A stretch of DNA of 64,000 nt from Jatrophihabitans cynanchi (GTDB taxonomy: Bacteria; Actinomycetota; Actinomycetes; Mycobacteriales; Jatrophihabitantaceae), in NCBI RefSeq assembly GCF_027247405.1, contig NZ_CP097463.1, positions 3,596,001 through 3,660,000 of the forward strand, read 5' to 3'. The translations under genes and the position numbers were made by a program. Shown here in pieces: positions 1-64,000 of this stretch (within the stretch, counting starts at the first letter, position 1; each line of letters starts with the position of its first letter). The notes beneath the pieces were generated by a model that was given only the letters and a program-made list of their open reading frames with translations, was not told where the DNA came from and made no database searches.

Positions 1-1319
1 AGTCGCACACCGGTCACCTGGCCGGCGCCGACGACGTGACATCCGCCGTGCTGCGCCAGTACGGGATCGCCCGCGTCGACGGGCTGGACGAACTGCTCGA
101 CACCGCGGCGCTGTTCGCGCGCGCCCGCCGGCCGTCCGCGCCCGGCGTGTGCGTCTACTCGATCTCCGGAGGAACCAGCGCGCACCTGGCCGACCTGCTC
201 ACGGCGGCCGGCATCGGACTGCCGGAGTTGGCGGCCGAGACGCAGACCGCGCTGCGCGAGTGGATCCCCGGCTACCTGCGCATCAACAACCCGGTCGACA
301 GCGGCGGGCACCCGGTGGGCGACTGGCGCGGCCGCAAGATCCTCGACACGATCCTGGCCGATCCCAACGTCGGCATCCTGGTCGTTCCGATCACCGGTGC
401 CTTCCCGCCGATGAGTGACAAGTTCGTGGCCGACCTCGTCGCGGTGTCCGAGACGACCGACAAGCCGATCTGCGTCGTGTGGGGTTCGCCGTCGGGAACC
501 GAGGACGCCTACCGGGTCGCCCTGCTCGGCTCCCAACTGCCGGTGTTCCGCACGTTCGGCAACTGCGTCGGGGCCATCCGCGCCTACCTCGACTATCACG
601 CCTTCGCCGACCGGATCGACGACCTGCTCGACCCGCCAGCCGGGCCGGTACGCATGCCCGCGCCGGGTGCGGTGCTCAACGAGGTCGCGTCCAAGGCACT
701 GCTCGCCGGGTACGGCGTGCCGCTGACCCGCGACGTGCTCTGTGCCGACGCCGACGATGCCGTCGCGGCCGCCGCTGGCTTTTCCGGGCCGGTCGTGCTG
801 AAGGCGGTGTCGGCCGCGATCACGCACAAGTCCGACCTGGGGCTGGTGCGGCTGGGCGTGGCCGGCGAGGCCGCCGTGCGCGAGACGGTGGCCGATTTCG
901 AGCGGATCGTGGCCGGGCAGCCGGGCGCCGGCTACGAGGGGACGCTGGTGTGCGAGCAGATCTCCGGCGGCGTCGAGACCGTAGTCGGCATCGCCACCGA
1001 CGCTGTCTTCGGACCGGTGGTCATGTTCGGGCTGGGCGGTGTCGCTGTCGAGGTCTACCGCGACGCGACCTTCCGGGTTCCGCCCTTCAGCCGCGCCGAG
1101 GCGCACCGCATGATCGCCGAGGTGCGCGGCTTCCCGTTGCTCACCGGACACCGTGGTGCCCCGCCGGCAGACCTGGAGGCGCTGGTCGACGCCGTGATGG
1201 CCGTGCAGCGGCTCGCGCAGGACGGCGCCGTGACCGAGTTGGACATCAACCCGCTGGTGGCGCTGCCCGATCGCGTGGTCGCGTTGGACGCGCTGGCCAG
1301 GGGAGTGCGCGATGCGTGA
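1..1319 (+). CDS. Acyl-CoA synthetase, NDP-forming (5' end outside window)
   Basis: The frame is open from base 3 to the TGA at 1317-1319, so about 438 C-terminal residues are present of a family that is usually near 700; the start and CoA-binding domain lie upstream. The first visible residues (SHTGHLAG) match the conserved ligase-CoA segment. From about residue 230 a C-terminal ATP-grasp domain follows, with the typical ITHKSDLGLV motif and a closing ELDINPL motif. The family joins an acid to CoA with ATP or GTP by way of a phospho-histidine. The stop overlaps the start of the CoA-transferase by 8 bp, so the two are co-translated and probably activate the same acid. The substrate cannot be read from the sequence. 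Confidence 0.85.
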   Translation, partial: SHTGHLAGADDVTSAVLRQYGIARVDGLDELLDTAALFARARRPSAPGVCVYSISGGTSAHLADLLTAAGIGLPELAAETQTALREWIPGYLRINNPVDSGGHPVGDWRGRKILDTILADPNVGILVVPITGAFPPMSDKFVADLVAVSETTDKPICVVWGSPSGTEDAYRVALLGSQLPVFRTFGNCVGAIRAYLDYHAFADRIDDLLDPPAGPVRMPAPGAVLNEVASKALLAGYGVPLTRDVLCADADDAVAAAAGFSGPVVLKAVSAAITHKSDLGLVRLGVAGEAAVRETVADFERIVAGQPGAGYEGTLVCEQISGGVETVVGIATDAVFGPVVMFGLGGVAVEVYRDATFRVPPFSRAEAHRMIAEVRGFPLLTGHRGAPPADLEALVDAVMAVQRLAQDGAVTELDINPLVALPDRVVALDALARGVRDA

Positions 1320-2550
1320 ACTGCTCGCCGGCGTCCGGGTGTTGGAGAGTTCGCTGCTCGAACCCGGTGCCCTCGGCATGACGCTGGCCGAGCTCGGTGC
1401 CGACGTGATCAAGGTGGAGCCGCCCGGCGGCGACTACGTGCGCAGCATGTCCTGGCCGATCATCGACGGCGTCTCGCTGCTGCACTGGCACGTGAACCGC
1501 GGCAAGCGCAGCGTCGAGCTGGACCTGCGCACCGACGAGGGCGTCGCGCTGTACCTCGACCTGGTCGAGAAGTCCGACGTGGTGATCGAGGCGATGCGAC
1601 CGGGCGCTCTCGCACGGCGCGGGATCACCGTCGAGCGGATGCGCGAGCGCAATCCGGCACTCGTCATCTGCAGCGTCTCCGGCTGGGGGATGACCGGGCC
1701 GTACCGCGACATCCCCTCGCACGGCATCGGGTTCGACGTATGGGCCGGCCTTGCCGCGCCGGCCACCGACGACGAGGGCTTCGTCTACATGCCGGACCAC
1801 ACGACCGTCGGCACCCGGGTCACCCCGGTGTTCGGCGCGCTCGCCGTGTGCGCCGCGCTGATCCGTGCCCGCTCCACGGGCGAGGGCGCGCACATCGACC
1901 TGGCCCAGAGCGACGTCGCCGCGGCGATGAACTGGTTCCGGATCGAGGGCGAGCGCGCGTACGAGCGTCCCGAGGACGAGGTGACCGGCAACCCCGCCGA
2001 CGGCGGCGAGCGGCGCGCGCCCGGCGTTGCCGGCATGGCCGGATCGGTGCGCTACCAGTACTACCGCACGCTGGACGGGCACGTGCTGCTGATGGCCTCC
2101 GAGCGCGAGTTCTGGCAGAACTTCTGCACCGCCGTGGGCCGCGAGGACCTGTTCGAAGCCACCCGGGGGAGTCATCACGCCGACCACGCCCGCGGCAACC
2201 GGCAACTGCAACGCGAGCTACAGGACATCTTCGCCACCCGCAGCAGCGCCGACTGGGTGCAGCTCGGTGCCGACAGCAACTGCCCGATCGCCGCTGTGAA
2301 CAGCGCGGCGACGATCAGCAACGACCCACAGTTCCAGGCCCGGCTGGGTTGGTTGCCGGCGAGCGACGTGGGCACCGACATGGTGCCGAACCCGATCCGG
2401 TTGGTCGGCGAGTCGTTGCCCCGCCCGTCCGCCGCGCCGACCGCCGGCCAGCACACCGCCGAGGTGCTGCGCTCGGTGTTGCAACTGGACGAGGCCAAGC
2501 TCGACGAACTGGCCCGGGCCGGCGTGTTCGGGGCCGAGCCGCGTGAATGA
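1312..2550 (+). CDS. CaiB/BaiF family (class III) CoA-transferase
   Basis: The 412-residue protein has the usual class III length. N-terminal landmarks are LLAGVRVLE, GADVIKVEPPGGD and NRGKRSVELDL, all typical of the CoA-binding fold. Asp201 in HIDLAQSD is in the position of the catalytic aspartate that forms the acyl anhydride. Such enzymes move CoA between carboxylic acids, here possibly a steroid or aromatic-acid intermediate. It overlaps the upstream NDP-forming ligase by 8 bp and the next gene by 8 bp, which indicates one operon. The substrate is not known. Confidence 0.88.
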   Translation: MRELLAGVRVLESSLLEPGALGMTLAELGADVIKVEPPGGDYVRSMSWPIIDGVSLLHWHVNRGKRSVELDLRTDEGVALYLDLVEKSDVVIEAMRPGALARRGITVERMRERNPALVICSVSGWGMTGPYRDIPSHGIGFDVWAGLAAPATDDEGFVYMPDHTTVGTRVTPVFGALAVCAALIRARSTGEGAHIDLAQSDVAAAMNWFRIEGERAYERPEDEVTGNPADGGERRAPGVAGMAGSVRYQYYRTLDGHVLLMASEREFWQNFCTAVGREDLFEATRGSHHADHARGNRQLQRELQDIFATRSSADWVQLGADSNCPIAAVNSAATISNDPQFQARLGWLPASDVGTDMVPNPIRLVGESLPRPSAAPTAGQHTAEVLRSVLQLDEAKLDELARAGVFGAEPRE

Positions 2551-3274
2551 CAAGGTCTACATCCACGAGTTCATCGACATCATCGGCCGGCACCGCAGCG
2601 ACTACGTCTACCACATGCTGGCGAACTACTCGCCGATCGCGCAGGACGAACGCGGCCAGCAGTGTTTCGGCGTGTGGGGCACGATCGGCAGTACCGGCCG
2701 GTGGCCGCAGGTCGTGAACCTGTGGGAGGAGAACGGCTTCGACGGCCTCGCCGCGTCGTTCGGACACGAGACCGGCAACCCCGCCATGCAGGACCCGAAG
2801 CTCGCGCAGTGGTGGGCGCGGGCGGCACGGTTCCGCTCGGGAGGCACCGACCGGATCCTGGTCCCGGCACCGTGGAGCCGCCCGATCGACGCCCTCGTCG
2901 GCGCCGGAGTGCGCGGCGTGGTCTACGCGCACGAGCTGGTCGTCGTCCCGCCCGGACAGGCTGTGCGGTACCTCGACGGCGTCGGCGACCTGGCTCCGGG
3001 AGTGACCGCGTCGTTCGGCTGGCAGCTGGCCGGTGCGTGGCGCACGGCAATGTCGGACGACTCGGAATGCCTGATCCTGTGGGCGATCCCGAGCTGGCCG
3101 CAGTGGGCTGCGTTCGAACAGGAAGCCACCCGGACGCTCGGCCTGGGACGTCCCGCCGGCGTCGAGGTGCGCTCGGCCCAACGCATCCTGCTCGTCGAAG
3201 CACCGCTGTCGCCGATGCGCACCGGCAGGCAACCGTCCCGTGCCGATCGCCTCGAGCCCTACGAAGAGGCCTGA
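2543..3274 (+). CDS. Uncharacterised protein, two NIPSNAP-like halves
   Basis: This 243-residue soluble protein has no confident family name. Both halves show a similar plan: an early strand and helix (VYIHEFIDIIG, then VVYAHELVVVPPG) and a later Trp-rich strand-helix (TGRWPQVVNLWEE, then WAIPSWPQWAAFE). This is what a duplicated dimeric alpha-beta barrel (NIPSNAP-like) would give. The fold is inferred from pattern only. It overlaps the CoA-transferase by 8 bp and is last in the operon. A role as an accessory or lyase-like protein for the CoA-activated substrate is possible but not shown. Confidence 0.7.
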   Translation: MNDKVYIHEFIDIIGRHRSDYVYHMLANYSPIAQDERGQQCFGVWGTIGSTGRWPQVVNLWEENGFDGLAASFGHETGNPAMQDPKLAQWWARAARFRSGGTDRILVPAPWSRPIDALVGAGVRGVVYAHELVVVPPGQAVRYLDGVGDLAPGVTASFGWQLAGAWRTAMSDDSECLILWAIPSWPQWAAFEQEATRTLGLGRPAGVEVRSAQRILLVEAPLSPMRTGRQPSRADRLEPYEEA

Positions 3275-3279
3275 CCCGA

Positions 3280-3298
3280 CGCGTCTGAACACGACGCG
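3280..3298. terminator. Possible bidirectional terminator hairpin
   Basis: Arms CGCGTC (3280-3285) and GACGCG (3293-3298) form a 6-bp stem with a 7-nt loop. It lies in the 37-bp gap between two converging genes. There is no U-tract, which is common in high-GC actinobacteria. The short stem keeps confidence low. Confidence 0.35.
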
Positions 3299-3311
3299 GC
3301 GCACGTCCCCG

Positions 3312-4964
3312 TCAGTGCGGCAGGTCGGGAGCGAACCGTACGGCGGGCGCCAGGTCGCCGTACGGTTCGGCGTACAGCGAGTCCAGCGCCCGCCGGTGGC
3401 CGGGATAGGCGTACGCGAGCGCGGCGAGTTCGTGCTCGGAGGCACCCGTGATCCCGGCCGCCGCGAGCAGCGCCCGCACCGTCTGCAGGTTCTCGCTGTC
3501 GGGCACGGGTGTGCGGAGCACCCGCGGCCCCGGTGTACGCGGCGTGCCCAGCTGCGCATGCCACGTGCCCAACTGCTCACCCGACGGCATGCGGCGATGC
3601 CAGTCGGTGGCCCGCTGGATCGCCTCACCGACATCGGTGACCAGGTGGTCGTGGAAGGGTGCGCCGACGATCTGGAACGACAGCGGCAGCCCGGTTGCGG
3701 TGAATCCCATCGGAATGGCGAGAGCGGGTGAACCGGTGCAGTTCCAGTACCCGGTGTGGATGGTGTCCAGCATGGACCCGACGTCCACTGCGAAGTCCGG
3801 GCCGTACGCCGGTGAGCCGATCGTCAGGGTCGGGGTGACCACGACGTGGTGATCCTCGAACAGCGCCGCAGCCCCGCGCTGCGCGGCCGCGCGGACCCGC
3901 TGCGCCTGCACGTAGTCGGCGCCGCTCAGCAGCGCGCCGTACGCCAGCATCTCGCGCGTCGTGTCGAAGAAGTCGCTCCACCGTCCGGCCAGGTTGGTGC
4001 GGTGATACGCGAAGCCCTCTGCCTGGATCACCGCCAGGCCGGCGGCCCGGGTGGCGCGGTAGCGAGGCAGCGTTGCCGCACGCACCTCGGCGCCCAGTTG
4101 CTCGAGCACGCCGAGTACCGCGTCGAAGCACGGTTCGGCCGCCGGGTCGCAGCCCGGCCCGAAGTGATCGGCGCGAACCGCGCCCACCCGTAACCCGCGA
4201 AGCGGACGATCGGCGTTCGCGCCGGCCAGCCGGCGCAGCCGGGTCCGCCGCGAGCGGCGCAGCCCCGAGGGGTCGGCGATCACCTCGAGGATCGTGCGGC
4301 AATCCTCGGCGGTGCGTGCCATCGGCCCGACATGGTCCTGGCTGAAAGCCAGCGGGACGCAGCCCTCGGTCGGCACCAGGCCGTACGTCGGCTTCAGCCC
4401 GCTGATCCCGCAGAACGCGGCGGGAATCCGGATGCTGCCGCCGGTATCGGTGCCGATCCCGGCGAGGAACAGCCCGGCCGCGATACCGACCGCGGTGCCC
4501 GAGCTCGACCCGCCGGGCCAGGTGCCCGGATTCCACGGGTTGCGGGGGATCGGGAACGGCTTGCTCGGGTCGGGCCGGCCGATCGCGAACTCCGACAGGC
4601 TGGCCTTGCCGGTGATCACGGCACCGCCGCGTCTGAGTGCGGTGACCACCGCGGCGTCGCGACCGGCTCCCCAGGCCGGATCGAGAACCAGGCTCTGCGC
4701 GGTCGTCGGCGCCTCCGCCGTGCAGAGCAGGTCCTTGATCGCAACGCTGATGCCTTGCAGCGGGCCTGCGTCCGCGCCGACTGCGAAGCCGGCGTCGGCC
4801 CGTTCGGCGGCGGCCAGCGCAGGGTCGTCCAGGCGCGTCACGTAGGCGCCGAGGAAGCCGAGAGCGTCGGCACGCGCCAGTGCCGACCGGGTCAACCCGA
4901 CGCTGGAGCAGGCCCCGCTGCGCAGCTCGCGGGCGGCATCGGCGACGGTTGCCGGACCGGCCAT
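3312..4964 (-). CDS. Amidase signature family hydrolase
   Basis: The start is ATG at 4964, 2 bp after the stop of the upstream gene, giving 550 residues; an open frame continues further upstream but lacks family similarity. The Ser-cisSer-Lys triad is visible as Lys77 (SVAIKDLL), Ser153 (PGGSSSGTA) and Ser177 (TGGSIRIPAAF), with the 24-residue serine spacing normal for the family. The enzyme hydrolyses amides in the cytoplasm; the family also includes aryl-acylamidases and Glu-tRNA amidotransferase A, but there are no gatB or gatC neighbours here. Its pairing with an amidohydrolase-fold protein suggests catabolism. The substrate is unknown. Confidence 0.9.
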   Translation of the reverse strand: MAGPATVADAARELRSGACSSVGLTRSALARADALGFLGAYVTRLDDPALAAAERADAGFAVGADAGPLQGISVAIKDLLCTAEAPTTAQSLVLDPAWGAGRDAAVVTALRRGGAVITGKASLSEFAIGRPDPSKPFPIPRNPWNPGTWPGGSSSGTAVGIAAGLFLAGIGTDTGGSIRIPAAFCGISGLKPTYGLVPTEGCVPLAFSQDHVGPMARTAEDCRTILEVIADPSGLRRSRRTRLRRLAGANADRPLRGLRVGAVRADHFGPGCDPAAEPCFDAVLGVLEQLGAEVRAATLPRYRATRAAGLAVIQAEGFAYHRTNLAGRWSDFFDTTREMLAYGALLSGADYVQAQRVRAAAQRGAAALFEDHHVVVTPTLTIGSPAYGPDFAVDVGSMLDTIHTGYWNCTGSPALAIPMGFTATGLPLSFQIVGAPFHDHLVTDVGEAIQRATDWHRRMPSGEQLGTWHAQLGTPRTPGPRVLRTPVPDSENLQTVRALLAAAGITGASEHELAALAYAYPGHRRALDSLYAEPYGDLAPAVRFAPDLPH

Positions 4965-4966
4965 GT

Positions 4967-5836
4967 TCAGCTCGGCAGGTCGAGAACCCGCAGCGCGTTC
5001 TCGCGCAGGAACTTCGGCCACACCTCGTCCTTCAGGCCCAGCTTCGGAAGCTCGGCGAAGATCCGCTCGAGCTCGAGCCCGTACGGGTAGTAGCCGGCGT
5101 AGAGGATCTTGTCGGCGCCCCGCGTGTTCGCGTAGTCGATGATCGCCTGCGGGTAGTACTTGGGGGCGAACGCGCTGGTCGAGTAGTACAGGTTCTCCCA
5201 CTTGAGCATCAGCTTGATCGTCAGGTCGACCCACGGTTCGCAGCAGTGCCGGAACACGAACTTCAGCTCGGGGAAGTACCAGCACACCTCGTCGACGTGC
5301 CCGGGATACTGGCTGTCCATCGGCACGCGGGGCCCGGGCACCCCGCCGTTCACGAAGATGGGCAGATCCAGTTCCACGCACTTGGCGTAGATGGGGAATG
5401 CCTTCTTGTCGTTGATCGGCACCGGCGGAAAGACGCCGGCGGGCATGAACTGCGCCGCGACGACGCCGATCTCCTCGACCGCGCGTTGCAGGCCGCGAAC
5501 CGCCTCCATGCCGCGATTGGGGTCGACCATCAGGCTGCCGCTGAGCCGGTCCGGGTGCTCGCGAACCGCGGCCACCACGAACTCGTCGGACGGATCGATC
5601 GACACCAGCCCGCGTTCGATGCCGAACCGGTCCATCTCGGTGAGCAGTGCTCCAGCACTGTCGGCGGTACGCGGCACGTTCGGCGTCTCGTGATACATGT
5701 ACTCGGCAGGGTGCCGGAACGCCTTACTGCCCTCGTCGTGCAGCATCGGCTTGAACGCCTCGTACCAGCCGCGCCGGTCGGCGTTCGGCAGCCCGATCAG
5801 CGTGTCGACGACTCCGATACCGCTCGGCATTCCCAT
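4967..5836 (-). CDS. Amidohydrolase-2 fold protein with degenerate metal site
   Basis: The 289-residue protein has the length and TIM-barrel layout of the ACMSD/amidohydrolase-2 family, including MDRFGIERGLVS, the VAAQFMP strand and ELKFVFRHCCEPW. The usual N-terminal metal-binding HxH reads VDTLIG here, and the late Asp motif (normally GSDYP) reads AGYYPYG. Several metal ligands are therefore missing. It may be a non-hydrolytic lyase-like or binding member; metal-dependent hydrolysis is doubtful. It is the first gene of a two-gene operon with the amidase. A palindrome resembling a KstR2 box lies just upstream. Confidence 0.75.
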   Translation of the reverse strand: MGMPSGIGVVDTLIGLPNADRRGWYEAFKPMLHDEGSKAFRHPAEYMYHETPNVPRTADSAGALLTEMDRFGIERGLVSIDPSDEFVVAAVREHPDRLSGSLMVDPNRGMEAVRGLQRAVEEIGVVAAQFMPAGVFPPVPINDKKAFPIYAKCVELDLPIFVNGGVPGPRVPMDSQYPGHVDEVCWYFPELKFVFRHCCEPWVDLTIKLMLKWENLYYSTSAFAPKYYPQAIIDYANTRGADKILYAGYYPYGLELERIFAELPKLGLKDEVWPKFLRENALRVLDLPS

Positions 5837-5848
5837 GGCCCGGAGCCT

Positions 5849-5862
5849 AGCAAGCGTTTGAT
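5849..5862. promoter_or_regulatory. KstR2-like box
   Basis: AGCAAGCGTTTGAT lies 13 bp upstream of the amidohydrolase-fold gene start. The published KstR2 consensus, as I remember it, is AnCAAGnnCTTGnT; this site differs at one fixed base. A second CTTGCT at 5875-5880 forms an inverted repeat with AGCAAG at 5849-5854. A TetR-type operator is plausible, but a single copy is weak evidence. Confidence 0.35.
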
Positions 5863-5889
5863 TGGCTGACCAGACTTGCTGACGAGTCG

Positions 5890-6867
5890 TCAGCCCGCCG
5901 GCTCCACCGCGACCTTGAGCGAACCGCGGGCGGGATCGCGCGCCAGTTCGAAGGCCTCGCCGATCCGCTCGAGCGGGAAGCGGTGCGACACGAGCCGCTT
6001 CGCCGGTTCGGGGTCGGAGAGGATCAGCTGCACGGCGGTGTGCATCGAGCTGAGCCCGGGCTCGAACTGCGCGCCCCAGGCCATCTCGACCGTCGGGCGC
6101 CGCCGGAACACCTCCGCTAGCGGGAACGTCGAAAGCCCCGGATGCTCCTCCAGCCCGAACAGCCCGATGCGTCCGTCGAGCCGGACCATCCGCATCGCCT
6201 GGTGCCGGGTGACGTCACGCCCGGCCGCCTCGATCACCAGCTCAATGCCGACGCCGGCGGTAAGTTCCAGCGCTGCGGCGAGCGCATCCTCGTCGGGCGC
6301 CCGCACGACCGAGGTGGCGCCGAACTCGCTCGCCGCGGCCAACCGGACCGGCGAGGTGTCGCTGGCCAGGATGGGCGCAAACCCCGCTCGGCGCAGGAGT
6401 TGGACGAAGGCCAGGCCGGCCGGCCCGCACCCCAGGACAGCTGCCGAGCGCCCGGTGCCGGCGCCGAGCGAGCTCGGCCAGAAGCGTTTGAGCGCGAAGA
6501 TGGCCGTACCGAGTTGCTGCGCGGTGACCATGGTGTGCGCCGCGCAGGTCGCCGGTAGCGGGACGACAGACTCGGCTGGCAGCACCTGCAACTGCGCGAA
6601 GCAGCGGGCCGTGGCAGCCGGCGGGGCGCACAAGACGCGGGCGCCCGGAGCGAGCGCGTCAGTGCGGCTGGACAGCACTGTCCCGACCGCCTCGTGGCCC
6701 GGCGCGCCGGGTGCGAGCGCACCCTGGGCCTCGCCTGCCGCATGCAGGTCCGAACCGCAGATCGCGGCCACGTGCGTGCCGATCAGCACCTGGCCCGGCC
6801 CAGGGACGGGATCGGGGACCTCGTCTACCACCCAGCGGTGCGGACCGACGAGGACGGCGGCCTTCAC
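5890..6867 (-). CDS. Zinc-type medium-chain dehydrogenase, short form
   Basis: The 325-residue protein has the GroES-like N-terminal half with catalytic-zinc motifs ICGSD and GHEAVG. A Rossmann half follows with a glycine-rich motif (VLGCGPAGLAFVQLL). The structural-zinc lobe with four cysteines, present in the neighbouring dehydrogenase, is absent. GTG is used as start and overlaps the stop of the acyl-CoA ligase (GTGA), so it is the third gene of a minus-strand operon beginning at 9478. It probably oxidises an alcohol or reduces a carbonyl of the substrate activated by the ligase. The natural substrate is unknown. Confidence 0.85.
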   Translation of the reverse strand: MKAAVLVGPHRWVVDEVPDPVPGPGQVLIGTHVAAICGSDLHAAGEAQGALAPGAPGHEAVGTVLSSRTDALAPGARVLCAPPAATARCFAQLQVLPAESVVPLPATCAAHTMVTAQQLGTAIFALKRFWPSSLGAGTGRSAAVLGCGPAGLAFVQLLRRAGFAPILASDTSPVRLAAASEFGATSVVRAPDEDALAAALELTAGVGIELVIEAAGRDVTRHQAMRMVRLDGRIGLFGLEEHPGLSTFPLAEVFRRRPTVEMAWGAQFEPGLSSMHTAVQLILSDPEPAKRLVSHRFPLERIGEAFELARDPARGSLKVAVEPAG

Positions 6868-8378
6868 CGCTTCGCGACAATCAGGTCACGTAGCACCCGG
6901 CGTTGGACCTGTCCGGTCGCTGTGGTTCGCGGGATCTGCGCGACACTCGCGACCAGCCGCGGCTGTTTGAATCGTGCGAGCCTGCCATCCAGGTGGGCAG
7001 CTACCAACGTCAGGTCGGGCACCGGTGCGTCCGGCTCCGGGACGAACACGGCGCAGACGAGCTCACCCCACCGCTCGTCCGGCACGCCGATGACGGCCAG
7101 GTCCGCGACACCCGGGAGCCCGCGCAGCGCCTGCTCCACCTCGACCGGCCAGACGGACTCGCCGCCGGTACGGATCAGCTCCTTGGTCCGCCCGGTCAGG
7201 TACAGGAAGCCCTCGTCGTCGAAGTGCCCGACGTCACCGGAGTGATAGACGCCGTCACGCAGGGCGAGCGCGGTCTCCTCGGGCAGCCGCAGGTAGCCAT
7301 CCATCGTCGTCGGCGACGACGCGCACACCTCACCGGTGTTCGGATCGGTCCAGAGCACGCCCGGCGTCGCGGGCTGCCCGACGCTGCCGGGATGCGTGGC
7401 GATATCGGCGTCGCGCAGCGCGGCCATGCGCCCGACCTCGGTCGAACCGTAGAGCACCGTGGTCCTCGTCTGGGGCAGGAACTGCTTGATCCGTGCGAGC
7501 AGCTCGGCAGATGTGTGCGACGTCCCGGTGTCTGCGTGCGCGAGCGAGCGCGGGCCGGTTCCGGCGCCCGAGGCGAGGATGCGCTCCCACACGGCCGGGA
7601 TCGCGTAGAGCGCCGACGCCTGCCAGCGGGTCACCGCTCCGAGCACCTCATCGGCGGTTGCGCGGCGGACCAGGTGGATCGGCTTGCGGTTCTGCCACGC
7701 CTCTAGCACGTAGTGCCAGCCGCCGTAGTGGTACAGCGGGAAGGCGGTGACCACGCCGCCACCGCCGCGGACGCCGCGGCTGAAGGTGCCGCCCCCGGGC
7801 GCCGCACGCAACCAACTGGCCCGATGGCTTACCAGCGCGCCCTTCGGCCTGCCGGTGCTGCCGCTGGTCAGGTACACGATGTGCGGGTCGCGGTCATCGA
7901 CCGCAATCGCGGGTGCGGCCGGCGAGCCCGCGTCCGCGAGCGCATCGAAGTCGAGCCCGGGCAGCGCGGCAGTACCCGGCAGATCGGCCGCACCCGAGAT
8001 CGCGAGCGGCACGCCGAGTTCCGCGCAGATCGCCGCGGCCGCCTCGGCATGCGCCAGATCGCAGACGAATAGCCGTGGCTGCAAGTAGGAGGTGATTCGC
8101 GCGATCTCGCCGGCCGGGAGCAGCGGGTTCAGCGGGGCGAACAGCGCGCCGGCTCGTGCCGCGCCGACGCAGACGTCGAGGCTGCGCAGTGCCGGATCGG
8201 ACCACCACACGACGACGTCCTGCCGGCCGATCCCTGCAGCCTGCAATGCATGTGCCACCCGGTTCGCCGCGGCGTCCAGTTGGGCGAAGGTCAGCGTTCG
8301 TTCGCCGAGCGTGGCGGCCGGACGGTGCGGTTGCGCCCGTACGCAAGCATCGACGATCTGTCCGATGGTGAGCGTCAC
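6864..8378 (-). CDS. AMP-forming acyl-CoA ligase with Lys-to-Gln at the A10 site
   Basis: The 504 residues cover the full ANL adenylation fold. Visible motifs are the P-loop YLTSGSTGRPKG, the A5 region TVLYGSTEVGRMA, the A7 region YHSGDVGHFD and the A8 hinge GRTKELIRTGGE. The C-terminal motif normally read as PRTATGKVQR is PRTTATGQVQRR here, with codon CAG. The lysine required for adenylation in this superfamily is thus replaced by Gln through what could be one base change. Adenylation may be impaired, or the protein may only catalyse thioester formation. GTG start and stop each overlap neighbouring genes by GTGA. Confidence 0.88.
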   Translation of the reverse strand: MTLTIGQIVDACVRAQPHRPAATLGERTLTFAQLDAAANRVAHALQAAGIGRQDVVVWWSDPALRSLDVCVGAARAGALFAPLNPLLPAGEIARITSYLQPRLFVCDLAHAEAAAAICAELGVPLAISGAADLPGTAALPGLDFDALADAGSPAAPAIAVDDRDPHIVYLTSGSTGRPKGALVSHRASWLRAAPGGGTFSRGVRGGGGVVTAFPLYHYGGWHYVLEAWQNRKPIHLVRRATADEVLGAVTRWQASALYAIPAVWERILASGAGTGPRSLAHADTGTSHTSAELLARIKQFLPQTRTTVLYGSTEVGRMAALRDADIATHPGSVGQPATPGVLWTDPNTGEVCASSPTTMDGYLRLPEETALALRDGVYHSGDVGHFDDEGFLYLTGRTKELIRTGGESVWPVEVEQALRGLPGVADLAVIGVPDERWGELVCAVFVPEPDAPVPDLTLVAAHLDGRLARFKQPRLVASVAQIPRTTATGQVQRRVLRDLIVAKR

Positions 8379-9478
8379 GAGCCCACCTGCACCTGGGCGG
8401 GATTGATCGCGCCGAACCGCTCCTTGTCACAGGTGATCTCGAGCGCCTCCTGGACCGCCTCGAGTCCGCTGAGCCGGTGGGTGATCAGCGCGCCGACGTC
8501 CACCTGCCCACGGGCTATCAGACCCAGGGAGTGCTCGAACACGCTGGTGTGCTGTGCGTAGTAGCCCGCGCCGGAGCGCGGATGGACGAGGGTGATGGCC
8601 TTCTCGCGCATCGTCCCGGCAGGCAGTTCCGCGCGCGTCGGCAGAACCGAGACGATCGCCACCCTGCCCCCGCGCCGCGCCGCTTGCACCGCCGCATCGA
8701 CGGTCTCGGTGCCGGCGAGGCCGACGGATCGGCTACCGCCCGCGGTCTCGACGACGACGTCGAAGCCCGCGCCGCCGGTGAACTCGGCGACCGCTCGGGT
8801 CAGTTCCTCGCCCGCGCCGACAGCGTCGTCGGCACCGAAACGTCGCGCCAGCTCCCGCTTGCGCTCGCTGCGGGTGCTCACCAGCACCCCTCCGGCGTTG
8901 CCGTGCCGGGCGACCGCGACCGCGAGCAGCCCCATCACCCCGCCACCGATCACCAGGATCGACTCGCCGGGTCGCACGGCAAGGGCCGCATGCGCGTGCA
9001 CCGCCCCGGCAAGGGGCTGCACCGCCGCCGCCTCGCTGAAGCCGACCTCGCTCGGCAGCGGCACCACCGCGGTGGCCGGCACACAGACCCGTTCGGCCAG
9101 CGCACCAGGACGGGTGAAGCCGATGACGCCGGGCGTGAGGCAGCCGTCGCCGCGGCCGCGCGCGCACGACACGCAGTGCCCGCAAGGGAGCGTCTCGACC
9201 GCTGTCACCCGCTGACCCACGCGAACGCCCGTCACCGCCGCACCGACCGCGCTGACCACGCCGGCGAACTCGTGGCCGCCGAACTGCACCGGGCCGCGCC
9301 GCAGCCGATCGGCGAGCTGGTCGTGCAGCGCGACGTCGTCGCCTGCGATGAGCATGCACTCGGTCACGCTCAGCTGCACGCACCGCACATCGATCACCGC
9401 GTCGTGCGGCCCGCACTCCGGCTCGGGCACGTCGCCGAGGCGGAGCTCGCCGAAGTCATGAAGCAGAACGGCCCTCAT
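8375..9478 (-). CDS. Zinc-dependent medium-chain alcohol dehydrogenase
   Basis: ATG at 9478 is chosen because MRAVLLHDFGELRL is the normal family N-terminus and a GGAGGA ribosome site lies about 10 bp upstream. The 367-residue protein keeps both zinc sites: catalytic GGHEFAG, and a structural lobe with four cysteines (CGHCVSCARGRGDGC). The Rossmann motif is VIGGGVMGLLAVA. It is first in the minus-strand operon dehydrogenase, acyl-CoA ligase, dehydrogenase, and shares a divergent promoter region with the oxidoreductase operon. It probably oxidises an alcohol or polyol with NAD(P); the substrate is unknown. Confidence 0.88.
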   Translation of the reverse strand: MRAVLLHDFGELRLGDVPEPECGPHDAVIDVRCVQLSVTECMLIAGDDVALHDQLADRLRRGPVQFGGHEFAGVVSAVGAAVTGVRVGQRVTAVETLPCGHCVSCARGRGDGCLTPGVIGFTRPGALAERVCVPATAVVPLPSEVGFSEAAAVQPLAGAVHAHAALAVRPGESILVIGGGVMGLLAVAVARHGNAGGVLVSTRSERKRELARRFGADDAVGAGEELTRAVAEFTGGAGFDVVVETAGGSRSVGLAGTETVDAAVQAARRGGRVAIVSVLPTRAELPAGTMREKAITLVHPRSGAGYYAQHTSVFEHSLGLIARGQVDVGALITHRLSGLEAVQEALEITCDKERFGAINPAQVQVGS

Positions 9479-9593
9479 AGCGGCGAAGTCCTCCGAGCGG
9501 TGATGGGGGCGGGAGAGGGGCAGCCTAAGAGGCCGGACGGCTCGAAAGCAACGGCTTGCGCACAACGGATCGGTCCGCTAATTTCTGATTCTT

Positions 9594-9611
9594 GATTTTA
9601 GATCTAAAATC
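9594..9611. promoter_or_regulatory. Perfect 18-bp palindrome, likely GntR operator
   Basis: GATTTTAGATCTAAAATC is a perfect palindrome and the most AT-rich spot in a 145-bp divergent intergenic region. It ends 12 bp before the GTG at 9624, and its symmetric TAAAAT hexamers could serve as -10 elements in both directions. The only regulator in the plus-strand operon is the GntR protein at 12095, so autoregulation through this site is the simplest reading. Binding is inferred. Confidence 0.7.
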
Positions 9612-9623
9612 TACGGAGGTTGT

Positions 9624-10184
9624 GTGGAGCGCCAGGTCATCGTCTCGGGCATCGGCGGTCAGGGCATTCAACTGATCTGCAAGGCCCTCGCCCTGGCAGC
9701 CACGCGCAGCGGCTCGTACGCCATGCTGGCGGCGGAGTACGGCGGTGAGATGCGCGGCGGCCCGACCCAGGCGAGTGTCGTCGTCGGTGACGCCCCACTG
9801 CGCGCCCTGCCGATCCTGCCTTCGACCGAGTCGGTGATCCTGATGCACCACAAGCACTCCGAGCACGCTCGCGGCAGGCTCGTCCCAGGCGGCCTCGCGC
9901 TGATCAACACCTCGATAGTCGACGCCGCGTTGCTGGGACCGGACGTGACCGTCGCCGGCCTTGCCGTGACCGACCTCGCCCGCGAGATCGGGGCACCGCA
10001 GGCCGCCGGCTTCGTGCTGATGGGTGCGTTTCTCACGCTGCGCCCGCTGGCCGAACCGGATGCGCTGACCGAGGCGATGCGTGAGCTGCTCCCGCCGTAC
10101 CGGGCGCAGCACGCCGAGCTGAACGCGCGGGCGATCGAGCTCGGCGCCGCACGGATGCGTGCGCAGGCAGGGGCGGTGGCGTGA
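9624..10184 (+). CDS. 2-oxoacid:acceptor oxidoreductase, gamma subunit
   Basis: The 186-residue protein starts at GTG, with GGAGG at 9615-9619. It shows the gamma-domain signature ISGIGGQGIQ-type (VSGIGGQGIQ), then AAEYGGEMRGG, typical of the catalytic gamma domain of pyruvate, 2-oxoisovalerate and indolepyruvate:ferredoxin oxidoreductases. It acts with the alpha, beta and ferredoxin subunits encoded downstream to decarboxylate a 2-oxoacid to acyl-CoA. It is first in a ten-gene operon that runs to 17706 with almost no gaps. The substrate cannot be decided from the sequence. Confidence 0.88.
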   Translation: MERQVIVSGIGGQGIQLICKALALAATRSGSYAMLAAEYGGEMRGGPTQASVVVGDAPLRALPILPSTESVILMHHKHSEHARGRLVPGGLALINTSIVDAALLGPDVTVAGLAVTDLAREIGAPQAAGFVLMGAFLTLRPLAEPDALTEAMRELLPPYRAQHAELNARAIELGAARMRAQAGAVA

Positions 10185-10185
10185 G

Positions 10186-11295
10186 ATGACCGCGACCCAG
10201 GCGCCACGGCTGCAGTTGCTCGACGGCGGCGCGGCGATCACCGCATCCGCGCTGGCCGCCGGTTGCCGGTTCTTCGCCGGTTACCCCATGTCACCGTTCA
10301 CCGGGCTGCTGGAGAGCATGTCGCGCGAGCTGCCCGAGGTCGGCGGGGTGTGCATGAACGCCGAGAGCGAGATCGAGGCGGTGAACATGGCTCTCGGTGC
10401 CTCGGCGGCCGGAACGCGTGCCGCGACCGGCTCGTGCGGGCAGGGCATCGCCCTGATGCAGGAGGCGGTCGCCGAGATGGCGCTCAACGAGACGCCGATG
10501 GTGCTGTTCAACATGGCCCGCAACCAGCAGGACTACTTCCAGTGCACCCGGGGCGGGGGCTGGGGCGACTACCGGACGATCACGCTGGCGCCCAAGGACG
10601 TGCCGGAGGCGGTCGAGCACACCCAGTTGCTCTTCCACCTCGCCGAGAAGTACCGCGCGCCGGTGATCATGTACGGCGATCCGATCCTCGCGCAGACCCA
10701 GGTCGGGGTGGAGATCCGTGAGCTCGACTTCGGGCCCCTCCCGCCGAAGGACTGGGCGCTGGACGGCTCGACGGGCGGGTCCGGTCGTTCGCGGCAGATC
10801 TGGACGTGGGCGATGGGTAAGACCACCGACCCCGGCCTCGGTCCCGACGGGCAGTGGCGCATGATCGCGGAGAAGTTCGCGGCCATCGAGGCCGTGGAGC
10901 AGCGTTCCGAGAGTTACCTGGTCGAGGACGCCGAGACCGTCGTGGTCGCCTTCGGCACGGCTGCCCTTTTCGCGGCGCACGTGGTCGACGAACTGCGCGC
11001 ACAGGGCCATCTGGTAGGGCTCTTCCGGCCGATCACCCTTTGGCCGTTCCCTGCCACGGCGCTCGAGGCGGCGACTCGCTCGGCGCGCCGCGTCCTCGTC
11101 TTCGAACTCAACGCCGGGCAGATGCTCGACGACGTCCGCCAGTACGTGTACGACCGGGATACCGTCAGGTTCATCGGTGGAGTCAGCATCCACGATTCCG
11201 GGATGTCGTTCGGTCCGCTGTTGGACGCCGCGCCGATCAAGGAGCGCATCCTCGCCGAACTGGATCGGCCGAGCACGCAGGAGGTCGCGCCGTGA
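10186..11295 (+). CDS. 2-oxoacid:acceptor oxidoreductase, alpha subunit
   Basis: ATG at 10186, one base after the previous stop, gives 369 residues. It has the pyrimidine-binding thiamine diphosphate (TPP) domain (FFAGYPMSPFTGLLE, AESEIEAVNMALGAS, TGSCGQGIALMQE) and a C-terminal transketolase-like domain (VVAFGTAALFAAHVV, LFRPITLWPFP). There is no fused gamma domain, unlike the two-subunit KorA of many aerobic actinobacteria. The enzyme is therefore of the four-subunit type with separate gamma, alpha, beta and delta chains. The stop overlaps the beta-subunit start (GTGA). Confidence 0.9.
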   Translation: MTATQAPRLQLLDGGAAITASALAAGCRFFAGYPMSPFTGLLESMSRELPEVGGVCMNAESEIEAVNMALGASAAGTRAATGSCGQGIALMQEAVAEMALNETPMVLFNMARNQQDYFQCTRGGGWGDYRTITLAPKDVPEAVEHTQLLFHLAEKYRAPVIMYGDPILAQTQVGVEIRELDFGPLPPKDWALDGSTGGSGRSRQIWTWAMGKTTDPGLGPDGQWRMIAEKFAAIEAVEQRSESYLVEDAETVVVAFGTAALFAAHVVDELRAQGHLVGLFRPITLWPFPATALEAATRSARRVLVFELNAGQMLDDVRQYVYDRDTVRFIGGVSIHDSGMSFGPLLDAAPIKERILAELDRPSTQEVAP

Positions 11296-12098
11296 CCGAG
11301 TCCCGCATCATCGACACGACCAAGGCTCCGCCGCCACCGGCCGAGCTCGCGGCCAAAGCGCACCCGGACCTGATCCTCGGCGAGCACGGCCTGTGCCCGG
11401 GTTGCGGGGAGCCGGTCGCGCTGCGCCTGCTGCTCGAGGTGCTGCAGGAGCTTGATGTGGTGCAGCGTTCGATCGGGGTCGTCGGACACGGCTGCTACGG
11501 CAGCTTCGTGCAGATCATGGACGTCGAGGTGCTCCAGTGCCTGCACGGCCGCGCTCCGTCATGCGCCACCGGTATCAAGCGAGTGCGCCCTGACGGTGTC
11601 GTGTTCACCATGCAGGGCGACGGGGACATGGTGAACGAGGGGTTGCAGGAGGTGCTGCACACTGCCGCTCGCGGGGAGAACGTCACCTGCATCCTGTTGA
11701 ACAACGGCGTGTTCGGTGACACCGGCGGCCAGCAGACCGCCACTACGGTCATCGGCCAGCGGACCAAGACCAGCCTCGACGGACGGGATCCGAAGACTCA
11801 CGGCTACCCGATCCCCATCGCCGACCTCGTCGCCTCGCTCGACGGCGTCGCCTACGTGGCTCGCGGCGCGGTCTCCTCGGCGGGGTCGGTGGCGCGGACG
11901 AAGCGGCTGATCCGCACGGCGTTCGAGCATCAGCTCGCCGGCAGCGGGTTCAGTCTCGTCGAGATCCTGACGATGTGCCCGACCGGCTGGTTCGTCCCAG
12001 CGGCGGCCGGCCCGGACTACCTGACCGAGTCGCTCGAGAAGACCTACCCGCTCGGCGAGTTGCCGCTTCGGCCGATCCGATTGGAGGCCGGCCGGTGA
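11292..12098 (+). CDS. 2-oxoacid:acceptor oxidoreductase, beta subunit (TPP-binding)
   Basis: GTG at 11292 overlaps the alpha-subunit stop and gives 268 residues. Cysteines in HGLCPGCGEP near the N-terminus may help bind a cluster, as in other beta subunits. The TPP/magnesium-binding motif is clear: QGDGDMVNEG followed by LLNNGVFGDTGGQQ. Together with alpha, gamma and the ferredoxin it should convert a 2-oxoacid and CoA to acyl-CoA, CO2 and reduced ferredoxin. The stop overlaps the GntR gene start by GTGA. Confidence 0.9.
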   Translation: MTESRIIDTTKAPPPPAELAAKAHPDLILGEHGLCPGCGEPVALRLLLEVLQELDVVQRSIGVVGHGCYGSFVQIMDVEVLQCLHGRAPSCATGIKRVRPDGVVFTMQGDGDMVNEGLQEVLHTAARGENVTCILLNNGVFGDTGGQQTATTVIGQRTKTSLDGRDPKTHGYPIPIADLVASLDGVAYVARGAVSSAGSVARTKRLIRTAFEHQLAGSGFSLVEILTMCPTGWFVPAAAGPDYLTESLEKTYPLGELPLRPIRLEAGR

Positions 12099-12832
12099 GC
12101 GTGCCCGAGCCCAAACTGCAGCGCAAGCGGACCAGCGACGCGGTCGTCGACTACATCCTCGACGAGCTCTTCTCCGGCAAGCTGCGCGAAGGTGATCGTG
12201 TCGACCTGGACCTGCTGGCCGAGACGCTCGGCGTGAGCCGCGTGCCGGTACGCGAGGCCCTTGCGCAGCTCGAACGCGACGGGGTGGTGCGCATGCCGCA
12301 TCACCGGGGCGCCTTCATCGCCGCGTTCGACGCGCGCACGATCCGCGAGGCTTTTGAGCTGTACGGGATGCTCAACGGTCTGACCAGCAGCCGCGTGGCC
12401 ACCCGCCGGGACCGCGAGGTGATCGAGGTGCTCGACGCGTTGGAGAAGCGGATCGAGCGCACCCGCGACGTCGACGAGTTCGAGCTGCTCGCCCGTGAGG
12501 TCCGCCGCGTGGTCAACCTGGCCGGTGGCGGCCCGCACCTGCGAGCGCTGCTGAAGATCTTCCGTGGGCTTGTCCCTGCTGCGGCCCGGCTCGGCATGAG
12601 GGACGCGATGCCGCAGGAACGCCAGTACATCAGCGCCGAGCTCGCGGCGATCCGCCGTGGCTCGGCCGCTACCGCGGCCAAGACCGTCATCGAGCACATC
12701 CGCTACTCCGGCGAGTGCGCGATCGCCGGCCTGGTCCGGCGCGGCGTGTTCGAGGACGTCCACACCGAAGAGGTGCCCGAGCCGTCCACCGAGCTGCTGC
12801 GCGTGATCCGCGCGACGCTTGGGGGCGCGTGA
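12095..12832 (+). CDS. GntR family regulator, FCD-type
   Basis: The 245-residue protein has an N-terminal winged helix ([20 protein letters not shown], then [20 protein letters not shown]) and an all-helical C-terminal ligand-binding domain of FCD type. In FadR-like proteins this domain often binds a carboxylic acid and a metal. It sits inside the oxidoreductase operon, overlapping the beta subunit by GTGA, so it is made together with its presumed targets. The perfect palindrome at 9594-9611 in the operon promoter is its likely operator. Sensing of the imported acid or its 2-oxo form is inferred. Confidence 0.88.
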
Positions 12833-12834
12833 TC

Positions 12835-13086
12835 ATGACCGGAGATCGGCGATCGGCTCCGCGCGGCACCGTCACCATCAGTGCCGAGCTTTGCAAGGGC
12901 TGCGAGCTGTGCATCGCGGCCTGCCCACCGGACGTGCTCGCCATGTCCACCGAGGTGAACGGCATGGGTTACCGCTACCCGGTCCTGCACGACGGCTGTA
13001 CCGGCTGCACCGCCTGCCAGATGGTGTGCCCCGACTACGTCTTCGACGTCTACCGACTGCCCCGCACCACTACCCCGACTTTGTGA
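12835..13086 (+). CDS. 2x[4Fe-4S] ferredoxin (delta subunit)
   Basis: The 83-residue protein carries two full cluster motifs of type CxxCxxCxxxCP: [12 protein letters not shown] and [12 protein letters not shown]. It is the expected delta or electron-acceptor subunit of the 2-oxoacid oxidoreductase. ATG at 12835 is used here. A GTG at 12829 overlaps the GntR stop in the GTGA style of the operon and would add two residues. The next gene starts 6 bp after the stop. Confidence 0.9.
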
Positions 13087-13092
13087 GGACCC

Positions 13093-14295
13093 ATGTACCT
13101 GCGATCCAAGCGACTGCTTGCCGTGGCGGCAGCCGGACTGCTTCTCGTCTCGACCACAACGGCTTGTAGCGACAAGAACCCCGGCGGCGGGTCGTCCGAC
13201 ACGATCGTGATCGGCCTGGACTGCGACACCACCGGCCCCGGTGCCTCGTACGCCAAACCGTCGTGCGACGCCACGAAGGACACCATCGACCTGGTCAACA
13301 GCAAGGGCGGCGTGAACGGCAAGAAGTTCAAGGTCGTCGAGGGCAACGACGAGAGCGACCCGACCAAGACGCCTACGGTCATCCAGAAGCTGGTCAGCCA
13401 GGGCGCCAAGGCGCTGATCCTGCTGACCAGCAGCGCCGGGGCACTGCAGGCCAAGTCGCTCATCGAGCGCACCGGCATCCCGGTGTTCATGCCGGTGGCG
13501 TCGAACCCGCTGGTGACCCAGGCGCCCAACAACACGTACTTGTACGAACTGGCCGAGACGACTGCCGACTGGGCCAAGCTGCTCTGCGGCGCGTTCGAGG
13601 CCAAGGGCATCAAGACTCTCGGCTTCCTGCAGGACAACTCGCCCAGCGAGGTGCAGTTCAACCAGGGCTTCCTCAAGGCCCTGACCTGCGTCAAGGTCGA
13701 CGTACAGTCGGCCCCGATCGATGCGACGGACCTCAGCGCCGAGGTTGCGCGCATCAAGTCGAAGAACCCCGACGCGGTCATGGTGGGCACCTCGGCGATC
13801 AACTTCGAGATCCTCGCGCAGAACACCTTCCACCAGCAGATGGCCGACACCCCGCGGTTCACCGAGGCGACGCTCGGCGCCGTCCCCTCGGCGTGGGCAC
13901 AGGCACACAGCGGCGCCCTCAACGGTGTCGTCGGCTTCTCCGGCATCACGGCTGCCAACCCGGCCACCAAGAGCGCGGAGGCGTACTTCAAGTCCAAGCA
14001 CGGTGACTCGTTCACCATGACTCAGTTCTGGGCGCAGGCCTATGACGGCGTGCAACTGCTCGCGAAGGCGTTCGAGCAGGCCGGCAGCACCGACGGCAAG
14101 AAGGTGAACGACGCCGTTCAATCGATCACCGGCCACACCGCCAGCTTCGGCTACACAGGGTTCACGCTGTCCTTCAGCAAGGACAAGCACCTCGGTGCGG
14201 ACGGGCTGTGCGGCGAGGTGCTGGTCGAATGGGGACCGGACAACCAGCTCAAGGGCCCGTGGTCGGGGTATCAGCCGGACTGCACCGCGAGCTGA
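13093..14295 (+). CDS. Branched-chain amino-acid type ABC transporter, substrate-binding lipoprotein
   Basis: The 400-residue protein begins with a lipoprotein signal peptide: basic MYLRSKR, a hydrophobic stretch, then lipobox TTTAC with Cys25. The mature part follows the periplasmic-binding protein type 1 (Leu/Ile/Val-binding, LivJ/K-like) plan, for example GGVNGKKFKVVEGNDESDP and VGTSAINFE. It is anchored outside the membrane and passes a small acid or amide to the permeases encoded next. Co-transcription with a 2-oxoacid oxidoreductase hints at an amino acid, 2-oxoacid or aromatic-acid ligand. Confidence 0.88.
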   Translation: MYLRSKRLLAVAAAGLLLVSTTTACSDKNPGGGSSDTIVIGLDCDTTGPGASYAKPSCDATKDTIDLVNSKGGVNGKKFKVVEGNDESDPTKTPTVIQKLVSQGAKALILLTSSAGALQAKSLIERTGIPVFMPVASNPLVTQAPNNTYLYELAETTADWAKLLCGAFEAKGIKTLGFLQDNSPSEVQFNQGFLKALTCVKVDVQSAPIDATDLSAEVARIKSKNPDAVMVGTSAINFEILAQNTFHQQMADTPRFTEATLGAVPSAWAQAHSGALNGVVGFSGITAANPATKSAEAYFKSKHGDSFTMTQFWAQAYDGVQLLAKAFEQAGSTDGKKVNDAVQSITGHTASFGYTGFTLSFSKDKHLGADGLCGEVLVEWGPDNQLKGPWSGYQPDCTAS

Positions 14296-14304
14296 GCCTC
14301 CGCG

Positions 14305-15180
14305 ATGCTGAACTCCCAGCTGTGGGTCGCCGTCATCGAGGACGGTTGCTTCTTCGGCCTGCTCGCCCTGGCGTACTTCATCAACCTGATCGGCGCGGGG
14401 TTCTTCAACTTCGCGATCGGTGCGGTAGCGATGGGTGCCGCGCTCGGCGCGAGCTGGTTGGTCGGCGACCACGACTGGGACGTCTGGCCAGCCACCGTGA
14501 CGGCCGTCTTCGCGGCGATGGTGCTCGCCGCGACTATCGAACTCGCGATCGTGCGGCCGGTGCAGGCGCGGTCCGGGCGCGGCGAACTGCCCGCCCTGGT
14601 CGCGGTCGCCGCCACGTTGTTCGCGGTGGTGCAACTCGCTGGCGAGGCGTTCGGGCGCGACTCGCGCGCCGGGCACCCGGTATGGACCACAAGCCAGTTC
14701 CACGTCGGGTCCGCCGTCGTGGACCCGATCACCGTGCCGCTCCTGGCAGTGACAATCGCGCTGACCGCCGGACTGGCACTGTGGCTGAGGCGTAGCCGGG
14801 CCGGCCGCCTGGTGCGCGCCATCGGCGACAACTCCGACACCGCCCGCACGCTCGGCCTGCCCGTGGGGCGGACCCGGCTTATCGCGTTCGTCATCGGCGG
14901 GTTCATCGCGGCCGTCGCTGGGCTGCTGTTCGCCGGCAAGTCCGGAGTGAGCACCAGCAACGCACTGCAGTGGACGCTGAACGGCTTCCTCGCCCTCGTC
15001 ATCGGTGGAACCGGCTCGGTGTGGGCACCGCTGTTCGGCGGGCTGCTGCTGGCGATGGGACAGATCTTCATCCCGTACTACCTGGGCGGCGCGGCGTTCT
15101 CCTACGCGCTCGTCCTCGTGGCCATGGCGTTCTTCGCGTTCCGGCCCGAGGGAATCTTCACCGCGCGGGTGCGCGTATGA
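14305..15180 (+). CDS. ABC transporter permease, LivH type
   Basis: The 291-residue integral membrane protein has about eight hydrophobic segments. It has the LivH pattern near the N-terminus (LALAYFINLIGAGFFNFAIG) and the permease loop RAIGDNSDTARTLGLPVGR, followed by FVIGGFIAAVAGLLFAGKSG. It forms the inner-membrane channel with the LivM-type protein that overlaps it by ATGA. It lies 9 bp after the binding-protein gene. Confidence 0.88.
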   Translation: MLNSQLWVAVIEDGCFFGLLALAYFINLIGAGFFNFAIGAVAMGAALGASWLVGDHDWDVWPATVTAVFAAMVLAATIELAIVRPVQARSGRGELPALVAVAATLFAVVQLAGEAFGRDSRAGHPVWTTSQFHVGSAVVDPITVPLLAVTIALTAGLALWLRRSRAGRLVRAIGDNSDTARTLGLPVGRTRLIAFVIGGFIAAVAGLLFAGKSGVSTSNALQWTLNGFLALVIGGTGSVWAPLFGGLLLAMGQIFIPYYLGGAAFSYALVLVAMAFFAFRPEGIFTARVRV

Positions 15181-16154
15181 GGCGTTACCTGCCGCCGCCC
15201 GACGTGTGCACGGCGATCCTCGGCGCCATCGTGCTGCTCGCCCTGACGAACTGGGCGAACGGCAACGGGTTCCGCAGCAGCCTGATGATCACCGGCTACA
15301 CGTACGGGCTGATCGCGCTCGGCATGTTCGTGCCGTTCGTGCTCGCCGGTTCGCTCTCGCTCGCCTACAGTGCGCACGCGGCGATCGGCGCGTATGCGGT
15401 CGCGATCCTGTCCACCCGCGAACACTGGCCGCTGTGGACGGGCTGGCTGGTCGGCCCGCCGATCGCGGCCGCGGTGGCAGTGTTGCTCGGGCTGGCCACG
15501 CGGCGACTGTCCGGGTTCTTCCTCGGCGCGGTGACGCTGCTGTTCGCCAACGCGTTCACCCAGTTCCTGGGGCAGTCGCACTTCACCGGCGGCGCCGCTG
15601 GAATCTCCACCCTGCCGTTGCTGAGCTTCTTCGGCTGGCAGCCGTCCGTCCAGGACCAGGTGATCGCGGGGGCAGTGCTGATCGCAGTCCTCGCCTTCGC
15701 GCTGGACCGGCTGCGGCTGAGCCGCTGGGGGATCCTGGTACGGACCTCGCGGGAGGTGCCGATCGTTGTCGAGACAGGCGGTGTCTCGGTGGCGGCGCTG
15801 GAGCTGGTTGCGCTGGGAATCGGTGCAGCGATCGCCTCACTCGGCGGCGCGTTGTTCACGTCCAACATCGGCGCCGTGAACCCCGAGACGTTCAGTACGA
15901 ACGTCATCTTCCTGGCGGTGTTCATGCCGATCATCGGCGGCATCGGGACGGCCTGGGGCGCGGTCCTCGGCGCCGGCGTGATCGTCGACCTCACCCTGAA
16001 CGTGGATGCGCTCAGCTCGAGCGGGACGCTGCTCGTCTCGCTCGGCGTGCTCATCATCCTGATCGTGTTCCCCAAGGGCGTCCTCGGCTTCACCGAGACC
16101 GTCTCGCGGAACACGAGCCTGCTGCTGCGACGGCGCGGCGCGGTGCGCACATGA
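15177..16154 (+). CDS. ABC transporter permease, LivM type
   Basis: ATG at 15177 overlaps the LivH stop and gives 325 residues with multiple transmembrane helices. LivM features are GYTYGLIALGMFVPFVLAGSL, the loop LVRTSREVPIVVETGGVSV and the C-terminal FMPIIGGIGTAWGAVLGAG. It pairs with the LivH-type permease and the two ATPases downstream. The stop overlaps the LivG gene by ATGA. Confidence 0.87.
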   Translation: MRRYLPPPDVCTAILGAIVLLALTNWANGNGFRSSLMITGYTYGLIALGMFVPFVLAGSLSLAYSAHAAIGAYAVAILSTREHWPLWTGWLVGPPIAAAVAVLLGLATRRLSGFFLGAVTLLFANAFTQFLGQSHFTGGAAGISTLPLLSFFGWQPSVQDQVIAGAVLIAVLAFALDRLRLSRWGILVRTSREVPIVVETGGVSVAALELVALGIGAAIASLGGALFTSNIGAVNPETFSTNVIFLAVFMPIIGGIGTAWGAVLGAGVIVDLTLNVDALSSSGTLLVSLGVLIILIVFPKGVLGFTETVSRNTSLLLRRRGAVRT

Positions 16155-16951
16155 CGAACCTGACGAAGGCCGGCGAGGTCCTGCTGAGCGCGACCGGCCT
16201 GCGCAAGCGGTACGGCGGCGTCGTGGCCGTCGACGACGTCACCGTCGAGGTGCGCGCGGGGGAGGTGCTCGGTCTGGTCGGCCCGAACGGTGCCGGCAAG
16301 ACCACGCTGGTCGACCTGATCACCGGTGCGCAGGTGAGCGATGCCGGGACCATCAGAGTCGGCGATCGCACCCTGCCGGCCGGTGCGGCCGCCCGGGCGG
16401 CCAGCGGGCTGGCCCGCACCTTCCAGCATCCGCAGCTGGCGATGGACCTGTCCGTGCGCGACAACATCGCGCTCGGTTTCATAGCGGCCCGGCACCGCTC
16501 CGTCGCGGCCCTGATCGGCGGCGCCGTCCACGGAGTGATCCAGCCGCGGCACCGCGCTGACGACGAGCTGGTGGCGCGGCTCGCGGCCGAGGTGCACCTG
16601 AGCGATCTCGATCGGCTCGCCGGCGACCTCACTCTCGGCGAGCAGCGCCTGGTCGAGGTGGCCCGAGCCCTCGGTGCCGACCCTCGCGTCCTGCTGCTCG
16701 ACGAGCCGTTCGCGGGCGCTGACGGTTCGGGTGTCGGCGGCATCAGCGAGGTGATCGCGATCCTGAAGCGCCGTGATCACGGGGTGATCCTCGTCGATCA
16801 CAACGTCGACCTGGTCGCCGGGCTGGCCGACCGCGTCCTGCTACTGGATCTAGGCAGGGTGGTTTTCGAAGGGAGCCCGCGCGATTGTATGCAGAGCCAG
16901 GAGATGCAGCAGGTGTACTTCGGCACAGCCACGGCGAAGGCGCCGGCATGA
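16151..16951 (+). CDS. ABC transporter ATPase, LivG type
   Basis: ATG at 16151 overlaps the LivM stop and gives 266 residues. Walker A is GPNGAGKTT, the Q-loop region is ARTFQHPQL, Walker B is VLLLDEPFAG and the H-loop His is in VDHNVDL. The ABC signature reads LTLGEQR, a LivG-style variant of LSGGQ. It energises import together with the LivF protein. The stop overlaps the next start by ATGA. Confidence 0.88.
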   Translation: MTNLTKAGEVLLSATGLRKRYGGVVAVDDVTVEVRAGEVLGLVGPNGAGKTTLVDLITGAQVSDAGTIRVGDRTLPAGAAARAASGLARTFQHPQLAMDLSVRDNIALGFIAARHRSVAALIGGAVHGVIQPRHRADDELVARLAAEVHLSDLDRLAGDLTLGEQRLVEVARALGADPRVLLLDEPFAGADGSGVGGISEVIAILKRRDHGVILVDHNVDLVAGLADRVLLLDLGRVVFEGSPRDCMQSQEMQQVYFGTATAKAPA

Positions 16952-17706
16952 AGGGACCGGGTGGACTCACGCTGCAGTCCATCGAGGTGCGCTACGGCCG
17001 CGCGGTTGCGGTCTCGGACGTCTCGATGACGGTGCCGCCGGGCAAGGTCACGGCACTCGTCGGGCCGAACGGCGCCGGCAAGAGCAGCCTGGTGCTGGCG
17101 GCATTCGGCTCGGTCCGGGCGCGCGGCCGGGTCAGCCTGGACGGTGTGGACCTGACGCGGGCCGCGGCGTCCCGGCGCGGCCGGGCCGGTGTCGCCGTCG
17201 TGCCCCAGGGGCGGCAACTGTTCCCCAAGCTGACGGTCCGTGACAACCTGCTCGTGGCCGCGGAGCAGCTGCGGCTTCCGCGGGGGGCTGTCGACGCCGC
17301 GCTCGCCCGCTTCCCCATCCTGGCGCAACGTCGCTCGAGCCTGGCGGGCGTGCTGTCCGGCGGCGAGCAGCAGATGTTGGCGGTAACACGTGCGCTGATG
17401 GGCCGGCCCAGGGTGCTGCTGCTCGACGAACTGGCGACCGGACTGGCCCCGAAGATCGTGCAGATGCTGGCGACAACCGTTCAGGACTTGGCGGCCGGTG
17501 GCATGGCGATCCTGCTCGCGGCTCCGGAGCTGACCGTTCTCGGGCACGCGGTAGACCGAGGTTACGTGCTGGTTCGCGGCTCGGTCACGGCCACGGTCGA
17601 AAACGGGTTCGGGCCGCTGCAAGCGCGTTACGAGCAGGCCCTCGGCATACAGCGCAGCGGTTCGGCAGCAGAACCGGCGCGGTTGGAACAGGGGCTGCCC
17701 GGGTAG
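16948..17706 (+). CDS. ABC transporter ATPase, LivF type, altered H-loop
   Basis: ATG at 16948 gives 252 residues. Walker A (GPNGAGKSS), signature (LSGGEQQ) and Walker B (VLLLDELATGLAP) are intact. The segment after the last strand, usually VEQN in LivF, reads LLAAPELTV, so the switch residue and its neighbours are changed. The LivG partner keeps its His, which may leave one working ATP site. This is the last gene of the ten-gene operon. Confidence 0.87.
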   Translation: MKGPGGLTLQSIEVRYGRAVAVSDVSMTVPPGKVTALVGPNGAGKSSLVLAAFGSVRARGRVSLDGVDLTRAAASRRGRAGVAVVPQGRQLFPKLTVRDNLLVAAEQLRLPRGAVDAALARFPILAQRRSSLAGVLSGGEQQMLAVTRALMGRPRVLLLDELATGLAPKIVQMLATTVQDLAAGGMAILLAAPELTVLGHAVDRGYVLVRGSVTATVENGFGPLQARYEQALGIQRSGSAAEPARLEQGLPG

Positions 17707-17748
17707 CACCGAGGCAGGAACGCCGCCCGCCCGACGACGAAGGACCCC

Positions 17749-18723
17749 GTGACCGTAGACACTCCTGCCCAGATGCCCCGGGCCGGCTGGCTGGCGATCG
17801 GCAAGCGCGCCGTCCGCCAGGTCAAGCACGACGATGTGACCGACCGGGCCGCGGCACTGACCTATTTCGGCGTCCTCGCGATCTTCCCCGGCATCCTGGT
17901 CCTCGTCTCGATCATGGGCCTGCTCGGCAAGGACAAGGCGCAGCAGGTGCTCGACAACCTCGGCAAGATCGCGCCCGGCGGGGTCAACAGCTTCCTGCGC
18001 ACCGTGATCGAGCAGGTGCAGGGCAGGTCCGGGGCCGCGGGCCTCGCGGCAGTGGTCGGCATCGTGCTCGCACTGTGGTCCGCGTCCGGGTACGTCGCCG
18101 CGTTCATGCGGGCGTCCAACGCGATCTACGAGGTCGACGAGGGCCGGCCGATCTGGAAGACCGCGCCGATCCGGCTCGGCATGACGCTTGCGCTGGTGAT
18201 CATGCTGGTGGCCAGCGTGGTCATCATCGTGGTGACCGGCTCGGTGGCCAGCCAGGTCGGCAGCGCGCTGGGCATCGGCGGCGCGGCCGTGCTGACCTGG
18301 AACATCCTCAAGTGGCCGGTGCTGCTCGTGATCGTCGCGCTGATGATCTCGCTGCTCTACAAGGCGAGCCCCAACGTGCGGCAGCCGAAGTTCCGCTGGA
18401 TCACCCCTGGCGGGGCACTCGCGGTGCTCAGCTGGCTTGTCGCCTCCGGGCTGTTCGCCCTGTACGTCTCCTTCTCCGGCTCCTACAACAAGACCTACGG
18501 GACGCTCGCCACCGTCATCGTCTTCCTGGTCTGGCTGTGGATCTCCAACATCGCGATCCTGCTCGGCCTGGAGTTCGACGCGGAAACCCAGCGCGAGCGG
18601 GCCATCCGCGCCGGCATGCCGCCGGACCTCGAGCCGTTCGTCGACGTGCGCGACACCCGCAAGCTCGACGACGCGGAGAAGTTGCGGGTCGAGGAGGCGA
18701 GCCGGCTGCGGTCAGGTGAGTGA
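17749..18723 (+). CDS. YihY/BrkB family membrane protein
   Basis: The 324-residue protein has about six transmembrane segments and YihY-family motifs near the N-terminus (DRAAALTYFGVLAIFPGILV) and centre (FRWITPGGALAVLSWLVASG). The C-terminal tail after about residue 275 is hydrophilic and charged. The molecular role of the family is not settled; the older RNase BN label is wrong. The GTG start lies 42 bp after the ABC operon, so it may be a separate unit with the next small gene. Confidence 0.85.
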   Translation: MTVDTPAQMPRAGWLAIGKRAVRQVKHDDVTDRAAALTYFGVLAIFPGILVLVSIMGLLGKDKAQQVLDNLGKIAPGGVNSFLRTVIEQVQGRSGAAGLAAVVGIVLALWSASGYVAAFMRASNAIYEVDEGRPIWKTAPIRLGMTLALVIMLVASVVIIVVTGSVASQVGSALGIGGAAVLTWNILKWPVLLVIVALMISLLYKASPNVRQPKFRWITPGGALAVLSWLVASGLFALYVSFSGSYNKTYGTLATVIVFLVWLWISNIAILLGLEFDAETQRERAIRAGMPPDLEPFVDVRDTRKLDDAEKLRVEEASRLRSGE

Positions 18724-18754
18724 ACGCGCGGCGCCGGCATGGCACGCTGGAGGC

Positions 18755-19243
18755 ATGACGAACCCGCGTGGCTTTCCTGGCCCGTCGCTCAGCCTGAACT
18801 ATCCGATGTCGCTCGGCGTGTACGACGACTACGTCCAGGCCCAGCGCGTGGTCGATCACCTGTCGGACAACGGCTTCCCGGTCGAGAACGTCGCGATCGT
18901 CGGCACCGAGCTCAAATCGGTCGAGCGCGTGACCGGCCGGCTCACCCGCGGCAAGCTCGCCGCGGCCGGTGCGGCGTCCGGCTTCTGGATCGGGCTGTTC
19001 GTCGGCATCGCCTTCGCACTGTTCAGTGCGGACGGGCAGGTCGGGTTCCTGATCACGACGCCGCTGCTGGGCGCGCTGTTCGGGCTGATCTGGAGCCAGC
19101 TCGGCTTCACCGCGGCCACCCGCGGCGGGACGCGCGATTTCACCTCGGTAACCCAGGTGATCGCGACCAAGTACGAGGTGCTCGTCGAGCACAAGTTCGC
19201 CGAGCAGGCCCGCGAGCTGATCACCACGATCAAGCCGCTCTGA
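18755..19243 (+). CDS. General stress protein 17M-like membrane protein
   Basis: ATG at 18755 with GGAGG just upstream gives 162 residues. The N-terminal part (GVYDDYVQAQRVVDHLSDNG, ENVAIVGTELKSVE) matches the GSP17M-like domain. Two hydrophobic segments (GFWIGLFVGIAFALF, and VGFLITTPLLGALFGLIWS) predict membrane insertion. It is 31 bp after the YihY gene. Envelope stress is a guess; the family is poorly characterised. A motif A palindrome begins 5 bp after its stop. Confidence 0.75.
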   Translation: MTNPRGFPGPSLSLNYPMSLGVYDDYVQAQRVVDHLSDNGFPVENVAIVGTELKSVERVTGRLTRGKLAAAGAASGFWIGLFVGIAFALFSADGQVGFLITTPLLGALFGLIWSQLGFTAATRGGTRDFTSVTQVIATKYEVLVEHKFAEQARELITTIKPL

Positions 19244-19247
19244 CCCG

Positions 19248-19262
19248 TCCCGCTGATCGGGA
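19248..19262. promoter_or_regulatory. Motif A palindrome (TetR gene promoter region)
   Basis: TCCCGCTGATCGGGA has perfect 5-bp arms around a 5-bp centre and matches the consensus seen at eight other promoters in the window. It lies 151 bp upstream of the KstR-like TetR gene and just after the preceding stop, in non-coding sequence. It may connect regulator expression to the steroid genes. Confidence 0.6.
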
Positions 19263-19413
19263 GAGCTGGTCGCGGGCCGGCGGGCACGGCTGGTAGTCAA
19301 GAGGCGTGAGCGCGCGCCGTCTCGAGGACAAGGTGGCGTCGTGGTGGGCCGAGCCGCTCGAGGATGCCTGACCGATACTGTCGGATCTGATACAGCGTGC
19401 GAGTGGAGGACCG

Positions 19414-20046
19414 GTGCCGAGAGTTGCCGAGGCGAGGGCTGCCGCCGAGCCCAGCTCGCCCGACCAGCACGCCCGGCAGCTGCGGATCCTGCAGGCGGCC
19501 GAGGACCTCGGCGCGGAGACCGACCTCGATCACGTGCAGATGCACGAGGTGGCCAAGCGCGCCGGCGTCGCGATCGGCACCCTCTACCGCTACTTTCCGT
19601 CCAAGACGCACCTGTTCGTCGGGGTGATGTCGTATCAGATCGAGCGGATGGGTGAGGCGCTCGCCAAGCGCCCCAAGCGCAAAGGTGACCCCGGGGAGCT
19701 GGTGTTCGACGTGCTGGTGCGGGCGAACCGGGCGCTGCTCAGCAAGCCGGAACTCGCCAGCGCGATGATGAAATCGTCCAACGCCGCCAACGCTGCCACC
19801 GTCACCGATGTCGCACGCATCGACAACACCATGCGCGACGTGCTGTTGCACGCCGCCGGTATCGAGCACCCGACGGCCGGGGATCTGGCGATCATGCGCG
19901 TGCTGCTGCAGGCGTGGGGCGGCATCCTGGCGTCGAGCCTGAACGGCCGGCTGTCGATGCCGGACGCCGAGAGCGACCTGCGGTTGGCGTGCACGATGCT
20001 GATGGCCGGCACTTCGGCGGCGCGCGCCGCGGCCGCAGCCCGCTGA
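19414..20046 (+). CDS. TetR family regulator, KstR-like
   Basis: The 210-residue protein starts at GTG with GGAGGA 7 bp upstream. The helix-turn-helix region VQMHEVAKRAGVAIGTLYRY, followed by FPSKTHLF, closely resembles the DNA-binding domain of mycobacterial KstR (VQMRAVADRADVAVGTLYRY, from memory), the repressor of sterol catabolism that responds to a steroid CoA-thioester. The C-terminal ligand domain is divergent. Motif B sites with KstR-box geometry at four promoters are its likely targets. The gene itself lies downstream of a motif A copy. KstR orthology is inferred from the HTH only. Confidence 0.8.
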   Translation: MPRVAEARAAAEPSSPDQHARQLRILQAAEDLGAETDLDHVQMHEVAKRAGVAIGTLYRYFPSKTHLFVGVMSYQIERMGEALAKRPKRKGDPGELVFDVLVRANRALLSKPELASAMMKSSNAANAATVTDVARIDNTMRDVLLHAAGIEHPTAGDLAIMRVLLQAWGGILASSLNGRLSMPDAESDLRLACTMLMAGTSAARAAAAAR

Positions 20047-20048
20047 GT

Positions 20049-20543
20049 TCAGCCGATCGTCGAGGCGAACAGGGCGCGCGCCGCGTCGTCGCCGTTCAGC
20101 AGCCGGTTGGTGCGATTCGCCACGCACCAGCCGTCGCCCGTGCGCACCAGCTCCCAGCGGTTCGCCGATACCCGGCTGACCTGGAAGATGCCGGTCTCGG
20201 TGACGTAGTGGTGCATCAGCGAGTAGCACGTCGCCACGGCGGTGTCGCCGGTGACGACGACGTGCGGCGCCGTGAGCACGTGGGCGCAGCCGCGGTGCAG
20301 GTGCGCCCGGTGCGCGTCACTGCGCACCATCGCCGCCAGGCCGGCACGGCCTCGTAACGCGGCCGCGCCGGCCTCGAACTCGTAGCTGCCGTCCTCGGCC
20401 CAGAGCGCGGCGGTCGCCTCGGCCGAGCCGCTGTCCACCCGCGGGCCGTAGCCGAGCACCAGCCGGGTGACGGCCAGTTCGTCCTCGACGAGCCGGAGCC
20501 GCTGCTCCAGTGCGTCCAGTCGCGCGTCCAGTTCGGTGCTCAC
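20049..20543 (-). CDS. SnoaL-like (NTF2 fold) protein
   Basis: The 164-residue protein opens with a short coiled-coil-like helix (LDARLDALEQRLRLVEDELA). A SnoaL-type cone fold follows, with the motif ALWAEDGSYEFEAGA and the final strand WELVRTGDGWCVANRTNR. The fold is shared by ketosteroid isomerase and many small hydratases, but catalytic residues cannot be assigned. It overlaps the LLM oxidoreductase stop by GTGA and is second in that operon. Two other SnoaL-like genes lie at 37431 and 63762. A role in steroid metabolism is contextual. Confidence 0.75.
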   Translation of the reverse strand: MSTELDARLDALEQRLRLVEDELAVTRLVLGYGPRVDSGSAEATAALWAEDGSYEFEAGAAALRGRAGLAAMVRSDAHRAHLHRGCAHVLTAPHVVVTGDTAVATCYSLMHHYVTETGIFQVSRVSANRWELVRTGDGWCVANRTNRLLNGDDAARALFASTIG

Positions 20544-21403
20544 TGTGTCTCCTCGTCGCGATGGAGTGCGCGCAGCGCACCGAGTTGCTCGCAGTAGTGC
20601 GCCGCCGACCGCGCCGCGATGCTGACGCCGACAACGGTCGCGCCGGCTGCTGCGGCGCGGTCGAGGGCGTGGCGCACGCCGTCGGGGTCGGCACCCGGGT
20701 CCAGCGGGCGCCCGGTGCTGACCACCACCTGGAAGCCGGCCGGCAGTTCGACGCGCCGCAACATCGCGGACAACTCATCGGTGGACAGGCCGAACGGCAC
20801 CCAACCGTCGCCGGATCGCACCGCACGGCGCAGTGAACGCAGGGTGCGCCCGCCGATCCAGAACGGGACGTGCGGCTGCAGCGCGTGCGGCTCGACCACG
20901 ACGTCCGCGAAGTCGTAGTAGCTGCCGTGGAACACCGGACGTGCGGTGCCGAGCGAGGCCCGCAATGCCGCCAGCGCCTCGTCCGCCCGCGCGCCACGGT
21001 CGGCGAACGGGACGCCGAGCAGGTCGAACTCCTGCTGCAGGCTGCCGACCCCGAGCCCGAGGACGAGCCGGCCGCCGCTGACCCGGTCGAGCGTCCCGTA
21101 CCGCTTCGCGATGGCCAGCGGGTGGTGATAGCCCAGCACCAGCACCTGGGTCACCAACCGGATCTGCTCGGTGACGGCGGCCAGGTAGCCGAAGGTGGCC
21201 AGCGGGTCCCAGTAGGTGCTGCCGCGCTCGGCCGCGATCGGCACCGGGACCGCGACGTGTTCGCTGCAGGTCAGGTGGTGAAAGCCGAGCGTGTCCGCGG
21301 TGCGGGCGATCTGAGCCACCTGGGCGATGCCCGCGTCGCGCTCCCAGGCCGAGGCCACGCCGGGGTACCGCACGAGCACCGGGCTCACGATCCCGATCCG
21401 CAT
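20540..21403 (-). CDS. LLM class flavin/F420-dependent oxidoreductase
   Basis: ATG at 21403 (MRIGIVSPVLV) is the natural family start and gives 287 residues. Luciferase-like motifs are present: TADTLGFHHLTCSEHV, the RIRL-like strand IRLVTQVLVLGYHHPLAIAK and GRLVLGLGVGSLQQEFDLLG. These resemble F420-dependent members of actinobacteria. It overlaps the SnoaL-like gene by GTGA. The operon faces the SDR gene at 21562, with a motif A palindrome between them. The substrate, possibly a steroid ketone or alkene, is unknown. Confidence 0.82.
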   Translation of the reverse strand: MRIGIVSPVLVRYPGVASAWERDAGIAQVAQIARTADTLGFHHLTCSEHVAVPVPIAAERGSTYWDPLATFGYLAAVTEQIRLVTQVLVLGYHHPLAIAKRYGTLDRVSGGRLVLGLGVGSLQQEFDLLGVPFADRGARADEALAALRASLGTARPVFHGSYYDFADVVVEPHALQPHVPFWIGGRTLRSLRRAVRSGDGWVPFGLSTDELSAMLRRVELPAGFQVVVSTGRPLDPGADPDGVRHALDRAAAAGATVVGVSIAARSAAHYCEQLGALRALHRDEETQ

Positions 21404-21474
21404 CCGCGCACCCCTCACAGCAACGAGCCGACGAGTGAGTCCTAACAGCACCGATCTGGGCCGGTTCGGCCCGG

Positions 21475-21489
21475 TCCCGGTGAGCGGGA
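21475..21489. promoter_or_regulatory. Motif A palindrome (divergent LLM / SDR promoters)
   Basis: TCCCGGTGAGCGGGA, with perfect 5-bp arms, lies 71 bp from the LLM start and 72 bp from the SDR start, in the middle of the divergent region. It could serve both directions. Confidence 0.65.
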
Positions 21490-21561
21490 AGGCGGGGTGC
21501 CAGGTGGCAGTTGCGGTGCCACATTCCTCGCAAGCAGCCGGGCAAGGAACGGGGTCCAGTG

Positions 21562-22356
21562 GTGTCGATCGACAGCAGCGTCTACGGCCCGTGGGCCGTG
21601 ATCGCCGGGGGCTCCGAGGGTGTCGGCGCCGCCTTCGCCGACGAGCTGGCTGCGGCGGGCATCAACCTGGTGCTCTTCGCTCGCAAGCCCGGCCCGCTCG
21701 AGCAGACCGCCGGGCGCGCCCGAGAACGCGGTGTGCAGGTGCGCACGGTGGCGCTCGACCTGATCGCGGCCGGGGCGCTCGACGCGGTGCGCGCCGCGAC
21801 CGCCGACGTCGAGGTCGGGCTGTTCATCTTCAACGCGGGCGCCAACACCTACGGCGCGGAGATCGTCGAGGGCGACCCGGACCGCTTCCAGCAGGTGATC
21901 GACCTGAACATCGGCGCCCAACTGCGGCTGACCCAGCACTTCGGCAAGCGGCTGAAGGATCGCGGCCGCGGCGGCATCATCCTGCTCGGCTCGCTCGCCG
22001 GCTACCTCGGTCAACCACAGATCGGCGTGTATTCGGCGGCGAAGGCGTTCGACCGCATCCTCGCCGAGAGCCTGTGGATCGAACTCGCACCGCACGGCGT
22101 GCACGTTCTCGGGCTGGTGCTCGGCGTGACCCGTACCCCGTCCATGGAACGCGCCGGGCTGCGGATGGACCTGCCCGGGCTGAACGTCGCCGAACCGGCC
22201 GACGTCGCGCGCGAAGGGCTCGAGCACCTCGCCGACGGTCCTCTGTGGATCGCCGGCGGCAACTTCGAGACCGCGCGCCGGCGCAACGGATTCGGGCGTG
22301 CCGAGATCGTGCGTCGCGCTGCCGAGGCGACCCGCCGGCTCGTGCCGAGCCGCTGA
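21562..22356 (+). CDS. Short-chain dehydrogenase/reductase
   Basis: The start is GTG 21562 (or 21559), giving 264 residues; an upstream in-frame ATG at 21511 lacks support. The Rossmann motif is GGSEGVGAAFADELA, the NAG motif is FNAGANTYG, and the catalytic Ser with YxxxK is seen in GSLAGYLGQPQIGVYSAAK. The family oxidises or reduces hydroxy groups with NAD(P); a hydroxysteroid or hydroxyacyl substrate fits the context. It is a single gene with motif A about 72 bp upstream. Confidence 0.82.
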   Translation: MSIDSSVYGPWAVIAGGSEGVGAAFADELAAAGINLVLFARKPGPLEQTAGRARERGVQVRTVALDLIAAGALDAVRAATADVEVGLFIFNAGANTYGAEIVEGDPDRFQQVIDLNIGAQLRLTQHFGKRLKDRGRGGIILLGSLAGYLGQPQIGVYSAAKAFDRILAESLWIELAPHGVHVLGLVLGVTRTPSMERAGLRMDLPGLNVAEPADVAREGLEHLADGPLWIAGGNFETARRRNGFGRAEIVRRAAEATRRLVPSR

Positions 22357-22418
22357 TCCACCCGGCTGCTAACACTCGCGGCCGGATAACGAGACGGGAA
22401 CGATTCCGTCCTGACAAC

Positions 22419-22432
22419 TGAAATTCATACTA
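22419..22432. promoter_or_regulatory. Motif B site (KstR-box geometry), ABC binding-protein promoter
   Basis: TGAAATTCATACTA lies 48 bp before the start at 22481. Very similar sites precede the permease gene (24002), the Hsd4A-like gene (45869) and the thiolase gene (45984). Its layout T-2-AA-x-2-xT-x-2-A matches the 14-bp KstR box (TnnAACnnGTTnnA) at 5 of 8 fixed positions. Confidence 0.6.
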
Positions 22433-22480
22433 CTGTCGGGCCCCATCCGGAGGGACCCGCCGACCCGAGGAGTGCGAATC

Positions 22481-23911
22481 GTGCAACGCAGGAGCATGAA
22501 GCTGGGGGCCGCGTTCGTCGCGCTCCTGGTGGCCGTTTCGGCCTGTAGCAGCAACAAGCGCGGTGGCGGTGGCGGCGGTCCGACGAGCACCGCGCCGGTG
22601 GGCGCGGCGAGCAGTGTGGGGTCCACGGGCGCCGCAGCCGACGCGGCCAAGTTCGGCACGCTCGACTCGCCGTGCGGAAAGGGCGACGCGAAGGGCGCCA
22701 CCGAGCAGGGGGTCACCGACACCTTGATCTCGATCGGCTACGGCGATGACCGCGGCTTCGCGCAGAATCCCGGTCTGAACAAGGAGATCGGCGACGCCGT
22801 CAAGGCCATGATCAAGTGGTGCAACGACCAGGGCGGCATCAACGGCCGCACGATCAAGGGCGACTTCTACGATGCCGCGATCACCCAGGTCAACACCGCG
22901 ATGCAGCAGGCCTGCAAGGCCGACTTCATGCTCGTCGGCGAGGGTTGGGCCGGTGACGAGGGCGCCGAGCAGACCCGGATCGGGTGCAAGCTGCCGGCCG
23001 TCCCGGCGTACACCGTCGGCCCGGACTTCGCGAACGCGCCGATGATGTACCAGGCGCTGCCGAACCCGGACGACTACCAGGTGGCCTCGATCTTCTACCA
23101 GCTGGCCAAGCAGTTCCCGGGCGCGCTCGACGGCTTCGCGATCGCCAACTCCAACCTGCCGGCCATCCAGGCGACCTCCGCGAAGGTGGCCGCGGCGGTG
23201 AAGACCGCCGGCTACAAGGTGCTCGACTGCGGCGTGACCACGAGCTACACCGGTGAGCCGAGCTACGTGCCGTTCGCGCAGAAGTTCAAGCAGTGTGGTG
23301 CGAAGATAATCTACCTGCCGACGCCGGGCCCGCTGACGAACAACCTGATCACCGCGATCCATCAGGTGGGTCTGGACCCGATCTACGTCATGCAGGCCAA
23401 CGGCTACACGGCTGACTTCGCCAAGTGGAACACCGCCGGCTTCGGCAACAAGGTGTACGTGATGAGCGCCTTCGAGCCGTTGGAGAACGCCGCCGCAGTG
23501 CCCGCGGTCCGGCAGTACGTCGACGCGGTGCAGGCAGTCGGCGGCAAGACCGCCCTGCTGGGAATGCAGGGGGCCTCCTCGTTCCTGCTGTGGGCGACCG
23601 CAGCCAAGGCCTGTGGTGCCGACCTGACCCGGCAGTGCGTGGTCAACAATCTGGCCAAGGAGCACGAGTGGACCGGCGGTGGCCTGAACGCGCCCACCGA
23701 TCCCGGAGCGAACCTGCCGTCCAAGTGCGGGCTGATCCTCAAGCTCGATGGCACCAAGTGGGTTCAGGACTTCCCGAGCGAGACAGGCAAGTTCGACTGC
23801 AACGACGAGTACGCGGTCAAGACGCCCGAAGCGACCTGGGGTACGACGCTGAATTCGGACCGGATCGCGACCAAGTTCCTGACCGGCGACGTCATCAAGC
23901 CGCAGAGCTGA
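22481..23911 (+). CDS. ABC transporter substrate-binding lipoprotein, second Liv-type system
   Basis: GTG at 22481 is preferred because GAGGAG at 22467-22472 is well spaced; GTG 22472 and ATG 22496 are alternatives. The 476-residue protein has a lipoprotein signal (MKLGAAFVALLVAVSACSS) followed by a Gly-rich linker. A type 1 periplasmic-binding domain follows with an unusually high number of cysteines in the mature chain. It is followed by a strong hairpin, so this subunit may be made in excess over the permeases. Its position, and motif B shared with steroid beta-oxidation genes, suggest a steroid-derived acid as ligand; this is inferred. Confidence 0.87.
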   Translation: MQRRSMKLGAAFVALLVAVSACSSNKRGGGGGGPTSTAPVGAASSVGSTGAAADAAKFGTLDSPCGKGDAKGATEQGVTDTLISIGYGDDRGFAQNPGLNKEIGDAVKAMIKWCNDQGGINGRTIKGDFYDAAITQVNTAMQQACKADFMLVGEGWAGDEGAEQTRIGCKLPAVPAYTVGPDFANAPMMYQALPNPDDYQVASIFYQLAKQFPGALDGFAIANSNLPAIQATSAKVAAAVKTAGYKVLDCGVTTSYTGEPSYVPFAQKFKQCGAKIIYLPTPGPLTNNLITAIHQVGLDPIYVMQANGYTADFAKWNTAGFGNKVYVMSAFEPLENAAAVPAVRQYVDAVQAVGGKTALLGMQGASSFLLWATAAKACGADLTRQCVVNNLAKEHEWTGGGLNAPTDPGANLPSKCGLILKLDGTKWVQDFPSETGKFDCNDEYAVKTPEATWGTTLNSDRIATKFLTGDVIKPQS

Positions 23912-23918
23912 CCGGAAG

Positions 23919-23955
23919 CAGGGGCGGTGACCGGCGAGGCCGGCCACCGCCCCTG
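23919..23955 (+). terminator. Strong hairpin between binding-protein and permease genes
   Basis: Arms CAGGGGCGGTG (23919-23929) and CACCGCCCCTG (23945-23955) pair over 11 bp. After one mismatch the inner arms CCGGC and GCCGG extend the stem around a GAG loop. It begins 8 bp after the stop of the binding-protein gene. There is no U-tract, as is usual in high-GC terminators. It probably terminates or attenuates the transcript, and the permease operon then has its own motif B promoter. Confidence 0.75.
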
Positions 23956-24001
23956 TCACGTGTGCGAACCGATCCAGGGCACCGGCATGTCTTGCCAAAA
24001 C

Positions 24002-24015
24002 TGAAATACATACTA
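24002..24015. promoter_or_regulatory. Motif B site, permease operon promoter
   Basis: TGAAATACATACTA lies 32 bp before the ATG at 24048. It is identical to the 22419 site at 13 of 14 bases, and the flanking CT before and G after resemble the other copies. It suggests that the transporter and steroid beta-oxidation genes share a TetR-type regulator. Confidence 0.62.
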
Positions 24016-24047
24016 GTCTGAGTCCAGTCCGTCGAGCAGGGGCGCTG

Positions 24048-26270
24048 ATGACGATCTTCCTGACCTACACCGTGCTGGGCCTGGTGCTCGGTGCCGTGTA
24101 CGGCATCGCCGCATCCGGTCTCGTCCTGACGTACAACACCTCCGGGATCTTCAACTTCGCGCACGGCGCAGAGGCGATGTTCGGCGCGTTCGCGTACTGG
24201 CAGGTGCGTTACGGGTGGGGCTGGCCGACGCCACTCGCCCTGCTGGTGACGTTGGGTGTCGTCGCGCCGCTGCTCGGTGGCGGGCTGTACCTGCTCATCA
24301 TCCGGGGGCTGCGCAACACCGCCGAGGTCACCAAGATCGTCGTCACGGTCGCGATCCTGCTCGGCACGGTAGCCCTCGCGCAGTGGCTCTGGTCGCCGAG
24401 CGAGCCGCATGCCGTGCAGCCGTTCTTCGGGTACGCGAGCGACGTGACGGTCGGTGGCGTAACGGTGTCCACGCACGCGCTGATCACCGCGGGCGTCGCG
24501 GTGCTGATCGCCGTCGGCCTGCGGCTGCTGTTCTACCGGACCCGGGTCGGCGTGGCGATGCGCGCCGTCGTCGACGACCCGGACCTGGTGCAGCTCAACG
24601 GGCACGAGCCGAACCGGCTGTCGCTGTTGTCCTGGTTGCTCGGCGGCGCGCTGGCCGTCCTCGCGGGCGTGCTGATCACGCCGCTGAGCGGTGGCTCGCT
24701 GGATGCGAACGCCCTGACGCTGTTGGTGATCGACGCCTTCGCCGCGGCGATGTTCGGCAAGCTGCGGAGCATCCCGCGGACCTTCGCCGGCGCGATCGTG
24801 CTCGGGCTGGCCGCAACGTACGTCCTGGCCTACTTCCCGTCGGCGTGGTCGTGGACCAGCAACTTCCGCATCTCGCTGCCGATGATCATCCTGTTCCTGG
24901 TGTTGGTCGTGCTGCCGCAGGACCGGCTGCAGGGCGCCGCGGTACGCACCCGCGAGCGGTACCGCGTGCCGACCGTCCGCACCGCCGCCTTCGCCGGGCT
25001 GGCGCTGGTCGGCGTGGTACTGCTGCTGCGGCTGCTCATGGTCGATTCGGACATCACCACGCTGACAGTCGGTCTGACGTTCTCGGTAGCCGCACTGTCG
25101 CTCACCGTCCTGACCGGGTATGCCGGCCAGCTGAACCTCGCGGTGTGCTCGTTCGGCGCGATCGCCACGCTGGTGGTGTTCCACCTCGGGCTGACCGGAA
25201 CCGGGTTCGGCGCCCGGATGACGCTGTGGGGCGTGCTGCTGGCTGTGCTGGTCACCGCAGCCGTCGGCGCACTGGTCGCATTGCCCGCGCTGCGCATGCG
25301 CGGGCTGTACCTGGCCCTCGCGACCATGGCGTTCGGCGTGTTCGTCTCGGACATGATCCTGGCCGACATCTCGCCGCACCGGCTGCCACTGCTACACACC
25401 CGCTTCTCGCTGTTCACGCAGGGCAGCCTGATCGTTCCGCCGTTGAAGATCGGGCCGCTGGACCTGAAGGACGGCACCACGTTCCTGATGAGCGTCACGG
25501 TGATCTTTGCCGCGATCGGGATCGGCCTGGTGGCGCTGCGCAACAGTGGCTACGGCCGGCGGCTCGCCGCGCTCAAGGACAGCCCGGTCGCCTCGGCGAT
25601 GCTCGGGCAGAACCTGGTACGGCTCAAGCTCAGCGTGTTCGCCCTGTCCGCGGCGATCGCCGGTCTCGGCGGGGTGCTGATGTCCAGCGCGATCGGCACC
25701 GTCACGATGGACAACTTCTCGATCTTCCTGAGCCTGTCTCTACTGATGCTCACCGTGTCCGCGGGCATCGGCTACGTGACCGGCGCGCTCGCCGGCGGCG
25801 TGCTGTCCGGCATCGGGTTCGTCATCATCATCGCGTCGTTCAACCACCTCGCCGACGGCAGCGCCGGGCTGCACGGGCTGTACGCATCCCTCGCCCACAT
25901 CGCGGCCGTGCTGCCGGCGCTGATCGGCGTCACCATCGGCCGCAGCCCGAGCGGGTTCCTGCACGACCTGTTCGACGGGTACCGGCGGCTGCTGGGCCGC
26001 GCCCGGCCGGTCCTGTACGGCGGCGCCGCTGCCGAGGCGATCACCTACCTGCTAGCCCTCACCGGCGTGATCGGCAACTGGTGGTTCGGCGTGATCACCT
26101 ACGTGCTGCTCGTGATGCTGCCGGTGTTCGGACAGCTGCTGATGCCGGCCGCGATGAGTGATCACCCGACCGAGCCCGAGCCGGACCTGGCCGCCGTCGG
26201 GGTGGACGAGCCCTACAGCGAGCGGGCGCTCGGGCTGCTCGACCGCCGGCTCGCCTTGCAGGGCAGGTGA
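24048..26270 (+). CDS. Fused LivH-LivM ABC transporter permease
   Basis: The 740-residue protein joins two permeases usually encoded separately. Residues 1-300 are LivH-like (GIAASGLVLTYNTSGIFNFAHG, RAVVDDPDLVQLNGHEPNRL). Residues from about 310 are LivM-like (VLTGYAGQLNLAVCSFGAI, RRLAALKDSPVASAMLGQN), ending in a hydrophilic tail. About sixteen or more hydrophobic segments are expected. It forms the whole membrane channel of this importer. The stop overlaps the ATPase gene by GTGA when GTG 26267 is used. Confidence 0.9.
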   Translation: MTIFLTYTVLGLVLGAVYGIAASGLVLTYNTSGIFNFAHGAEAMFGAFAYWQVRYGWGWPTPLALLVTLGVVAPLLGGGLYLLIIRGLRNTAEVTKIVVTVAILLGTVALAQWLWSPSEPHAVQPFFGYASDVTVGGVTVSTHALITAGVAVLIAVGLRLLFYRTRVGVAMRAVVDDPDLVQLNGHEPNRLSLLSWLLGGALAVLAGVLITPLSGGSLDANALTLLVIDAFAAAMFGKLRSIPRTFAGAIVLGLAATYVLAYFPSAWSWTSNFRISLPMIILFLVLVVLPQDRLQGAAVRTRERYRVPTVRTAAFAGLALVGVVLLLRLLMVDSDITTLTVGLTFSVAALSLTVLTGYAGQLNLAVCSFGAIATLVVFHLGLTGTGFGARMTLWGVLLAVLVTAAVGALVALPALRMRGLYLALATMAFGVFVSDMILADISPHRLPLLHTRFSLFTQGSLIVPPLKIGPLDLKDGTTFLMSVTVIFAAIGIGLVALRNSGYGRRLAALKDSPVASAMLGQNLVRLKLSVFALSAAIAGLGGVLMSSAIGTVTMDNFSIFLSLSLLMLTVSAGIGYVTGALAGGVLSGIGFVIIIASFNHLADGSAGLHGLYASLAHIAAVLPALIGVTIGRSPSGFLHDLFDGYRRLLGRARPVLYGGAAAEAITYLLALTGVIGNWWFGVITYVLLVMLPVFGQLLMPAAMSDHPTEPEPDLAAVGVDEPYSERALGLLDRRLALQGR

Positions 26271-27004
26271 GCGCGGCCATGAGCACCTTGCAGGTAGTCG
26301 GGCTCACCGTGCGGTTCGGCGGGCTCAAGGCGGTGGACGACGTCAGCATCGACGTCGCGCCGGCCGGCGTCACTGGCCTGATCGGCCCGAACGGTGCCGG
26401 GAAGACCACCCTGTTCAACGCGATCACCGGCCTGCAGCGGCCGAACGCCGGGAAGATCTTGCTGGACGGGCAGGACATCACCGCGCTGTCGCCTGCCAAG
26501 CGTGCCCACCGCGGGCTGGGCCGCACCTTCCAGCGCCTCGAGCTGTTCCTGTCGCTGTCGGTGCGCGACAACCTGCGGGTGGCCGGCGACATCCGAAACG
26601 CCAACCGGCGCGGGCGCATCGACGTCGACAGCGAGTGTGACCGGCTGCTCGAGCTGACCGGGCTGTCCGCGGTGGCCGACCAGGACGTCGCCGACATCCC
26701 CACCGGCCAGGCGCGTGTCGTCGAGGTCGCCCGAGCGCTCATGGCCCAGCCGCGGGTACTGCTGCTGGACGAGCCGGCCTCCGGGCAGACGGAGCACGAG
26801 ACCGCGGCGTTCGGCCGGCTGCTGCGCCGGCTCGCCGGCGACGGCCTGACGATCTGCCTGGTCGAGCACGATCTGGGGCTGGTGATGGACATCTGCTCGC
26901 AGATCCACGTGCTGGACTACGGCGTGGTGCTGGCCTCCGGGACGCCCGAGCAGGTGCAGCAGGATCCGGCCGTGATCGCCGCCTACATCGGTACAGCCGC
27001 ATGA
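26267..27004 (+). CDS. ABC transporter ATPase, LivG type (second system)
   Basis: GTG at 26267 overlaps the permease stop; ATG at 26279 is an equally possible start. The 245 residues contain Walker A GPNGAGKTT, Q-loop GRTFQRLEL, Walker B VLLLDEPASG and H-loop VEHDLGLVMD. The signature region reads IPTGQARVVEVARAL, a LivG-style departure from LSGGQ. It pairs with the LivF-type protein downstream to drive the fused permease. Confidence 0.88.
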   Translation: MSAAMSTLQVVGLTVRFGGLKAVDDVSIDVAPAGVTGLIGPNGAGKTTLFNAITGLQRPNAGKILLDGQDITALSPAKRAHRGLGRTFQRLELFLSLSVRDNLRVAGDIRNANRRGRIDVDSECDRLLELTGLSAVADQDVADIPTGQARVVEVARALMAQPRVLLLDEPASGQTEHETAAFGRLLRRLAGDGLTICLVEHDLGLVMDICSQIHVLDYGVVLASGTPEQVQQDPAVIAAYIGTAA

Positions 27005-27017
27005 AGGCGCCCCGCGA

Positions 27018-27767
27018 ATGAACGAGACGCTGCGCAGGGACGTACCCGCCGAGGTCGAGCACGTGCTTCCTGAGCCGGTGCTCGAACTGTCCGCCGTGCG
27101 CGCCGGGTACGGCCCGATCGAGGTGCTGCACGGCATCGACCTGCAGCTTCAGCCCGGTTCGGTGCTCGCGCTGCTCGGCCCGAACGGCGGCGGCAAGACC
27201 AGCACGCTCAAGGTGTGCTCCGGGCTGCTCACGCCGAGCGCGGGCGAGCTGCGGGTGGCGGGCCGCGTCGTGAACGGGGTGAGCGCCGGCCAGCTCGCCG
27301 GCGTCGGCGTCTGCTCGATCCCCGAGGGGCGCGGCATCTTCGCCAACCTCACCGTGCGCGAGAACCTGTGGCTGGCCGCCGGGACGCGGGCCACGCTGGC
27401 ACAGCTCGAGGAGGTCGCGTACACCCGGTTCCCGAAGCTGGGCGAGCGCCGCAAGCAGTTGGCCGGCACGATGTCCGGCGGCGAGCAGCAGATGCTCGCG
27501 CTCTCGCGCGCGCTCGGCACCGATCCGGCCGTCCTGCTCCTGGACGAGCTGTCGATGGGCCTCGCGCCGCTGATCGTGGCGCGCATGTACGAGTCGGTGG
27601 CACAGCTCGCGGCTGAGGGTATCGCGGTGCTCGTGGCCGAGCAGTTCGCCCGCGCCGTGCTGCCGATCGCCGACTGCGCCGCGTTGATCCTGCACGGCCA
27701 GGTGGTGCGCGTAGGCGCACCGGCCGACGTCGAAGACGAACTCTCCACCCACTACCTAGGAGGCTGA
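27018..27767 (+). CDS. ABC transporter ATPase, LivF type (second system)
   Basis: The 249-residue protein has Walker A GPNGGGKTS, Q-loop region SIPEGRGIFANLTVREN, signature MSGGEQQM and Walker B VLLLDELSMGLAP. The switch region is VAEQFARAV, the usual LivF form with Gln. An N-terminal extension of about 20 residues precedes the first strand. The start is 13 bp after the LivG-type stop. Confidence 0.88.
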   Translation: MNETLRRDVPAEVEHVLPEPVLELSAVRAGYGPIEVLHGIDLQLQPGSVLALLGPNGGGKTSTLKVCSGLLTPSAGELRVAGRVVNGVSAGQLAGVGVCSIPEGRGIFANLTVRENLWLAAGTRATLAQLEEVAYTRFPKLGERRKQLAGTMSGGEQQMLALSRALGTDPAVLLLDELSMGLAPLIVARMYESVAQLAAEGIAVLVAEQFARAVLPIADCAALILHGQVVRVGAPADVEDELSTHYLGG

Positions 27768-27771
27768 GGCG

Positions 27772-28122
27772 ATGCTCGCCGAACAGCGTCGTGAGCAGTT
27801 CAAGGCCGACGTGGCCGAGCTGAAGTTGAAGTCCCGTGGCGGTCGCCGCGACGGGCTGTGGCGCGCCGTCGGCGTCGTCCTCATGCTCGTCGGCGTCGTG
27901 GCCGCGTTCCTGGTCTACGAGGTGTCGCTGTCCAAGACGGACTACCGCGACATCGCCTCCGAGCAGATCCTCGCGATCGCGTTCCTCGCGCTGGCGGTGC
28001 TCGGTGCTGCGCTGTACCTCGCCGCCGCGATCGCCTCGATCCTGCGGATATGGCTGCTGCGCCAGCTGTACGAGGGCCAGCAGCACGTGGAACAACTCGC
28101 CGCCGCAGTCCGCGGCGCGTGA
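27772..28122 (+). CDS. Small two-helix membrane protein of unknown function
   Basis: The 116-residue protein has a basic N-terminus (LKLKSRGGRRDG) and two hydrophobic stretches (AVGVVLMLVGVVAAFLVYEV, and ILAIAFLALAVLGAALYLAA). A short C-terminal helix ends it. No family was recognised. It follows the transporter ATPase by 4 bp and precedes the IclR gene, so it is probably co-transcribed and may be an accessory transporter subunit. Confidence 0.7.
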   Translation: MLAEQRREQFKADVAELKLKSRGGRRDGLWRAVGVVLMLVGVVAAFLVYEVSLSKTDYRDIASEQILAIAFLALAVLGAALYLAAAIASILRIWLLRQLYEGQQHVEQLAAAVRGA

Positions 28123-28151
28123 CCCGGACCGATCCCACAGGAGGTGTTGAC

Positions 28152-29030
28152 ATGAGTGTTGTCGACCTGGACGCGTCCGCCGCGACGCGCCAACTGCCAC
28201 CGTCGATGGTCGAACGGGTAACGCTGATCATGGACGCCTTCGAGCGCCGGACCACCACGCTCACCTTGGAGCAGGTGACCGCGCGCACCAGGCTGCCGCG
28301 GTCCACCGCGCACCGCATCCTCGACCAGCTCGTCCAGGTCGCGTGGCTCGAGCACACGTCGTTCGGGTACGCGCTCGGCCCGCGAGCTCTCGGCTTCGGC
28401 GGCCAGGACGGCAGCCACGGCGAGATCCGTGCGGCAGCGGCGCCGGTGCTGCAGGAGCTGTTCCTGCGCACCGGGCTGGTCGTGCATCTCGCGGTGCTCG
28501 AGGACGCGCAGATCCACTACCTGGACAAGCTCGGTGGGCCGCTCGCCGCGATGCTGCCGTCCCGTGTCGGCGGGCGCGCACCGGCGCACACCACGGCGAT
28601 CGGCAAGGCGATGCTCGCCTGGGTCGACCCGGAGCGGGTGGATCAGCTGTCCGGTGGACGGCTGGTGCGGCGCACCGAACGCTCGATCGGCGACCTCGCG
28701 GTGCTGCACCAGGAGCTGGGGAGGATCCGCACCCGCAACGGCCTGGCCTACGAGAGCGGCGAGAGCGTGCGCGGCATCGCCTGCGTGGCCGCCGCGATCC
28801 GAGGGCAGCGTGGGGCGGTGGCGGCGATCTCGCTGTGTGGCGAGGCGCGCAACACCCAGCTGGAACGGGTGGCGCCGCTGGTGCTCGACGGCGCACGCGA
28901 GGTGTCGCGCGAACTGTTCCCGGAGCTGGCCAAGCCGCGCCGCGTTCCGGTGCGAAGCGGCGAACGCACCTGGTCGCCGGAGGCGATGGACCGGTTCTTG
29001 GCCAGCGCGGTCGGCGGCAGCTGGGTGTGA
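28152..29030 (+). CDS. IclR family transcriptional regulator
   Basis: ATG at 28152 with AGGAGG 7 bp upstream gives 292 residues. The N-terminal winged helix contains LTLEQVTARTRLPRSTAHRI, the typical IclR recognition region. The C-terminal effector domain has the family motifs GRAPAHTTAIGKAMLAW, ETARNGLAYESGE-like RNGLAYESGESVRGIACVAA, and AISLCG. It is last in the transporter operon and 51 bp from the convergent hsaB gene. It is a candidate for the motif A binding protein because IclR proteins bind palindromes of about 14-15 bp; this link is unproven. Confidence 0.85.
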   Translation: MSVVDLDASAATRQLPPSMVERVTLIMDAFERRTTTLTLEQVTARTRLPRSTAHRILDQLVQVAWLEHTSFGYALGPRALGFGGQDGSHGEIRAAAAPVLQELFLRTGLVVHLAVLEDAQIHYLDKLGGPLAAMLPSRVGGRAPAHTTAIGKAMLAWVDPERVDQLSGGRLVRRTERSIGDLAVLHQELGRIRTRNGLAYESGESVRGIACVAAAIRGQRGAVAAISLCGEARNTQLERVAPLVLDGAREVSRELFPELAKPRRVPVRSGERTWSPEAMDRFLASAVGGSWV

Positions 29031-29031
29031 G

Positions 29032-29081
29032 GCCGGTCGGGTGCGGTCGGCCGGTTGTGCGCGCCGCGTACTGCGACCGGC
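29032..29081. terminator. Possible bidirectional terminator
   Basis: GCCGGTCG (29032-29039) and CGACCGGC (29074-29081) are perfect 8-bp inverted arms separated by 34 bases. They fill the gap between the converging IclR and hsaB genes. The long loop lowers confidence. Confidence 0.35.
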
Positions 29082-29618
29082 TCAGCCCCAGCCCCAGCCC
29101 CGGCCCAGGGTGTCCCAGGCATCGCCCACCGGGTCGAGGCTGAACCCGCCCCGGAAGAAGATCATCGGGCTGTGCTCGCCGGCGGACTCCAGCTCCAGCA
29201 CGCGGCCGATCACCACGTCGTGATCACCGGCCACGTGCACGTCCTGGATCTCGGCATGCACGCGCGCGAGCACGTCGCGCAGCGCGGGCGTGCCCCAGCG
29301 CGAAGCGTCCCAGGGCAGGTCGGTGAACCGCGCGCCGTGCCGTGAACCGAACCGGTCGCAGACCTCGCGCTGGTGCTCGGCCAGGATGTTCACGCAGAAC
29401 CGCCCGGCCGCCCTGATCCGGGGCCAGGACGTGCCCGCCCGGTCGGCGCAGAACAGCACGAGCGGTGGGTCCAGTGACACGGCGGCGAAGGACTGGCAGG
29501 CAAAGCCCACCGGCTGCCCGCCGTCCACGCCGGTGACGATGGTCACGCCGCTGGCGAACCGGCCGAGTACGCGGCGGAACTCGCTCGCGGTGATGCCGGT
29601 GGGCTGGCAGGTGTGCAT
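29082..29618 (-). CDS. hsaB: HsaB-like flavin reductase
   Basis: The 178-residue protein matches the reductase partner of the two-component HsaAB monooxygenase. Key segments are FRRVLGRFASGVTIVT, PVGFACQSFAAVSLDPPLVL and GRFCVNILAEHQ, followed by GDHDVVIGRV and a final FFRGGFS; they correspond closely to mycobacterial HsaB. It reduces flavin with NADH to supply HsaA for C4 hydroxylation of 3-HSA. The C-terminus is short, with a GRGWGWG tail from a CAGCCCC-type repeat. It is a single minus-strand gene with motif A 42 bp upstream, divergent from hsaD. Confidence 0.88.
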   Translation of the reverse strand: MHTCQPTGITASEFRRVLGRFASGVTIVTGVDGGQPVGFACQSFAAVSLDPPLVLFCADRAGTSWPRIRAAGRFCVNILAEHQREVCDRFGSRHGARFTDLPWDASRWGTPALRDVLARVHAEIQDVHVAGDHDVVIGRVLELESAGEHSPMIFFRGGFSLDPVGDAWDTLGRGWGWG

Positions 29619-29660
29619 GCCGTCGACGGTAGGGCGGTTGCGTGCGGCCGCGGCGGCACT

Positions 29661-29675
29661 TCCCGCTCAGCGGTA
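29661..29675. promoter_or_regulatory. Motif A copy for hsaB promoter
   Basis: TCCCGCTCAGCGGTA has one mismatch in the right arm. It lies 42 bp upstream of the hsaB start. A second, exact-arm copy 36 bp away faces hsaD, so each divergent gene has its own site. Confidence 0.55.
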
Positions 29676-29711
29676 CCGGCCGGTGGGGCCGGGTTCGGCC
29701 CGTCGTGGGCA

Positions 29712-29726
29712 TCCCGGTCAACGGGA
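29712..29726. promoter_or_regulatory. Motif A copy for hsaD-kstD-kshB promoter
   Basis: TCCCGGTCAACGGGA has perfect 5-bp arms. A TTAGCG hexamer at 29755-29760 lies 36 bp from the palindrome centre, a likely -10 element. This puts the palindrome near -48 relative to the expected transcription start. The same spacing recurs at 43324 and 55246. Confidence 0.68.
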
Positions 29727-29785
29727 CGGACGCGACCGGCACCGGCCCCGGTCGTTAGCGTCAGAGACAGGAAGGAGTGGTGTCG

Positions 29786-30649
29786 ATGACCGGCGAGCTC
29801 ACCCGGGACGGGACGCTGCGCGAACTGGCGACCGGGAACGGCGTGCTGCGTTACCACGAAGCCGGCGGCGGCCCGCCCCTGGTGCTCTTGCACGGCTCCG
29901 GTCCTGGCGTGTCCGGCTGGCAGAACTACCGAGGCGTACTGGCTGCGCTCGCCGAGCACCATCGCTGCCTGGTGCTCGAGTTCCCCGGCTTCGGTGTCAG
30001 CGATCCGGCGAAGGGCCACCCGATGATGACGGCGGCGGCCGCGGTGCTGCAGTTGCTGGACGGGCTCGGGCTGCAGAGCGCCGACGTGATCGGCAACTCG
30101 ATGGGCGGCATCGTCGCGCTGAATGTCGCGGCCGCGCACCCGCGGCGGGTCGGCAAGCTGGTGACGATCGGCGGCGTCGGGCTCACCCTGTTCAGCGCCT
30201 CTCCCGCCGAGGGCATCAACCTGCTGATGGAGTTCGCGGCGAACCCGACCCGCGAGCGGCTCGTCGAGTGGCTGCACTCGATGGTGTACGACCGTGCGCT
30301 GGTCACCGAGGAGTTGATCGAGGAGCGCTGGGCGCTCGCCACGGCCGCCGACTCGCTCGCCACCGCGCGGGCGATGTACTCCCGCGAGACCTTCCTGGCG
30401 CGGCAGGCGGCGATGGCCGACTCCGATCAGCCGCCGTACTGGGCGATGCTGCACAAGGTCAGCGCTCCCACCCTGCTCACCTGGGGCCGCGACGACCGGG
30501 TCAGCCCGCTGGACTCGGTGCTGGTGCCGATGCGCACCATGCCGAACGCCGAGGTGCACGTCTTCCCGCGGTGCGGGCACTGGACCATGCTCGAGCAGCG
30601 CGACGCGTTCGTCGCGACGGTGCTGGCCTTCCTGGCCCGGAAGGCTTGA
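29786..30649 (+). CDS. hsaD: HsaD-like meta-cleavage product hydrolase
   Basis: ATG at 29786 with GGAAGGAG 8 bp upstream gives 287 residues. The alpha/beta hydrolase triad is visible: nucleophile Ser105 (GNSMGG), acid Asp236/237 (WGRDDRVSP) and His265 (RCGHWTM). An oxyanion-type HGSGPG motif is also present. In the steroid pathway HsaD hydrolyses the C-C bond of 4,9-DSHA to DOHNAA and a hydroxydienoate. The stop overlaps kstD (TGATG), with kshB following. Sequence and context agree, though other meta-cleavage hydrolases are similar. Confidence 0.82.
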   Translation: MTGELTRDGTLRELATGNGVLRYHEAGGGPPLVLLHGSGPGVSGWQNYRGVLAALAEHHRCLVLEFPGFGVSDPAKGHPMMTAAAAVLQLLDGLGLQSADVIGNSMGGIVALNVAAAHPRRVGKLVTIGGVGLTLFSASPAEGINLLMEFAANPTRERLVEWLHSMVYDRALVTEELIEERWALATAADSLATARAMYSRETFLARQAAMADSDQPPYWAMLHKVSAPTLLTWGRDDRVSPLDSVLVPMRTMPNAEVHVFPRCGHWTMLEQRDAFVATVLAFLARKA

Positions 30650-32325
30650 TGGGCAGCGAGCACGTCGTCGACTTCCTCGTCGTGGGCAGCGGCGGAGGCG
30701 GGATGGCTGCCGCGCTCGCGGCGGCCGACGCCGGCCTGTCCGTGCTCGTCGTCGAGAAGGGCGGCAAGTTCGGCGGTTCGACCGCGATCTCCGGCGGCGG
30801 CATCTGGATCCCCAACAACTCGACCCTGGTGCGTGCCGGTGCGGGCGACGCCCCGGAGGCGGTGCTGCGCTACCTGCGGGCGATCACGGCGGGCCGGGTG
30901 CCTGACGCGCGGCTGCGTGCCTACGTCGACAACGGCCCGGCGTTGACCGAACTGCTCGAGCGCAGCAGGTGGCTGCGGTTCTACTGGGTGAAGGGCTATG
31001 CCGACTACCACCCCGAGGCCGACGGGGGACGGGCTCTGGGCCGCACCATCGAGGCACTGCCGTTCGACACCCGCAAGCTCGGCGCGGACGAGCAGTACCA
31101 GCGGCCGAACAGCTTGAAGGGCCCACTGGGACTCTGGGTCACCTCGCGTGACTATCACGACCTCGCGATGGTCAAGCGCACCTGGGCCGGACGGCGGGCC
31201 TCGTTGCGCGCCGCGTGGCGGGTGTCCTCGAACCTGGTGCGCCGGCGCCACATGGCCACCGGTGGACGGGCGCTGGTGGCCCGGCTGCGAATGGCGCTCA
31301 AGGACGCAGGCGTCGAACTGTGGTTGCGCAGCCCGATGCGCGAGCTGGCTATCGACGCGAGCGGCCGGGTGACCGGCGCGGTGCTCGAGCGCGGCGGCGA
31401 GTTCGTGGCGGTGCGTGCCCGGTACGGCGTGCTGCTGGCGACCGGCGGGTTCGACCACAACGCGCAGCTGCGCGCCGAGTACCTGCCTGCGGGCGCGCAG
31501 GACGACGCGAGCGCCGGCGCGAAGGAGAACGTCGGTGACGGCATCACAGCCGGCCTCGCGCTCGGCGCAGCGGTGGACCTGATGGACGACGCGTGGTGGA
31601 TGCCCTCGGTACGGCACCCGGCGGGCCCGGTGATCCCACTGGTGTCCGAGCGCTGCATCCCGCCGTCACTGATCGTCGACGGCTCCGGGCGGCGCTTCAC
31701 CAACGAGTCCGCGCCGTACGTCAACTTCGTGCACGCGCAACTCGCCGGTGGACACCAGCCCGCCTGGTTCGTGATGGACGCCAAGGCACGCGCGCGCTAC
31801 CCGTTCGCGCAGGTGCTGCCGGGAGCCCCGTTCCCGAAGGCGTTCTACGAGGCCGGCACCGTGCACCGCGCGGACACGCTGGCCGAGCTTGCGGCCTCGA
31901 TCGGGCTGCCCGCCGATGCGCTCGACGCGACGGTGGAGCGGTACAACGGCTTCGCGCGGGCGGGTATCGACGCCGACTTCGGCCGTGGCGACAGCGCGTA
32001 CGACCGCTACTACGGCGACCCGACGCTGAAGAACCCGAACCTGGACGTGATCGGCAAGGCGCCGTTCTACGCGATCTCGCTGCTGACCGGTGACCTGGGC
32101 ACCAAGGGCGGCCTGGTGTGCGACGAGTACTCGCGGGTACTGCGTGCCGACGGAACCGTGATCGACGGCCTGTACGCGACGGGCAACACGTCCGCGTCGG
32201 TGATGGGCAACGAGTACGCGGGCGCCGGCGCGACGATCGGCCCGGCGATGGTCTTCGGCTATGTGGCGGCGCGGCACGCGGCGGCGCACGCGGCGGCTGC
32301 CCGTGCCACGGTCAACAAGGCGTAG
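30649..32325 (+). CDS. kstD: 3-Ketosteroid Delta1-dehydrogenase
   Basis: ATG at 30649 overlaps the hsaD stop and gives 558 residues, close to mycobacterial KstD (about 563). The FAD-binding motif VVGSGGGGMAAALAAADAG opens the protein. Active-site features of KstD are seen: a Tyr-rich loop near residue 110 (FYWVKGYADYHPE) and Tyr523 with Gly527 in NEYAGAGATIGPAM, matching the Tyr487/Gly491 pair of Rhodococcus KstD1. The enzyme inserts the 1,2 double bond into 3-keto-4-ene steroids. It is followed 2 bp later by kshB. Confidence 0.9.
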   Translation: MGSEHVVDFLVVGSGGGGMAAALAAADAGLSVLVVEKGGKFGGSTAISGGGIWIPNNSTLVRAGAGDAPEAVLRYLRAITAGRVPDARLRAYVDNGPALTELLERSRWLRFYWVKGYADYHPEADGGRALGRTIEALPFDTRKLGADEQYQRPNSLKGPLGLWVTSRDYHDLAMVKRTWAGRRASLRAAWRVSSNLVRRRHMATGGRALVARLRMALKDAGVELWLRSPMRELAIDASGRVTGAVLERGGEFVAVRARYGVLLATGGFDHNAQLRAEYLPAGAQDDASAGAKENVGDGITAGLALGAAVDLMDDAWWMPSVRHPAGPVIPLVSERCIPPSLIVDGSGRRFTNESAPYVNFVHAQLAGGHQPAWFVMDAKARARYPFAQVLPGAPFPKAFYEAGTVHRADTLAELAASIGLPADALDATVERYNGFARAGIDADFGRGDSAYDRYYGDPTLKNPNLDVIGKAPFYAISLLTGDLGTKGGLVCDEYSRVLRADGTVIDGLYATGNTSASVMGNEYAGAGATIGPAMVFGYVAARHAAAHAAAARATVNKA

Positions 32326-32327
32326 CC

Positions 32328-33365
32328 GTGTCGCAGTCGCACGCGTTGCGCGTCCGGGTCGCCCAGGTGATCGAGGAGACCGCCGACGCGTACTCGCTCG
32401 TGCTCGAGCCGGATCCGGCCGACAGCGCACGATTCGCCTATCACGCAGGGCAGTTCCTCACCGTCCGCGTCCCGACCGACCGGCCCGGGGGCGCGGCGCG
32501 CTGCTACTCGCTGTGCAGCTCACCGGCGCTCGGCGAGCCACTGAAGATCACCGTGAAGCGCACCCGCGACGGTTACGGATCGAACTGGATCTGCGACAAC
32601 GTCGTCGAGGGCTCGACGCTCGAGGTGCTGCGCCCGTCCGGCACGTTCACGCCGCGCTCGTTCAGCGGCGACTTCCTGCTGTTCGCCGCGGGCAGCGGCA
32701 TCACGCCGGTGATGTCGATCCTGAAGTCGGCGCTGCACAGCGGCACCGGAACAGTGACCCTGGTGTACGCGAACCGCGACGAGAACTCGGTGATCTTCCG
32801 CGACGAGCTGGCCGAACTGGGCGCAAAGTTCGCCGACCGGTTCATCGCGATCCACTGGCTGGAGTCGGTGCAGGGGCTGCCGAACCGGGATGCGCTGGCG
32901 TTACTGGCCACCGGGCGCACGGGAGCGAACGCATACGTGTGCGGGCCCGAGCCGTTCATGGACGCTGCGGTCGCCGCACTCGTGACGGCGGGGTTGCCGC
33001 GGGAACGGGTGCACGTCGAGCGGTTCCTGTCCCTGGACAACGACCCGTTCGCCGACGTGGCCGTGCTCGTGGACGACGGCTCGGGCACGGCCACGACCGT
33101 CGAGGTGACGCTCGACGGGCAGACCACCACGCACGCATGGCCGGCGGGCAACCATCTGCTGGACGTGCTGCTCGCGGCCGGCCTGGACGCGCCCTTCTCG
33201 TGCCGCGAGGGGCAGTGCAGCGCGTGCGCCTGCAAGCTGATCGAGGGCGAGGTGGAACTGGACCACAACGAGGTGCTCGAGCAGGAGGACCTCGACGACG
33301 GGTACCGGCTGGCCTGCCAGGCCAGAGCCGTCACCGCGTCGGTACGCGTCACCTACGACGAGTAA
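32328..33365 (+). CDS. kshB: 3-Ketosteroid 9alpha-hydroxylase reductase
   Basis: GTG at 32328 gives 345 residues. Domain order is FAD-binding (RCYSLCSSP, residues 58-66), NAD-binding (FAAGSGITPVMSILKSAL; YVCGPEPFMD) and a C-terminal plant-type [2Fe-2S] domain with Cys292, Cys297, Cys300 and Cys330. This is the KshB layout. It passes electrons from NADH to KshA, which is encoded about 5 kb away on the other strand. It is 2 bp after kstD, so ring dehydrogenation and hydroxylation functions are co-transcribed. Confidence 0.9.
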   Translation: MSQSHALRVRVAQVIEETADAYSLVLEPDPADSARFAYHAGQFLTVRVPTDRPGGAARCYSLCSSPALGEPLKITVKRTRDGYGSNWICDNVVEGSTLEVLRPSGTFTPRSFSGDFLLFAAGSGITPVMSILKSALHSGTGTVTLVYANRDENSVIFRDELAELGAKFADRFIAIHWLESVQGLPNRDALALLATGRTGANAYVCGPEPFMDAAVAALVTAGLPRERVHVERFLSLDNDPFADVAVLVDDGSGTATTVEVTLDGQTTTHAWPAGNHLLDVLLAAGLDAPFSCREGQCSACACKLIEGEVELDHNEVLEQEDLDDGYRLACQARAVTASVRVTYDE

Positions 33366-33370
33366 CCGGC

Positions 33371-33385
33371 TCCCACTCACCGGGA
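33371..33385. promoter_or_regulatory. Motif A copy for hsaA-paralogue/hsaC operon
   Basis: TCCCACTCACCGGGA has one mismatch in the left arm and extends to near 7-bp symmetry. It lies 75 bp before the start at 33461. It implies a separate promoter although the gap to kshB is only 95 bp. Confidence 0.6.
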
Positions 33386-33460
33386 GCACGGCAGGTGCGG
33401 GCCGAGGCACAATGCCACGCTCGATGTGGACGAATCGCTGCGAGGGAACGAAGGACGGCC

Positions 33461-34645
33461 ATGGCCAACGAGGTGCTCGAGCGGATCGAGGAACGCGCCG
33501 AGGAGTTGCGCGCCGAGGGCGCGATCAACGAGAAGCTGGGCCGGCTCTCGGACGAGTCGGCGAAGCTGCTGCGCGACGTCGGCGCGATCCGGCTGCTGCA
33601 GCCACGCTCGCGCGGCGGCTTGCAGGCGCACCCGCGCGAGTTCGCCGAGACGGTGATGCGGATTGCCAGCCTGGACGGCGCGGCCGGCTGGGTCAGCGGG
33701 GTCGTCGGGGTGCACCCGTGGGAACTCGCCTTCGCCGACCCCAAGGTTCAGGACGAGGTGTGGGGCGAGGACCCGGACACCTGGCTCGCCTCGCCGTACG
33801 CGCCGATGGGCATCGCCAAGCCCGTGGACGGAGGCTACGAGTTCAGCGGGCGCTGGCAGTTCTCGTCCGGTACCGACCACTGCCAGTGGATCTTCCTCGG
33901 CGGCTTCGTCGGTGACGCCGACGGCAACATGGCGGTGCCGCCGCGTTCGCTGCACCTGATCCTGCCCCGCTCGGACTACGAGATCGTCGACGATTCGTGG
34001 GACGTCGTCGGGTTGCGCGGCACCGGCAGCAAGGACGTGATCGTCAAGAACGCGTTCGTCCCCACCTACCGCACGCTGGAGTACAACCGCGTCGTCGACG
34101 GGACGCTGCAACGCGCCGCCGGCCTGGACGATCCGAGCTACCTGCTGCCGTTCTCGGTGGCGTTCCCGCTCGGCATCACCGCGGCCGTCGTCGGCATCGC
34201 CGAGGGGGCACTCGCGCACCACCTCGCCTACCAACGCACCCGGGTGCAGATCACCGGGACGAAGGTGAAGGACGACCCGTACGTGCTGTACGCGATCGGC
34301 GAGGCGGCGGCCGAGATCTCCGCGTCCCGGACCGCATTGCTCGAGAACGTCTGCCGCGTCTACGACATGGTGGCGGCTGGTCAGCAGCCGACGCTGGAGG
34401 ACCGCGCGGTGGGCCGGCGGATCCAGGTGCAGGCGGCGCGGCGTGCGGTGTCCGCGGTCGACGAGATCGTGGCCCGGTCCGGCGGCAACGCGATGCGCAT
34501 GGACAACCCGCTGCAGCGGTTCTGGCGCGACGCGCACATGGGGCTCGCGCACGCGATCCACGTGCCCGGGTCGGTGTTCCACGTGTCCGCGCTGACCAAC
34601 CTGGGCATCGAGCCGCCGCCCGGCCCGATGCTCTCGATGATCTAG
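33461..34645 (+). CDS. HsaA-like flavin-dependent monooxygenase (paralogue)
   Basis: ATG at 33461 gives 394 residues. The acyl-CoA-dehydrogenase-like fold of group D monooxygenases is seen (LLQPRSRGGLQAHPREF, LDGAAGWVSGVVGVHPWEL, DVVGLRGTGSKDVIVKNAFV). It resembles HsaA, but it lacks the C-terminal motif NDxxRA...GEFGL that the gene at 39487 shares with mycobacterial HsaA. It is thus a second, diverged oxygenase in the hsaC operon. It may hydroxylate a related phenolic secosteroid and probably uses reduced flavin from HsaB. hsaC follows after 15 bp. Confidence 0.85.
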   Translation: MANEVLERIEERAEELRAEGAINEKLGRLSDESAKLLRDVGAIRLLQPRSRGGLQAHPREFAETVMRIASLDGAAGWVSGVVGVHPWELAFADPKVQDEVWGEDPDTWLASPYAPMGIAKPVDGGYEFSGRWQFSSGTDHCQWIFLGGFVGDADGNMAVPPRSLHLILPRSDYEIVDDSWDVVGLRGTGSKDVIVKNAFVPTYRTLEYNRVVDGTLQRAAGLDDPSYLLPFSVAFPLGITAAVVGIAEGALAHHLAYQRTRVQITGTKVKDDPYVLYAIGEAAAEISASRTALLENVCRVYDMVAAGQQPTLEDRAVGRRIQVQAARRAVSAVDEIVARSGGNAMRMDNPLQRFWRDAHMGLAHAIHVPGSVFHVSALTNLGIEPPPGPMLSMI

Positions 34646-34660
34646 TGAGGAGCCTTTCGA

Positions 34661-35581
34661 ATGCCTGACATCCGCGGCCTCGGCTACCTGCAGGTGCAGA
34701 CCGCAGAGTTGGACCGCTGGCGCACGTTCGCGCTGGACGGGATCGGCTGGGCGAGCGGCAAGGACACGTCCGATGACGTGCTGGCGTTGCGCATGGACGA
34801 GCGGCGGGCCCGCCTGATCGTGCGGGCCGGTGACAGCGACCGGGTGCTCGCCGTCGGCTGGGAGGTGCGTGACGGATTCGCGCTGGAGCGCGTGCAGCGC
34901 GCGGTCGAGGATGCCGGGATCAAGGTGCGGGCGCTGTCGGACGAGGAGGCTGACGCGCGCGCGGCTGAGCTGGTCATCGCCTTCGACGATCCGGCAGGCA
35001 CGCCGGTGGAGGTGTACTTCGGCCCTGCGCTGGATCACTCCCCGGTGGTGACTCCGTTCGGGAGCAGGTTCGTGACCGGCGCGCAGGGGATGGGCCACGT
35101 GGTGCTGCCCACCACCACGTTCGCCGCCACGCAGGAGTTCTACACGCAGGTGCTGGGCTTCCTGCCGCGCGGCGCGATCCGGGTCGGCAGCCCGCAGGCC
35201 CGGCCGCGGCCGCGGGTGCGGTTCCTGGGCGTGAACCGGCGACACCACAGCATGGCGCTGGTGCCGGCGCCGCACGGCGAGGCTCCCGGCCTGGTGCACC
35301 TGATGATCGAGGTGGACACGCTCGACGCGGTCGGCCAGGCGCTGGACCGGTTGACGACGCTCGGCTTCTCGATCTCCTCGACCCTCGGGCGGCACACCAA
35401 CGACAAGATGGTGTCGTTCTACGTGCGCGCGCCGGGCGGCTGGGACATCGAACTGGGTTGGGACGGGATGCTCGTCGACGAGGCGTACTACACCGCCGAG
35501 GAGATCACCGCCGACAGCTACTGGGGTCACGACTGGTCCGGGACGGAGCCGCTGGCCGCGTTCGTGCCGCCGGCGGGATGA
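34661..35581 (+). CDS. hsaC: Extradiol dioxygenase (3,4-DHSA dioxygenase)
   Basis: The 306-residue protein has two vicinal-oxygen-chelate halves. Iron ligands of type I extradiol enzymes are His146 (GMGHVVLP), His213 (LVHLMIEV) and Glu264 (GWDIELGW). Second-shell His195, His245 and Tyr254 are also in place. HsaC opens the catechol ring of 3,4-DHSA to give the HsaD substrate. A GGAG-type site precedes the ATG. The stop overlaps the next flavoprotein by ATGA. Confidence 0.9.
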   Translation: MPDIRGLGYLQVQTAELDRWRTFALDGIGWASGKDTSDDVLALRMDERRARLIVRAGDSDRVLAVGWEVRDGFALERVQRAVEDAGIKVRALSDEEADARAAELVIAFDDPAGTPVEVYFGPALDHSPVVTPFGSRFVTGAQGMGHVVLPTTTFAATQEFYTQVLGFLPRGAIRVGSPQARPRPRVRFLGVNRRHHSMALVPAPHGEAPGLVHLMIEVDTLDAVGQALDRLTTLGFSISSTLGRHTNDKMVSFYVRAPGGWDIELGWDGMLVDEAYYTAEEITADSYWGHDWSGTEPLAAFVPPAG

Positions 35582-37008
35582 CTCGCGGCCCGGACGTCAT
35601 CGTCCTGGGCTTCGGCTGCGCCGGTGCCGCCGCCGCGATCGAGGCCGCGGCGGCGGGTGCTGATGTGCTGGTGCTGGAGAAGGCGAGCGCGGGTGGCGGC
35701 TCGTCGGCGATGTCCGGCGGCGAGATCTACCTCGGTGGCGGCACGTCGACGCAGGTAGCCGCGGGTGTTTCCGACACGGTCGAGGACATGTACGCGTTCT
35801 TGGTCGCCGCGCTCGGGCCGAACGCGGACGAAGCGAAGCTCCGGGCGTACTGCGAGGGCAGCGTCGCGCACCACGACTGGTTGCTGGCCCAGGGCGTCGA
35901 GTTCCGTCCCTCCGTCTGGGACCGGCCGACCTGGATGCCCTCCGGCGACGACGGCCTGATGTGGATGGGGGAGCGCGGCTGGCCGTATTCACAACTCGCG
36001 CGGCCGGCGCCGCGCGGTCACCGGCCGCCGACCGGCCACTACGGTGGCTGGCTGCTGATGGACAAGCTGATCACCGCGGCGCTCGCCGCGGGCGCGCGGG
36101 TGGCGGCCGACACCTCGGCGACCTCGCTGATCGTCGCCGACGGTCGGGTCGTGGGCGTGCGGGCGCGCCGGTACGGAGAGCTGATCGAGTACCGGGCGCG
36201 GCGCGGCGTCGTGATCACCACCGGAGGCTTCGTCGACAACGAGGCGATGCTCGCTGCCCATGCGCCGCGGCTGCTCGGGCACGGCAAGGTCAGCGACGGC
36301 AACGACGACGGGTCGGGCATCGCGATGGCTCTGGCGATCGGAGCCGGCCTGCGGAACATGGCCGCGGTGCAGGTCGCGATGACGATCGTTCCGGAACTCA
36401 CCGCGCGCGGGATGATCGTGAACGCGTTGGGTCAGCGGTTCATCAACGAGGACGTCTACCCGGGACTGATCAGCCAGGCGGCGGTGCTGCACCAACCGGG
36501 CCCGTACTGGGTACTGATCGACGAGGACGGCTTCGAATCGGTGGCCGAGGCCGACCGCTGGGGCGCCCGGCCGCGCTTCGTGGCGGAGTCGCTGGCCGAG
36601 CTCGAGCGGTCGTGCGGCCTGCCGTCCGGCTCGCTGGAGCTGACGGTGGGCACGTACAACCACTGGGCCGCCGACCGCGCGGATCCGTACTTCCACAAGG
36701 CAGCGGACTGGCTGCGTCCGCTGCGCCCCCCATTCGCTGCTCTCGATCCGCGGATGGGGTTTGCGGCAAAGGACTTCGCCAGTAGCGCGCCGAGTTCCGG
36801 CGCCACCGGCTTCACCATCGGTGGGCTGGCCACCACCCTGGACGGCGCGGTAGTGGACGTCCGAGGCGAGGTGATCGGCGGACTGTTCGCCGCGGGACGA
36901 GCGGCCGCCGGGTTGCACGGTGCCGGCTACATCAGCGGTACCTCCCTCGGTGACGGCACCTTCTTCGGCCGGCGCGCAGGGGCGGCGGCCGCTGGATGGG
37001 GCGCCTGA
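35578..37008 (+). CDS. FAD-dependent 3-ketosteroid dehydrogenase, Delta4-(5alpha) type
   Basis: ATG at 35578 overlaps hsaC and gives 476 residues, shorter than kstD and near the 490 of Delta4-(5alpha)-KSTD. The FAD motif is VLGFGCAGAAAAIEAAAAGA. The C-terminal catalytic loop reads GAGYISGTSLG, with Tyr451 and Ser453 two residues apart. As I recall, this matches the Tyr466/Ser468 pair of the Rhodococcus jostii enzyme and differs from the Tyr-x3-Gly of Delta1-KstD. It would desaturate 5alpha-3-ketosteroids at C4-C5. The specific call is inferred from this loop and the length. Confidence 0.75.
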   Translation: MTRGPDVIVLGFGCAGAAAAIEAAAAGADVLVLEKASAGGGSSAMSGGEIYLGGGTSTQVAAGVSDTVEDMYAFLVAALGPNADEAKLRAYCEGSVAHHDWLLAQGVEFRPSVWDRPTWMPSGDDGLMWMGERGWPYSQLARPAPRGHRPPTGHYGGWLLMDKLITAALAAGARVAADTSATSLIVADGRVVGVRARRYGELIEYRARRGVVITTGGFVDNEAMLAAHAPRLLGHGKVSDGNDDGSGIAMALAIGAGLRNMAAVQVAMTIVPELTARGMIVNALGQRFINEDVYPGLISQAAVLHQPGPYWVLIDEDGFESVAEADRWGARPRFVAESLAELERSCGLPSGSLELTVGTYNHWAADRADPYFHKAADWLRPLRPPFAALDPRMGFAAKDFASSAPSSGATGFTIGGLATTLDGAVVDVRGEVIGGLFAAGRAAAGLHGAGYISGTSLGDGTFFGRRAGAAAAGWGA

Positions 37009-37430
37009 TCGGCGACCTTCTGCCGCTTGGGGCCGCTGCTGTGGCGGTGACAGGCATTCTCGAGGGTGTCAGCGACGGACCGGGATGCCACTGGTCGCAG
37101 GTGCACCGGCTGATCCGCGTGAGCCACGCGCGCGGCATTGTCGTTCCAAACGCACCTGCCCAAGCGGCAGCTGCGTGCTCGCCGGCCCACCCTCGCCGGT
37201 TGTCGTGCGGAACGCACCACGTACCGGTCCGTGCCCCGGGCCTCTGGCGAGCCGTTGTCGTTTCCGACGCACCTCCGATCGATCGGGCCGACGCTCTGCG
37301 TGATGCACCGTGCCAGATGCGTCACGCTCAAGTCCGGCTGCGGGCGTCATGCGCCGCCTGCACGCATTGCCCTCGTAGTGGTCGCCAGCGGATTCGCCGA
37401 GCGACCACGAGAAGGGCAGCCGCGCTCGGC
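37009..37430. other. Non-coding gap of 422 bp with degenerate repeats
   Basis: No convincing gene is seen between the converging flavoprotein and SnoaL-like genes; open frames here lack ribosome sites and family features. The middle holds three imperfect direct repeats, listed separately. No transposase remnant or strong hairpin was noticed. Confidence 0.55.
37138..37274. repeat. Three imperfect direct repeats of about 20 bp
   Basis: Copies start at 37138, 37200 and 37255 and share TTGTCGT, then about five variable bases, then ACGCACC. Spacings are 62 and 55 bp, so the unit may be a decayed element of about 60 bp. The reverse-strand core is GTGCGT-n5-ACGACAA. The function is unknown; dispersed intergenic repeats of this type could be a REP-like family in the genome. 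Confidence 0.6.
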
Positions 37431-37898
37431 CTACTCCGCCATCGGTTCCACCGGCTCGGTGGCCGAGCCGTCGAGTACGAGTTCACGCCGGCGAAAGCGC
37501 CAACCGGCCGGCGTCCGCACGAACGAGTCGCGATAGCGCAACGTGAGTACGAGATCGCGCTGCCGGTCCGGGGCGCCGTACACGTGGTGTGCCGTGCAGG
37601 ACGTCTCGCCCGCGGCGCTGTCACCGTCGACCGCCACCGACTGGCCGGTGATCAAATGCCGCGTGCGGTGGAAGTTCCGTACCCCGTCGATCAGCGCGCC
37701 CAGCTGCTCCGGTCCGCGCAACTCGGCGGCGGGCAGCCGCGCGGCCAGCGCCGGTGGCAGCGCGACCAGCGCATCGGACGCGAACACCGCACGCAGCGCG
37801 GCCACGTCGCGGGCATCGACAGCGGCCGCGTACGCCTCCGCGAGCTGACGCAACTCGCTCAGGTCACGCTGTTCCGCAGCGACGTCGTCACCGCCCAT
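37431..37898 (-). CDS. SnoaL-like (NTF2 fold) protein
   Basis: The 155-residue protein has a SnoaL-type layout: a helical start (ELRQLAEAYAAAVDARDVAA), the VFASDALVALPP strand, a central HHVYG strand and the ending RYRDSFVRTPAGWRFRRREL. No catalytic residues can be named with confidence. It is third in the minus-strand operon kshA, small Cys protein, SnoaL, with a 12-bp gap. It could act as an isomerase or hydratase on a ring intermediate; this is inferred from context only. Confidence 0.75.
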   Translation of the reverse strand: MGGDDVAAEQRDLSELRQLAEAYAAAVDARDVAALRAVFASDALVALPPALAARLPAAELRGPEQLGALIDGVRNFHRTRHLITGQSVAVDGDSAAGETSCTAHHVYGAPDRQRDLVLTLRYRDSFVRTPAGWRFRRRELVLDGSATEPVEPMAE

Positions 37899-37910
37899 CC
37901 GAGACCGCCC

Positions 37911-38171
37911 TCACTCGGAGATGGTGACGATACCGGCGAGGGCCGCCTTGCTGATCGAACGCTGCAACGCCGAACAGGTCCGGACGCGCGCGATCATCGC
38001 GCCGTCTGCGGAGCGTTCACGCAACTCCTCGCACCGGCCCGGTCCGTCCGCCGGCCACTGCACCGACGTCTGCTGCCAACTCGTCTTGCCGACCAGTACC
38101 TGCACGCCGCAGCGCTGGCAGCGCACCGGGACGTCGGCGCGGCTGGGCAGTCCGGAAGGGAGCTCGACCAT
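37911..38171 (-). CDS. Small Cys-containing protein coupled to kshA
   Basis: ATG at 38171 overlaps the kshA stop (TGATG), giving 86 residues; no known family was recognised. The sequence has a CxxC knuckle (CQRCGVQVLVGKTSWQQTS) plus two later cysteines (GRCEEL, RTCSAL). A zinc ribbon or small metal site is possible. The translational coupling to the Rieske oxygenase suggests a role in KshA assembly, electron transfer or stability. The short length and lack of a known family make this tentative. Confidence 0.7.
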   Translation of the reverse strand: MVELPSGLPSRADVPVRCQRCGVQVLVGKTSWQQTSVQWPADGPGRCEELRERSADGAMIARVRTCSALQRSISKAALAGIVTISE

Positions 38172-39331
38172 CAGCTCACCGACGCGTCCGCCGGGCTCCG
38201 CGATGCCATGATCTCGGCGACCTCCTGCTTCCACGCCTCGACGGGACGGGTGGTGTCCAGCTCGAACTCGAAACGGTTCGTCATCTCCGGCGTCACGTCC
38301 GCGACGTCGACGTAGAACTGCTCGTACCAGCGGCGCAACTGGTACACCGGTCCGTCCTCCTCGCACAGCAGCGGGTTGTCGATGCGGGTCTTGTTCCGCC
38401 AGATCGCGATGTCCTGCTCGAAGCCGCGGCCGATGTGCTCGGCGCTGGCTGCGGCGAGGCGCTCGGCGGCGTCACCGGCCAGGTGCGTCGCCTTCTTGAC
38501 GATGATGCCGTACTGCAGCACGAACGAGGTGGGCGAGATCGGGTAGTGGCAGTTGATCAGCACGTTCTCCACCGACGAGCCGTCGTCATAGTTGTAGATC
38601 AGCTCGTCGATCATGAAGGAGGGGCCGTAGTACGACGCGGTCGACTCGTTGTCGGTGAGCGTCGGCTCGCCCGGCTTGGCCGGCGGCCGGACGTCCTCGC
38701 GCCCGCTGCCGCGTTGGTACTGGGTGGCGACGTGGTTCTCGAACACGTTCTTGAAGAACGTCGGGAACGAGAAGTGGACGTAGAAGAAGTGCGCCATGTC
38801 CACGACGTTGTCCACGATCTCGCGGCAGTTGCTGCCGTCGACGACGAGCTTCTTCCAGATCCAGTCGGTCCACTCCGGGCTCTCGGCACCCTCGATGCGC
38901 GGGATCGTGACCTCGGCCGGCGGCGGGTTCCCCTCCGGGTCGTTCCAGACGAACAGCAGCCGGTCCTGCACGAGCGTGCTCCAGGCCCGGGTCCGCGCCC
39001 GCGGTGGCACCCGCCGCGAGTACGGGATCTTCTTGCACCGACCGTCGCCGCCCCAGCGCCAGTCGTGGAACGGGCAGGCGACCTCGTCACCCTTGATCGT
39101 GCCCTGCGACAGGTCGCCGCCCATGTGCCGGCAGTAGGCGTCGAGCACCTTGACCGAGCCGGCACCGGTCGCGAACACGACGAGCTTCTCGCCGAACGCC
39201 TGGATCGCGTGCGGCCTGCCGTCGGTGAACTCCTCGACCGGACCCAGGCAGTGCCAGCCGCGGGCGAACCGGACCGGCGCGGCTCCGCTGTCGATGACGC
39301 GGACTTCGTCCTCGGACTGCGTGAGGCTCAC
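38171..39331 (-). CDS. kshA: 3-Ketosteroid 9alpha-hydroxylase oxygenase (Rieske)
   Basis: The 386-residue protein closely follows mycobacterial KshA along its length. The Rieske cluster ligands are Cys67, His69, Cys86 and His89 (YCRHMGGDLSQGT; ACPFHDWRWGGDG). The mononuclear iron ligands are His181, His186 and Asp307, with Asn175 and Asp178 in the bridging segment DNVVDMAHFFYVHF. The C-terminal WYEQFYVDVADVTPEM is a KshA hallmark. It 9alpha-hydroxylates androstadienedione-type steroids, which breaks ring B. Motif A lies 80 bp upstream, shared with hsaA. Confidence 0.95.
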   Translation of the reverse strand: MSLTQSEDEVRVIDSGAAPVRFARGWHCLGPVEEFTDGRPHAIQAFGEKLVVFATGAGSVKVLDAYCRHMGGDLSQGTIKGDEVACPFHDWRWGGDGRCKKIPYSRRVPPRARTRAWSTLVQDRLLFVWNDPEGNPPPAEVTIPRIEGAESPEWTDWIWKKLVVDGSNCREIVDNVVDMAHFFYVHFSFPTFFKNVFENHVATQYQRGSGREDVRPPAKPGEPTLTDNESTASYYGPSFMIDELIYNYDDGSSVENVLINCHYPISPTSFVLQYGIIVKKATHLAGDAAERLAAASAEHIGRGFEQDIAIWRNKTRIDNPLLCEEDGPVYQLRRWYEQFYVDVADVTPEMTNRFEFELDTTRPVEAWKQEVAEIMASRSPADASVS

Positions 39332-39411
39332 GGTGCCAACTCCCTTTCCGCGGCAGGGCTTCGGCCGCTCGTTGCCAGGTTACGAGCGGTCCTGCCGGCA
39401 GGAGTCGAGCG

Positions 39412-39426
39412 TCCCACTGACCGGGA
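39412..39426. promoter_or_regulatory. Motif A copy between kshA and hsaA
   Basis: TCCCACTGACCGGGA has one mismatch in the left arm. It lies 80 bp from the kshA start and 60 bp from the hsaA start in the divergent region. It is a good candidate for joint control of ring-opening oxygenases. Confidence 0.62.
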
Positions 39427-39486
39427 GCCCTGCGCCACCGCGCGCGCACGGGACGGCAGGGTGAGCGCTGAGGAGGTCCGTAGCGA

Positions 39487-40692
39487 GTGGCCGACGAGGT
39501 GCTGGACGCGGTACGGGAACTGCTCCCCGCGATCGCGGCGCGGTCCGCCGCCGCCGAGCAGGCGCGCGAGCTTCCCGCGGAGACCATCGCGGAACTGGGC
39601 GCGGCCGGCGTCTTCCGGATGCTGCAACCCGCACGGTACGGCGGCCTGGAGGCCGAACCGGTGCGCTTCTACCGCGTCGTCCGCGAGCTCGCCGCGGCCT
39701 GTGCCTCGACCGGCTGGGTGAGCGGGGTGCTCGGCGTACATCCCTGGCAGCTCGGGCTGTTCGACGATCGTGCGCAGGCCGAGGTGTGGGGCGCCGACCC
39801 TGCCGTGCTGGTCGCCTCGTCGTACGCGCCGCTCGGCAGGCTCACGCCGGTCGACGGTGCGGGTGCCCCCGCCGGTGGGGGCGTGGCCGCGGGGGGAGGC
39901 TACCGGCTCTCCGGACGCTGGGGGTTCGCCTCCGGCTGTGCCCACGCGTCGTGGTGCCTGCTCGGTGCGCTCGTCGTCGGCGCCGAGGGCCGGCCGGTGG
40001 ACTTCATGACGGTGCTGGTGCCGCGGGCCGACTACCGCATCGCCGACGTCTGGGACGTCGTCGGGCTGCGTGGCACCGGCAGCAACGACGTGATCGTGCG
40101 GGACGTCTTCGTGCCGGCACACCGCACCATGCGCAACTACGAGCAGGCACAACTGCGTGGCCCGGGGCAGAAGGTGAACACCGGCCCGCTGTACCGGATG
40201 CCGTTCGCGACGATCTTCACGAGCGCCGTCGCCGCGCCGGTGATCGGCGCGGTATCCGGCGGGTACGAGCGGTACCTGGAACAGATGCGCGACCGCAGCC
40301 GGCTCAGCCTCGGCGGCGGCCGCTTCGCCGAGGACCACTTCGCGCAGGTGGCGGTCGCCCGCGCCGCGTCGCAGCTCGACGCCGCGATCTTGCAGACCGA
40401 CCGCAACGTCACCGACATCTGGGCGCGTGTGGTCGCCCACGAACCGATCCCGATGCGGTTGCGGCTGCGCGCGCGGCGCGACCAGGTGATGGGTGTCGAG
40501 CGGGCCGTGGAGGCGATCGACCTGCTGTTCAAGACTGCCGGCGGCAACTCGCTGCGCACCGGGAACCCGATCGAGCGTGCCTGGCGCGACGCGCACGCCG
40601 GCAGCGTCCACGTCGCCAACGACGCCGACCGCGCGCTCGCGTTCTACGGCCGCGGCGAGTTCGGCCTGACCGTCGAGGACAACCTCGTCTGA
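39487..40692 (+). CDS. hsaA: 3-HSA monooxygenase oxygenase component
   Basis: GTG at 39487, with GAGGAGG 10 bp upstream, gives 401 residues. The chain matches mycobacterial HsaA better than the paralogue at 33461 does (STGWVSGVLGVHPWQLGLFD, DVWDVVGLRGTGSNDVIV, AWRDAHAGSVHVANDADRA and the final GEFGL). It hydroxylates 3-HSA at C4 with reduced flavin from HsaB. About 13 extra residues rich in Ala and Gly interrupt the conserved VDGGY segment near residues 126-138; they are encoded by a REP-like element. It converges with the exonuclease gene. Confidence 0.9.
   Translation: MADEVLDAVRELLPAIAARSAAAEQARELPAETIAELGAAGVFRMLQPARYGGLEAEPVRFYRVVRELAAACASTGWVSGVLGVHPWQLGLFDDRAQAEVWGADPAVLVASSYAPLGRLTPVDGAGAPAGGGVAAGGGYRLSGRWGFASGCAHASWCLLGALVVGAEGRPVDFMTVLVPRADYRIADVWDVVGLRGTGSNDVIVRDVFVPAHRTMRNYEQAQLRGPGQKVNTGPLYRMPFATIFTSAVAAPVIGAVSGGYERYLEQMRDRSRLSLGGGRFAEDHFAQVAVARAASQLDAAILQTDRNVTDIWARVVAHEPIPMRLRLRARRDQVMGVERAVEAIDLLFKTAGGNSLRTGNPIERAWRDAHAGSVHVANDADRALAFYGRGEFGLTVEDNLV
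39861..39900 (+). repeat. REP-like GC hairpin element inside hsaA (copy 1)
   Basis: About 40 bp with the shared core GCCCCCGCCGGTGGGGGCGT, then GGCCGCGGGGGGAGG. It is close in sequence to the element in the hydratase gene at 49803. It sits in frame between codons for the conserved VDG and GY residues, adding 13 residues. The HsaA paralogue in this window has no insert at that position. Confidence 0.7.
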
Positions 40693-40719
40693 CAGCGGCT
40701 GTGACCGGGAGGGCAGCGC

Positions 40720-41721
40720 TCAGAAGAGCGCGAGCTGGTCGCTGACCGGCACCCGTACGGGCAGCCGGCGCACCGCCGGGCGCGGTGGTGCCGACGCGAC
40801 CCACTGCTCCGCGACGGGCCGTGGCGGCAGGTCGGCGCCGGCGAGGATCTGTGCCGCCTTGGCGGCGGACCAGACCAGGTTCTGCGCCTGGAACACCGCG
40901 TCCACGACGGCCACCGGCAGCGGCAGCACGCCGGCTCCGGCCGTGACGTCCAGCCCGAGCGGGACGTCGTGGTGCATCGCCATCACCTGGCAGTTGAGCT
41001 CCCAGGCGGCGCGCGCCTCGGGGTGCGCGAGCCGGCCGGCCACGCCCGCCCCGAGCCGGTCGCCCACCGCGTCCAGGTCGTCGAACGCGCTCGCGGCGGA
41101 GCCGAACTCGGCGAGCAGGCGTGCGGCGGTGCGCGGGCCGACGCCACGCACGCCGGGCAGGTTGTCGGAGGGGTCGCCGCGCAGCGCCGCGTAGTCGCGG
41201 TACTGGGCGGGCGTGACGCCGAGCAGCATGACCAGGCGTTCGGGCGTCATCGTCGGCGAGGCCTCGACGCCGCCGTTGATGATGCGCAGCACGCTGGTGC
41301 GCTCGTCGATCAGGGCGAACGCGTCGCGATCGGACGTCGCGATCACGGTCCGGCCGCCGAGGCCGCGGGCGAACGCGGCGACCGACGCGCTCACGTCGTC
41401 GGCCTCCAGCCCGTCCGGGACGACGACGGCTAGCCCGAGGTCGCGCATCACCTCGACCGCGCAGGCGAGCTGCTCGACCAGGCTGGCCAGCTTCTCGGCC
41501 CGGTTGGCCTTGTACCCGGGCCAGCGCTCGCGGCGCAGCGACCGGCACGGGTCGTCGAACCCGACCACCACGGCGGTGGGGCGGACGCGGTCGACCGCCG
41601 CGACGAGCTGGGTCAGCAGACCGCGAACCGCCCAGCGAGGCTGCTCGCTGCTGGCCATCGCGTGGTAGCTGCGGTGGACGAGGGAGTTCCCGTCGATCAC
41701 CAGCACCACCGGCTCTTCCAC
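40720..41721 (-). CDS. Stand-alone 5'-3' exonuclease (Pol I N-domain/FEN-like)
   Basis: GTG at 41721 gives 333 residues. Metal-binding acidic motifs of the PIN-like domain are present (VLVIDGNSLVHRSYHA, GLEADDVSASVAAF, IATSDRDAFAL). A helix-3-turn-helix DNA-binding motif follows (GDPSDNLPGVRGVGPRTAA). The polymerase domain is absent, as in other stand-alone actinobacterial versions that process flaps and RNA primers. The C-terminal 60 residues are Pro/Ala/Arg-rich. It is 37 bp after the KstD-like gene and is the only DNA-metabolism gene in the steroid cluster. Confidence 0.85.
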   Translation of the reverse strand: MEEPVVLVIDGNSLVHRSYHAMASSEQPRWAVRGLLTQLVAAVDRVRPTAVVVGFDDPCRSLRRERWPGYKANRAEKLASLVEQLACAVEVMRDLGLAVVVPDGLEADDVSASVAAFARGLGGRTVIATSDRDAFALIDERTSVLRIINGGVEASPTMTPERLVMLLGVTPAQYRDYAALRGDPSDNLPGVRGVGPRTAARLLAEFGSAASAFDDLDAVGDRLGAGVAGRLAHPEARAAWELNCQVMAMHHDVPLGLDVTAGAGVLPLPVAVVDAVFQAQNLVWSAAKAAQILAGADLPPRPVAEQWVASAPPRPAVRRLPVRVPVSDQLALF

Positions 41722-41758
41722 GCACCCACTGTGCCAGGCGCCTGCGACGATCGCGCCG

Positions 41759-43282
41759 TCAACCCGCCAGGTGGCGCGCCGCACGGTAGGCGAACACCAT
41801 CGCCGTGCCGATCGGGCTGCCCGGGGCGGGGTAGTGGCGGCCCATCACCGACGCGCTCGTGTTGCCCGCCGCGTAGAGCCCGTCGATCGCGCTGCCGTCG
41901 GTGCGCAGTACCCGCGCGTCGGCGTCGGTGCGAAGCCCGCCCTTCGTGCCGAGATCGCCCAGCACCACCCGAGCCGCGTGGTACGGCGGCTGCCCGAGCG
42001 GGACGAGACAGGGATTCGGCGCGTCGGACGGGGCGGCGAAGTAGCGGTCGTACTCGTCCTCGCCGCGGTGGAACTGCTCGTCCACGCCGGTCTCGGCGAA
42101 CCCGTTGAACCGCTCGACACTGTCGCGCAGCGCGCCGGCCGGCACCCCGGTCAGGCCGGCCAGCTCCTCGAGCGTCTCGGCGCGCACCCAGGCGCCGGAG
42201 GCCAGGTACTGCGCGCGGGGTGCTCCGGGAACGCAGTTGATCGCGGGCAACTGGCCGCCCTCGCGCGAGTCGAACACGAAGTGGCACGGGATCCGGGTGG
42301 CCGGGTCCGCGGCCAGCACCCGCCCCATCCGGTCGTAGGGCAGCGACTCGTTGGCGAACCGCTCGCCGTTGCGGTCGACGAAGATGCCGCCGCGCAGGCC
42401 GAGGAAGAACGCTGCCGACCCGTCCGGCTGCACCAGGGCCGGGCACCACCAGGCTTCGTCCATCAGGTCGGTGGCCGCGCCGATCGCGACCGCGGCCTCG
42501 ATCGGCTCGCCGGTGTTGGTGCCGCGCGGCCCCATCGTCCAGTCGGGCCGTCCCGGCGTGTCGCAAGCGGCGCGCAGTGCGGCGTTGCCCTCGAAACCAC
42601 CGGCTGCCAGCAGCACACCGCGCGCCGCTCGCACCCGCAGCGGGCCGTCGTCGGTGTGGGCCTGGACCCCGACGACCCGCCCACCCTCGACCACCAGCCG
42701 CTCGACGCACGCCCCGGTGCGCAGCTCGGCGTTCCCGGTCCTGCGCAGCGCGAGCAGCAGCCGGCCGATCAGCGCCTGCCCGCCGCCGAGCGTGTCCCGC
42801 GGCACGTCGACGCCGTTGCGCTCGGCCGCGATGGTCGGGCGCAGCAGGGCGAGCAGGTCGGCGTCGAGTTCGGCCGACGGCAGCGGCGCGGGGACGATGT
42901 GGCCGCCACCGGGAAGCCGGCCGTCGACCGCGAAGTAGTCGGGGAAGCTGAAGTACCGGAATCGCAGCAGCGGGTCGCGCTCGAGGAACTCGACAAGCTC
43001 GGGCGCGGTGCGCAGGTACGCCTCGCGGCGCGGGTCGTCGCCGTCGCCCAGTACCGCGCGCAGATAGGTGCGGCCGCGATCGACGGAGTCCACGACACCG
43101 GCGCGCGCCTCGGCCTGGTTGCCGGGCAGGAACAGGCCGGCGCCGGAGTACGCGGACGTGCCGCCGAACAGGGCGGTCTTCTCCAGCACCACCGTCCGCA
43201 GCCCGTTGCTCGCTGCCGTGTACGCGCCGGCCAGCGCGCCGCCGCCGGAGCCGACGACCGCCACGTCGCACTCGAGGTCCAT
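41759..43282 (-). CDS. KstD-like FAD-dependent dehydrogenase (third in window)
   Basis: ATG at 43282 gives 507 residues, near the 510 of Rhodococcus KstD1; the frame is open further upstream but crosses the divergent promoter. The FAD motif is VVGSGGGALAGAYTAASNGL, with GGTSAYSGAGLFLPGN next. The C-terminal loop RHYPAPGSPIGTAM keeps the Tyr-x3-Gly spacing of Delta1-KstD. It probably desaturates a 3-ketosteroid with a different side chain or ring state from the substrate of the kstD at 30649. Motif A lies 41 bp upstream, shared with an SDR gene. Confidence 0.85.
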   Translation of the reverse strand: MDLECDVAVVGSGGGALAGAYTAASNGLRTVVLEKTALFGGTSAYSGAGLFLPGNQAEARAGVVDSVDRGRTYLRAVLGDGDDPRREAYLRTAPELVEFLERDPLLRFRYFSFPDYFAVDGRLPGGGHIVPAPLPSAELDADLLALLRPTIAAERNGVDVPRDTLGGGQALIGRLLLALRRTGNAELRTGACVERLVVEGGRVVGVQAHTDDGPLRVRAARGVLLAAGGFEGNAALRAACDTPGRPDWTMGPRGTNTGEPIEAAVAIGAATDLMDEAWWCPALVQPDGSAAFFLGLRGGIFVDRNGERFANESLPYDRMGRVLAADPATRIPCHFVFDSREGGQLPAINCVPGAPRAQYLASGAWVRAETLEELAGLTGVPAGALRDSVERFNGFAETGVDEQFHRGEDEYDRYFAAPSDAPNPCLVPLGQPPYHAARVVLGDLGTKGGLRTDADARVLRTDGSAIDGLYAAGNTSASVMGRHYPAPGSPIGTAMVFAYRAARHLAG

Positions 43283-43323
43283 CTCGCGACTGTCCCGCGG
43301 ACAACGCCGAGCGGCCAGGGGCG

Positions 43324-43338
43324 TCCCGGTCACCGGGA
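43324..43338. promoter_or_regulatory. Motif A, best copy (7-bp perfect arms)
   Basis: TCCCGGTCACCGGGA is a perfect palindrome around a single central base. It lies 41 bp from the KstD-like start and 44 bp from the SDR start. A CTAGCG hexamer at 43369-43374 lies 38 bp from its centre and would place the plus-strand transcription start next to the ATG at 43383. Confidence 0.72.
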
Positions 43339-43382
43339 GCGGTCGCGGCGCGCGGCCCGGCCGCGTGGCTAGCGTCGGCCCG

Positions 43383-44126
43383 ATGAACCGCTTCGAGGGC
43401 AAGGCGGTGCTGCTCACCGGTGCCGCGTCCGGAATGGGGCGCGCGACGGCGCGGCGGCTCACCGCCGAGGGTGCCGCCGTGTTCGGCGTGGATCGCGACG
43501 AGGCGGGGCTGGAGCAGACCGCGGGCGAGATCGGATCGGGCCGCTTCGTCCCGCACGTGGCCGACGTCAGCGACGAGCAGGCGGTGATCGCGGCCGTGGC
43601 CGCCGCGCGCGAACAGCTCGGCGGCCTGGATGTGCTGGCGAACGTCGCCGGGATCCAGCGCACCACCCCGTTGGCGACGCTGACCGTCGCCGAGTTGCAG
43701 GAACTGTTCGCCGTCAACACGATCGGCACGGCGCTGTTCTGCCGCGAGGCCGCGCTGCATCTGCCCGATCACACCGGGGTGATCGTCAATATCGCCTCGA
43801 GCGCTGCCACCCACGGCCACCCGTACATGGCCGCGTACGCAGCCAGCAAGGGTGCGGTGCTCGCCCTGACCCAGACGCTCGCCGCCGAACTCGCGCCGCG
43901 TGGCATCCGGGTGCTCGCGATCTCCCCTGGCGGCGTGCGCACCCCGCTCACCGCGAAGGTCACCTTCCCCGAGGACGCCGACCGGAGCTACTACGGCCGC
44001 GTGCTGCCGTTGCTCGGTTTCGGTGAGCCCGAGGACGTCGCCGCGGCGATCGCCTTCGCGGCGTCCGCCGACGGCCGGTACTGGACCGGTTCGGAACTTC
44101 GCCTCGACGGCGGCTCACACATCTAG
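43383..44126 (+). CDS. Short-chain dehydrogenase/reductase (hydroxysteroid type)
   Basis: ATG at 43383 gives 247 residues. The Rossmann motif is TGAASGMGRATARRL, the NAG motif is ANVAGIQRTTPL, and the catalytic tetrad includes Ser in NIASSAATHG and Tyr-Lys in YAASK. The ending GSELRLDGGSHI is typical of classical SDRs. It is followed after 9 bp by a 3alpha-HSD-like SDR. Possible substrates are ring or side-chain hydroxy groups of the steroid; specificity is unknown. A conventional ribosome site is not obvious, which fits a near-leaderless mRNA. Confidence 0.82.
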   Translation: MNRFEGKAVLLTGAASGMGRATARRLTAEGAAVFGVDRDEAGLEQTAGEIGSGRFVPHVADVSDEQAVIAAVAAAREQLGGLDVLANVAGIQRTTPLATLTVAELQELFAVNTIGTALFCREAALHLPDHTGVIVNIASSAATHGHPYMAAYAASKGAVLALTQTLAAELAPRGIRVLAISPGGVRTPLTAKVTFPEDADRSYYGRVLPLLGFGEPEDVAAAIAFAASADGRYWTGSELRLDGGSHI

Positions 44127-44135
44127 GAGATCGCC

Positions 44136-44906
44136 ATGACCCGACGTGCTGTCGTCACCGGCTCGGCGTCCGGGATCGGCAAGGCGACCGCGGTGTTGCT
44201 GCAGCAGCAGGGCGTCGACGTGCTCGGTGTCGACCTCAAGGACGCGGACGTGTGCGCCGACCTGGGCACGCCGGACGGCCGGTCCGCCGCGGTCGAGGCG
44301 ATCGGCGAGCGTGGCGGCCTCGACGTCGTGGTGGCATGTGCCGGCATCACCGGCGCGAACGCGGCGGTGCCGAGCGTCAACTTCTTCGGCGTGGTCGACC
44401 TGCTCACCGGGCTGCGTCCGCTGCTCGCCGCCGGCAACGACCCGCGCGCCGCGCTGATCAGCTCGGTGTCCAGCGTGCACCCGACCGACGAGGCGCTCGT
44501 GGCCGCCTGCCTGGCGCAGCACGAGGTGGCTGCGCGTCGCCGTTCGGAGGAGTTACTGGCCGAGCAGGCCTGGGCGTTGCTCTACTCCTCGTCGAAGGCG
44601 GCGCTGGCCCGCTGGGTGCGGCGCGCCGCGATAACCCCGGAGTGGGCGGGTGCGGGCATCGCGTTGAACGCGGTGGGCCCGGGCGTGGTGCTCACCCCGA
44701 TGAGCGGCGAGCTGATGAACGACCCGGTGATGAAGCCGATCATGGACGCCGCGGTGCCGATGCCGCTGAACGGCTACGCGCCGGCCGAGGCGGTCGCGGC
44801 GCCGCTGGCGTTCCTGGTCAGCCCGGCGAACACGCACGTCACCGGGCAGGTGCTGTTCGTGGACGGCGGCGCGGAGGCCACGCTGCGCGGCGACACGATC
44901 TGGTGA
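44136..44906 (+). CDS. 3alpha-hydroxysteroid dehydrogenase-like SDR
   Basis: The 256-residue protein has the plan of the Comamonas 3alpha-HSD/carbonyl reductase: an unusual short NAD domain (GVDLKDADVCADLGTPDGR) and the segment VNFFGVVDLLTGLRPLL. A long insert follows ISSVSS before YSSSK, and the end is VTGQVLFVDGG. This subfamily interconverts 3alpha-hydroxy and 3-keto steroids, so bile acids or 3alpha-sterols may be substrates. A GGAG site precedes the ATG. It ends 6 bp before the converging Hsd4A-like gene. Confidence 0.8.
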   Translation: MTRRAVVTGSASGIGKATAVLLQQQGVDVLGVDLKDADVCADLGTPDGRSAAVEAIGERGGLDVVVACAGITGANAAVPSVNFFGVVDLLTGLRPLLAAGNDPRAALISSVSSVHPTDEALVAACLAQHEVAARRRSEELLAEQAWALLYSSSKAALARWVRRAAITPEWAGAGIALNAVGPGVVLTPMSGELMNDPVMKPIMDAAVPMPLNGYAPAEAVAAPLAFLVSPANTHVTGQVLFVDGGAEATLRGDTIW

Positions 44907-44912
44907 CCCGAA

Positions 44913-45842
44913 CTACTGCGTGAGGTTCTGGATGCCCGTCGTGTCCAGCTGCGCGATCGAGTAGGCCGAGAACGTCCGGTACGGGCTGCGACCCTCGAAG
45001 TAGGGCGTGACCTGGCCGGCGAACTCGGCCGCGGTGAACACGCCGTCGGCGGCCTCGAACTTCTTCTCCACCGTGGCCGGCGCGAGCAGTGCGACCATGC
45101 CGCCGTACACGACGAACACCTGGCCGTTGATCCCGTCGGCGGCGGGTGCGGCGAGGAACCGGACGAACTCGGCGACGCGTTCGGGGGCGAGCGCGTCGAG
45201 GGCGGTGTCCTCGTTAGGGTCGGCGCCGAAGACGTGGCCGGTCATCGCGGTGCGGGCGCGCGGGCAGATCGCGTTCGCGCGCACGCCGTAGCGCGACAGG
45301 CCCTGAGCGGTCGAGAGCGTGAGGGCGGTGATGCCGGCCTTCGCGGCCGAGTAGTTCGGTTGCCCGGCCGAGCCGAACAGGAACGCCTCGGACGAGGTGT
45401 TCACGACGCGCCCGTACACCGGGCCGCCCGCGGCCTTGCTGGCCGAGCGCCAGTGCACCGCCGCCGCGCGCGACAGCGCCGCGTGGCCCTTCAGGTGCAC
45501 CCGGATCACGTCGTCCCACTGCGATTCGGTGAGGTTGAACAGCATGGTGTCGCGCAGCACGCCGGCGTTGTTGACGACGATGTCCAGGCTGCCGAAGGTC
45601 TCGACCGCCGCCGTGACCAGCGCGTCGCCCATCGACCACTCGCCGACGTCGCCGGTCACCGCGATCGCCTTGCCGCCCGCGTCCTCGATCTCGCCGACCA
45701 CGTCGTCGGCCGCGGAGCCGACGTCGTTGACGACGACACGCGCTCCGGCGGCCGCCAGGGCGAGCGCCTCGGCGCGGCCGAGTCCGCCGCCGGCGCCGGT
45801 GACGACCGCGGTCCGGCCGTCCAGATCGATCGACTCGCTCAT
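44913..45842 (-). CDS. Hsd4A-like SDR (steroid 3-hydroxyacyl-CoA dehydrogenase)
   Basis: The 309-residue protein resembles the N-terminal dehydrogenase of peroxisomal multifunctional enzyme 2 and actinobacterial Hsd4A/ChsB1. It has VVTGAGGGLGRAEALALAAA, VVVNDVG, NAGVLRDTMLFNLTESQWDD and the YSAAK catalytic motif. The C-terminal extension after residue 250 (VTPYFEGRSPYRTFSAYSI) is longer than in simple SDRs, as in Hsd4A. It would oxidise the side-chain 22-hydroxyacyl-CoA. A motif B site lies 26 bp upstream. Confidence 0.83.
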   Translation of the reverse strand: MSESIDLDGRTAVVTGAGGGLGRAEALALAAAGARVVVNDVGSAADDVVGEIEDAGGKAIAVTGDVGEWSMGDALVTAAVETFGSLDIVVNNAGVLRDTMLFNLTESQWDDVIRVHLKGHAALSRAAAVHWRSASKAAGGPVYGRVVNTSSEAFLFGSAGQPNYSAAKAGITALTLSTAQGLSRYGVRANAICPRARTAMTGHVFGADPNEDTALDALAPERVAEFVRFLAAPAADGINGQVFVVYGGMVALLAPATVEKKFEAADGVFTAAEFAGQVTPYFEGRSPYRTFSAYSIAQLDTTGIQNLTQ

Positions 45843-45868
45843 CGGCTTCCTCTCGGCAACGACGCAGG

Positions 45869-45884
45869 CTAGTACGTATTCTAG
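45869..45884. promoter_or_regulatory. Motif B site upstream of the Hsd4A-like gene
   Basis: On the minus strand this reads CTAGAATACGTACTAG, identical at 13 of 16 bases to the CTGAAATACATACTAG of the permease promoter. It carries TAGAATACGTACTA, which agrees with the KstR box TnnAACnnGTTnnA at 6 of 8 fixed positions. It is close to the gene start, as expected for a repressor site. Confidence 0.62.
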
Positions 45885-45915
45885 TTCGTCGGCCGACTGG
45901 ATGTGCTGTCAGCAG

Positions 45916-45930
45916 TCCTGATCAGCGGGA
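45916..45930. promoter_or_regulatory. Degenerate motif A copy
   Basis: TCCTGATCAGCGGGA differs from the motif A consensus at two left-arm or centre positions. It lies between two motif B sites in the divergent Hsd4A-like/thiolase region. Dual control is possible, but the copy is weak. Confidence 0.4.
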
Positions 45931-45983
45931 CCGCTTCGTTGGGCTGCGGGCGGCCCGACGCGCTAAGCTGGACTCCACGTGAC

Positions 45984-47144
<1,161 letters not shown>

Positions 47145-47148
47145 GCCG

Positions 47149-49338
47149 GTGAGCATCGGGCTGAGCGAGGAGCACCGCGCGCTGCGCGACGCGGTGCGCG
47201 GCTGGGCCTCGCGCCACGTCCCGCCGTCCGCCGTCCGCGCCGCGGTCGAGGCCAAGGACGAGATCCTTCCGCCGTTCTGGCCGTCGCTCGCCGACCAGGG
47301 GCTCCTCGCGCTGCACCTGCCGGAGGAGCACGGCGGTGCGGGGCAGAGCCTGCTGGACGCCGCGGTCGCGCTGGAGGAGCTGGGCCGCGCGCTGGTGCCC
47401 GGACCGGTGTTGCCCACGCTGCTCGCGTCCGCGGTGCTGCACGACTGCGGGCACGCCACCCACCTGAGGGCGCTCGCGGACGGCTCGGCAACCGGCGCGT
47501 TCGCGCTGCAGCCCGGCGGGCTCACGCTTCGCGACGGGGTACTGGACGGGATCTCCGGCCCGGTGTCCGGTGCCGCGGTCGCCGACGTGCTCGTGCTCGC
47601 GGCACGCGACGGTGCTGCTGCCACCGACGGCGCCGCGCTGCGCTGGGTCGTGCTCGCCCGCGATCAGGTCGAGGTCGAGCAGACCGGCAGCTACGACCTG
47701 ACCTGCCGGCCGGCCACGGTGCGCGCAACCGGCGTCCGAGCCGAGGTGTTGCCGCTGGACGAGGCGCGGGCCACGACGCTGGCCGCCGTGCTGTTCGCCG
47801 CCGAGGCGTCCGGGCTCGCCGACTGGTGCGTGACGACTGCCTGCGGGTACGCACGCGTACGCGAGCAGTTCGGCCGCCCGATCGGGCAGTTCCAGGGCGT
47901 CAAGCACCGCTGCGCGCGCATGCTGGCCCGCGCCGAGCAGGCCCGTGCCGCCGCCTGGGACGCCGCGCGCGCAGCCGCAGCACCCGGCGCGGAGGCCGAG
48001 CTCGCCGCAGCCGTGGCCGGCCTGCTCGCGCCGGACGCCGCGTTCAGCAACGCCAAGGACTGCGTGCAGGTGCTCGGCGGCATCGGCTTCACCTGGGAGC
48101 ACGACGCCGGGCTGTACCTGCGCCGCGCGCACAGCCTGCGCCTGCTGCTCGGCTCGTCCGCGAGCTGGCAGCAGCGGGTCGCGAAGCCGGCGATCGCGGG
48201 GGTGCGCCGCAACCTCGGCGTCGAACTTCCCGGGCACGCCGAACGGATCCGTGCCGAGGTCCGGGCCGAGCTCCAGGCCGCCGCGGCGCTGGACGGTGCC
48301 GAGCGGGACACCTACCTGGCCGAGCACGGCTATACCGCGCCGCACCTGCCCGCGCCGTGGGGCAAGGGTGCCGACGCGCTCACCCAACTGGTGATCGCCG
48401 AGGAACTGCGCGCCGCCTCGCTGCGTCCGGTGGACATGGTCATCGGCGGCTGGGTGGTGCCGACCCTGATCGCGCACGGCAGCGCCGGGCAGCAGAAACG
48501 CTTCCTGCCCGCGTCCTTGCGCGGTGACATCGTGTGGTGCCAGCTGTTCAGCGAGCCCGGAGCCGGGTCGGATCTGGCCGCGCTCAGCACCCGCGCCGTC
48601 AAGGTCGAGGGGGGCTGGCGGCTGTCCGGGCAGAAGGTCTGGACGTCGATGGCGCGCGAGGCACACTGGGGCATCTGCCTGGCGCGAACCGACCCGGATG
48701 GTCCGAAGCACAAAGGGATTTCGTACTTCATCGTCGACATGCACAGCCCCGGTGTCGACGTGCGGCCGCTGCGTGAACTCACCGGCGAGGCCCTGTTCAA
48801 CGAGGTGTTCCTCGACGACGTGTTCGTGCCCGACGACCTGCTGGTGGGCGAGCCCGGCGACGGCTGGAAGCTGGCGCGCACCACGCTGGCGAACGAGCGC
48901 GTGGCGCTGAGCTACGACTCCTCGATCGGCTCCGGGGGCGAGCGGCTGCTGGCCATCGCCGCGCAGCTCGGCGGGCTGGACGCCGAGCAGCTGTGCACGC
49001 TCGGCACGCTGCTCGCCGACGCCCAGGCCGGCGGCCTGCTCGCGCTGCGCACGACGCTGCGCTCGCTCGCCGGCGGCCAGCCGGGCGCGGAGTCGAGCAT
49101 CGGCAAGCTGCTCGGCGCCGAACACACCCAGCTCGTCTGGCAGACCGCGATGGACTGGCTGGGTCCGGACGCGCTCACCCTGGACCTCGCCGACCGCACG
49201 AGCGCGGCGCACCGCTTTCTCAATGCCCGCTGCCTCACGATCGCCGGCGGCACGACCGAGGTGCAGCTGAACATCATCGCCGAGCGGCTGCTCGGGTTGC
49301 CGCGCGATCCCGAGCCGGTCTCCGGCGCGAAGGCCTGA
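47149..49338 (+). CDS. Fused double acyl-CoA dehydrogenase (FadE34-like)
   Basis: The 729-residue protein holds two acyl-CoA dehydrogenase domains in one chain. Residues about 1-345 end in the [16 protein letters not shown] and [20 protein letters not shown] motifs. Residues about 375-720 contain [28 protein letters not shown] and a final [20 protein letters not shown]. Mycobacterial FadE34 (711 residues) has the same fused plan and acts on steroid side-chain CoA esters, where other pathways use alpha2beta2 pairs. It lies between the thiolase and the hydratase, giving a near-complete beta-oxidation set. Confidence 0.88.
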
Positions 49339-49340
49339 CC

Positions 49341-50252
49341 ATGCCGATCGACGTTGCTGCCGCGCTGGGTGCCGAGCCGGCCGCCTGCGAGCTGTCCTGG
49401 ACCGAGCCGGACGTCCTGCTCTATCACCTCTCGCTCGGCGCCGGCGCGTATCGAACCGATCCGGCCGAGCTGCGCTGGACCTACGAGCGGGACCTGCAGG
49501 TGCTGCCGACCTTCGCGCTCGTGGCGGGCGGCCGCGCAGCCACGATGCGCTCGGGGGCGCCGATGCGGCTGCCCGGGATCGACGTCGACCTGCGCAAGAT
49601 CCTGCACGCAGGGCAGGCGATCACGCTGCACGCGCCGATCCCGGTGTGCGCGAGCGTGCGATCGACCTCGCGTGTCGCGCAGGTCTGGGACAAGGGCAAG
49701 GCCGCGGTGATCGTGCTGCAGAACGAGGTCGCCGATCTCGACGGCCGTCCGCTCTGGACGGCGACCTCGCAGATCTGGGCCCGTGGCGAAGGCGGCTTCA
49801 GTGGGGGTCCCCCCGCCGGTGAGGGCGTAGCCGGCGGGGGAGGGGATGCCGGCCCGGACACGTCCTGGGCCGCGCCCGAGCGACCCCCCGACCTGGTGCT
49901 CGACTCCCCGACGTCGACCCAGAGCGCGATGCTGTACCGGCTGAACGGCGACCTGAACCCGCTGCACGTCGATCCGCAGTTCGCTGCCGCCGCCGGGCTG
50001 GACCGTCCGATCCTGCACGGACTGGCGTCCTACGGCATCGCCTGCAAGGCCGTCGTCGACGAGGTACTCGGCGGCGACGCGAGCCTGGTGCGCGACTACG
50101 CGGCGCGCTTCGCCGGGGTGCTCGTGCCGGGGGAGAGCATCCGGACCCGCATCTGGCGCAACGGCGAGCGGCTGACGCTGCAGGCCTGCTGCCCCGAGCG
50201 GGACGGCGCCCCCGTACTCACCCACGCGACGATGACCGTAGGTGCGTCGTGA
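49341..50252 (+). CDS. MaoC-type 2-enoyl-CoA hydratase (Hsd4B-like)
   Basis: ATG at 49341, 2 bp after the previous stop, gives 303 residues with the double hot-dog plan of hydratase 2. The catalytic motif has Asp204 and His209 in LNGDLNPLHVDP, followed by AAAGLDRPILHGLASYG. It resembles Hsd4B, which hydrates the C22-C24 enoyl-CoA of sterol side chains before Hsd4A. A segment near residues 155-168 (GGPPAGEGVAGGGGDA) is low complexity and comes from a REP-like insert. The stop overlaps the thioesterase start by GTGA. Confidence 0.87.
   Translation: MPIDVAAALGAEPAACELSWTEPDVLLYHLSLGAGAYRTDPAELRWTYERDLQVLPTFALVAGGRAATMRSGAPMRLPGIDVDLRKILHAGQAITLHAPIPVCASVRSTSRVAQVWDKGKAAVIVLQNEVADLDGRPLWTATSQIWARGEGGFSGGPPAGEGVAGGGGDAGPDTSWAAPERPPDLVLDSPTSTQSAMLYRLNGDLNPLHVDPQFAAAAGLDRPILHGLASYGIACKAVVDEVLGGDASLVRDYAARFAGVLVPGESIRTRIWRNGERLTLQACCPERDGAPVLTHATMTVGAS
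49803..49845 (+). repeat. REP-like GC hairpin element inside the hydratase gene (copy 2)
   Basis: Arms CCCCCGCCGG and CCGGCGGGGG form a perfect 10-bp stem around an 11-base loop, flanked by GGGG runs. It shares the core CCCCCGCCGGTGnGGGCGTnGCCG with the element at 39861. It is in frame and adds about 14 residues between GEGGF and the conserved SW segment. Confidence 0.72.
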
Positions 50253-50887
50253 CCGTGTCCCACGAGCGTCCGGTGCTGTCGGCCGAGGCGACCGCGACCG
50301 GGATCGACGCCGCCACGGCTGCCGTCCGACGGGTGCTGGAATCGCTGCTGCACGCAGGCTCGTCGGCCAGCGATCTGTCCGGGATCGCGTTGCGACTGAA
50401 CGCGATCGCCGACGAACTGGCGCAACAGGCACCGACCGTCGACGACCGGATCGCGGACATGTGGAGCGGTGAGGGGGTGACCCGGCACGACCCGGTGACG
50501 GGTCCGGAGAACGCGATCGCCCCGCCGATGCCGATCACCGGCCTGCCGGACGGCTCGGTGGTCGGCACGGTCACCTTGCACCTGCCGTACCAGGGTCCGC
50601 CCGGCTACGTCCACGGTGGCGTGTCGGCGCTGCTGCTTGACCACACGCTCGGCGTCGCGAACTTCTGGGCCGGTGCGTCCGGGCGCACCGGTGAACTCAC
50701 GCTGCGCTACCACCGGCCGACGCCGCTGTTCACCGAGCTCACCGTGCGGGGCAGGCAGACTTCCGTCGCAGGGCGCAAGATCCGCACCGAGGGCGAGATC
50801 AGCACGGCCGACGGCACCGTGTGCGTCTCTGCGAAGGGCCTGTTCGTCACGCCCCGCCCGGAGCACGTGCGTTTCGGCAGGGGTTGA
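50249..50887 (+). CDS. PaaI-type hot-dog thioesterase
   Basis: The 212-residue protein has an N-terminal helical extension of about 90 residues. A hot-dog domain follows with the motif GPPGYVHGGVSALLLDHTLG, in which the HGG segment and the Asp in LLLDH are typical of PaaI/4HBT thioesterases. It may release CoA from dead-end steroid thioesters. GTG overlaps the hydratase stop (GTGA). Confidence 0.82.
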   Translation: MTVSHERPVLSAEATATGIDAATAAVRRVLESLLHAGSSASDLSGIALRLNAIADELAQQAPTVDDRIADMWSGEGVTRHDPVTGPENAIAPPMPITGLPDGSVVGTVTLHLPYQGPPGYVHGGVSALLLDHTLGVANFWAGASGRTGELTLRYHRPTPLFTELTVRGRQTSVAGRKIRTEGEISTADGTVCVSAKGLFVTPRPEHVRFGRG

Positions 50888-50914
50888 TCGGCAGGGCTCT
50901 GCTTCAATGCAGCG

Positions 50915-52054
50915 GTGGAGTTCGTCGAGTCCGACCGCGCCCTGTTGCTGCGCCAGTGGCGGCAGATCGCGCTGATCCCGGCTCCCGAGGGCGCCGAAGC
51001 CGAGCGCGCCGGGTTGATCGCATCGTTCGCGCGGGACGCGGGCGCCGAGGTGTCGCTGGACCGGGTGGGCAACGTCGTCGCGACGTTGACCGGAACCGGC
51101 TCGCGGGAGCTGACGTTCCTGGCGACGATGGACGACCTGGAGTCGGTCGCGCAGGCGCGGCGCTCCAGCGACCTGCTCGCGATCGACGGCAACCGGCTGG
51201 TCGGGCCGTGCACCCAGGTGACGGCATCGGATGCGACCGGGCTCGCGTTGCTGCGGTACGCGCAACTGCACCGTTCGTTCGGCGCCCTCACCGTCGCCTT
51301 CGTGCTCGGCGAGGAGACCGGGCTCACCGGTGTGCGCGCGCTGTGCGCCGACCGCGGCGATCGGCTGGGCTGGGTGGTCGACCTGATGGGCGGGGTCGGC
51401 ACGATCAGCTGGAACGCTATCGGTTTCGACGGCATCGTCGTCGAGTTCAGCGCCGAGCCACGCCATTCGCTCTACGGCGGGGTGTCGGCGGTGACCGACG
51501 CGATCGCCCGGTTCGTGACGGCGCTGCACGCGGCGGTCCCTGCCTCGGTGCCGTCCGAGCCGGTGCCGGGCGTGCCACCGTCCGGGCCGCTGACGATCCG
51601 GCGGGTGAACCAACTCGCAGCGGGTGAGGTGTTCAACCACTCGCCGCAGCGCGGCACGGTCGGGGTGGACCTGCGCAGCACCGCACCGGACGTGCTGTCC
51701 TCGCTCGGCGCGCAGACCCGGGCGCTCGCGGCCACTGTCGCCGCGTCATGCGGCGTGTCGGTGATCTGCCACGACGGCGTGCAGCAGCCGGCCGCGTTGC
51801 TGCCCGGCGGCGCCGACCATCCGCTGGTGCTCGCGGCGGCGGACGCGGTGCGCTCGGTCGGGGTGGAGCCGATCCTGCGGCCATGGAGCAGCTCGAACAT
51901 CAACGTGGCCTACCAGCACGGCCTGGACGGGATCGTGCACGACGACCCCACGCGCGGCGGCGGGCGCGGCACCGAGCAGGAGTGGGCGGACATCTCGCGA
52001 GTCCTGCTCGGACTGGCCGCCGACTGCCGACTGCTCCAAGCCGTGAGCGGGTAG
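50915..52054 (+). CDS. M20-like metallopeptidase family protein, altered metal site
   Basis: The 379-residue protein has the two-domain M20 plan, including the acidic pair GEETGLTGVRAL and a dimerisation domain with FSAEPRHSLYGGVSA. The first metal motif, normally HxD, reads LATMDDLESV here, and the Asp motif is in ASDATGLALLRYA. The C-terminal His motif is not obvious, although HDDPTRGGG could contribute. Catalysis may be reduced or changed. It is 27 bp after the thioesterase and may be co-transcribed. An amide-bond substrate, such as a conjugated bile acid, is only speculation. Confidence 0.7.
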   Translation: MEFVESDRALLLRQWRQIALIPAPEGAEAERAGLIASFARDAGAEVSLDRVGNVVATLTGTGSRELTFLATMDDLESVAQARRSSDLLAIDGNRLVGPCTQVTASDATGLALLRYAQLHRSFGALTVAFVLGEETGLTGVRALCADRGDRLGWVVDLMGGVGTISWNAIGFDGIVVEFSAEPRHSLYGGVSAVTDAIARFVTALHAAVPASVPSEPVPGVPPSGPLTIRRVNQLAAGEVFNHSPQRGTVGVDLRSTAPDVLSSLGAQTRALAATVAASCGVSVICHDGVQQPAALLPGGADHPLVLAAADAVRSVGVEPILRPWSSSNINVAYQHGLDGIVHDDPTRGGGRGTEQEWADISRVLLGLAADCRLLQAVSG

Positions 52055-52060
52055 CCGGCG

Positions 52061-53329
52061 TCAGTCGATGCAGCCGGCGTCGGCCTTCGGGGCGGGCGTT
52101 GCCGTACGCGAGGCCGTCCCCGGTGCCGCAGAGGTCGAGCTGTGCGGGGCGGTCGCCGTTCCCGGGGCGCTCGGTGCCGACCCGGCGAGGATCCGCGCGA
52201 TGCGTGACTTGACCTTGGCCGGGTCGACCAGCTCGACGCTCTGCGACAGCCCACCGATGTTGACGGTGGACGTGCCCTGGGTCGGGATCGTGTAACCGAC
52301 GATGTTGCCCGCGCTCAGGTTGGTCATCTGCTCGGCGAGGTCGGCCAGGCTGAAGCCGTTGTCGTCGACGTAGAACGAGCCGGTCACTGCCTTGATCAGG
52401 TTGCTCAGCTTGACCGGGTTGAGCAGCACACCCGCCGAGGCGATCTTGTTGAACGCGGCGGCCAGGAAGTAGCGCTGGCGCTTCTCCCGGGCGATGTCGC
52501 CACCGGTGAGGTTGTGCCGTTGCCGGACGAACTGCATCGCCTGAACGGGCGTCAGGTTGTGCTTGCCGGCGGACATCTTGAAGTTGGAGCCGACCCCGCC
52601 CTGGCCGGTTGCCTCGTTGTGCGCGATGGTGTCGTCGGTCGAGTGGCACAGGTTGACCGGGATGGCACCGATCGCCTTGGTGATCGTGTAGAAACCGCCG
52701 AAGCCGACCTGGATGTAGTGGTTGATCTTCAGCCCGGTCAGCTTGCCGACGGTGCTCACCAGTTCGTTGGCACCCGCGGCCTGCTTCTGCTTGTCACTGC
52801 CGCTGCTGTCGACGTACGCGTCGGCGTAGGCAGCGTTGATCTTGTTCTTCAGGTAGCCGCCCGGGATGTCGACGTACGAGTCGCGCGGGATCGAGATCAT
52901 CGTCGCCTTGGAGCCGTCGGCGGGCACATGGATGATCATGATCGTGTCGGTGCTCAGCGAGTTGTCGTTGCCGACCGACAGCAGCCGGCGCTCGGCGGCA
53001 CTGAGCCCGTCACGAGAGTCGAGTCCGACGACCAGGATGTTCTGCTCGGTGCCCTTGAACTTCGATCCGGGTTTGGCGGGCGTGCCGGCCCCGGCGAGGT
53101 TCGACAGGTGCAGCCGCTGCAGGCCGTTGTCCAGGGAGCGGTACTCGTACCAGCCGTAGCCGAAGCCGAGCAGCAGCGTGACCGACATCAGTGCGGCCAC
53201 CAGCTTGCCGAGTTGCACCGCCCGGGCGCGGGTGGCGGCGCCGCCTCGCGGGACCGGCTGGGCACGGTGACTGTGCCGGCTGCGCGGCACGTGCCGGGTG
53301 CTCTCGCCCCATTCCGCGCCGCCGGTCAC
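52061..53329 (-). CDS. LytR-CpsA-Psr family cell-wall ligase
   Basis: The 422-residue protein has a basic cytoplasmic start, one transmembrane helix near residues 41-60 (VAALMSVTLLLGFGYGWYEY) and an extracellular LCP domain. Conserved motifs are NILVVGLDSRD, DTIMIIHVP, ISIPRDSYVDIPG and MQFVRQRHNLTGGDIARE, which include the Arg and Asp residues that bind the polyprenyl-phosphate substrate. The C-terminal tail is Ala/Pro/Thr-rich. Such proteins attach glycopolymers to peptidoglycan. It converges on the peptidase-like gene and looks like housekeeping between two steroid blocks. Confidence 0.9.
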   Translation of the reverse strand: MTGGAEWGESTRHVPRSRHSHRAQPVPRGGAATRARAVQLGKLVAALMSVTLLLGFGYGWYEYRSLDNGLQRLHLSNLAGAGTPAKPGSKFKGTEQNILVVGLDSRDGLSAAERRLLSVGNDNSLSTDTIMIIHVPADGSKATMISIPRDSYVDIPGGYLKNKINAAYADAYVDSSGSDKQKQAAGANELVSTVGKLTGLKINHYIQVGFGGFYTITKAIGAIPVNLCHSTDDTIAHNEATGQGGVGSNFKMSAGKHNLTPVQAMQFVRQRHNLTGGDIAREKRQRYFLAAAFNKIASAGVLLNPVKLSNLIKAVTGSFYVDDNGFSLADLAEQMTNLSAGNIVGYTIPTQGTSTVNIGGLSQSVELVDPAKVKSRIARILAGSAPSAPGTATAPHSSTSAAPGTASRTATPAPKADAGCID

Positions 53330-53555
53330 GAGCTGAGGTTAGTTTCGGTTGCCGAGGAAACCATGAGCGGCTGCAGCCAGTTCTCAGTGACGGGCGGTCG
53401 CGGTCGCGCACGATCACCGCTGCATAAGCGCGGCGACCTGGGGTCGCGGATCCGGTCGGCAACCGGCTTGTCCCACTGCTGATCCGCCGGGACCCCGTGT
53501 TCGGGAGTGCTGCGGATGACGCGAGGCCGCCAGGCGTACGCCGATCAGGGCGACG

Positions 53556-55202
53556 TCAGATGTGCAAACCGGCGCGGACCACCTTGCCGGTCGCGTTGCG
53601 CGGCAGCGCATCGGTGCTGATCCGCCACCGCGTGGGCACCTTGTAGTACGCCAACCGCTCGGCAGCGAAAGCCGCGAGTTCCGCCTGGGTGACCGACGCG
53701 CCAGGGGCAAGCACGACGAGCGCGCACACCTCCTGCCCGAGATCCGGGTGCTCGGCACCGATCACCGCGCACTCGTCGACCGCCGGATGCTCGTCCAGCA
53801 CCTGCTCGACCTCGATCGGGTAGACGTTCTCGCCGCCGCGAAGGATCAGATCGCTGCGCCGGGTGGTCAGGTACAGCAGCCCGGCGCGCACGCAGCCGAT
53901 GTCGCCGGTGCGCATCCAGCGGTCGGCGTCGAACATCGCCGCCGTCGCTTCCGGATCGTTCCAGTAGCCCAGCATGTTGTACGGGCTGCGCAGCCAGATC
54001 TCGCCCTCGTCACCGTCCGGCAGCACCGCGCCGGACGCCGAGCGGATCTGCACCGCGACCGTCGTGATCGGGTAGCCGACCGTGCCCGGATTCGCCGCCA
54101 GCACCGGGGGAATGGCGACCGTTGCGCCGGTGCACGACTCGGTCAGCCCGTAACTGTCGACCAGACCCTCGCGCGCGACCGGGATGAGGTCGCGCAGCCG
54201 CGACTGCAGCGCCACCGACGACGGCGCGGACGCCAGCCCGAACGCGCGCAGTGCCGAGAGGTCGTAGCCGGAGACGTCGCCTAGTTCGGCGAGCCGGTGC
54301 GCCATCGTGGGCACCACCGTCCAGTTCGTCACCCGTTCGCGCGCCACCAGTTCCAGAACGGCGTGCGGCTCGAACGCGCCCTGGGTCATCACTACCGTCT
54401 CGCCGGTCGCCAGCCGTGGCACCGCGAGGTTGTGCAGGCTGGCGATGTGGAACAGCGGCATGCTCAGCAGCCACCGACCGGACACCTGCGGCACGCCCGG
54501 TCGGAACGCGGCGGCCATCGCGTTCATCAGCCGGTGATAGCCGACGGTCGCGACGAGGTTGCGGTGCGAGTGGACCGCGCCCTTGGGCCGCCCGGTGGTC
54601 CCGCTGGTGTAGACGATCGCGGCCGGGTCGTCCTCGTCGACCTCGACCGACGGCAGCGGGGCGCCGGGGTGCGCCACCATCGCCGCCGGCAGGTCGTGCT
54701 CGACCGTCAGCACCGGGACGTCGACGCCGGGCGGCAGCCGGGCAGCCCGCTTGGCGTCGACGACCAGCACTGTCGGTGTGCTGTGCCCGAGCGCGTACCG
54801 GATCTCGGTCGGCGTCCACCACGCGTTGCAGCCGACGGTGATCGCACCGAGCGAGGCGGCGGCCCAGAATGCGACGATCCACTCCGGCGAGTTCGCGGCG
54901 AGGATCGCGACCCGGTCGCCCTTGCCCACGTGGTGCACGGTGGCGAGCTCACGCGCCAGCGAGGCGACTGCAGCTGCGTGCTCGGCGTAGCTGATCCCGC
55001 GGTCCGCGGTGACCAGGTAGTCACGGTCGCCGTGCTCGCCCGCGGCCACCAGCAGTTCACCGAGGGAGCGCTCGCGATGCGTGAACACCGGCATCGACAC
55101 GCCCAACACGTCCTGCTCGGCGATCTCGAACTCCCCGCCGGGGCCGCACAGGCGGCCGATGACCTCGGCCATCAGGGCGCCCGGGTCCGTTGCTGCGGTC
55201 AC
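53556..55202 (-). CDS. AMP-forming acyl-CoA ligase (FadD type)
   Basis: The 548 residues cover the whole ANL fold: P-loop [18 protein letters not shown]5 motif [13 protein letters not shown]7 motif MRTGDIG, hinge [15 protein letters not shown] and C-terminal catalytic Lys in [11 protein letters not shown]. It should activate a steroid-derived carboxylate with ATP and CoA. It is a single minus-strand gene with motif A 43 bp upstream, divergent from the reductase-FadD-FadE operon. Which acid (side chain or ring remnant) it uses is not clear. Confidence 0.88.
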
Positions 55203-55245
55203 CGCGCCAGCCTGGCACGCGCGATCGCGCCCGGCGCGCGCACGC

Positions 55246-55260
55246 TCCCGGTCAGCGGGA
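55246..55260. promoter_or_regulatory. Motif A copy between the two FadD-type operons
   Basis: TCCCGGTCAGCGGGA, with perfect 5-bp arms, lies 43 bp from the minus-strand ligase start and 83 bp from the reductase start. A CTAGCT hexamer at 55290-55295 lies 37 bp from its centre, in line with the hsaD and SDR promoters. Confidence 0.68.
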
Positions 55261-55343
55261 CGTACCGGGTTCCCGCGCGCCCGGGCTGGCTAGCTTGGGC
55301 GGGACGGGCGGTGTGCCGCCGTGGGCGCAAGAAGGGACCTCGC

Positions 55344-56531
55344 GTGGACACTGCTGCACCCCCTGACCCGCTCGCCCCGGCCACGCTCGGGCCGGTCCGG
55401 CTGCGCAACCGGGTGTTGAAGGCCGCGACGTTCGAAGGGATGACGCCGAACTCGCTCGTCACGGACCGGTTGATCGACTTCCACCGCCGGGTCGCGGCCG
55501 GGGGAGTCGGCATGACCACGCTCGCCTACTGCGCGGTCTCGGCGGACGGGCGCTCGGCACCGGCGCAGCTCTACTGGCGGGACGAGGCGCTCGACGGCCT
55601 GCGCCGGCTGACCGACGCGGTGCACGCCGAGGGCGCCGCGGTGTCGGCGCAGCTCGGCCACGCCGGACCGGTCGCACCGGCCAAGGCGCTGGGCACGCCG
55701 GCGCTGGCCGCGAGCCGCCACCTGCACGCCACCAGCATGTCGATGACGCGCGCCGCCACCGCCGCGGACATCGCCCGCATCGTGCGCCGGCATGCCGACG
55801 CCGCGACCTACGCCATCGAGTGCGGCTTCGACGCGGTCGAGCTGCACTTCGGCCACAACTACTTCGTCAGCTCGTTCCTGAGCCCGAACCTGAACAAGCG
55901 CAAGGACGAGTTCGGCGGGTCGTTGGCGAACCGGGCCAAGCTCGCCCGCGAGACCGCCCGGGCGGTGCGCGACGCGGTGGGCGATCGCATCGCGGTGCTG
56001 GCCAAGCTGAACATGGACGACGGTGTCCCCGGCGGATTCTGGCTGGACGAGGCGGCGCAGGTGGCGCAGTGGCTCGAGTCCGACGGCACCGTGGACGCGC
56101 TCGAGCTCACCGCCGGCAGTTCGCTGCGCAACCCGATGTATCTGTTCAAGGGCGACGTTCCGCTCACCGAGTTCGCCGCCGTCATGCCGCAACCGGTCAA
56201 GCTCGGCGTGCAGCTGTTCGGCAAGCGCCTGCTGAAGGCGTACCCGTACCGCGACGCGTTCCTCCTGGAGCAGGCCAGGCAGATCCGCGCCGCAGTCGAC
56301 CTGCCGTTGGTACTGCTCGGCGGGATCACCGACAAGGCAACGATGGACCTGGCCATGGCCGAGGGGTTCCAGTTCGTGGCGATGGCGCGTGCCCTGCTGC
56401 GCGAGCCGGATCTGATCAACCGGATCGCCAAGGACGAGACCGCCAAGTCCCTGTGCATCCACTGCAACAAGTGCATGCCGACGATCTACCGGGGCACCCA
56501 CTGCGTGCTGGTGCCCAGCAGCGAACGATGA
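55344..56531 (+). CDS. Old-yellow-enzyme-like flavin reductase with Fe-S motif
   Basis: GTG at 55344 gives 395 residues. The TIM barrel of the NADH:flavin oxidoreductase family is clear: LGPVRLRNRVLKAATFEGM, SAQLGHAGP, FDAVELHFGHNYFVSSFLSP and NKRKDEFGGSLANRA. A C-terminal cysteine set (CIHCNKC then THC) looks like the [4Fe-4S] site of 2,4-dienoyl-CoA reductase. The FAD/NADPH half of that enzyme is missing, so a separate electron donor is needed. It could reduce an enone or dienoyl steroid. It opens the second side-chain operon and overlaps the next ligase by ATGA. Confidence 0.83.
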   Translation: MDTAAPPDPLAPATLGPVRLRNRVLKAATFEGMTPNSLVTDRLIDFHRRVAAGGVGMTTLAYCAVSADGRSAPAQLYWRDEALDGLRRLTDAVHAEGAAVSAQLGHAGPVAPAKALGTPALAASRHLHATSMSMTRAATAADIARIVRRHADAATYAIECGFDAVELHFGHNYFVSSFLSPNLNKRKDEFGGSLANRAKLARETARAVRDAVGDRIAVLAKLNMDDGVPGGFWLDEAAQVAQWLESDGTVDALELTAGSSLRNPMYLFKGDVPLTEFAAVMPQPVKLGVQLFGKRLLKAYPYRDAFLLEQARQIRAAVDLPLVLLGGITDKATMDLAMAEGFQFVAMARALLREPDLINRIAKDETAKSLCIHCNKCMPTIYRGTHCVLVPSSER

Positions 56532-58207
56532 ACAGCAGCGACACCGTCGCGGGCCTGCTGCTGGCCCGCGTGGGTGACCAGCGCCCCGGGCTGCGCACCC
56601 GCGAGCGCACCTGGACCTGGGACGAGGTGGTCCGGGAGAGTGCGGCGCGGGCCGCCGTCCTGACCGAGAGGCGGGATCCGGGCCGCCCGTTCCACGTCGG
56701 CATCCTGCTGGAGAACGTTCCTGATTTCCTGTTCTGGCTGGGCGGTGCGGCTCTCGCCGGCGCAGCCGTGGTGGGCATCAATCCGACGCGTCGCGGCGCC
56801 GAACTGGAGCGGGAGGTACGCCATGTCGACTGCCAGTTCATCGTCACGGATCGCCCCGGACGTGACCTGCTGCACGGGCTGGACGTCGGGGTGCCCGCCG
56901 ATGCGTTCGTGCTCGTCGACGACGCCGGCTATCCGCAACTGATCCGGGCGCACGCGTGCGAGCCCACCAAGGCCGACGCCGTCGAGGCGTCCACGCTGTT
57001 CCTGCTGTTGCTCACCTCCGGGACCACCGGGGCCTCGAAGGCGGCCCGCTGCACGCAGGGCCGGCTGGCCCGGCTGGCGTTCGCGAACTGCGCGAAGTAC
57101 GACATCGACAGCGCCGACGTGTGCTACTGCTGCATGCCGCTGTTCCACGGCAACGCGCTGATGGGGCTGTGGGCACCGGCGCTGTCGCAGGGGGCCACGA
57201 TCTGCCTGGTGCGTGCGTTCACGGCATCCGGCTTCCTGCCCGATGCCCGCTTCTACGGCGCGACCTACTTCACCTATGTCGGCAAGGCGATCTCGTACAT
57301 CCTGGCCACGCCGGAGCGGGACGACGACGCCGCCAACGAGCTCGATCACGGTTTCGGTACCGAGGCCTCGCCGGAGGACCAGGCCGAGTTCGCCAGGCGT
57401 TTCGGCGCGCGGCTCGTCGAGGCGTACGGGTCGAGCGAGAGTACCGGGCACGTCCGCCGGGTTCCGGACGCGCCCTCTGGCGCCCTCGGCCGGCCGGCGA
57501 ACGACGACGTCGCGGTGCTGGATCCGGCGACCTTGCGCCGCTGCGCGCCGGCCCGGCTGGACGAGCACGGCCGGCTGCTGAACCCGGACGAGGCGATCGG
57601 CGAGATCGCCGACCGCGGCGCCGCTGCCCGCTTCGAGGGCTACTACAACAACGAGGCGGCGAACCGGGAACGGGTGCGCGACGGCTGGTACTGGAGCGGT
57701 GACCTCGGCTACCTGGACGAGGCGGGGTTCTTGTACTTCGCCGGGCGCAGGGGCGACTGGGTGCGGGTCGACGGGGAGAACTTCTCGACGCTCGTGGTCA
57801 CCCGGATCCTGCGGCGGCACAAGCAGGTCCTCGCCGCCGCAGCCTTCGCCATCGCCGACCCGCGCTCGGGGGACCAGTTGATGGTCGCCCTCGAGGTGGC
57901 CGATCCGGGGGCATTCGACGCGGCGGCGTTCGCGGCCTTTCTCGCCGCGCAGCCGGACCTGGGCACCAAGGCGACGCCACGCTTCGTCCGCGTGTCTGCC
58001 GCGCTGCCGACCACCGGCTCGAACAAGCTGATGAGCAAGCAGATGCAGAACGAGGCATGGCTGTGCGCCGATCCGGTGTACGCCTCGCGTGGACGCGGCG
58101 AGGTGGACTACCGGCTGATGAGCAACGAGGACAAGCGCGCGCTGGAGGCGGAGTTCTTCGCCAGCGGCCGGCAACGGCTGCTGCCCGCGGCCGCGGTGCG
58201 GGTCTAG
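56528..58207 (+). CDS. Acyl-CoA ligase (FadD17/FadD19-like)
   Basis: ATG at 56528 gives 559 residues. The fold is ANL, with P-loop LLTSGTTGASKAARCTQG, A5 motif EAYGSSEST, YWSGDLGYLDEAGFLYFAGR and a final TTGSNKLMSKQM that holds the catalytic Lys. These features resemble the very-long-chain type FadD17/FadD19, which load CoA on sterol side-chain acids. It lies between the OYE-like reductase and the FadE-ChsH block, so it probably produces the thioester used by those enzymes. Confidence 0.85.
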   Translation: MNSSDTVAGLLLARVGDQRPGLRTRERTWTWDEVVRESAARAAVLTERRDPGRPFHVGILLENVPDFLFWLGGAALAGAAVVGINPTRRGAELEREVRHVDCQFIVTDRPGRDLLHGLDVGVPADAFVLVDDAGYPQLIRAHACEPTKADAVEASTLFLLLLTSGTTGASKAARCTQGRLARLAFANCAKYDIDSADVCYCCMPLFHGNALMGLWAPALSQGATICLVRAFTASGFLPDARFYGATYFTYVGKAISYILATPERDDDAANELDHGFGTEASPEDQAEFARRFGARLVEAYGSSESTGHVRRVPDAPSGALGRPANDDVAVLDPATLRRCAPARLDEHGRLLNPDEAIGEIADRGAAARFEGYYNNEAANRERVRDGWYWSGDLGYLDEAGFLYFAGRRGDWVRVDGENFSTLVVTRILRRHKQVLAAAAFAIADPRSGDQLMVALEVADPGAFDAAAFAAFLAAQPDLGTKATPRFVRVSAALPTTGSNKLMSKQMQNEAWLCADPVYASRGRGEVDYRLMSNEDKRALEAEFFASGRQRLLPAAAVRV

Positions 58208-58216
58208 GGGCCGGGC

Positions 58217-59383
58217 GTGGAGCTGCGCGAGAGCACCGGACAAGTCGAGCTGCGCCGCGAGCTGCGGGCGTACTTCGCCGCACTGCTGCCCGAGGACGAC
58301 CGTCGAGCCGCGCACGAGCAGGGCGTCGGCGGGCAGCAGTTCCGCGAGATCGTCGCCAAGCTCGGTGCTGATGGCTGGCTCGGCATCGGCTGGCCGACCG
58401 AGTTCGGCGGCCAGGGTCGCTCGGTGGCCGAGCAGTACGTGTTCTTCGACGAGGTGCAGCGGGCCGGCATCCCGTTCCCGTTCGTCACGGTGAACACGGT
58501 CGGACCGACCCTGATGGCCCACGGCACCGAGGAGCAGAAGCGGCGTTACCTGCCGGGCATCCTGTCCGGCGAGCTCGTCTTCGCGATCGGCTACACCGAA
58601 CCGGGCGCCGGCACCGACCTTGCCTCGCTCAGCACCCGCGCCGTCCGCGACGGCGACAGCTGGGTGGTCGACGGCAGCAAGGTGTTCACCAGCGGGGCGA
58701 ACACCGCCGACTACATCTGGCTCGCCTGCCGCACCGATGCCGATGCCCCGGTGCACAAGGGAATCTCGATCCTGATCGCCTCCACCGCCGACCCCGGCTT
58801 CTCCTGGACGCCGATCCCGACAGTCGGCGGGATGAGCGTCACGGCCACGTACTACAGCGGGGTCCGGGTGCCGGCCGCCGACCTGGTCGGGCCGGTGCAC
58901 GGTGGCTGGTCGCTGATCACCGCTCAACTCAACCACGAGCGGATCGGCCTCGCGGCACTCGGCGGCCGGGCGATCGCGCTGTGGGAGCAGACGGTGCAGA
59001 CCAGCCGCGACAGCGGCGCGCTGGACGCGCCGTGGGTGCGCGCCGAGCTGGCGCGCACCCACGCCCGGCTGGAGGCGATGCGGCTGCTGAACTGGCGGAT
59101 GACCGAGGCGGTGGCGGCGGGCACGCTCGGCGCGGCGGATGCGTCGGCGACCAAGGTGTACGGCACCGAGACGCACCTGGACACCTACCGGACGCTGGTG
59201 CAGGTGCTCGGTGCCGCGGGCCGGTTGCGCGCCGGCTCTCCTGCCGCCGCGCTCTCCGGTGAGGTCGAACAGGTCTCGCGCCAGGCGGTGGTGAACACGT
59301 TCGGGGGCGGCGTCAACGAGGTGCTCCGTGACATCGTGGCCACCGCCGGCCTCGGGCTGCCGCGCGTGAGGAGAACGACATGA
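58217..59383 (+). CDS. Acyl-CoA dehydrogenase (FadE29/FadE26-like)
   Basis: The 388-residue protein has the full acyl-CoA dehydrogenase fold: GWPTEFGGQGRSVAEQ, IGYTEPGAGTDLASLSTRAV, GSKVFTSGANTADY and FGGGVNEVLRDIVA. Length and order before chsH2 are like FadE29 (ChsE2) of the mycobacterial igr operon. Those dehydrogenases work as alpha2beta2 pairs; the likely partner is the 365-residue protein at 60300. The substrate would be a three-carbon side-chain steroid CoA. The GTG start is 9 bp after the ligase stop. Confidence 0.85.
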   Translation: MELRESTGQVELRRELRAYFAALLPEDDRRAAHEQGVGGQQFREIVAKLGADGWLGIGWPTEFGGQGRSVAEQYVFFDEVQRAGIPFPFVTVNTVGPTLMAHGTEEQKRRYLPGILSGELVFAIGYTEPGAGTDLASLSTRAVRDGDSWVVDGSKVFTSGANTADYIWLACRTDADAPVHKGISILIASTADPGFSWTPIPTVGGMSVTATYYSGVRVPAADLVGPVHGGWSLITAQLNHERIGLAALGGRAIALWEQTVQTSRDSGALDAPWVRAELARTHARLEAMRLLNWRMTEAVAAGTLGAADASATKVYGTETHLDTYRTLVQVLGAAGRLRAGSPAAALSGEVEQVSRQAVVNTFGGGVNEVLRDIVATAGLGLPRVRRTT

Positions 59384-60300
59384 ACTACGAGCAGTTCGTG
59401 GGGCGTTCCGGGTCGGCGTCCGACGCGCAGGACGAGGTCAACCTGCCGATGATCCGGCACTGGGTCGAGGCGATGGGCGACACGAACCCGGTGTACCTCG
59501 ACGAGCGCGCAGCGCGGGCAACCGGCCGCGACAGCGTGATCGCGCCACCGACCATGCTGCAGGCGTGGACGATGCGTGGCTACGCCGCCTCGCAGGCGCC
59601 CGCCCCGCCCGGCGATGCGCTGAGCGAGCTGTGGGCGGCGCTCGCGGCGGACGGGTTCAGCTCGGTGGTCGCGACCGACTGCGAGCAGGAGTACCTGCGC
59701 GAACTGGTTCCCGGTGACCGGCTGAGCGCCACCGAGACCGTCGAGAGCATCTCGTCCGAGAAGCAGACCGCGCTCGGCGCCGGACACTTCGTGACCACGG
59801 TGAAGACCTATCGCGACCAGCACGAGGAGGTCGTCGGGGTGCAGCGCTGGCGCACGTTGCGATTCCGTCCCGGTACCGGCCGCACCGGGACCCCCGGGCT
59901 CCGTCCGCGGCCGGCGCTCAACCGGGACAACGCGTTCTGGTTCGACGCTGCCCGTGAGCACCGCCTGGTGATCCAGCGGTGTACGGCGTGCGGTGCGCTG
60001 CGCCATCCGCCGGCGCCGTGCTGCCCCACGTGTCACTCCTTCGACTGGGACACGGTCGAGGCGAGCGGGCGCGGCGCTGTCCACAGCTTCGTCGTGAACC
60101 ACCATCCGCAGGCGCCCGGGTTCGACTACCCGCTGCCGATCGTGCTCGTCGAGCTGGACGAGGGCGTGCGCCTGGTCGCCAACGTCGTCAGCCTCGAGCC
60201 GGACGAGATCGAGATCGGGCTGCCGGTGAGGCTGGTGTGGATCGACGCCGATCCCGACCTGACGCTGCCCGCCTTCACCGCCGCCGCCAGGGAGGCCTGA
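59380..60300 (+). CDS. chsH2: MaoC-like/DUF35 fusion, enoyl-CoA hydratase subunit
   Basis: The 306-residue protein joins an N-terminal MaoC-like hot-dog domain (residues 1-165) and a C-terminal DUF35 domain with a zinc ribbon (Cys201, Cys204, Cys214/215, Cys218) and OB fold. This is the ChsH2 plan (about 311 residues). The motif GDTNPVYLD has Tyr where the hydratase His would be, as expected for the non-catalytic partner of ChsH1. The DUF35 part binds the Ltp2 aldolase in known systems. It overlaps both neighbours (ATGA, TGATG). Confidence 0.92.
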   Translation: MNYEQFVGRSGSASDAQDEVNLPMIRHWVEAMGDTNPVYLDERAARATGRDSVIAPPTMLQAWTMRGYAASQAPAPPGDALSELWAALAADGFSSVVATDCEQEYLRELVPGDRLSATETVESISSEKQTALGAGHFVTTVKTYRDQHEEVVGVQRWRTLRFRPGTGRTGTPGLRPRPALNRDNAFWFDAAREHRLVIQRCTACGALRHPPAPCCPTCHSFDWDTVEASGRGAVHSFVVNHHPQAPGFDYPLPIVLVELDEGVRLVANVVSLEPDEIEIGLPVRLVWIDADPDLTLPAFTAAAREA

Positions 60301-61397
60301 TGGACTTCACCTTCACCGAGGACCAGCGGTCGCTGCAGGCGTTGGCGGCGCAGGTGTTCGGCGGGCACGCGAGCGTCGAACGGGTACGCGCGGTCGAGGC
60401 CGGCGAGGAGCGCGTAGATCGTGAGCTGTGGGCCCAGCTTGCGGCTACCGGGTTGCTGGGCGTCGCAGTGCCCGAGGCGTCCGGCGGTGCCGGGTTCGGG
60501 CTGGTCGAGGCGTGCCTGGTGCTCGAACAGCAGGGGGCGCACGTGGCGCCGGTGCCGCTGTGGCAGACGGTGACCGCGGCGCTCGCGATCGCCGAGCTCG
60601 GCACCGGGGCGCAGCAGGGCGCGGTGTTGCCGCAGGTCGCCGACGGCAGCCTGATGCTCACGGTCGCGCTCGAGGAGTTCGGCGCCGGCGCGCTGACCAC
60701 GCCCGCCACCCGGGCGATCAGGAACGCCGACGGCCACTGGCGGTTGACCGGGGCCAAGGCTGCCGTTCCCGCCGCGCACGTTTCCGGCCGCGTGCTGGTC
60801 TCGGCGTGCCTGCCGGACGGCGAACCCGCGGTGTTCCTCGCCGACCTGGACGCCGCCGGGATCTGCGGCGAGCCGGCCGACACGACGGCGCACGAGCTCG
60901 CCGCGCACCTGAGCTTCGCGGATGCGCCGGCCGAACTGCTGGGCGGCGCCGGCGCGCTTCACCGGCTGCTCGACCTGGCCCAGGTTGCGATCGCCGCGGT
61001 GCAACTCGGCGTGGCCGAGAGCGCGATGCGCCAAGGCGCGAAGTACGTCAGCGAACGCGAACAGTTCGGCCGCCCCATCGGCACCTTCCAGGCAGTCCAG
61101 CACCAGCTTGCCGACTGCTACCTGGACGTCGAGGCGATGCGTGTCACGCTGTGGCAGGCCGCCTGGCTGTGCGCGGCGGCCGGTGCTGAGGTCGGCACCT
61201 CGGTCGGCGTGGCGTCCTGGTGGGCGGCCGACGGCGGCGCGCGCGTGGTGCACCGCGTGCAGCACCTGCACGGCGGCATCGGCGTCGATGTCGACTACCC
61301 GATCCACCGCTACCTGCTGTGGGGCAAGCAACTGGCCGGACTGCTCGGCGGGCAGGCGGCCCGGCTGGAGCGGCTCGGCGGACGGATCGCGTCATGA
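60300..61397 (+). CDS. Acyl-CoA dehydrogenase (FadE28-like partner)
   Basis: ATG at 60300 gives 365 residues. The N-terminal helix bundle (FTEDQRSLQALAAQVFGG) and C-terminal FGRPIGTFQAVQHQLADCYL with HLHGGIGVDVDYPIHRYLLW show a smaller, FadE28-type subunit; the middle substrate-binding part lacks a clear EPGAG-type motif (LEEFGAGALTTPA). It probably pairs with the 58217 protein. In mycobacteria the two dehydrogenase genes are adjacent, but here chsH2 lies between them. Confidence 0.85.
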   Translation: MDFTFTEDQRSLQALAAQVFGGHASVERVRAVEAGEERVDRELWAQLAATGLLGVAVPEASGGAGFGLVEACLVLEQQGAHVAPVPLWQTVTAALAIAELGTGAQQGAVLPQVADGSLMLTVALEEFGAGALTTPATRAIRNADGHWRLTGAKAAVPAAHVSGRVLVSACLPDGEPAVFLADLDAAGICGEPADTTAHELAAHLSFADAPAELLGGAGALHRLLDLAQVAIAAVQLGVAESAMRQGAKYVSEREQFGRPIGTFQAVQHQLADCYLDVEAMRVTLWQAAWLCAAAGAEVGTSVGVASWWAADGGARVVHRVQHLHGGIGVDVDYPIHRYLLWGKQLAGLLGGQAARLERLGGRIAS

Positions 61398-61786
61398 GCG
61401 CGGTCGGCGAGCAGTTGCCCGAGTTGCGGATCCCGATCACCCGCACGCTGATCGTCGCCACCGCGATCGCCGGCCGCGACTACCAGGACGTGCACCACGA
61501 CCCCGAGTTGGCACGCGAACGCGGTTCCAAGGACGTGTTCATGAACATCCTGACCAGCAACGGGCTGGTCGGCCGGTACGTCACCGACTGGGCCGGCCCG
61601 GCAGCGCGGCTGCGCAAGGTCGCGATCCGGCTGGGCGCGCCTAACTATCCGGGCGACGTGATGACGATGACCGGCGAGGTCACCGAGGTCGACGGCGAGC
61701 TGGTCACCGTCGCCGTCCGCGGCGCGAACAGCCTGGGCGCGCACGTCACCGGCACCGTCACGCTGACCGTGGGCAACACGCGATGA
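61394..61786 (+). CDS. chsH1: MaoC-like enoyl-CoA hydratase, catalytic subunit
   Basis: The 130-residue protein has nearly the same length as mycobacterial ChsH1 (129). The catalytic pair is Asp29 and His34 in GRDYQDVHHDPELA, followed by the FMNILTSNGLVGRYVTDW helix. With ChsH2 it hydrates the 17-ene C22-oyl-CoA intermediate to give the aldol substrate of Ltp2. It overlaps both neighbours by ATGA. Confidence 0.92.
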   Translation: MSAVGEQLPELRIPITRTLIVATAIAGRDYQDVHHDPELARERGSKDVFMNILTSNGLVGRYVTDWAGPAARLRKVAIRLGAPNYPGDVMTMTGEVTEVDGELVTVAVRGANSLGAHVTGTVTLTVGNTR

Positions 61787-62970
61787 GCCGCTCCGGGACG
61801 GGGCTTTCCGGCAGCGCGGCCGTCGTCGGCATCGGCGCGACCGAGTTCAGCAAGGACTCTGGGCGCAGTGAGCTGCAGTTGGCCTGCGAGGCGATCCTCG
61901 CCGCGCTCGAGGATGCCGGCCTGCGACCCGAGGACGTCGACGGCCTCACCACGTTCACGATGGAGACGAACTCCGAGATCGTCGTGGCCCGGGCTCTGGG
62001 CATCGGCGAGCTCACCTTCTTCTCGCGGATCGGGTACGGCGGTGGGGCGGCGTGTGCGAGCGTGCAGCAGGCCGCGATGGCGATCGCGACCGGAATCGCG
62101 CAGGTGGTCGTCGTCTACCGCGCGTTCAACGAGCGCTCCGGGGTGCGCTTCGGGCTGGGCCAGGGCGACCGTCCGGTCGACGCCACCGCCGACCGTGCTG
62201 CCTACTCGTGGCTGACGCCGCAGGGGCTGCACACGCCGGCGCAGTGGGTGGCCATGTTCGCACGCCGCTACCTGTACGAGTACGGCGCGACCAGCGAGGA
62301 TTTCGGCCGCGTCGCAGTGCTCGATCGCAAGCACGCTGCGACCAACCCGAAGGCGTGGTTCTACCAGCGGCCGATCACGCTGGCCGATCATCAGGCGTCG
62401 CGGTACATCGCCGAGCCGCTGCGGCTGCTGGACTGCTGCCAGGAGACCGACGGCGGCCAGGCGCTGGTGCTCGTCTCTCCCGAGCGGGCCGGCGACCTGC
62501 GGAACCGGCCGGCGCTGGTGCGCGCGGCGGCACAAGGCGCCGGCGCCGACCAGCACATGATGGCGAGCTACTACCGTCCGGACATCACCGGCATCCCGGA
62601 GATGGGGCTGGTCGGCCGGCAGTTGTACGCGCAGAGCGGCCTCGGCCCGAGTGACCTGGACGCGGCGATCCTCTACGACCACTTCACCCCACTCGTGCTG
62701 CCGCAGCTGGAGGAGCTCGGCTTCTGCAAGCCGGGCGAGGCGAAGGACTTCATCGCCGACGGCAACCTCGAACTCGGCGGCGCGCTGCCGACCAACACGC
62801 ACGGCGGCCAGCTCGGTGAGGCCTACCTGCACGGCGTGAACGGCATCGCCGAAGGGGTGCGGTTGATCCGCGGTACGTCGGTCAACCAGCCCGACGGCGT
62901 CGAGAACGTGATCGTGACGGCCGGGACCGGGGTCCCGACGAGCGGACTGATTCTGGGAGCTGCGAGATGA
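61783..62970 (+). CDS. ltp2: Thiolase-like side-chain aldolase
   Basis: The 395-residue protein is thiolase-like but lacks the catalytic Cys; it resembles lipid-transfer-protein Ltp2 (386 residues). It has VVGIGATEFSKDSGRSELQL, FSRIGYGGGAACASVQQA and GALPTNTHGGQLGEAYLHG. Tyr298 (LYDHF) and Tyr348 (GEAYLHG) are 50 residues apart, as I recall for the catalytic Tyr294/Tyr344 of the Thermomonospora enzyme. With the ChsH2 DUF35 domain it splits the side chain to release propionyl-CoA and a 17-ketosteroid. It overlaps both neighbours by ATGA. Confidence 0.92.
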   Translation: MSRSGTGLSGSAAVVGIGATEFSKDSGRSELQLACEAILAALEDAGLRPEDVDGLTTFTMETNSEIVVARALGIGELTFFSRIGYGGGAACASVQQAAMAIATGIAQVVVVYRAFNERSGVRFGLGQGDRPVDATADRAAYSWLTPQGLHTPAQWVAMFARRYLYEYGATSEDFGRVAVLDRKHAATNPKAWFYQRPITLADHQASRYIAEPLRLLDCCQETDGGQALVLVSPERAGDLRNRPALVRAAAQGAGADQHMMASYYRPDITGIPEMGLVGRQLYAQSGLGPSDLDAAILYDHFTPLVLPQLEELGFCKPGEAKDFIADGNLELGGALPTNTHGGQLGEAYLHGVNGIAEGVRLIRGTSVNQPDGVENVIVTAGTGVPTSGLILGAAR

Positions 62971-63761
62971 GCGTGCTGGACACCTTCCGGCTGGACGGGC
63001 GGGTCGCGCTGCTGTCCGGCGCAGGCCGCGGCATCGGTGCCGCGGCGGCACTCGCGCTGGCCGGTGCCGGTGCCGACGTCGCGGTGCTGGCGCGGACCGG
63101 CGAGCAGTTGGAGAAGGTGGCGGCGCAGGTCCGCGAGCAGACCGGACGGCGGGCGCTGCCGGTCGTCGCCGACGCCTACGACGCGCACGACACCGCGGCG
63201 GCAGTGCAGCGGGTGGTCGCCGAGTACGGCCGGCTCGACGTCGTCGTGTCGATCACCGGCGGCGCGTTCCCGCGCCCGTTCGCGAAGACCGACGACGAGA
63301 TGCTGGTCGATTCGTTCCGCAGCAACGTGATCAACGGGCTGCGCCTGGTCCGGTGCGCGCTGCCGCACCTGCTCGAGTCCGACTCGGCCAGCGTGGTCAT
63401 GGTCTCCAGCGCGATCGGGCATGTGGTCGGCCGGGGCTACGTCGCGTACGGCTCGGGCAAGGCGGCGCTGGATCACTCGGTGCGCCTGCTCGCCGCCGAG
63501 CTGAACCCGAAGGTGCGCGTGAACGCGGTGGCGCCCGGGGCGGTGCTGACCGACTCGCTGGAGAAGGTTGCCGCCGACCCGGCGATGAAGGCGCTGCTGG
63601 AGCGCGAGACGCCGCTGCACCGCATCGGCACCGTCGAGGACGTCGCCGCAGCGGTGCTGTACCTGGCCGGGCCGGCATCGTCCTACGTCACCGGGCAGGT
63701 GCTCGCGGTCGACGGCGGGCTGGTGAAGTCGAACCTCGACATGCCCTTCCCGGATCTGTGA
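62967..63761 (+). CDS. Short-chain dehydrogenase/reductase
   Basis: The 264-residue protein has the classical motifs SGAGRGIGAAAALALAGAGA, a variant NAG motif (VSITGGAFPRPF), catalytic Ser in MVSSAIG and Tyr-Lys in YGSGK. It ends in YVTGQVLAVDGG. It is placed directly after ltp2 with an ATGA overlap, so it probably acts near the aldolase step or on the 17-keto product. The exact substrate is unknown. Confidence 0.83.
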   Translation: MSVLDTFRLDGRVALLSGAGRGIGAAAALALAGAGADVAVLARTGEQLEKVAAQVREQTGRRALPVVADAYDAHDTAAAVQRVVAEYGRLDVVVSITGGAFPRPFAKTDDEMLVDSFRSNVINGLRLVRCALPHLLESDSASVVMVSSAIGHVVGRGYVAYGSGKAALDHSVRLLAAELNPKVRVNAVAPGAVLTDSLEKVAADPAMKALLERETPLHRIGTVEDVAAAVLYLAGPASSYVTGQVLAVDGGLVKSNLDMPFPDL

Positions 63762-64000
63762 ATGGACGACCGGCAGGCGATCGTGGAGGTGCTGATCGAG
63801 GCGGCGTGGATCTTCGACCACAAGCAGTGGGAGCGCATGGCTGAGGTGTTCACCCCGGACGCCGTCGCGTACGGACAGCGCGGCCTGGAGGCGATCACGG
63901 CGAACACGATCGGCTACCTCGGCGGCTGCGGTCCGACGCAGCACCTGCTCGGCAACCACCGCGTGCGGGTCGACGGTGACCGTGCGAGCGTGACCAGCTA
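63762..64000 (+). CDS. SnoaL-like protein (3' end outside window)
   Basis: ATG at 63762 directly follows the SDR stop and the frame is open to the end of the window, giving about 79 residues. The start DDRQAIVEVLIEAAWIFDHK, with MAEVFTPDAVAYG, matches SnoaL-like NTF2-fold proteins, the third such gene in this window. The function is unknown; the operon position suggests a steroid side-chain role. Confidence 0.7.
   Translation, partial: MDDRQAIVEVLIEAAWIFDHKQWERMAEVFTPDAVAYGQRGLEAITANTIGYLGGCGPTQHLLGNHRVRVDGDRASVTS

Follow-up and report, generated by a model that had tools for sequence, protein, structure and literature searches.

Within the analysed window, a 64,000-nucleotide stretch of the Jatrophihabitans cynanchi genome, two forward-strand genes each carry one copy of the same short hairpin repeat. 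The gene hsaA (39487..40692), for the oxygenase subunit of the 3-HSA hydroxylase, contains a 42-nt unit at 39856..39897, and a gene for an MFE-2 hydratase/MaoC-domain protein (49341..50252) contains another at 49800..49841. Both copies lie on the forward strand with a net insert of 39 bp, and both open reading frames are continuous across the element, which encodes GAGAPAGGGVAAGG in the first gene and SGGPPAGEGVAGGG in the second. HsaA is assigned by NF045629 (residues 6-401 cover 383 model positions; 605 bits against a cut-off of 450) and PDB 2rfq, and the second host by PF22622, PF01575 and PDB 1s9c, which corrects the ‘Hsd4B-like’ label of the original prediction. The two related elements were recovered where they had been proposed by a whole-genome covariance model search (39854-39899, 47.0 bits, E 1.5e-6, and 49798-49843, 73.8 bits, E 2.3e-12), with a model built from 17 sequences that included both copies; Rfam at gathering cut-offs gave no match between 39700 and 50000. 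The proposed size of about 40 bp adding 13-14 residues can be refined to a net 39 bp and 13 residues in each gene, best read as a 42-nt unit (ARTGGGGGTMCCCCCGCCARTGAGGGCGTAGCCGGCGGGGGA) replacing one codon, with the peptide stretch predicted from the open frame being NGGTPANEGVAGGG.

Of two other details of that prediction, the first holds and the second holds in part. The shared core GCCGGTGnGGGCGTnGCCG has exact matches in the window at 39871 and 49815 only; with up to three mismatches allowed the window has 9, where shuffles lead one to expect 3.66, and hence only the exact pair stands out. The 10-bp stem ascribed to both copies is intact only at 49800 (predicted fold -26.5 kcal/mol), whereas the hsaA copy has diverged by 8 mismatches from the 42-nt consensus, with a damaged stem and a fold different from that of the intact hairpin. 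Across the family, the stem pairs do covary: pair 19-37, for example, is CG in 32 copies, GC in 11 and AU in 1, and the covariation (0.084 compared to 0.018 in shuffles) was reached by none of 500 shuffles, a control that ignores kinship among the copies. These are compensatory changes, which alter the encoded residues while pairing is kept. The tetranucleotide GTAG occupies columns 30-33, within the loop of the inner hairpin and not at an end. Among 119 single copies or arrays, 20 are direct tandem arrays, mostly with a 39-bp period; nested copies are present, and inverted pairs are few (791442/791550 in the own genome, and in G466).

Dispersal of the element is scattered and sparse. The own genome has 27 copies at E<0.001 and 29 at E<0.1 by the covariance model, among them three weak and doubtful copies on which no argument here depends: L076, which is in a different frame, L078 (32.9 bits) and L079 (25.1 bits). 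Five relatives (G001, G007, G035, G048 and G057) have matches at E<1e-6, and 50 of the 61 genomes of the order, the own genome being counted among the 61, have no match at E<=0.1; some 31-nt hits among the 61 belong to a different, short-loop repeat and were excluded from the element counts. A pattern scan found 34 further carrier genomes in Streptomyces, Prauserella, Amycolatopsis and others, all 34 with 1-24 matches each at E<=0.01. None of 395 other actinobacterial genomes of the phylum matched at E<=0.001 with 15 candidates scored per genome, and this survey therefore indicates sparseness, not absence. No match was found in viral contigs (exact degenerate pattern) or in plasmids and phages (45-nt consensus, E<=0.01), which is weak evidence against such an origin because the low-complexity filter may hide a short GC-rich query.

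Empty sites are clean. The 13 residues of HsaA are missing in 15 of 15 relatives searched and in the HsaA paralogue of the window (33461..34552, forward strand; tblastn and alignment, 38% identity), in which the VDGGY segment is uninterrupted, just as had been noted. Those of the hydratase are missing in 13 of 13 relatives spanning the site. The same residues in distant orthologues, which would have spoken for ancestral protein sequence, were thus looked for and are absent from these 15 and 13 relatives; residues at the HsaA site were seen in the orthologues of Prauserella alba and Saccharomonospora sp. CUA-673 only, and these have the same DNA element, possibly from a single ancestral insertion. 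With apparent losses in P. isguenensis and P. halophila, the Prauserella hsaA copy looks like an old insertion, and some copies generally behave like sequence fixed long ago. At a Streptomyces FAD monooxygenase site, 26 of 31 rows are empty, 4 filled and 1 has other sequence; an AMP-ligase and an acyl-CoA dehydrogenase of Streptomyces give one filled/empty pair each, with a gap of exactly 39. The three Streptomyces genes record the same event, a GAC or GGC codon exchanged for 42 nt with a net gain of 39, and there is no target-site duplication at these three DNA-level empty sites. The left edge at filled sites changes from GAC or GGC to ART, unlike the behaviour of a simple precise insertion. 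The target rule GRC|GR is based on these three and on two protein-level empty sites; in 11 window genes, GRCGR is in codon phase at 137 of its 207 forward occurrences.

The reading frame is strongly biased. In-frame coding sequence on both sides was scored for 81 of the 119 single copies or arrays, with 66 sharing the one frame that encodes [N/S]GGTPA[N/S]EGVAGGG. Counted by gene family, this forward frame accounts for 27 of 40 clusters, and its use in 27 of 38 differs from equal use of four open frames with p 3e-9; the 40 clusters may be over-split and rest mainly on the upstream side, since downstream flanks are sometimes translated out of frame. The scan covered 165 loci (L051-L079, L106-L181 and L212-L271, leaving out L081-L105 and L292-L311), the last range being 60 of 102 carrier matches that lacked a locus, chosen without tandem neighbours and without the bulk of the weak matches and of those from the FW021 MAG; having more than 10 mismatches led to the removal of 3 of 152 rows. 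Eight window genes served to train the codon score by which coding was called, and this score misses copies at gene ends, leaving four of the own genome (L052 at the GatB end, L053 in a DUF222/HNH gene, L054 at the LpdA start and L072 in the FtsH tail) uncounted despite their in-frame genes. The majority of copies lie within enzymes, where the insert keeps the reading frame and adds a predicted glycine-rich loop of 13 residues. The AlphaFold2 model of HsaA puts the insert in a beta-hairpin turn, which seems to be equivalent to the acyl-CoA dehydrogenase site where 10 of 11 copies in those enzymes lie. One ancestral insertion for these ten is unlikely, since identity among the proteins is 20-55% except for a single pair at 89%.

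We consider it likely that a non-autonomous mobile hairpin has spread among scattered genomes of actinobacteria and that both segments are copies of it, because the family is dispersed, its stems show compensatory changes, empty sites are clean, the net length is 39 bp, one frame dominates, and tandem and nested copies exist. We infer its movement from these features rather than from direct observation, and the original prediction of a small mobile repeat that proteins tolerate as a linker is supported by the dispersed family, the clean presence or absence of 39 bp in orthologues, the frame bias and the predicted turn. The hairpin would move as DNA or RNA, helped by a factor in trans, and enter at GRC|GR with replacement of the GRC triplet, after which translation would run through the inserted unit and yield a flexible Gly-rich loop. 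Since most GRC|GR sites fall in codon phase, and since the unit has a length divisible by three and a single forward frame free of stops, a large number of insertions would preserve the frame at once; selection would then purge the remaining out-of-frame insertions, and surviving copies would therefore gather in turns. Going further, we tentatively suggest, with somewhat less than even confidence, a phase-locked element that codes through its hosts: a target matching an Asp/Gly-turn codon pair, a 42-for-3 swap and a single stop-free forward frame would make genic insertion largely harmless and genes rather than spacers the niche, and the element, moved by an undescribed enzyme or pathway other than Y1/RAYT, would repeatedly enter one and the same turn of the proteins of unrelated genes.

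Points that speak against the mobile hairpin are the changed left edge, the copies that behave as fixed sequence, the copies that may have multiplied along with DUF222/HNH genes, and a search for a mobilising enzyme that found none. Other explanations have to be weighed against it as well. The repeat might spread with no dedicated enzyme, through template switching, through microhomology repair or through gene conversion, acting between its copies and GC-rich targets, and this would account for target edges that are altered and not duplicated, for the tandem and nested arrangements, and for landings in similar turns of paralogous genes; we regard it as unlikely, given that the same net length recurs in unrelated genes of several genera with little need for target homology, and that the consistent ends suggest a defined unit. 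Retention of the peptide as a linker module useful to host enzymes would fit the dominance of the Gly-rich frame and the open frames of diverged copies (8 mismatches in hsaA, 9 in L077). However, the host enzymes are unrelated, the Streptomyces monooxygenase site is mostly empty, and target phase with tolerance also predicts much of the frame bias, so this is highly improbable. Low-complexity protein sequence, whether ancestral or convergent, would fit the frequency of segments rich in Gly, Ala and Pro in GC-rich genomes, yet near-identical DNA in unrelated genes, orthologues cleanly without the segment and residue-changing stem pairs that maintain pairing make it next to inconceivable; for the genes tested, the model E-values and clean empty sites rule out chance or low complexity.

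The ‘REP-like’ designation holds for shape and not for membership. Like RAYT-mobilised REPs and REPINs, the element is a short non-autonomous hairpin forming populations within genomes, a 20-40 bp palindrome in many copies, and the presence of GTAG and of a few inverted pairs would fit true REPs mobilised by the Y1 transposase RAYT that land in genes by chance. REPINs are inverted pairs, whereas the units here are single or in direct tandem. A profile search of the 61 genomes of the order, exclusive of the Streptomyces carriers and positive in 5 of 14 control genomes, found PF01797 in 4, none a strong carrier; no mobilising enzyme was found, PF01797 being absent from the own genome and the five strong-copy relatives, and in G058, which does have a Y1 gene, the match to the element is weak and partial (E 0.08). 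With GTAG in the loop and most copies genic, the element is therefore not a RAYT-driven REP, and we hold chance landing of true REPs to be extremely doubtful.

Palindromes inserted in frame are familiar chiefly from the reduced, AT-rich parasite Rickettsia, reportedly through work by Ogata in 2000 and 2002. According to two sources, Rickettsia palindromic elements (RPE) are about 150 bp and known from Rickettsia (PMC10969869, PMC3733652), and they resemble the present element as palindromes dispersed in one lineage, in frame in unrelated genes, with a peptide added. The element shares the dispersal (27 copies), the in-frame placement in unrelated genes (81 of 119 arrays, 40 clusters) and the absence from orthologues; compared by description, it differs in being 39-42 bp (net 39, not the RPE length of PMC10969869), GC-rich, actinobacterial and codon-phased, and in having a single dominant frame and an edge that replaces GRC. 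It appears to work like the protein-coding palindromes of Rickettsia, with an insert that its open frames predict to be translated. Intragenic REPs tagged with GTAG/CGTC, described in PMC3733652 from Opitutus terrae, R. conorii and others, are likewise 20-40 bp palindromes, some within ORFs and read as protein, but are tagged at one end and mostly extragenic; the main text of that paper does not contain ‘actinobacter’, ‘Frankia’ or ‘Mycobacterium’. MITEs, as described in PMC10969869, are also small and non-autonomous and may fuse in frame with ORFs; unlike them, the element has no target duplication at the three DNA-level empty sites, and no IS terminal inverted repeats were recognised. No description of the element or its peptide was found in open-licence PMC literature, among the matches listed.

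The element offers a separate case of in-frame palindromes, in GC-rich actinobacteria whose relatives give clean empty sites, so that two questions become testable: the way in which protein-coding palindromes move, and whether their frame is set by target choice or by selection. The 13-residue tag may sit unnoticed in other actinobacterial proteins, a point of interest for annotation, for structure prediction and for designing loops that tolerate insertions. Hosts include core enzymes such as GcvP, isocitrate dehydrogenase, GatB and the FtsH tail, and four copies of the own genome lie within DUF222/HNH genes, along with which they may have multiplied.

The finding extends beyond the two copies in the window: the repeat belongs to a family of palindromic, protein-coding elements in actinobacteria, and its reading frame is usually kept. 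In the window, the core sequence named in the original prediction has two exact matches, at 39871 and 49815, each within a 42-nt unit. One unit (39856-39897) lies in the HsaA gene (39487-40692; NF045629, 605 bits against a cut-off of 450) and the other (49800-49841) in a gene with an MFE-2 hydratase N-terminal and a MaoC domain, named from domain matches (49341-50252); both genes are open. A covariance model built from 17 copies was run on the 4.515-Mb single contig of Jatrophihabitans cynanchi, of which the window is positions 3596001-3660000; it gives 27 matches at E<0.001, rising to 29 at E<0.1, and the consensus is CARTGGGGGTMCCCCCGCCARTGAGGGCGTAGCCGGCGGGGGAGG. In-frame hosts in this genome that pass NCBIfam cut-offs include GatB (as a C-terminal extension), an LpdA-type quinone dehydrogenase, monomeric isocitrate dehydrogenase, GcvP and L-piperidine-6-carboxylate dehydrogenase; Pfam matches add an FtsH-type protease (in its tail), an acyl-CoA dehydrogenase and a MiaE-like protein, and further host genes are named more loosely. 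Set against solved structures, the insert adds 13 residues in both HsaA and GcvP, 12 in both isocitrate dehydrogenase and the aldehyde dehydrogenase, and 10 in LpdA; for the hydratase the comparison is less clean, the neighbouring loop differing too.

Among J. cynanchi and 60 relatives, 11 of 61 genomes have matches at E<=0.1, J. cynanchi being one of the 11, the strong ones (E<1e-6) among relatives being in G001, which is of the same family as J. cynanchi, and in G007, G035, G048 and G057. A wider scan of one genome per species with a degenerate 30-mer, in which both positions of stem pair 19-37 were free, returned 46 stretches from Streptomyces, Prauserella, Amycolatopsis, Saccharomonospora, Haloechinothrix, Actinophytocola MAGs, one Jatrophihabitans MAG and one Thermoleophilia MAG; the 34 genomes behind them hold 1 to 24 matches each at E<=0.01. 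With carriers in scattered genomes and no match at E<=0.001 in a shallow first look at 395 other sampled actinobacterial genomes, the distribution is therefore patchy. At the sensitivity used, searches of viral contigs, plasmids and phages yielded no copy.

The original prediction, that REP-like hairpins, which may be mobile, had inserted in frame in two steroid genes, proposed comparing orthologues for clean presence or absence, and this is what they show. All 15 of the 60 relatives that match HsaA at E<=1e-100 are without the 13 residues, as is the paralogue at 33461, and of 14 relatives matching the hydratase at E<=1e-50, the 13 that span the site are all empty. The HsaA site is filled, in frame, in Prauserella alba, and also in Saccharomonospora sp. 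CUA-673 (L132); there the gene has a one-base frameshift within the element, which may mean a broken gene or an error in the draft assembly. In P. isguenensis and P. halophila, whose HsaA is 95% identical to that of P. alba at the protein level, the insert is absent; because short GGGAGG-like and GAGAGG-like remnants remain, these sites look like losses. At the DNA level, 31 rows cover the site in a Streptomyces FAD-monooxygenase gene (29 from a set of 30 loci, plus two named loci): 26 have it empty, 4 have it filled and 1 has other sequence there. Streptomyces AMP-ligase and acyl-CoA dehydrogenase genes give one filled/empty pair each with a gap of exactly 39. At all three sites GAC GGC (or GGC GAC) becomes ART GGG ... 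GGG GGA followed by the second codon: 42 nt take the place of 3, a net gain of 39, and nothing is duplicated.

The consensus fold (about -20 kcal/mol) has an outer stem and, inside it, a GGC-GTA-GCC hairpin; over 45 copies, 97.6% of the cells in the stem alignment pair. Pair 19-37 occurs as CG in 32, GC in 11 and AU in 1. At 0.084, the covariation score exceeds that of shuffles (0.018), which ignore the relatedness of copies and none of which (0/500) reach 0.084; the score falls to <=0.006 once pairing partners are slid. The paired changes alter the encoded residues, and therefore spreading copies seem to have retained the hairpin rather than the exact peptide.

Frame use was counted over 165 loci, giving 152 distinct copies, of which 149 were kept as 119 single copies or arrays. 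Coding sequence continues on both sides in one open frame in 81 of 119; the remaining 38 are one-sided (23), frame-differing (8), neither (6) or opposite-strand (1). The frame bias proposed as a further check is evident: 66 of the 81 share the forward frame [N/S]GGTPA[N/S]EGVAGGG, against 9 with SPAGYAL..GGG, 4 with PPPPATPS.. and 1 each with two others. Clustering the 81 by gene family gives 40 groups, split between the frames as 27, 7, 4, 1 and 1. Both remaining forward frames of the consensus are interrupted by stops. All three reverse frames are open, and the basic one, PRRLRPHWRGY, was not seen among the 81. Had the four open frames been used equally, a count of 27 in 38 families would have p 3e-9; for forward orientation, found in 29 of 40 families, p is 0.003. 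Part of this bias arises because the target GRCGR mostly falls in codon phase: across 12.2 kb of window sequence (11 genes), 137 of 207 occurrences do so, as do 137 of 186 occurrences of its reverse complement. Target phase does not account for forward in-phase families outnumbering reverse ones by 27 to 7.

Sites are reused. Ten of eleven acyl-CoA dehydrogenase copies share one turn, ahead of [YW]-[VITL]-x-[NTD]-G-x-K, in proteins 20-55% identical save one 89% pair; in the exception, L075 of J. cynanchi, one copy is nested inside another. HsaA is of the same superfamily, and its insert is read as occupying the equivalent turn: in an AlphaFold2 model (pLDDT 88.9, about 75 over the insert) residues 124-137 fill the turn between strands 117-122 and 138-147. 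At least 8 of 10 AMP-ligase-family arrays directly precede G-W-[LF]-[HR]-T-G-D. Copies thus land or survive in turns, often Asp-Gly.

The analysis shows a dispersed 39-bp unit that a given site either has or lacks, that is constrained as a hairpin and that reads open as protein sequence; the sequence part of the original prediction held, and its interpretation, a mobile repeat tolerated as a linker, largely so. We propose that a hairpin intermediate moves with a factor supplied in trans, enters at GRC|GR and is tolerated in protein turns. Mobilisation by a Y1/RAYT transposase is not supported, PF01797 being absent from J. cynanchi and the five relatives with strong matches. The main rival to a factor supplied in trans is that the element spreads without a dedicated enzyme. 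The unit also multiplies where it stands, as tandem arrays (20 of 119) and nested copies (L127, L116, L075) demonstrate. As far as the relevant passages of PMC10969869 and PMC3733652 describe them, Rickettsia palindromic elements and intragenic REPs of other bacteria work as this element does, the present one being shorter than the Rickettsia elements as sized in the review (PMC10969869). It lacks three defining features of RAYT REPs, and the duplication expected of a MITE is missing at its sites. No description of it appeared among the papers listed by searches of the open-access PMC literature.

Several copies are of separate note. Three tandem, partly degenerate copies (L072, 2822660-2822777 of the genome) are translated in a reverse frame into the Pro-rich tail of an FtsH-type protease, giving PPPPTAPLAGGPPS repeats. 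In an inverted pair about 60 bp apart (L052 and L071, 791442-791595), one element forms the last residues of GatB and the other is at the start of an ORF that, since it matches only DUF2332 positions 194-334, may be broken there. Four copies with nearly identical flanks (L053, L055, L056 and L062, at 1.655, 0.581, 2.218 and 2.907 Mb), the first close to the C-terminus of a DUF222/HNH gene, seem to have multiplied along with a larger DUF222/HNH-bearing repeat. One copy (L065, 986198-986243) occupies the spacer that separates a penicillin-binding-protein-like gene from an FtsW/RodA gene. A sibling repeat, GCGCTGGGGGTCCCCCCGCTTGCGGGGGAGCTCATCG, shares the ends of the element but has a 4-nt loop; it occurs at seven loci in G007 and at a single locus in each of G013 and G035 (L086:1501-1531, L095:321-351 and L292-L298), and looks intergenic.
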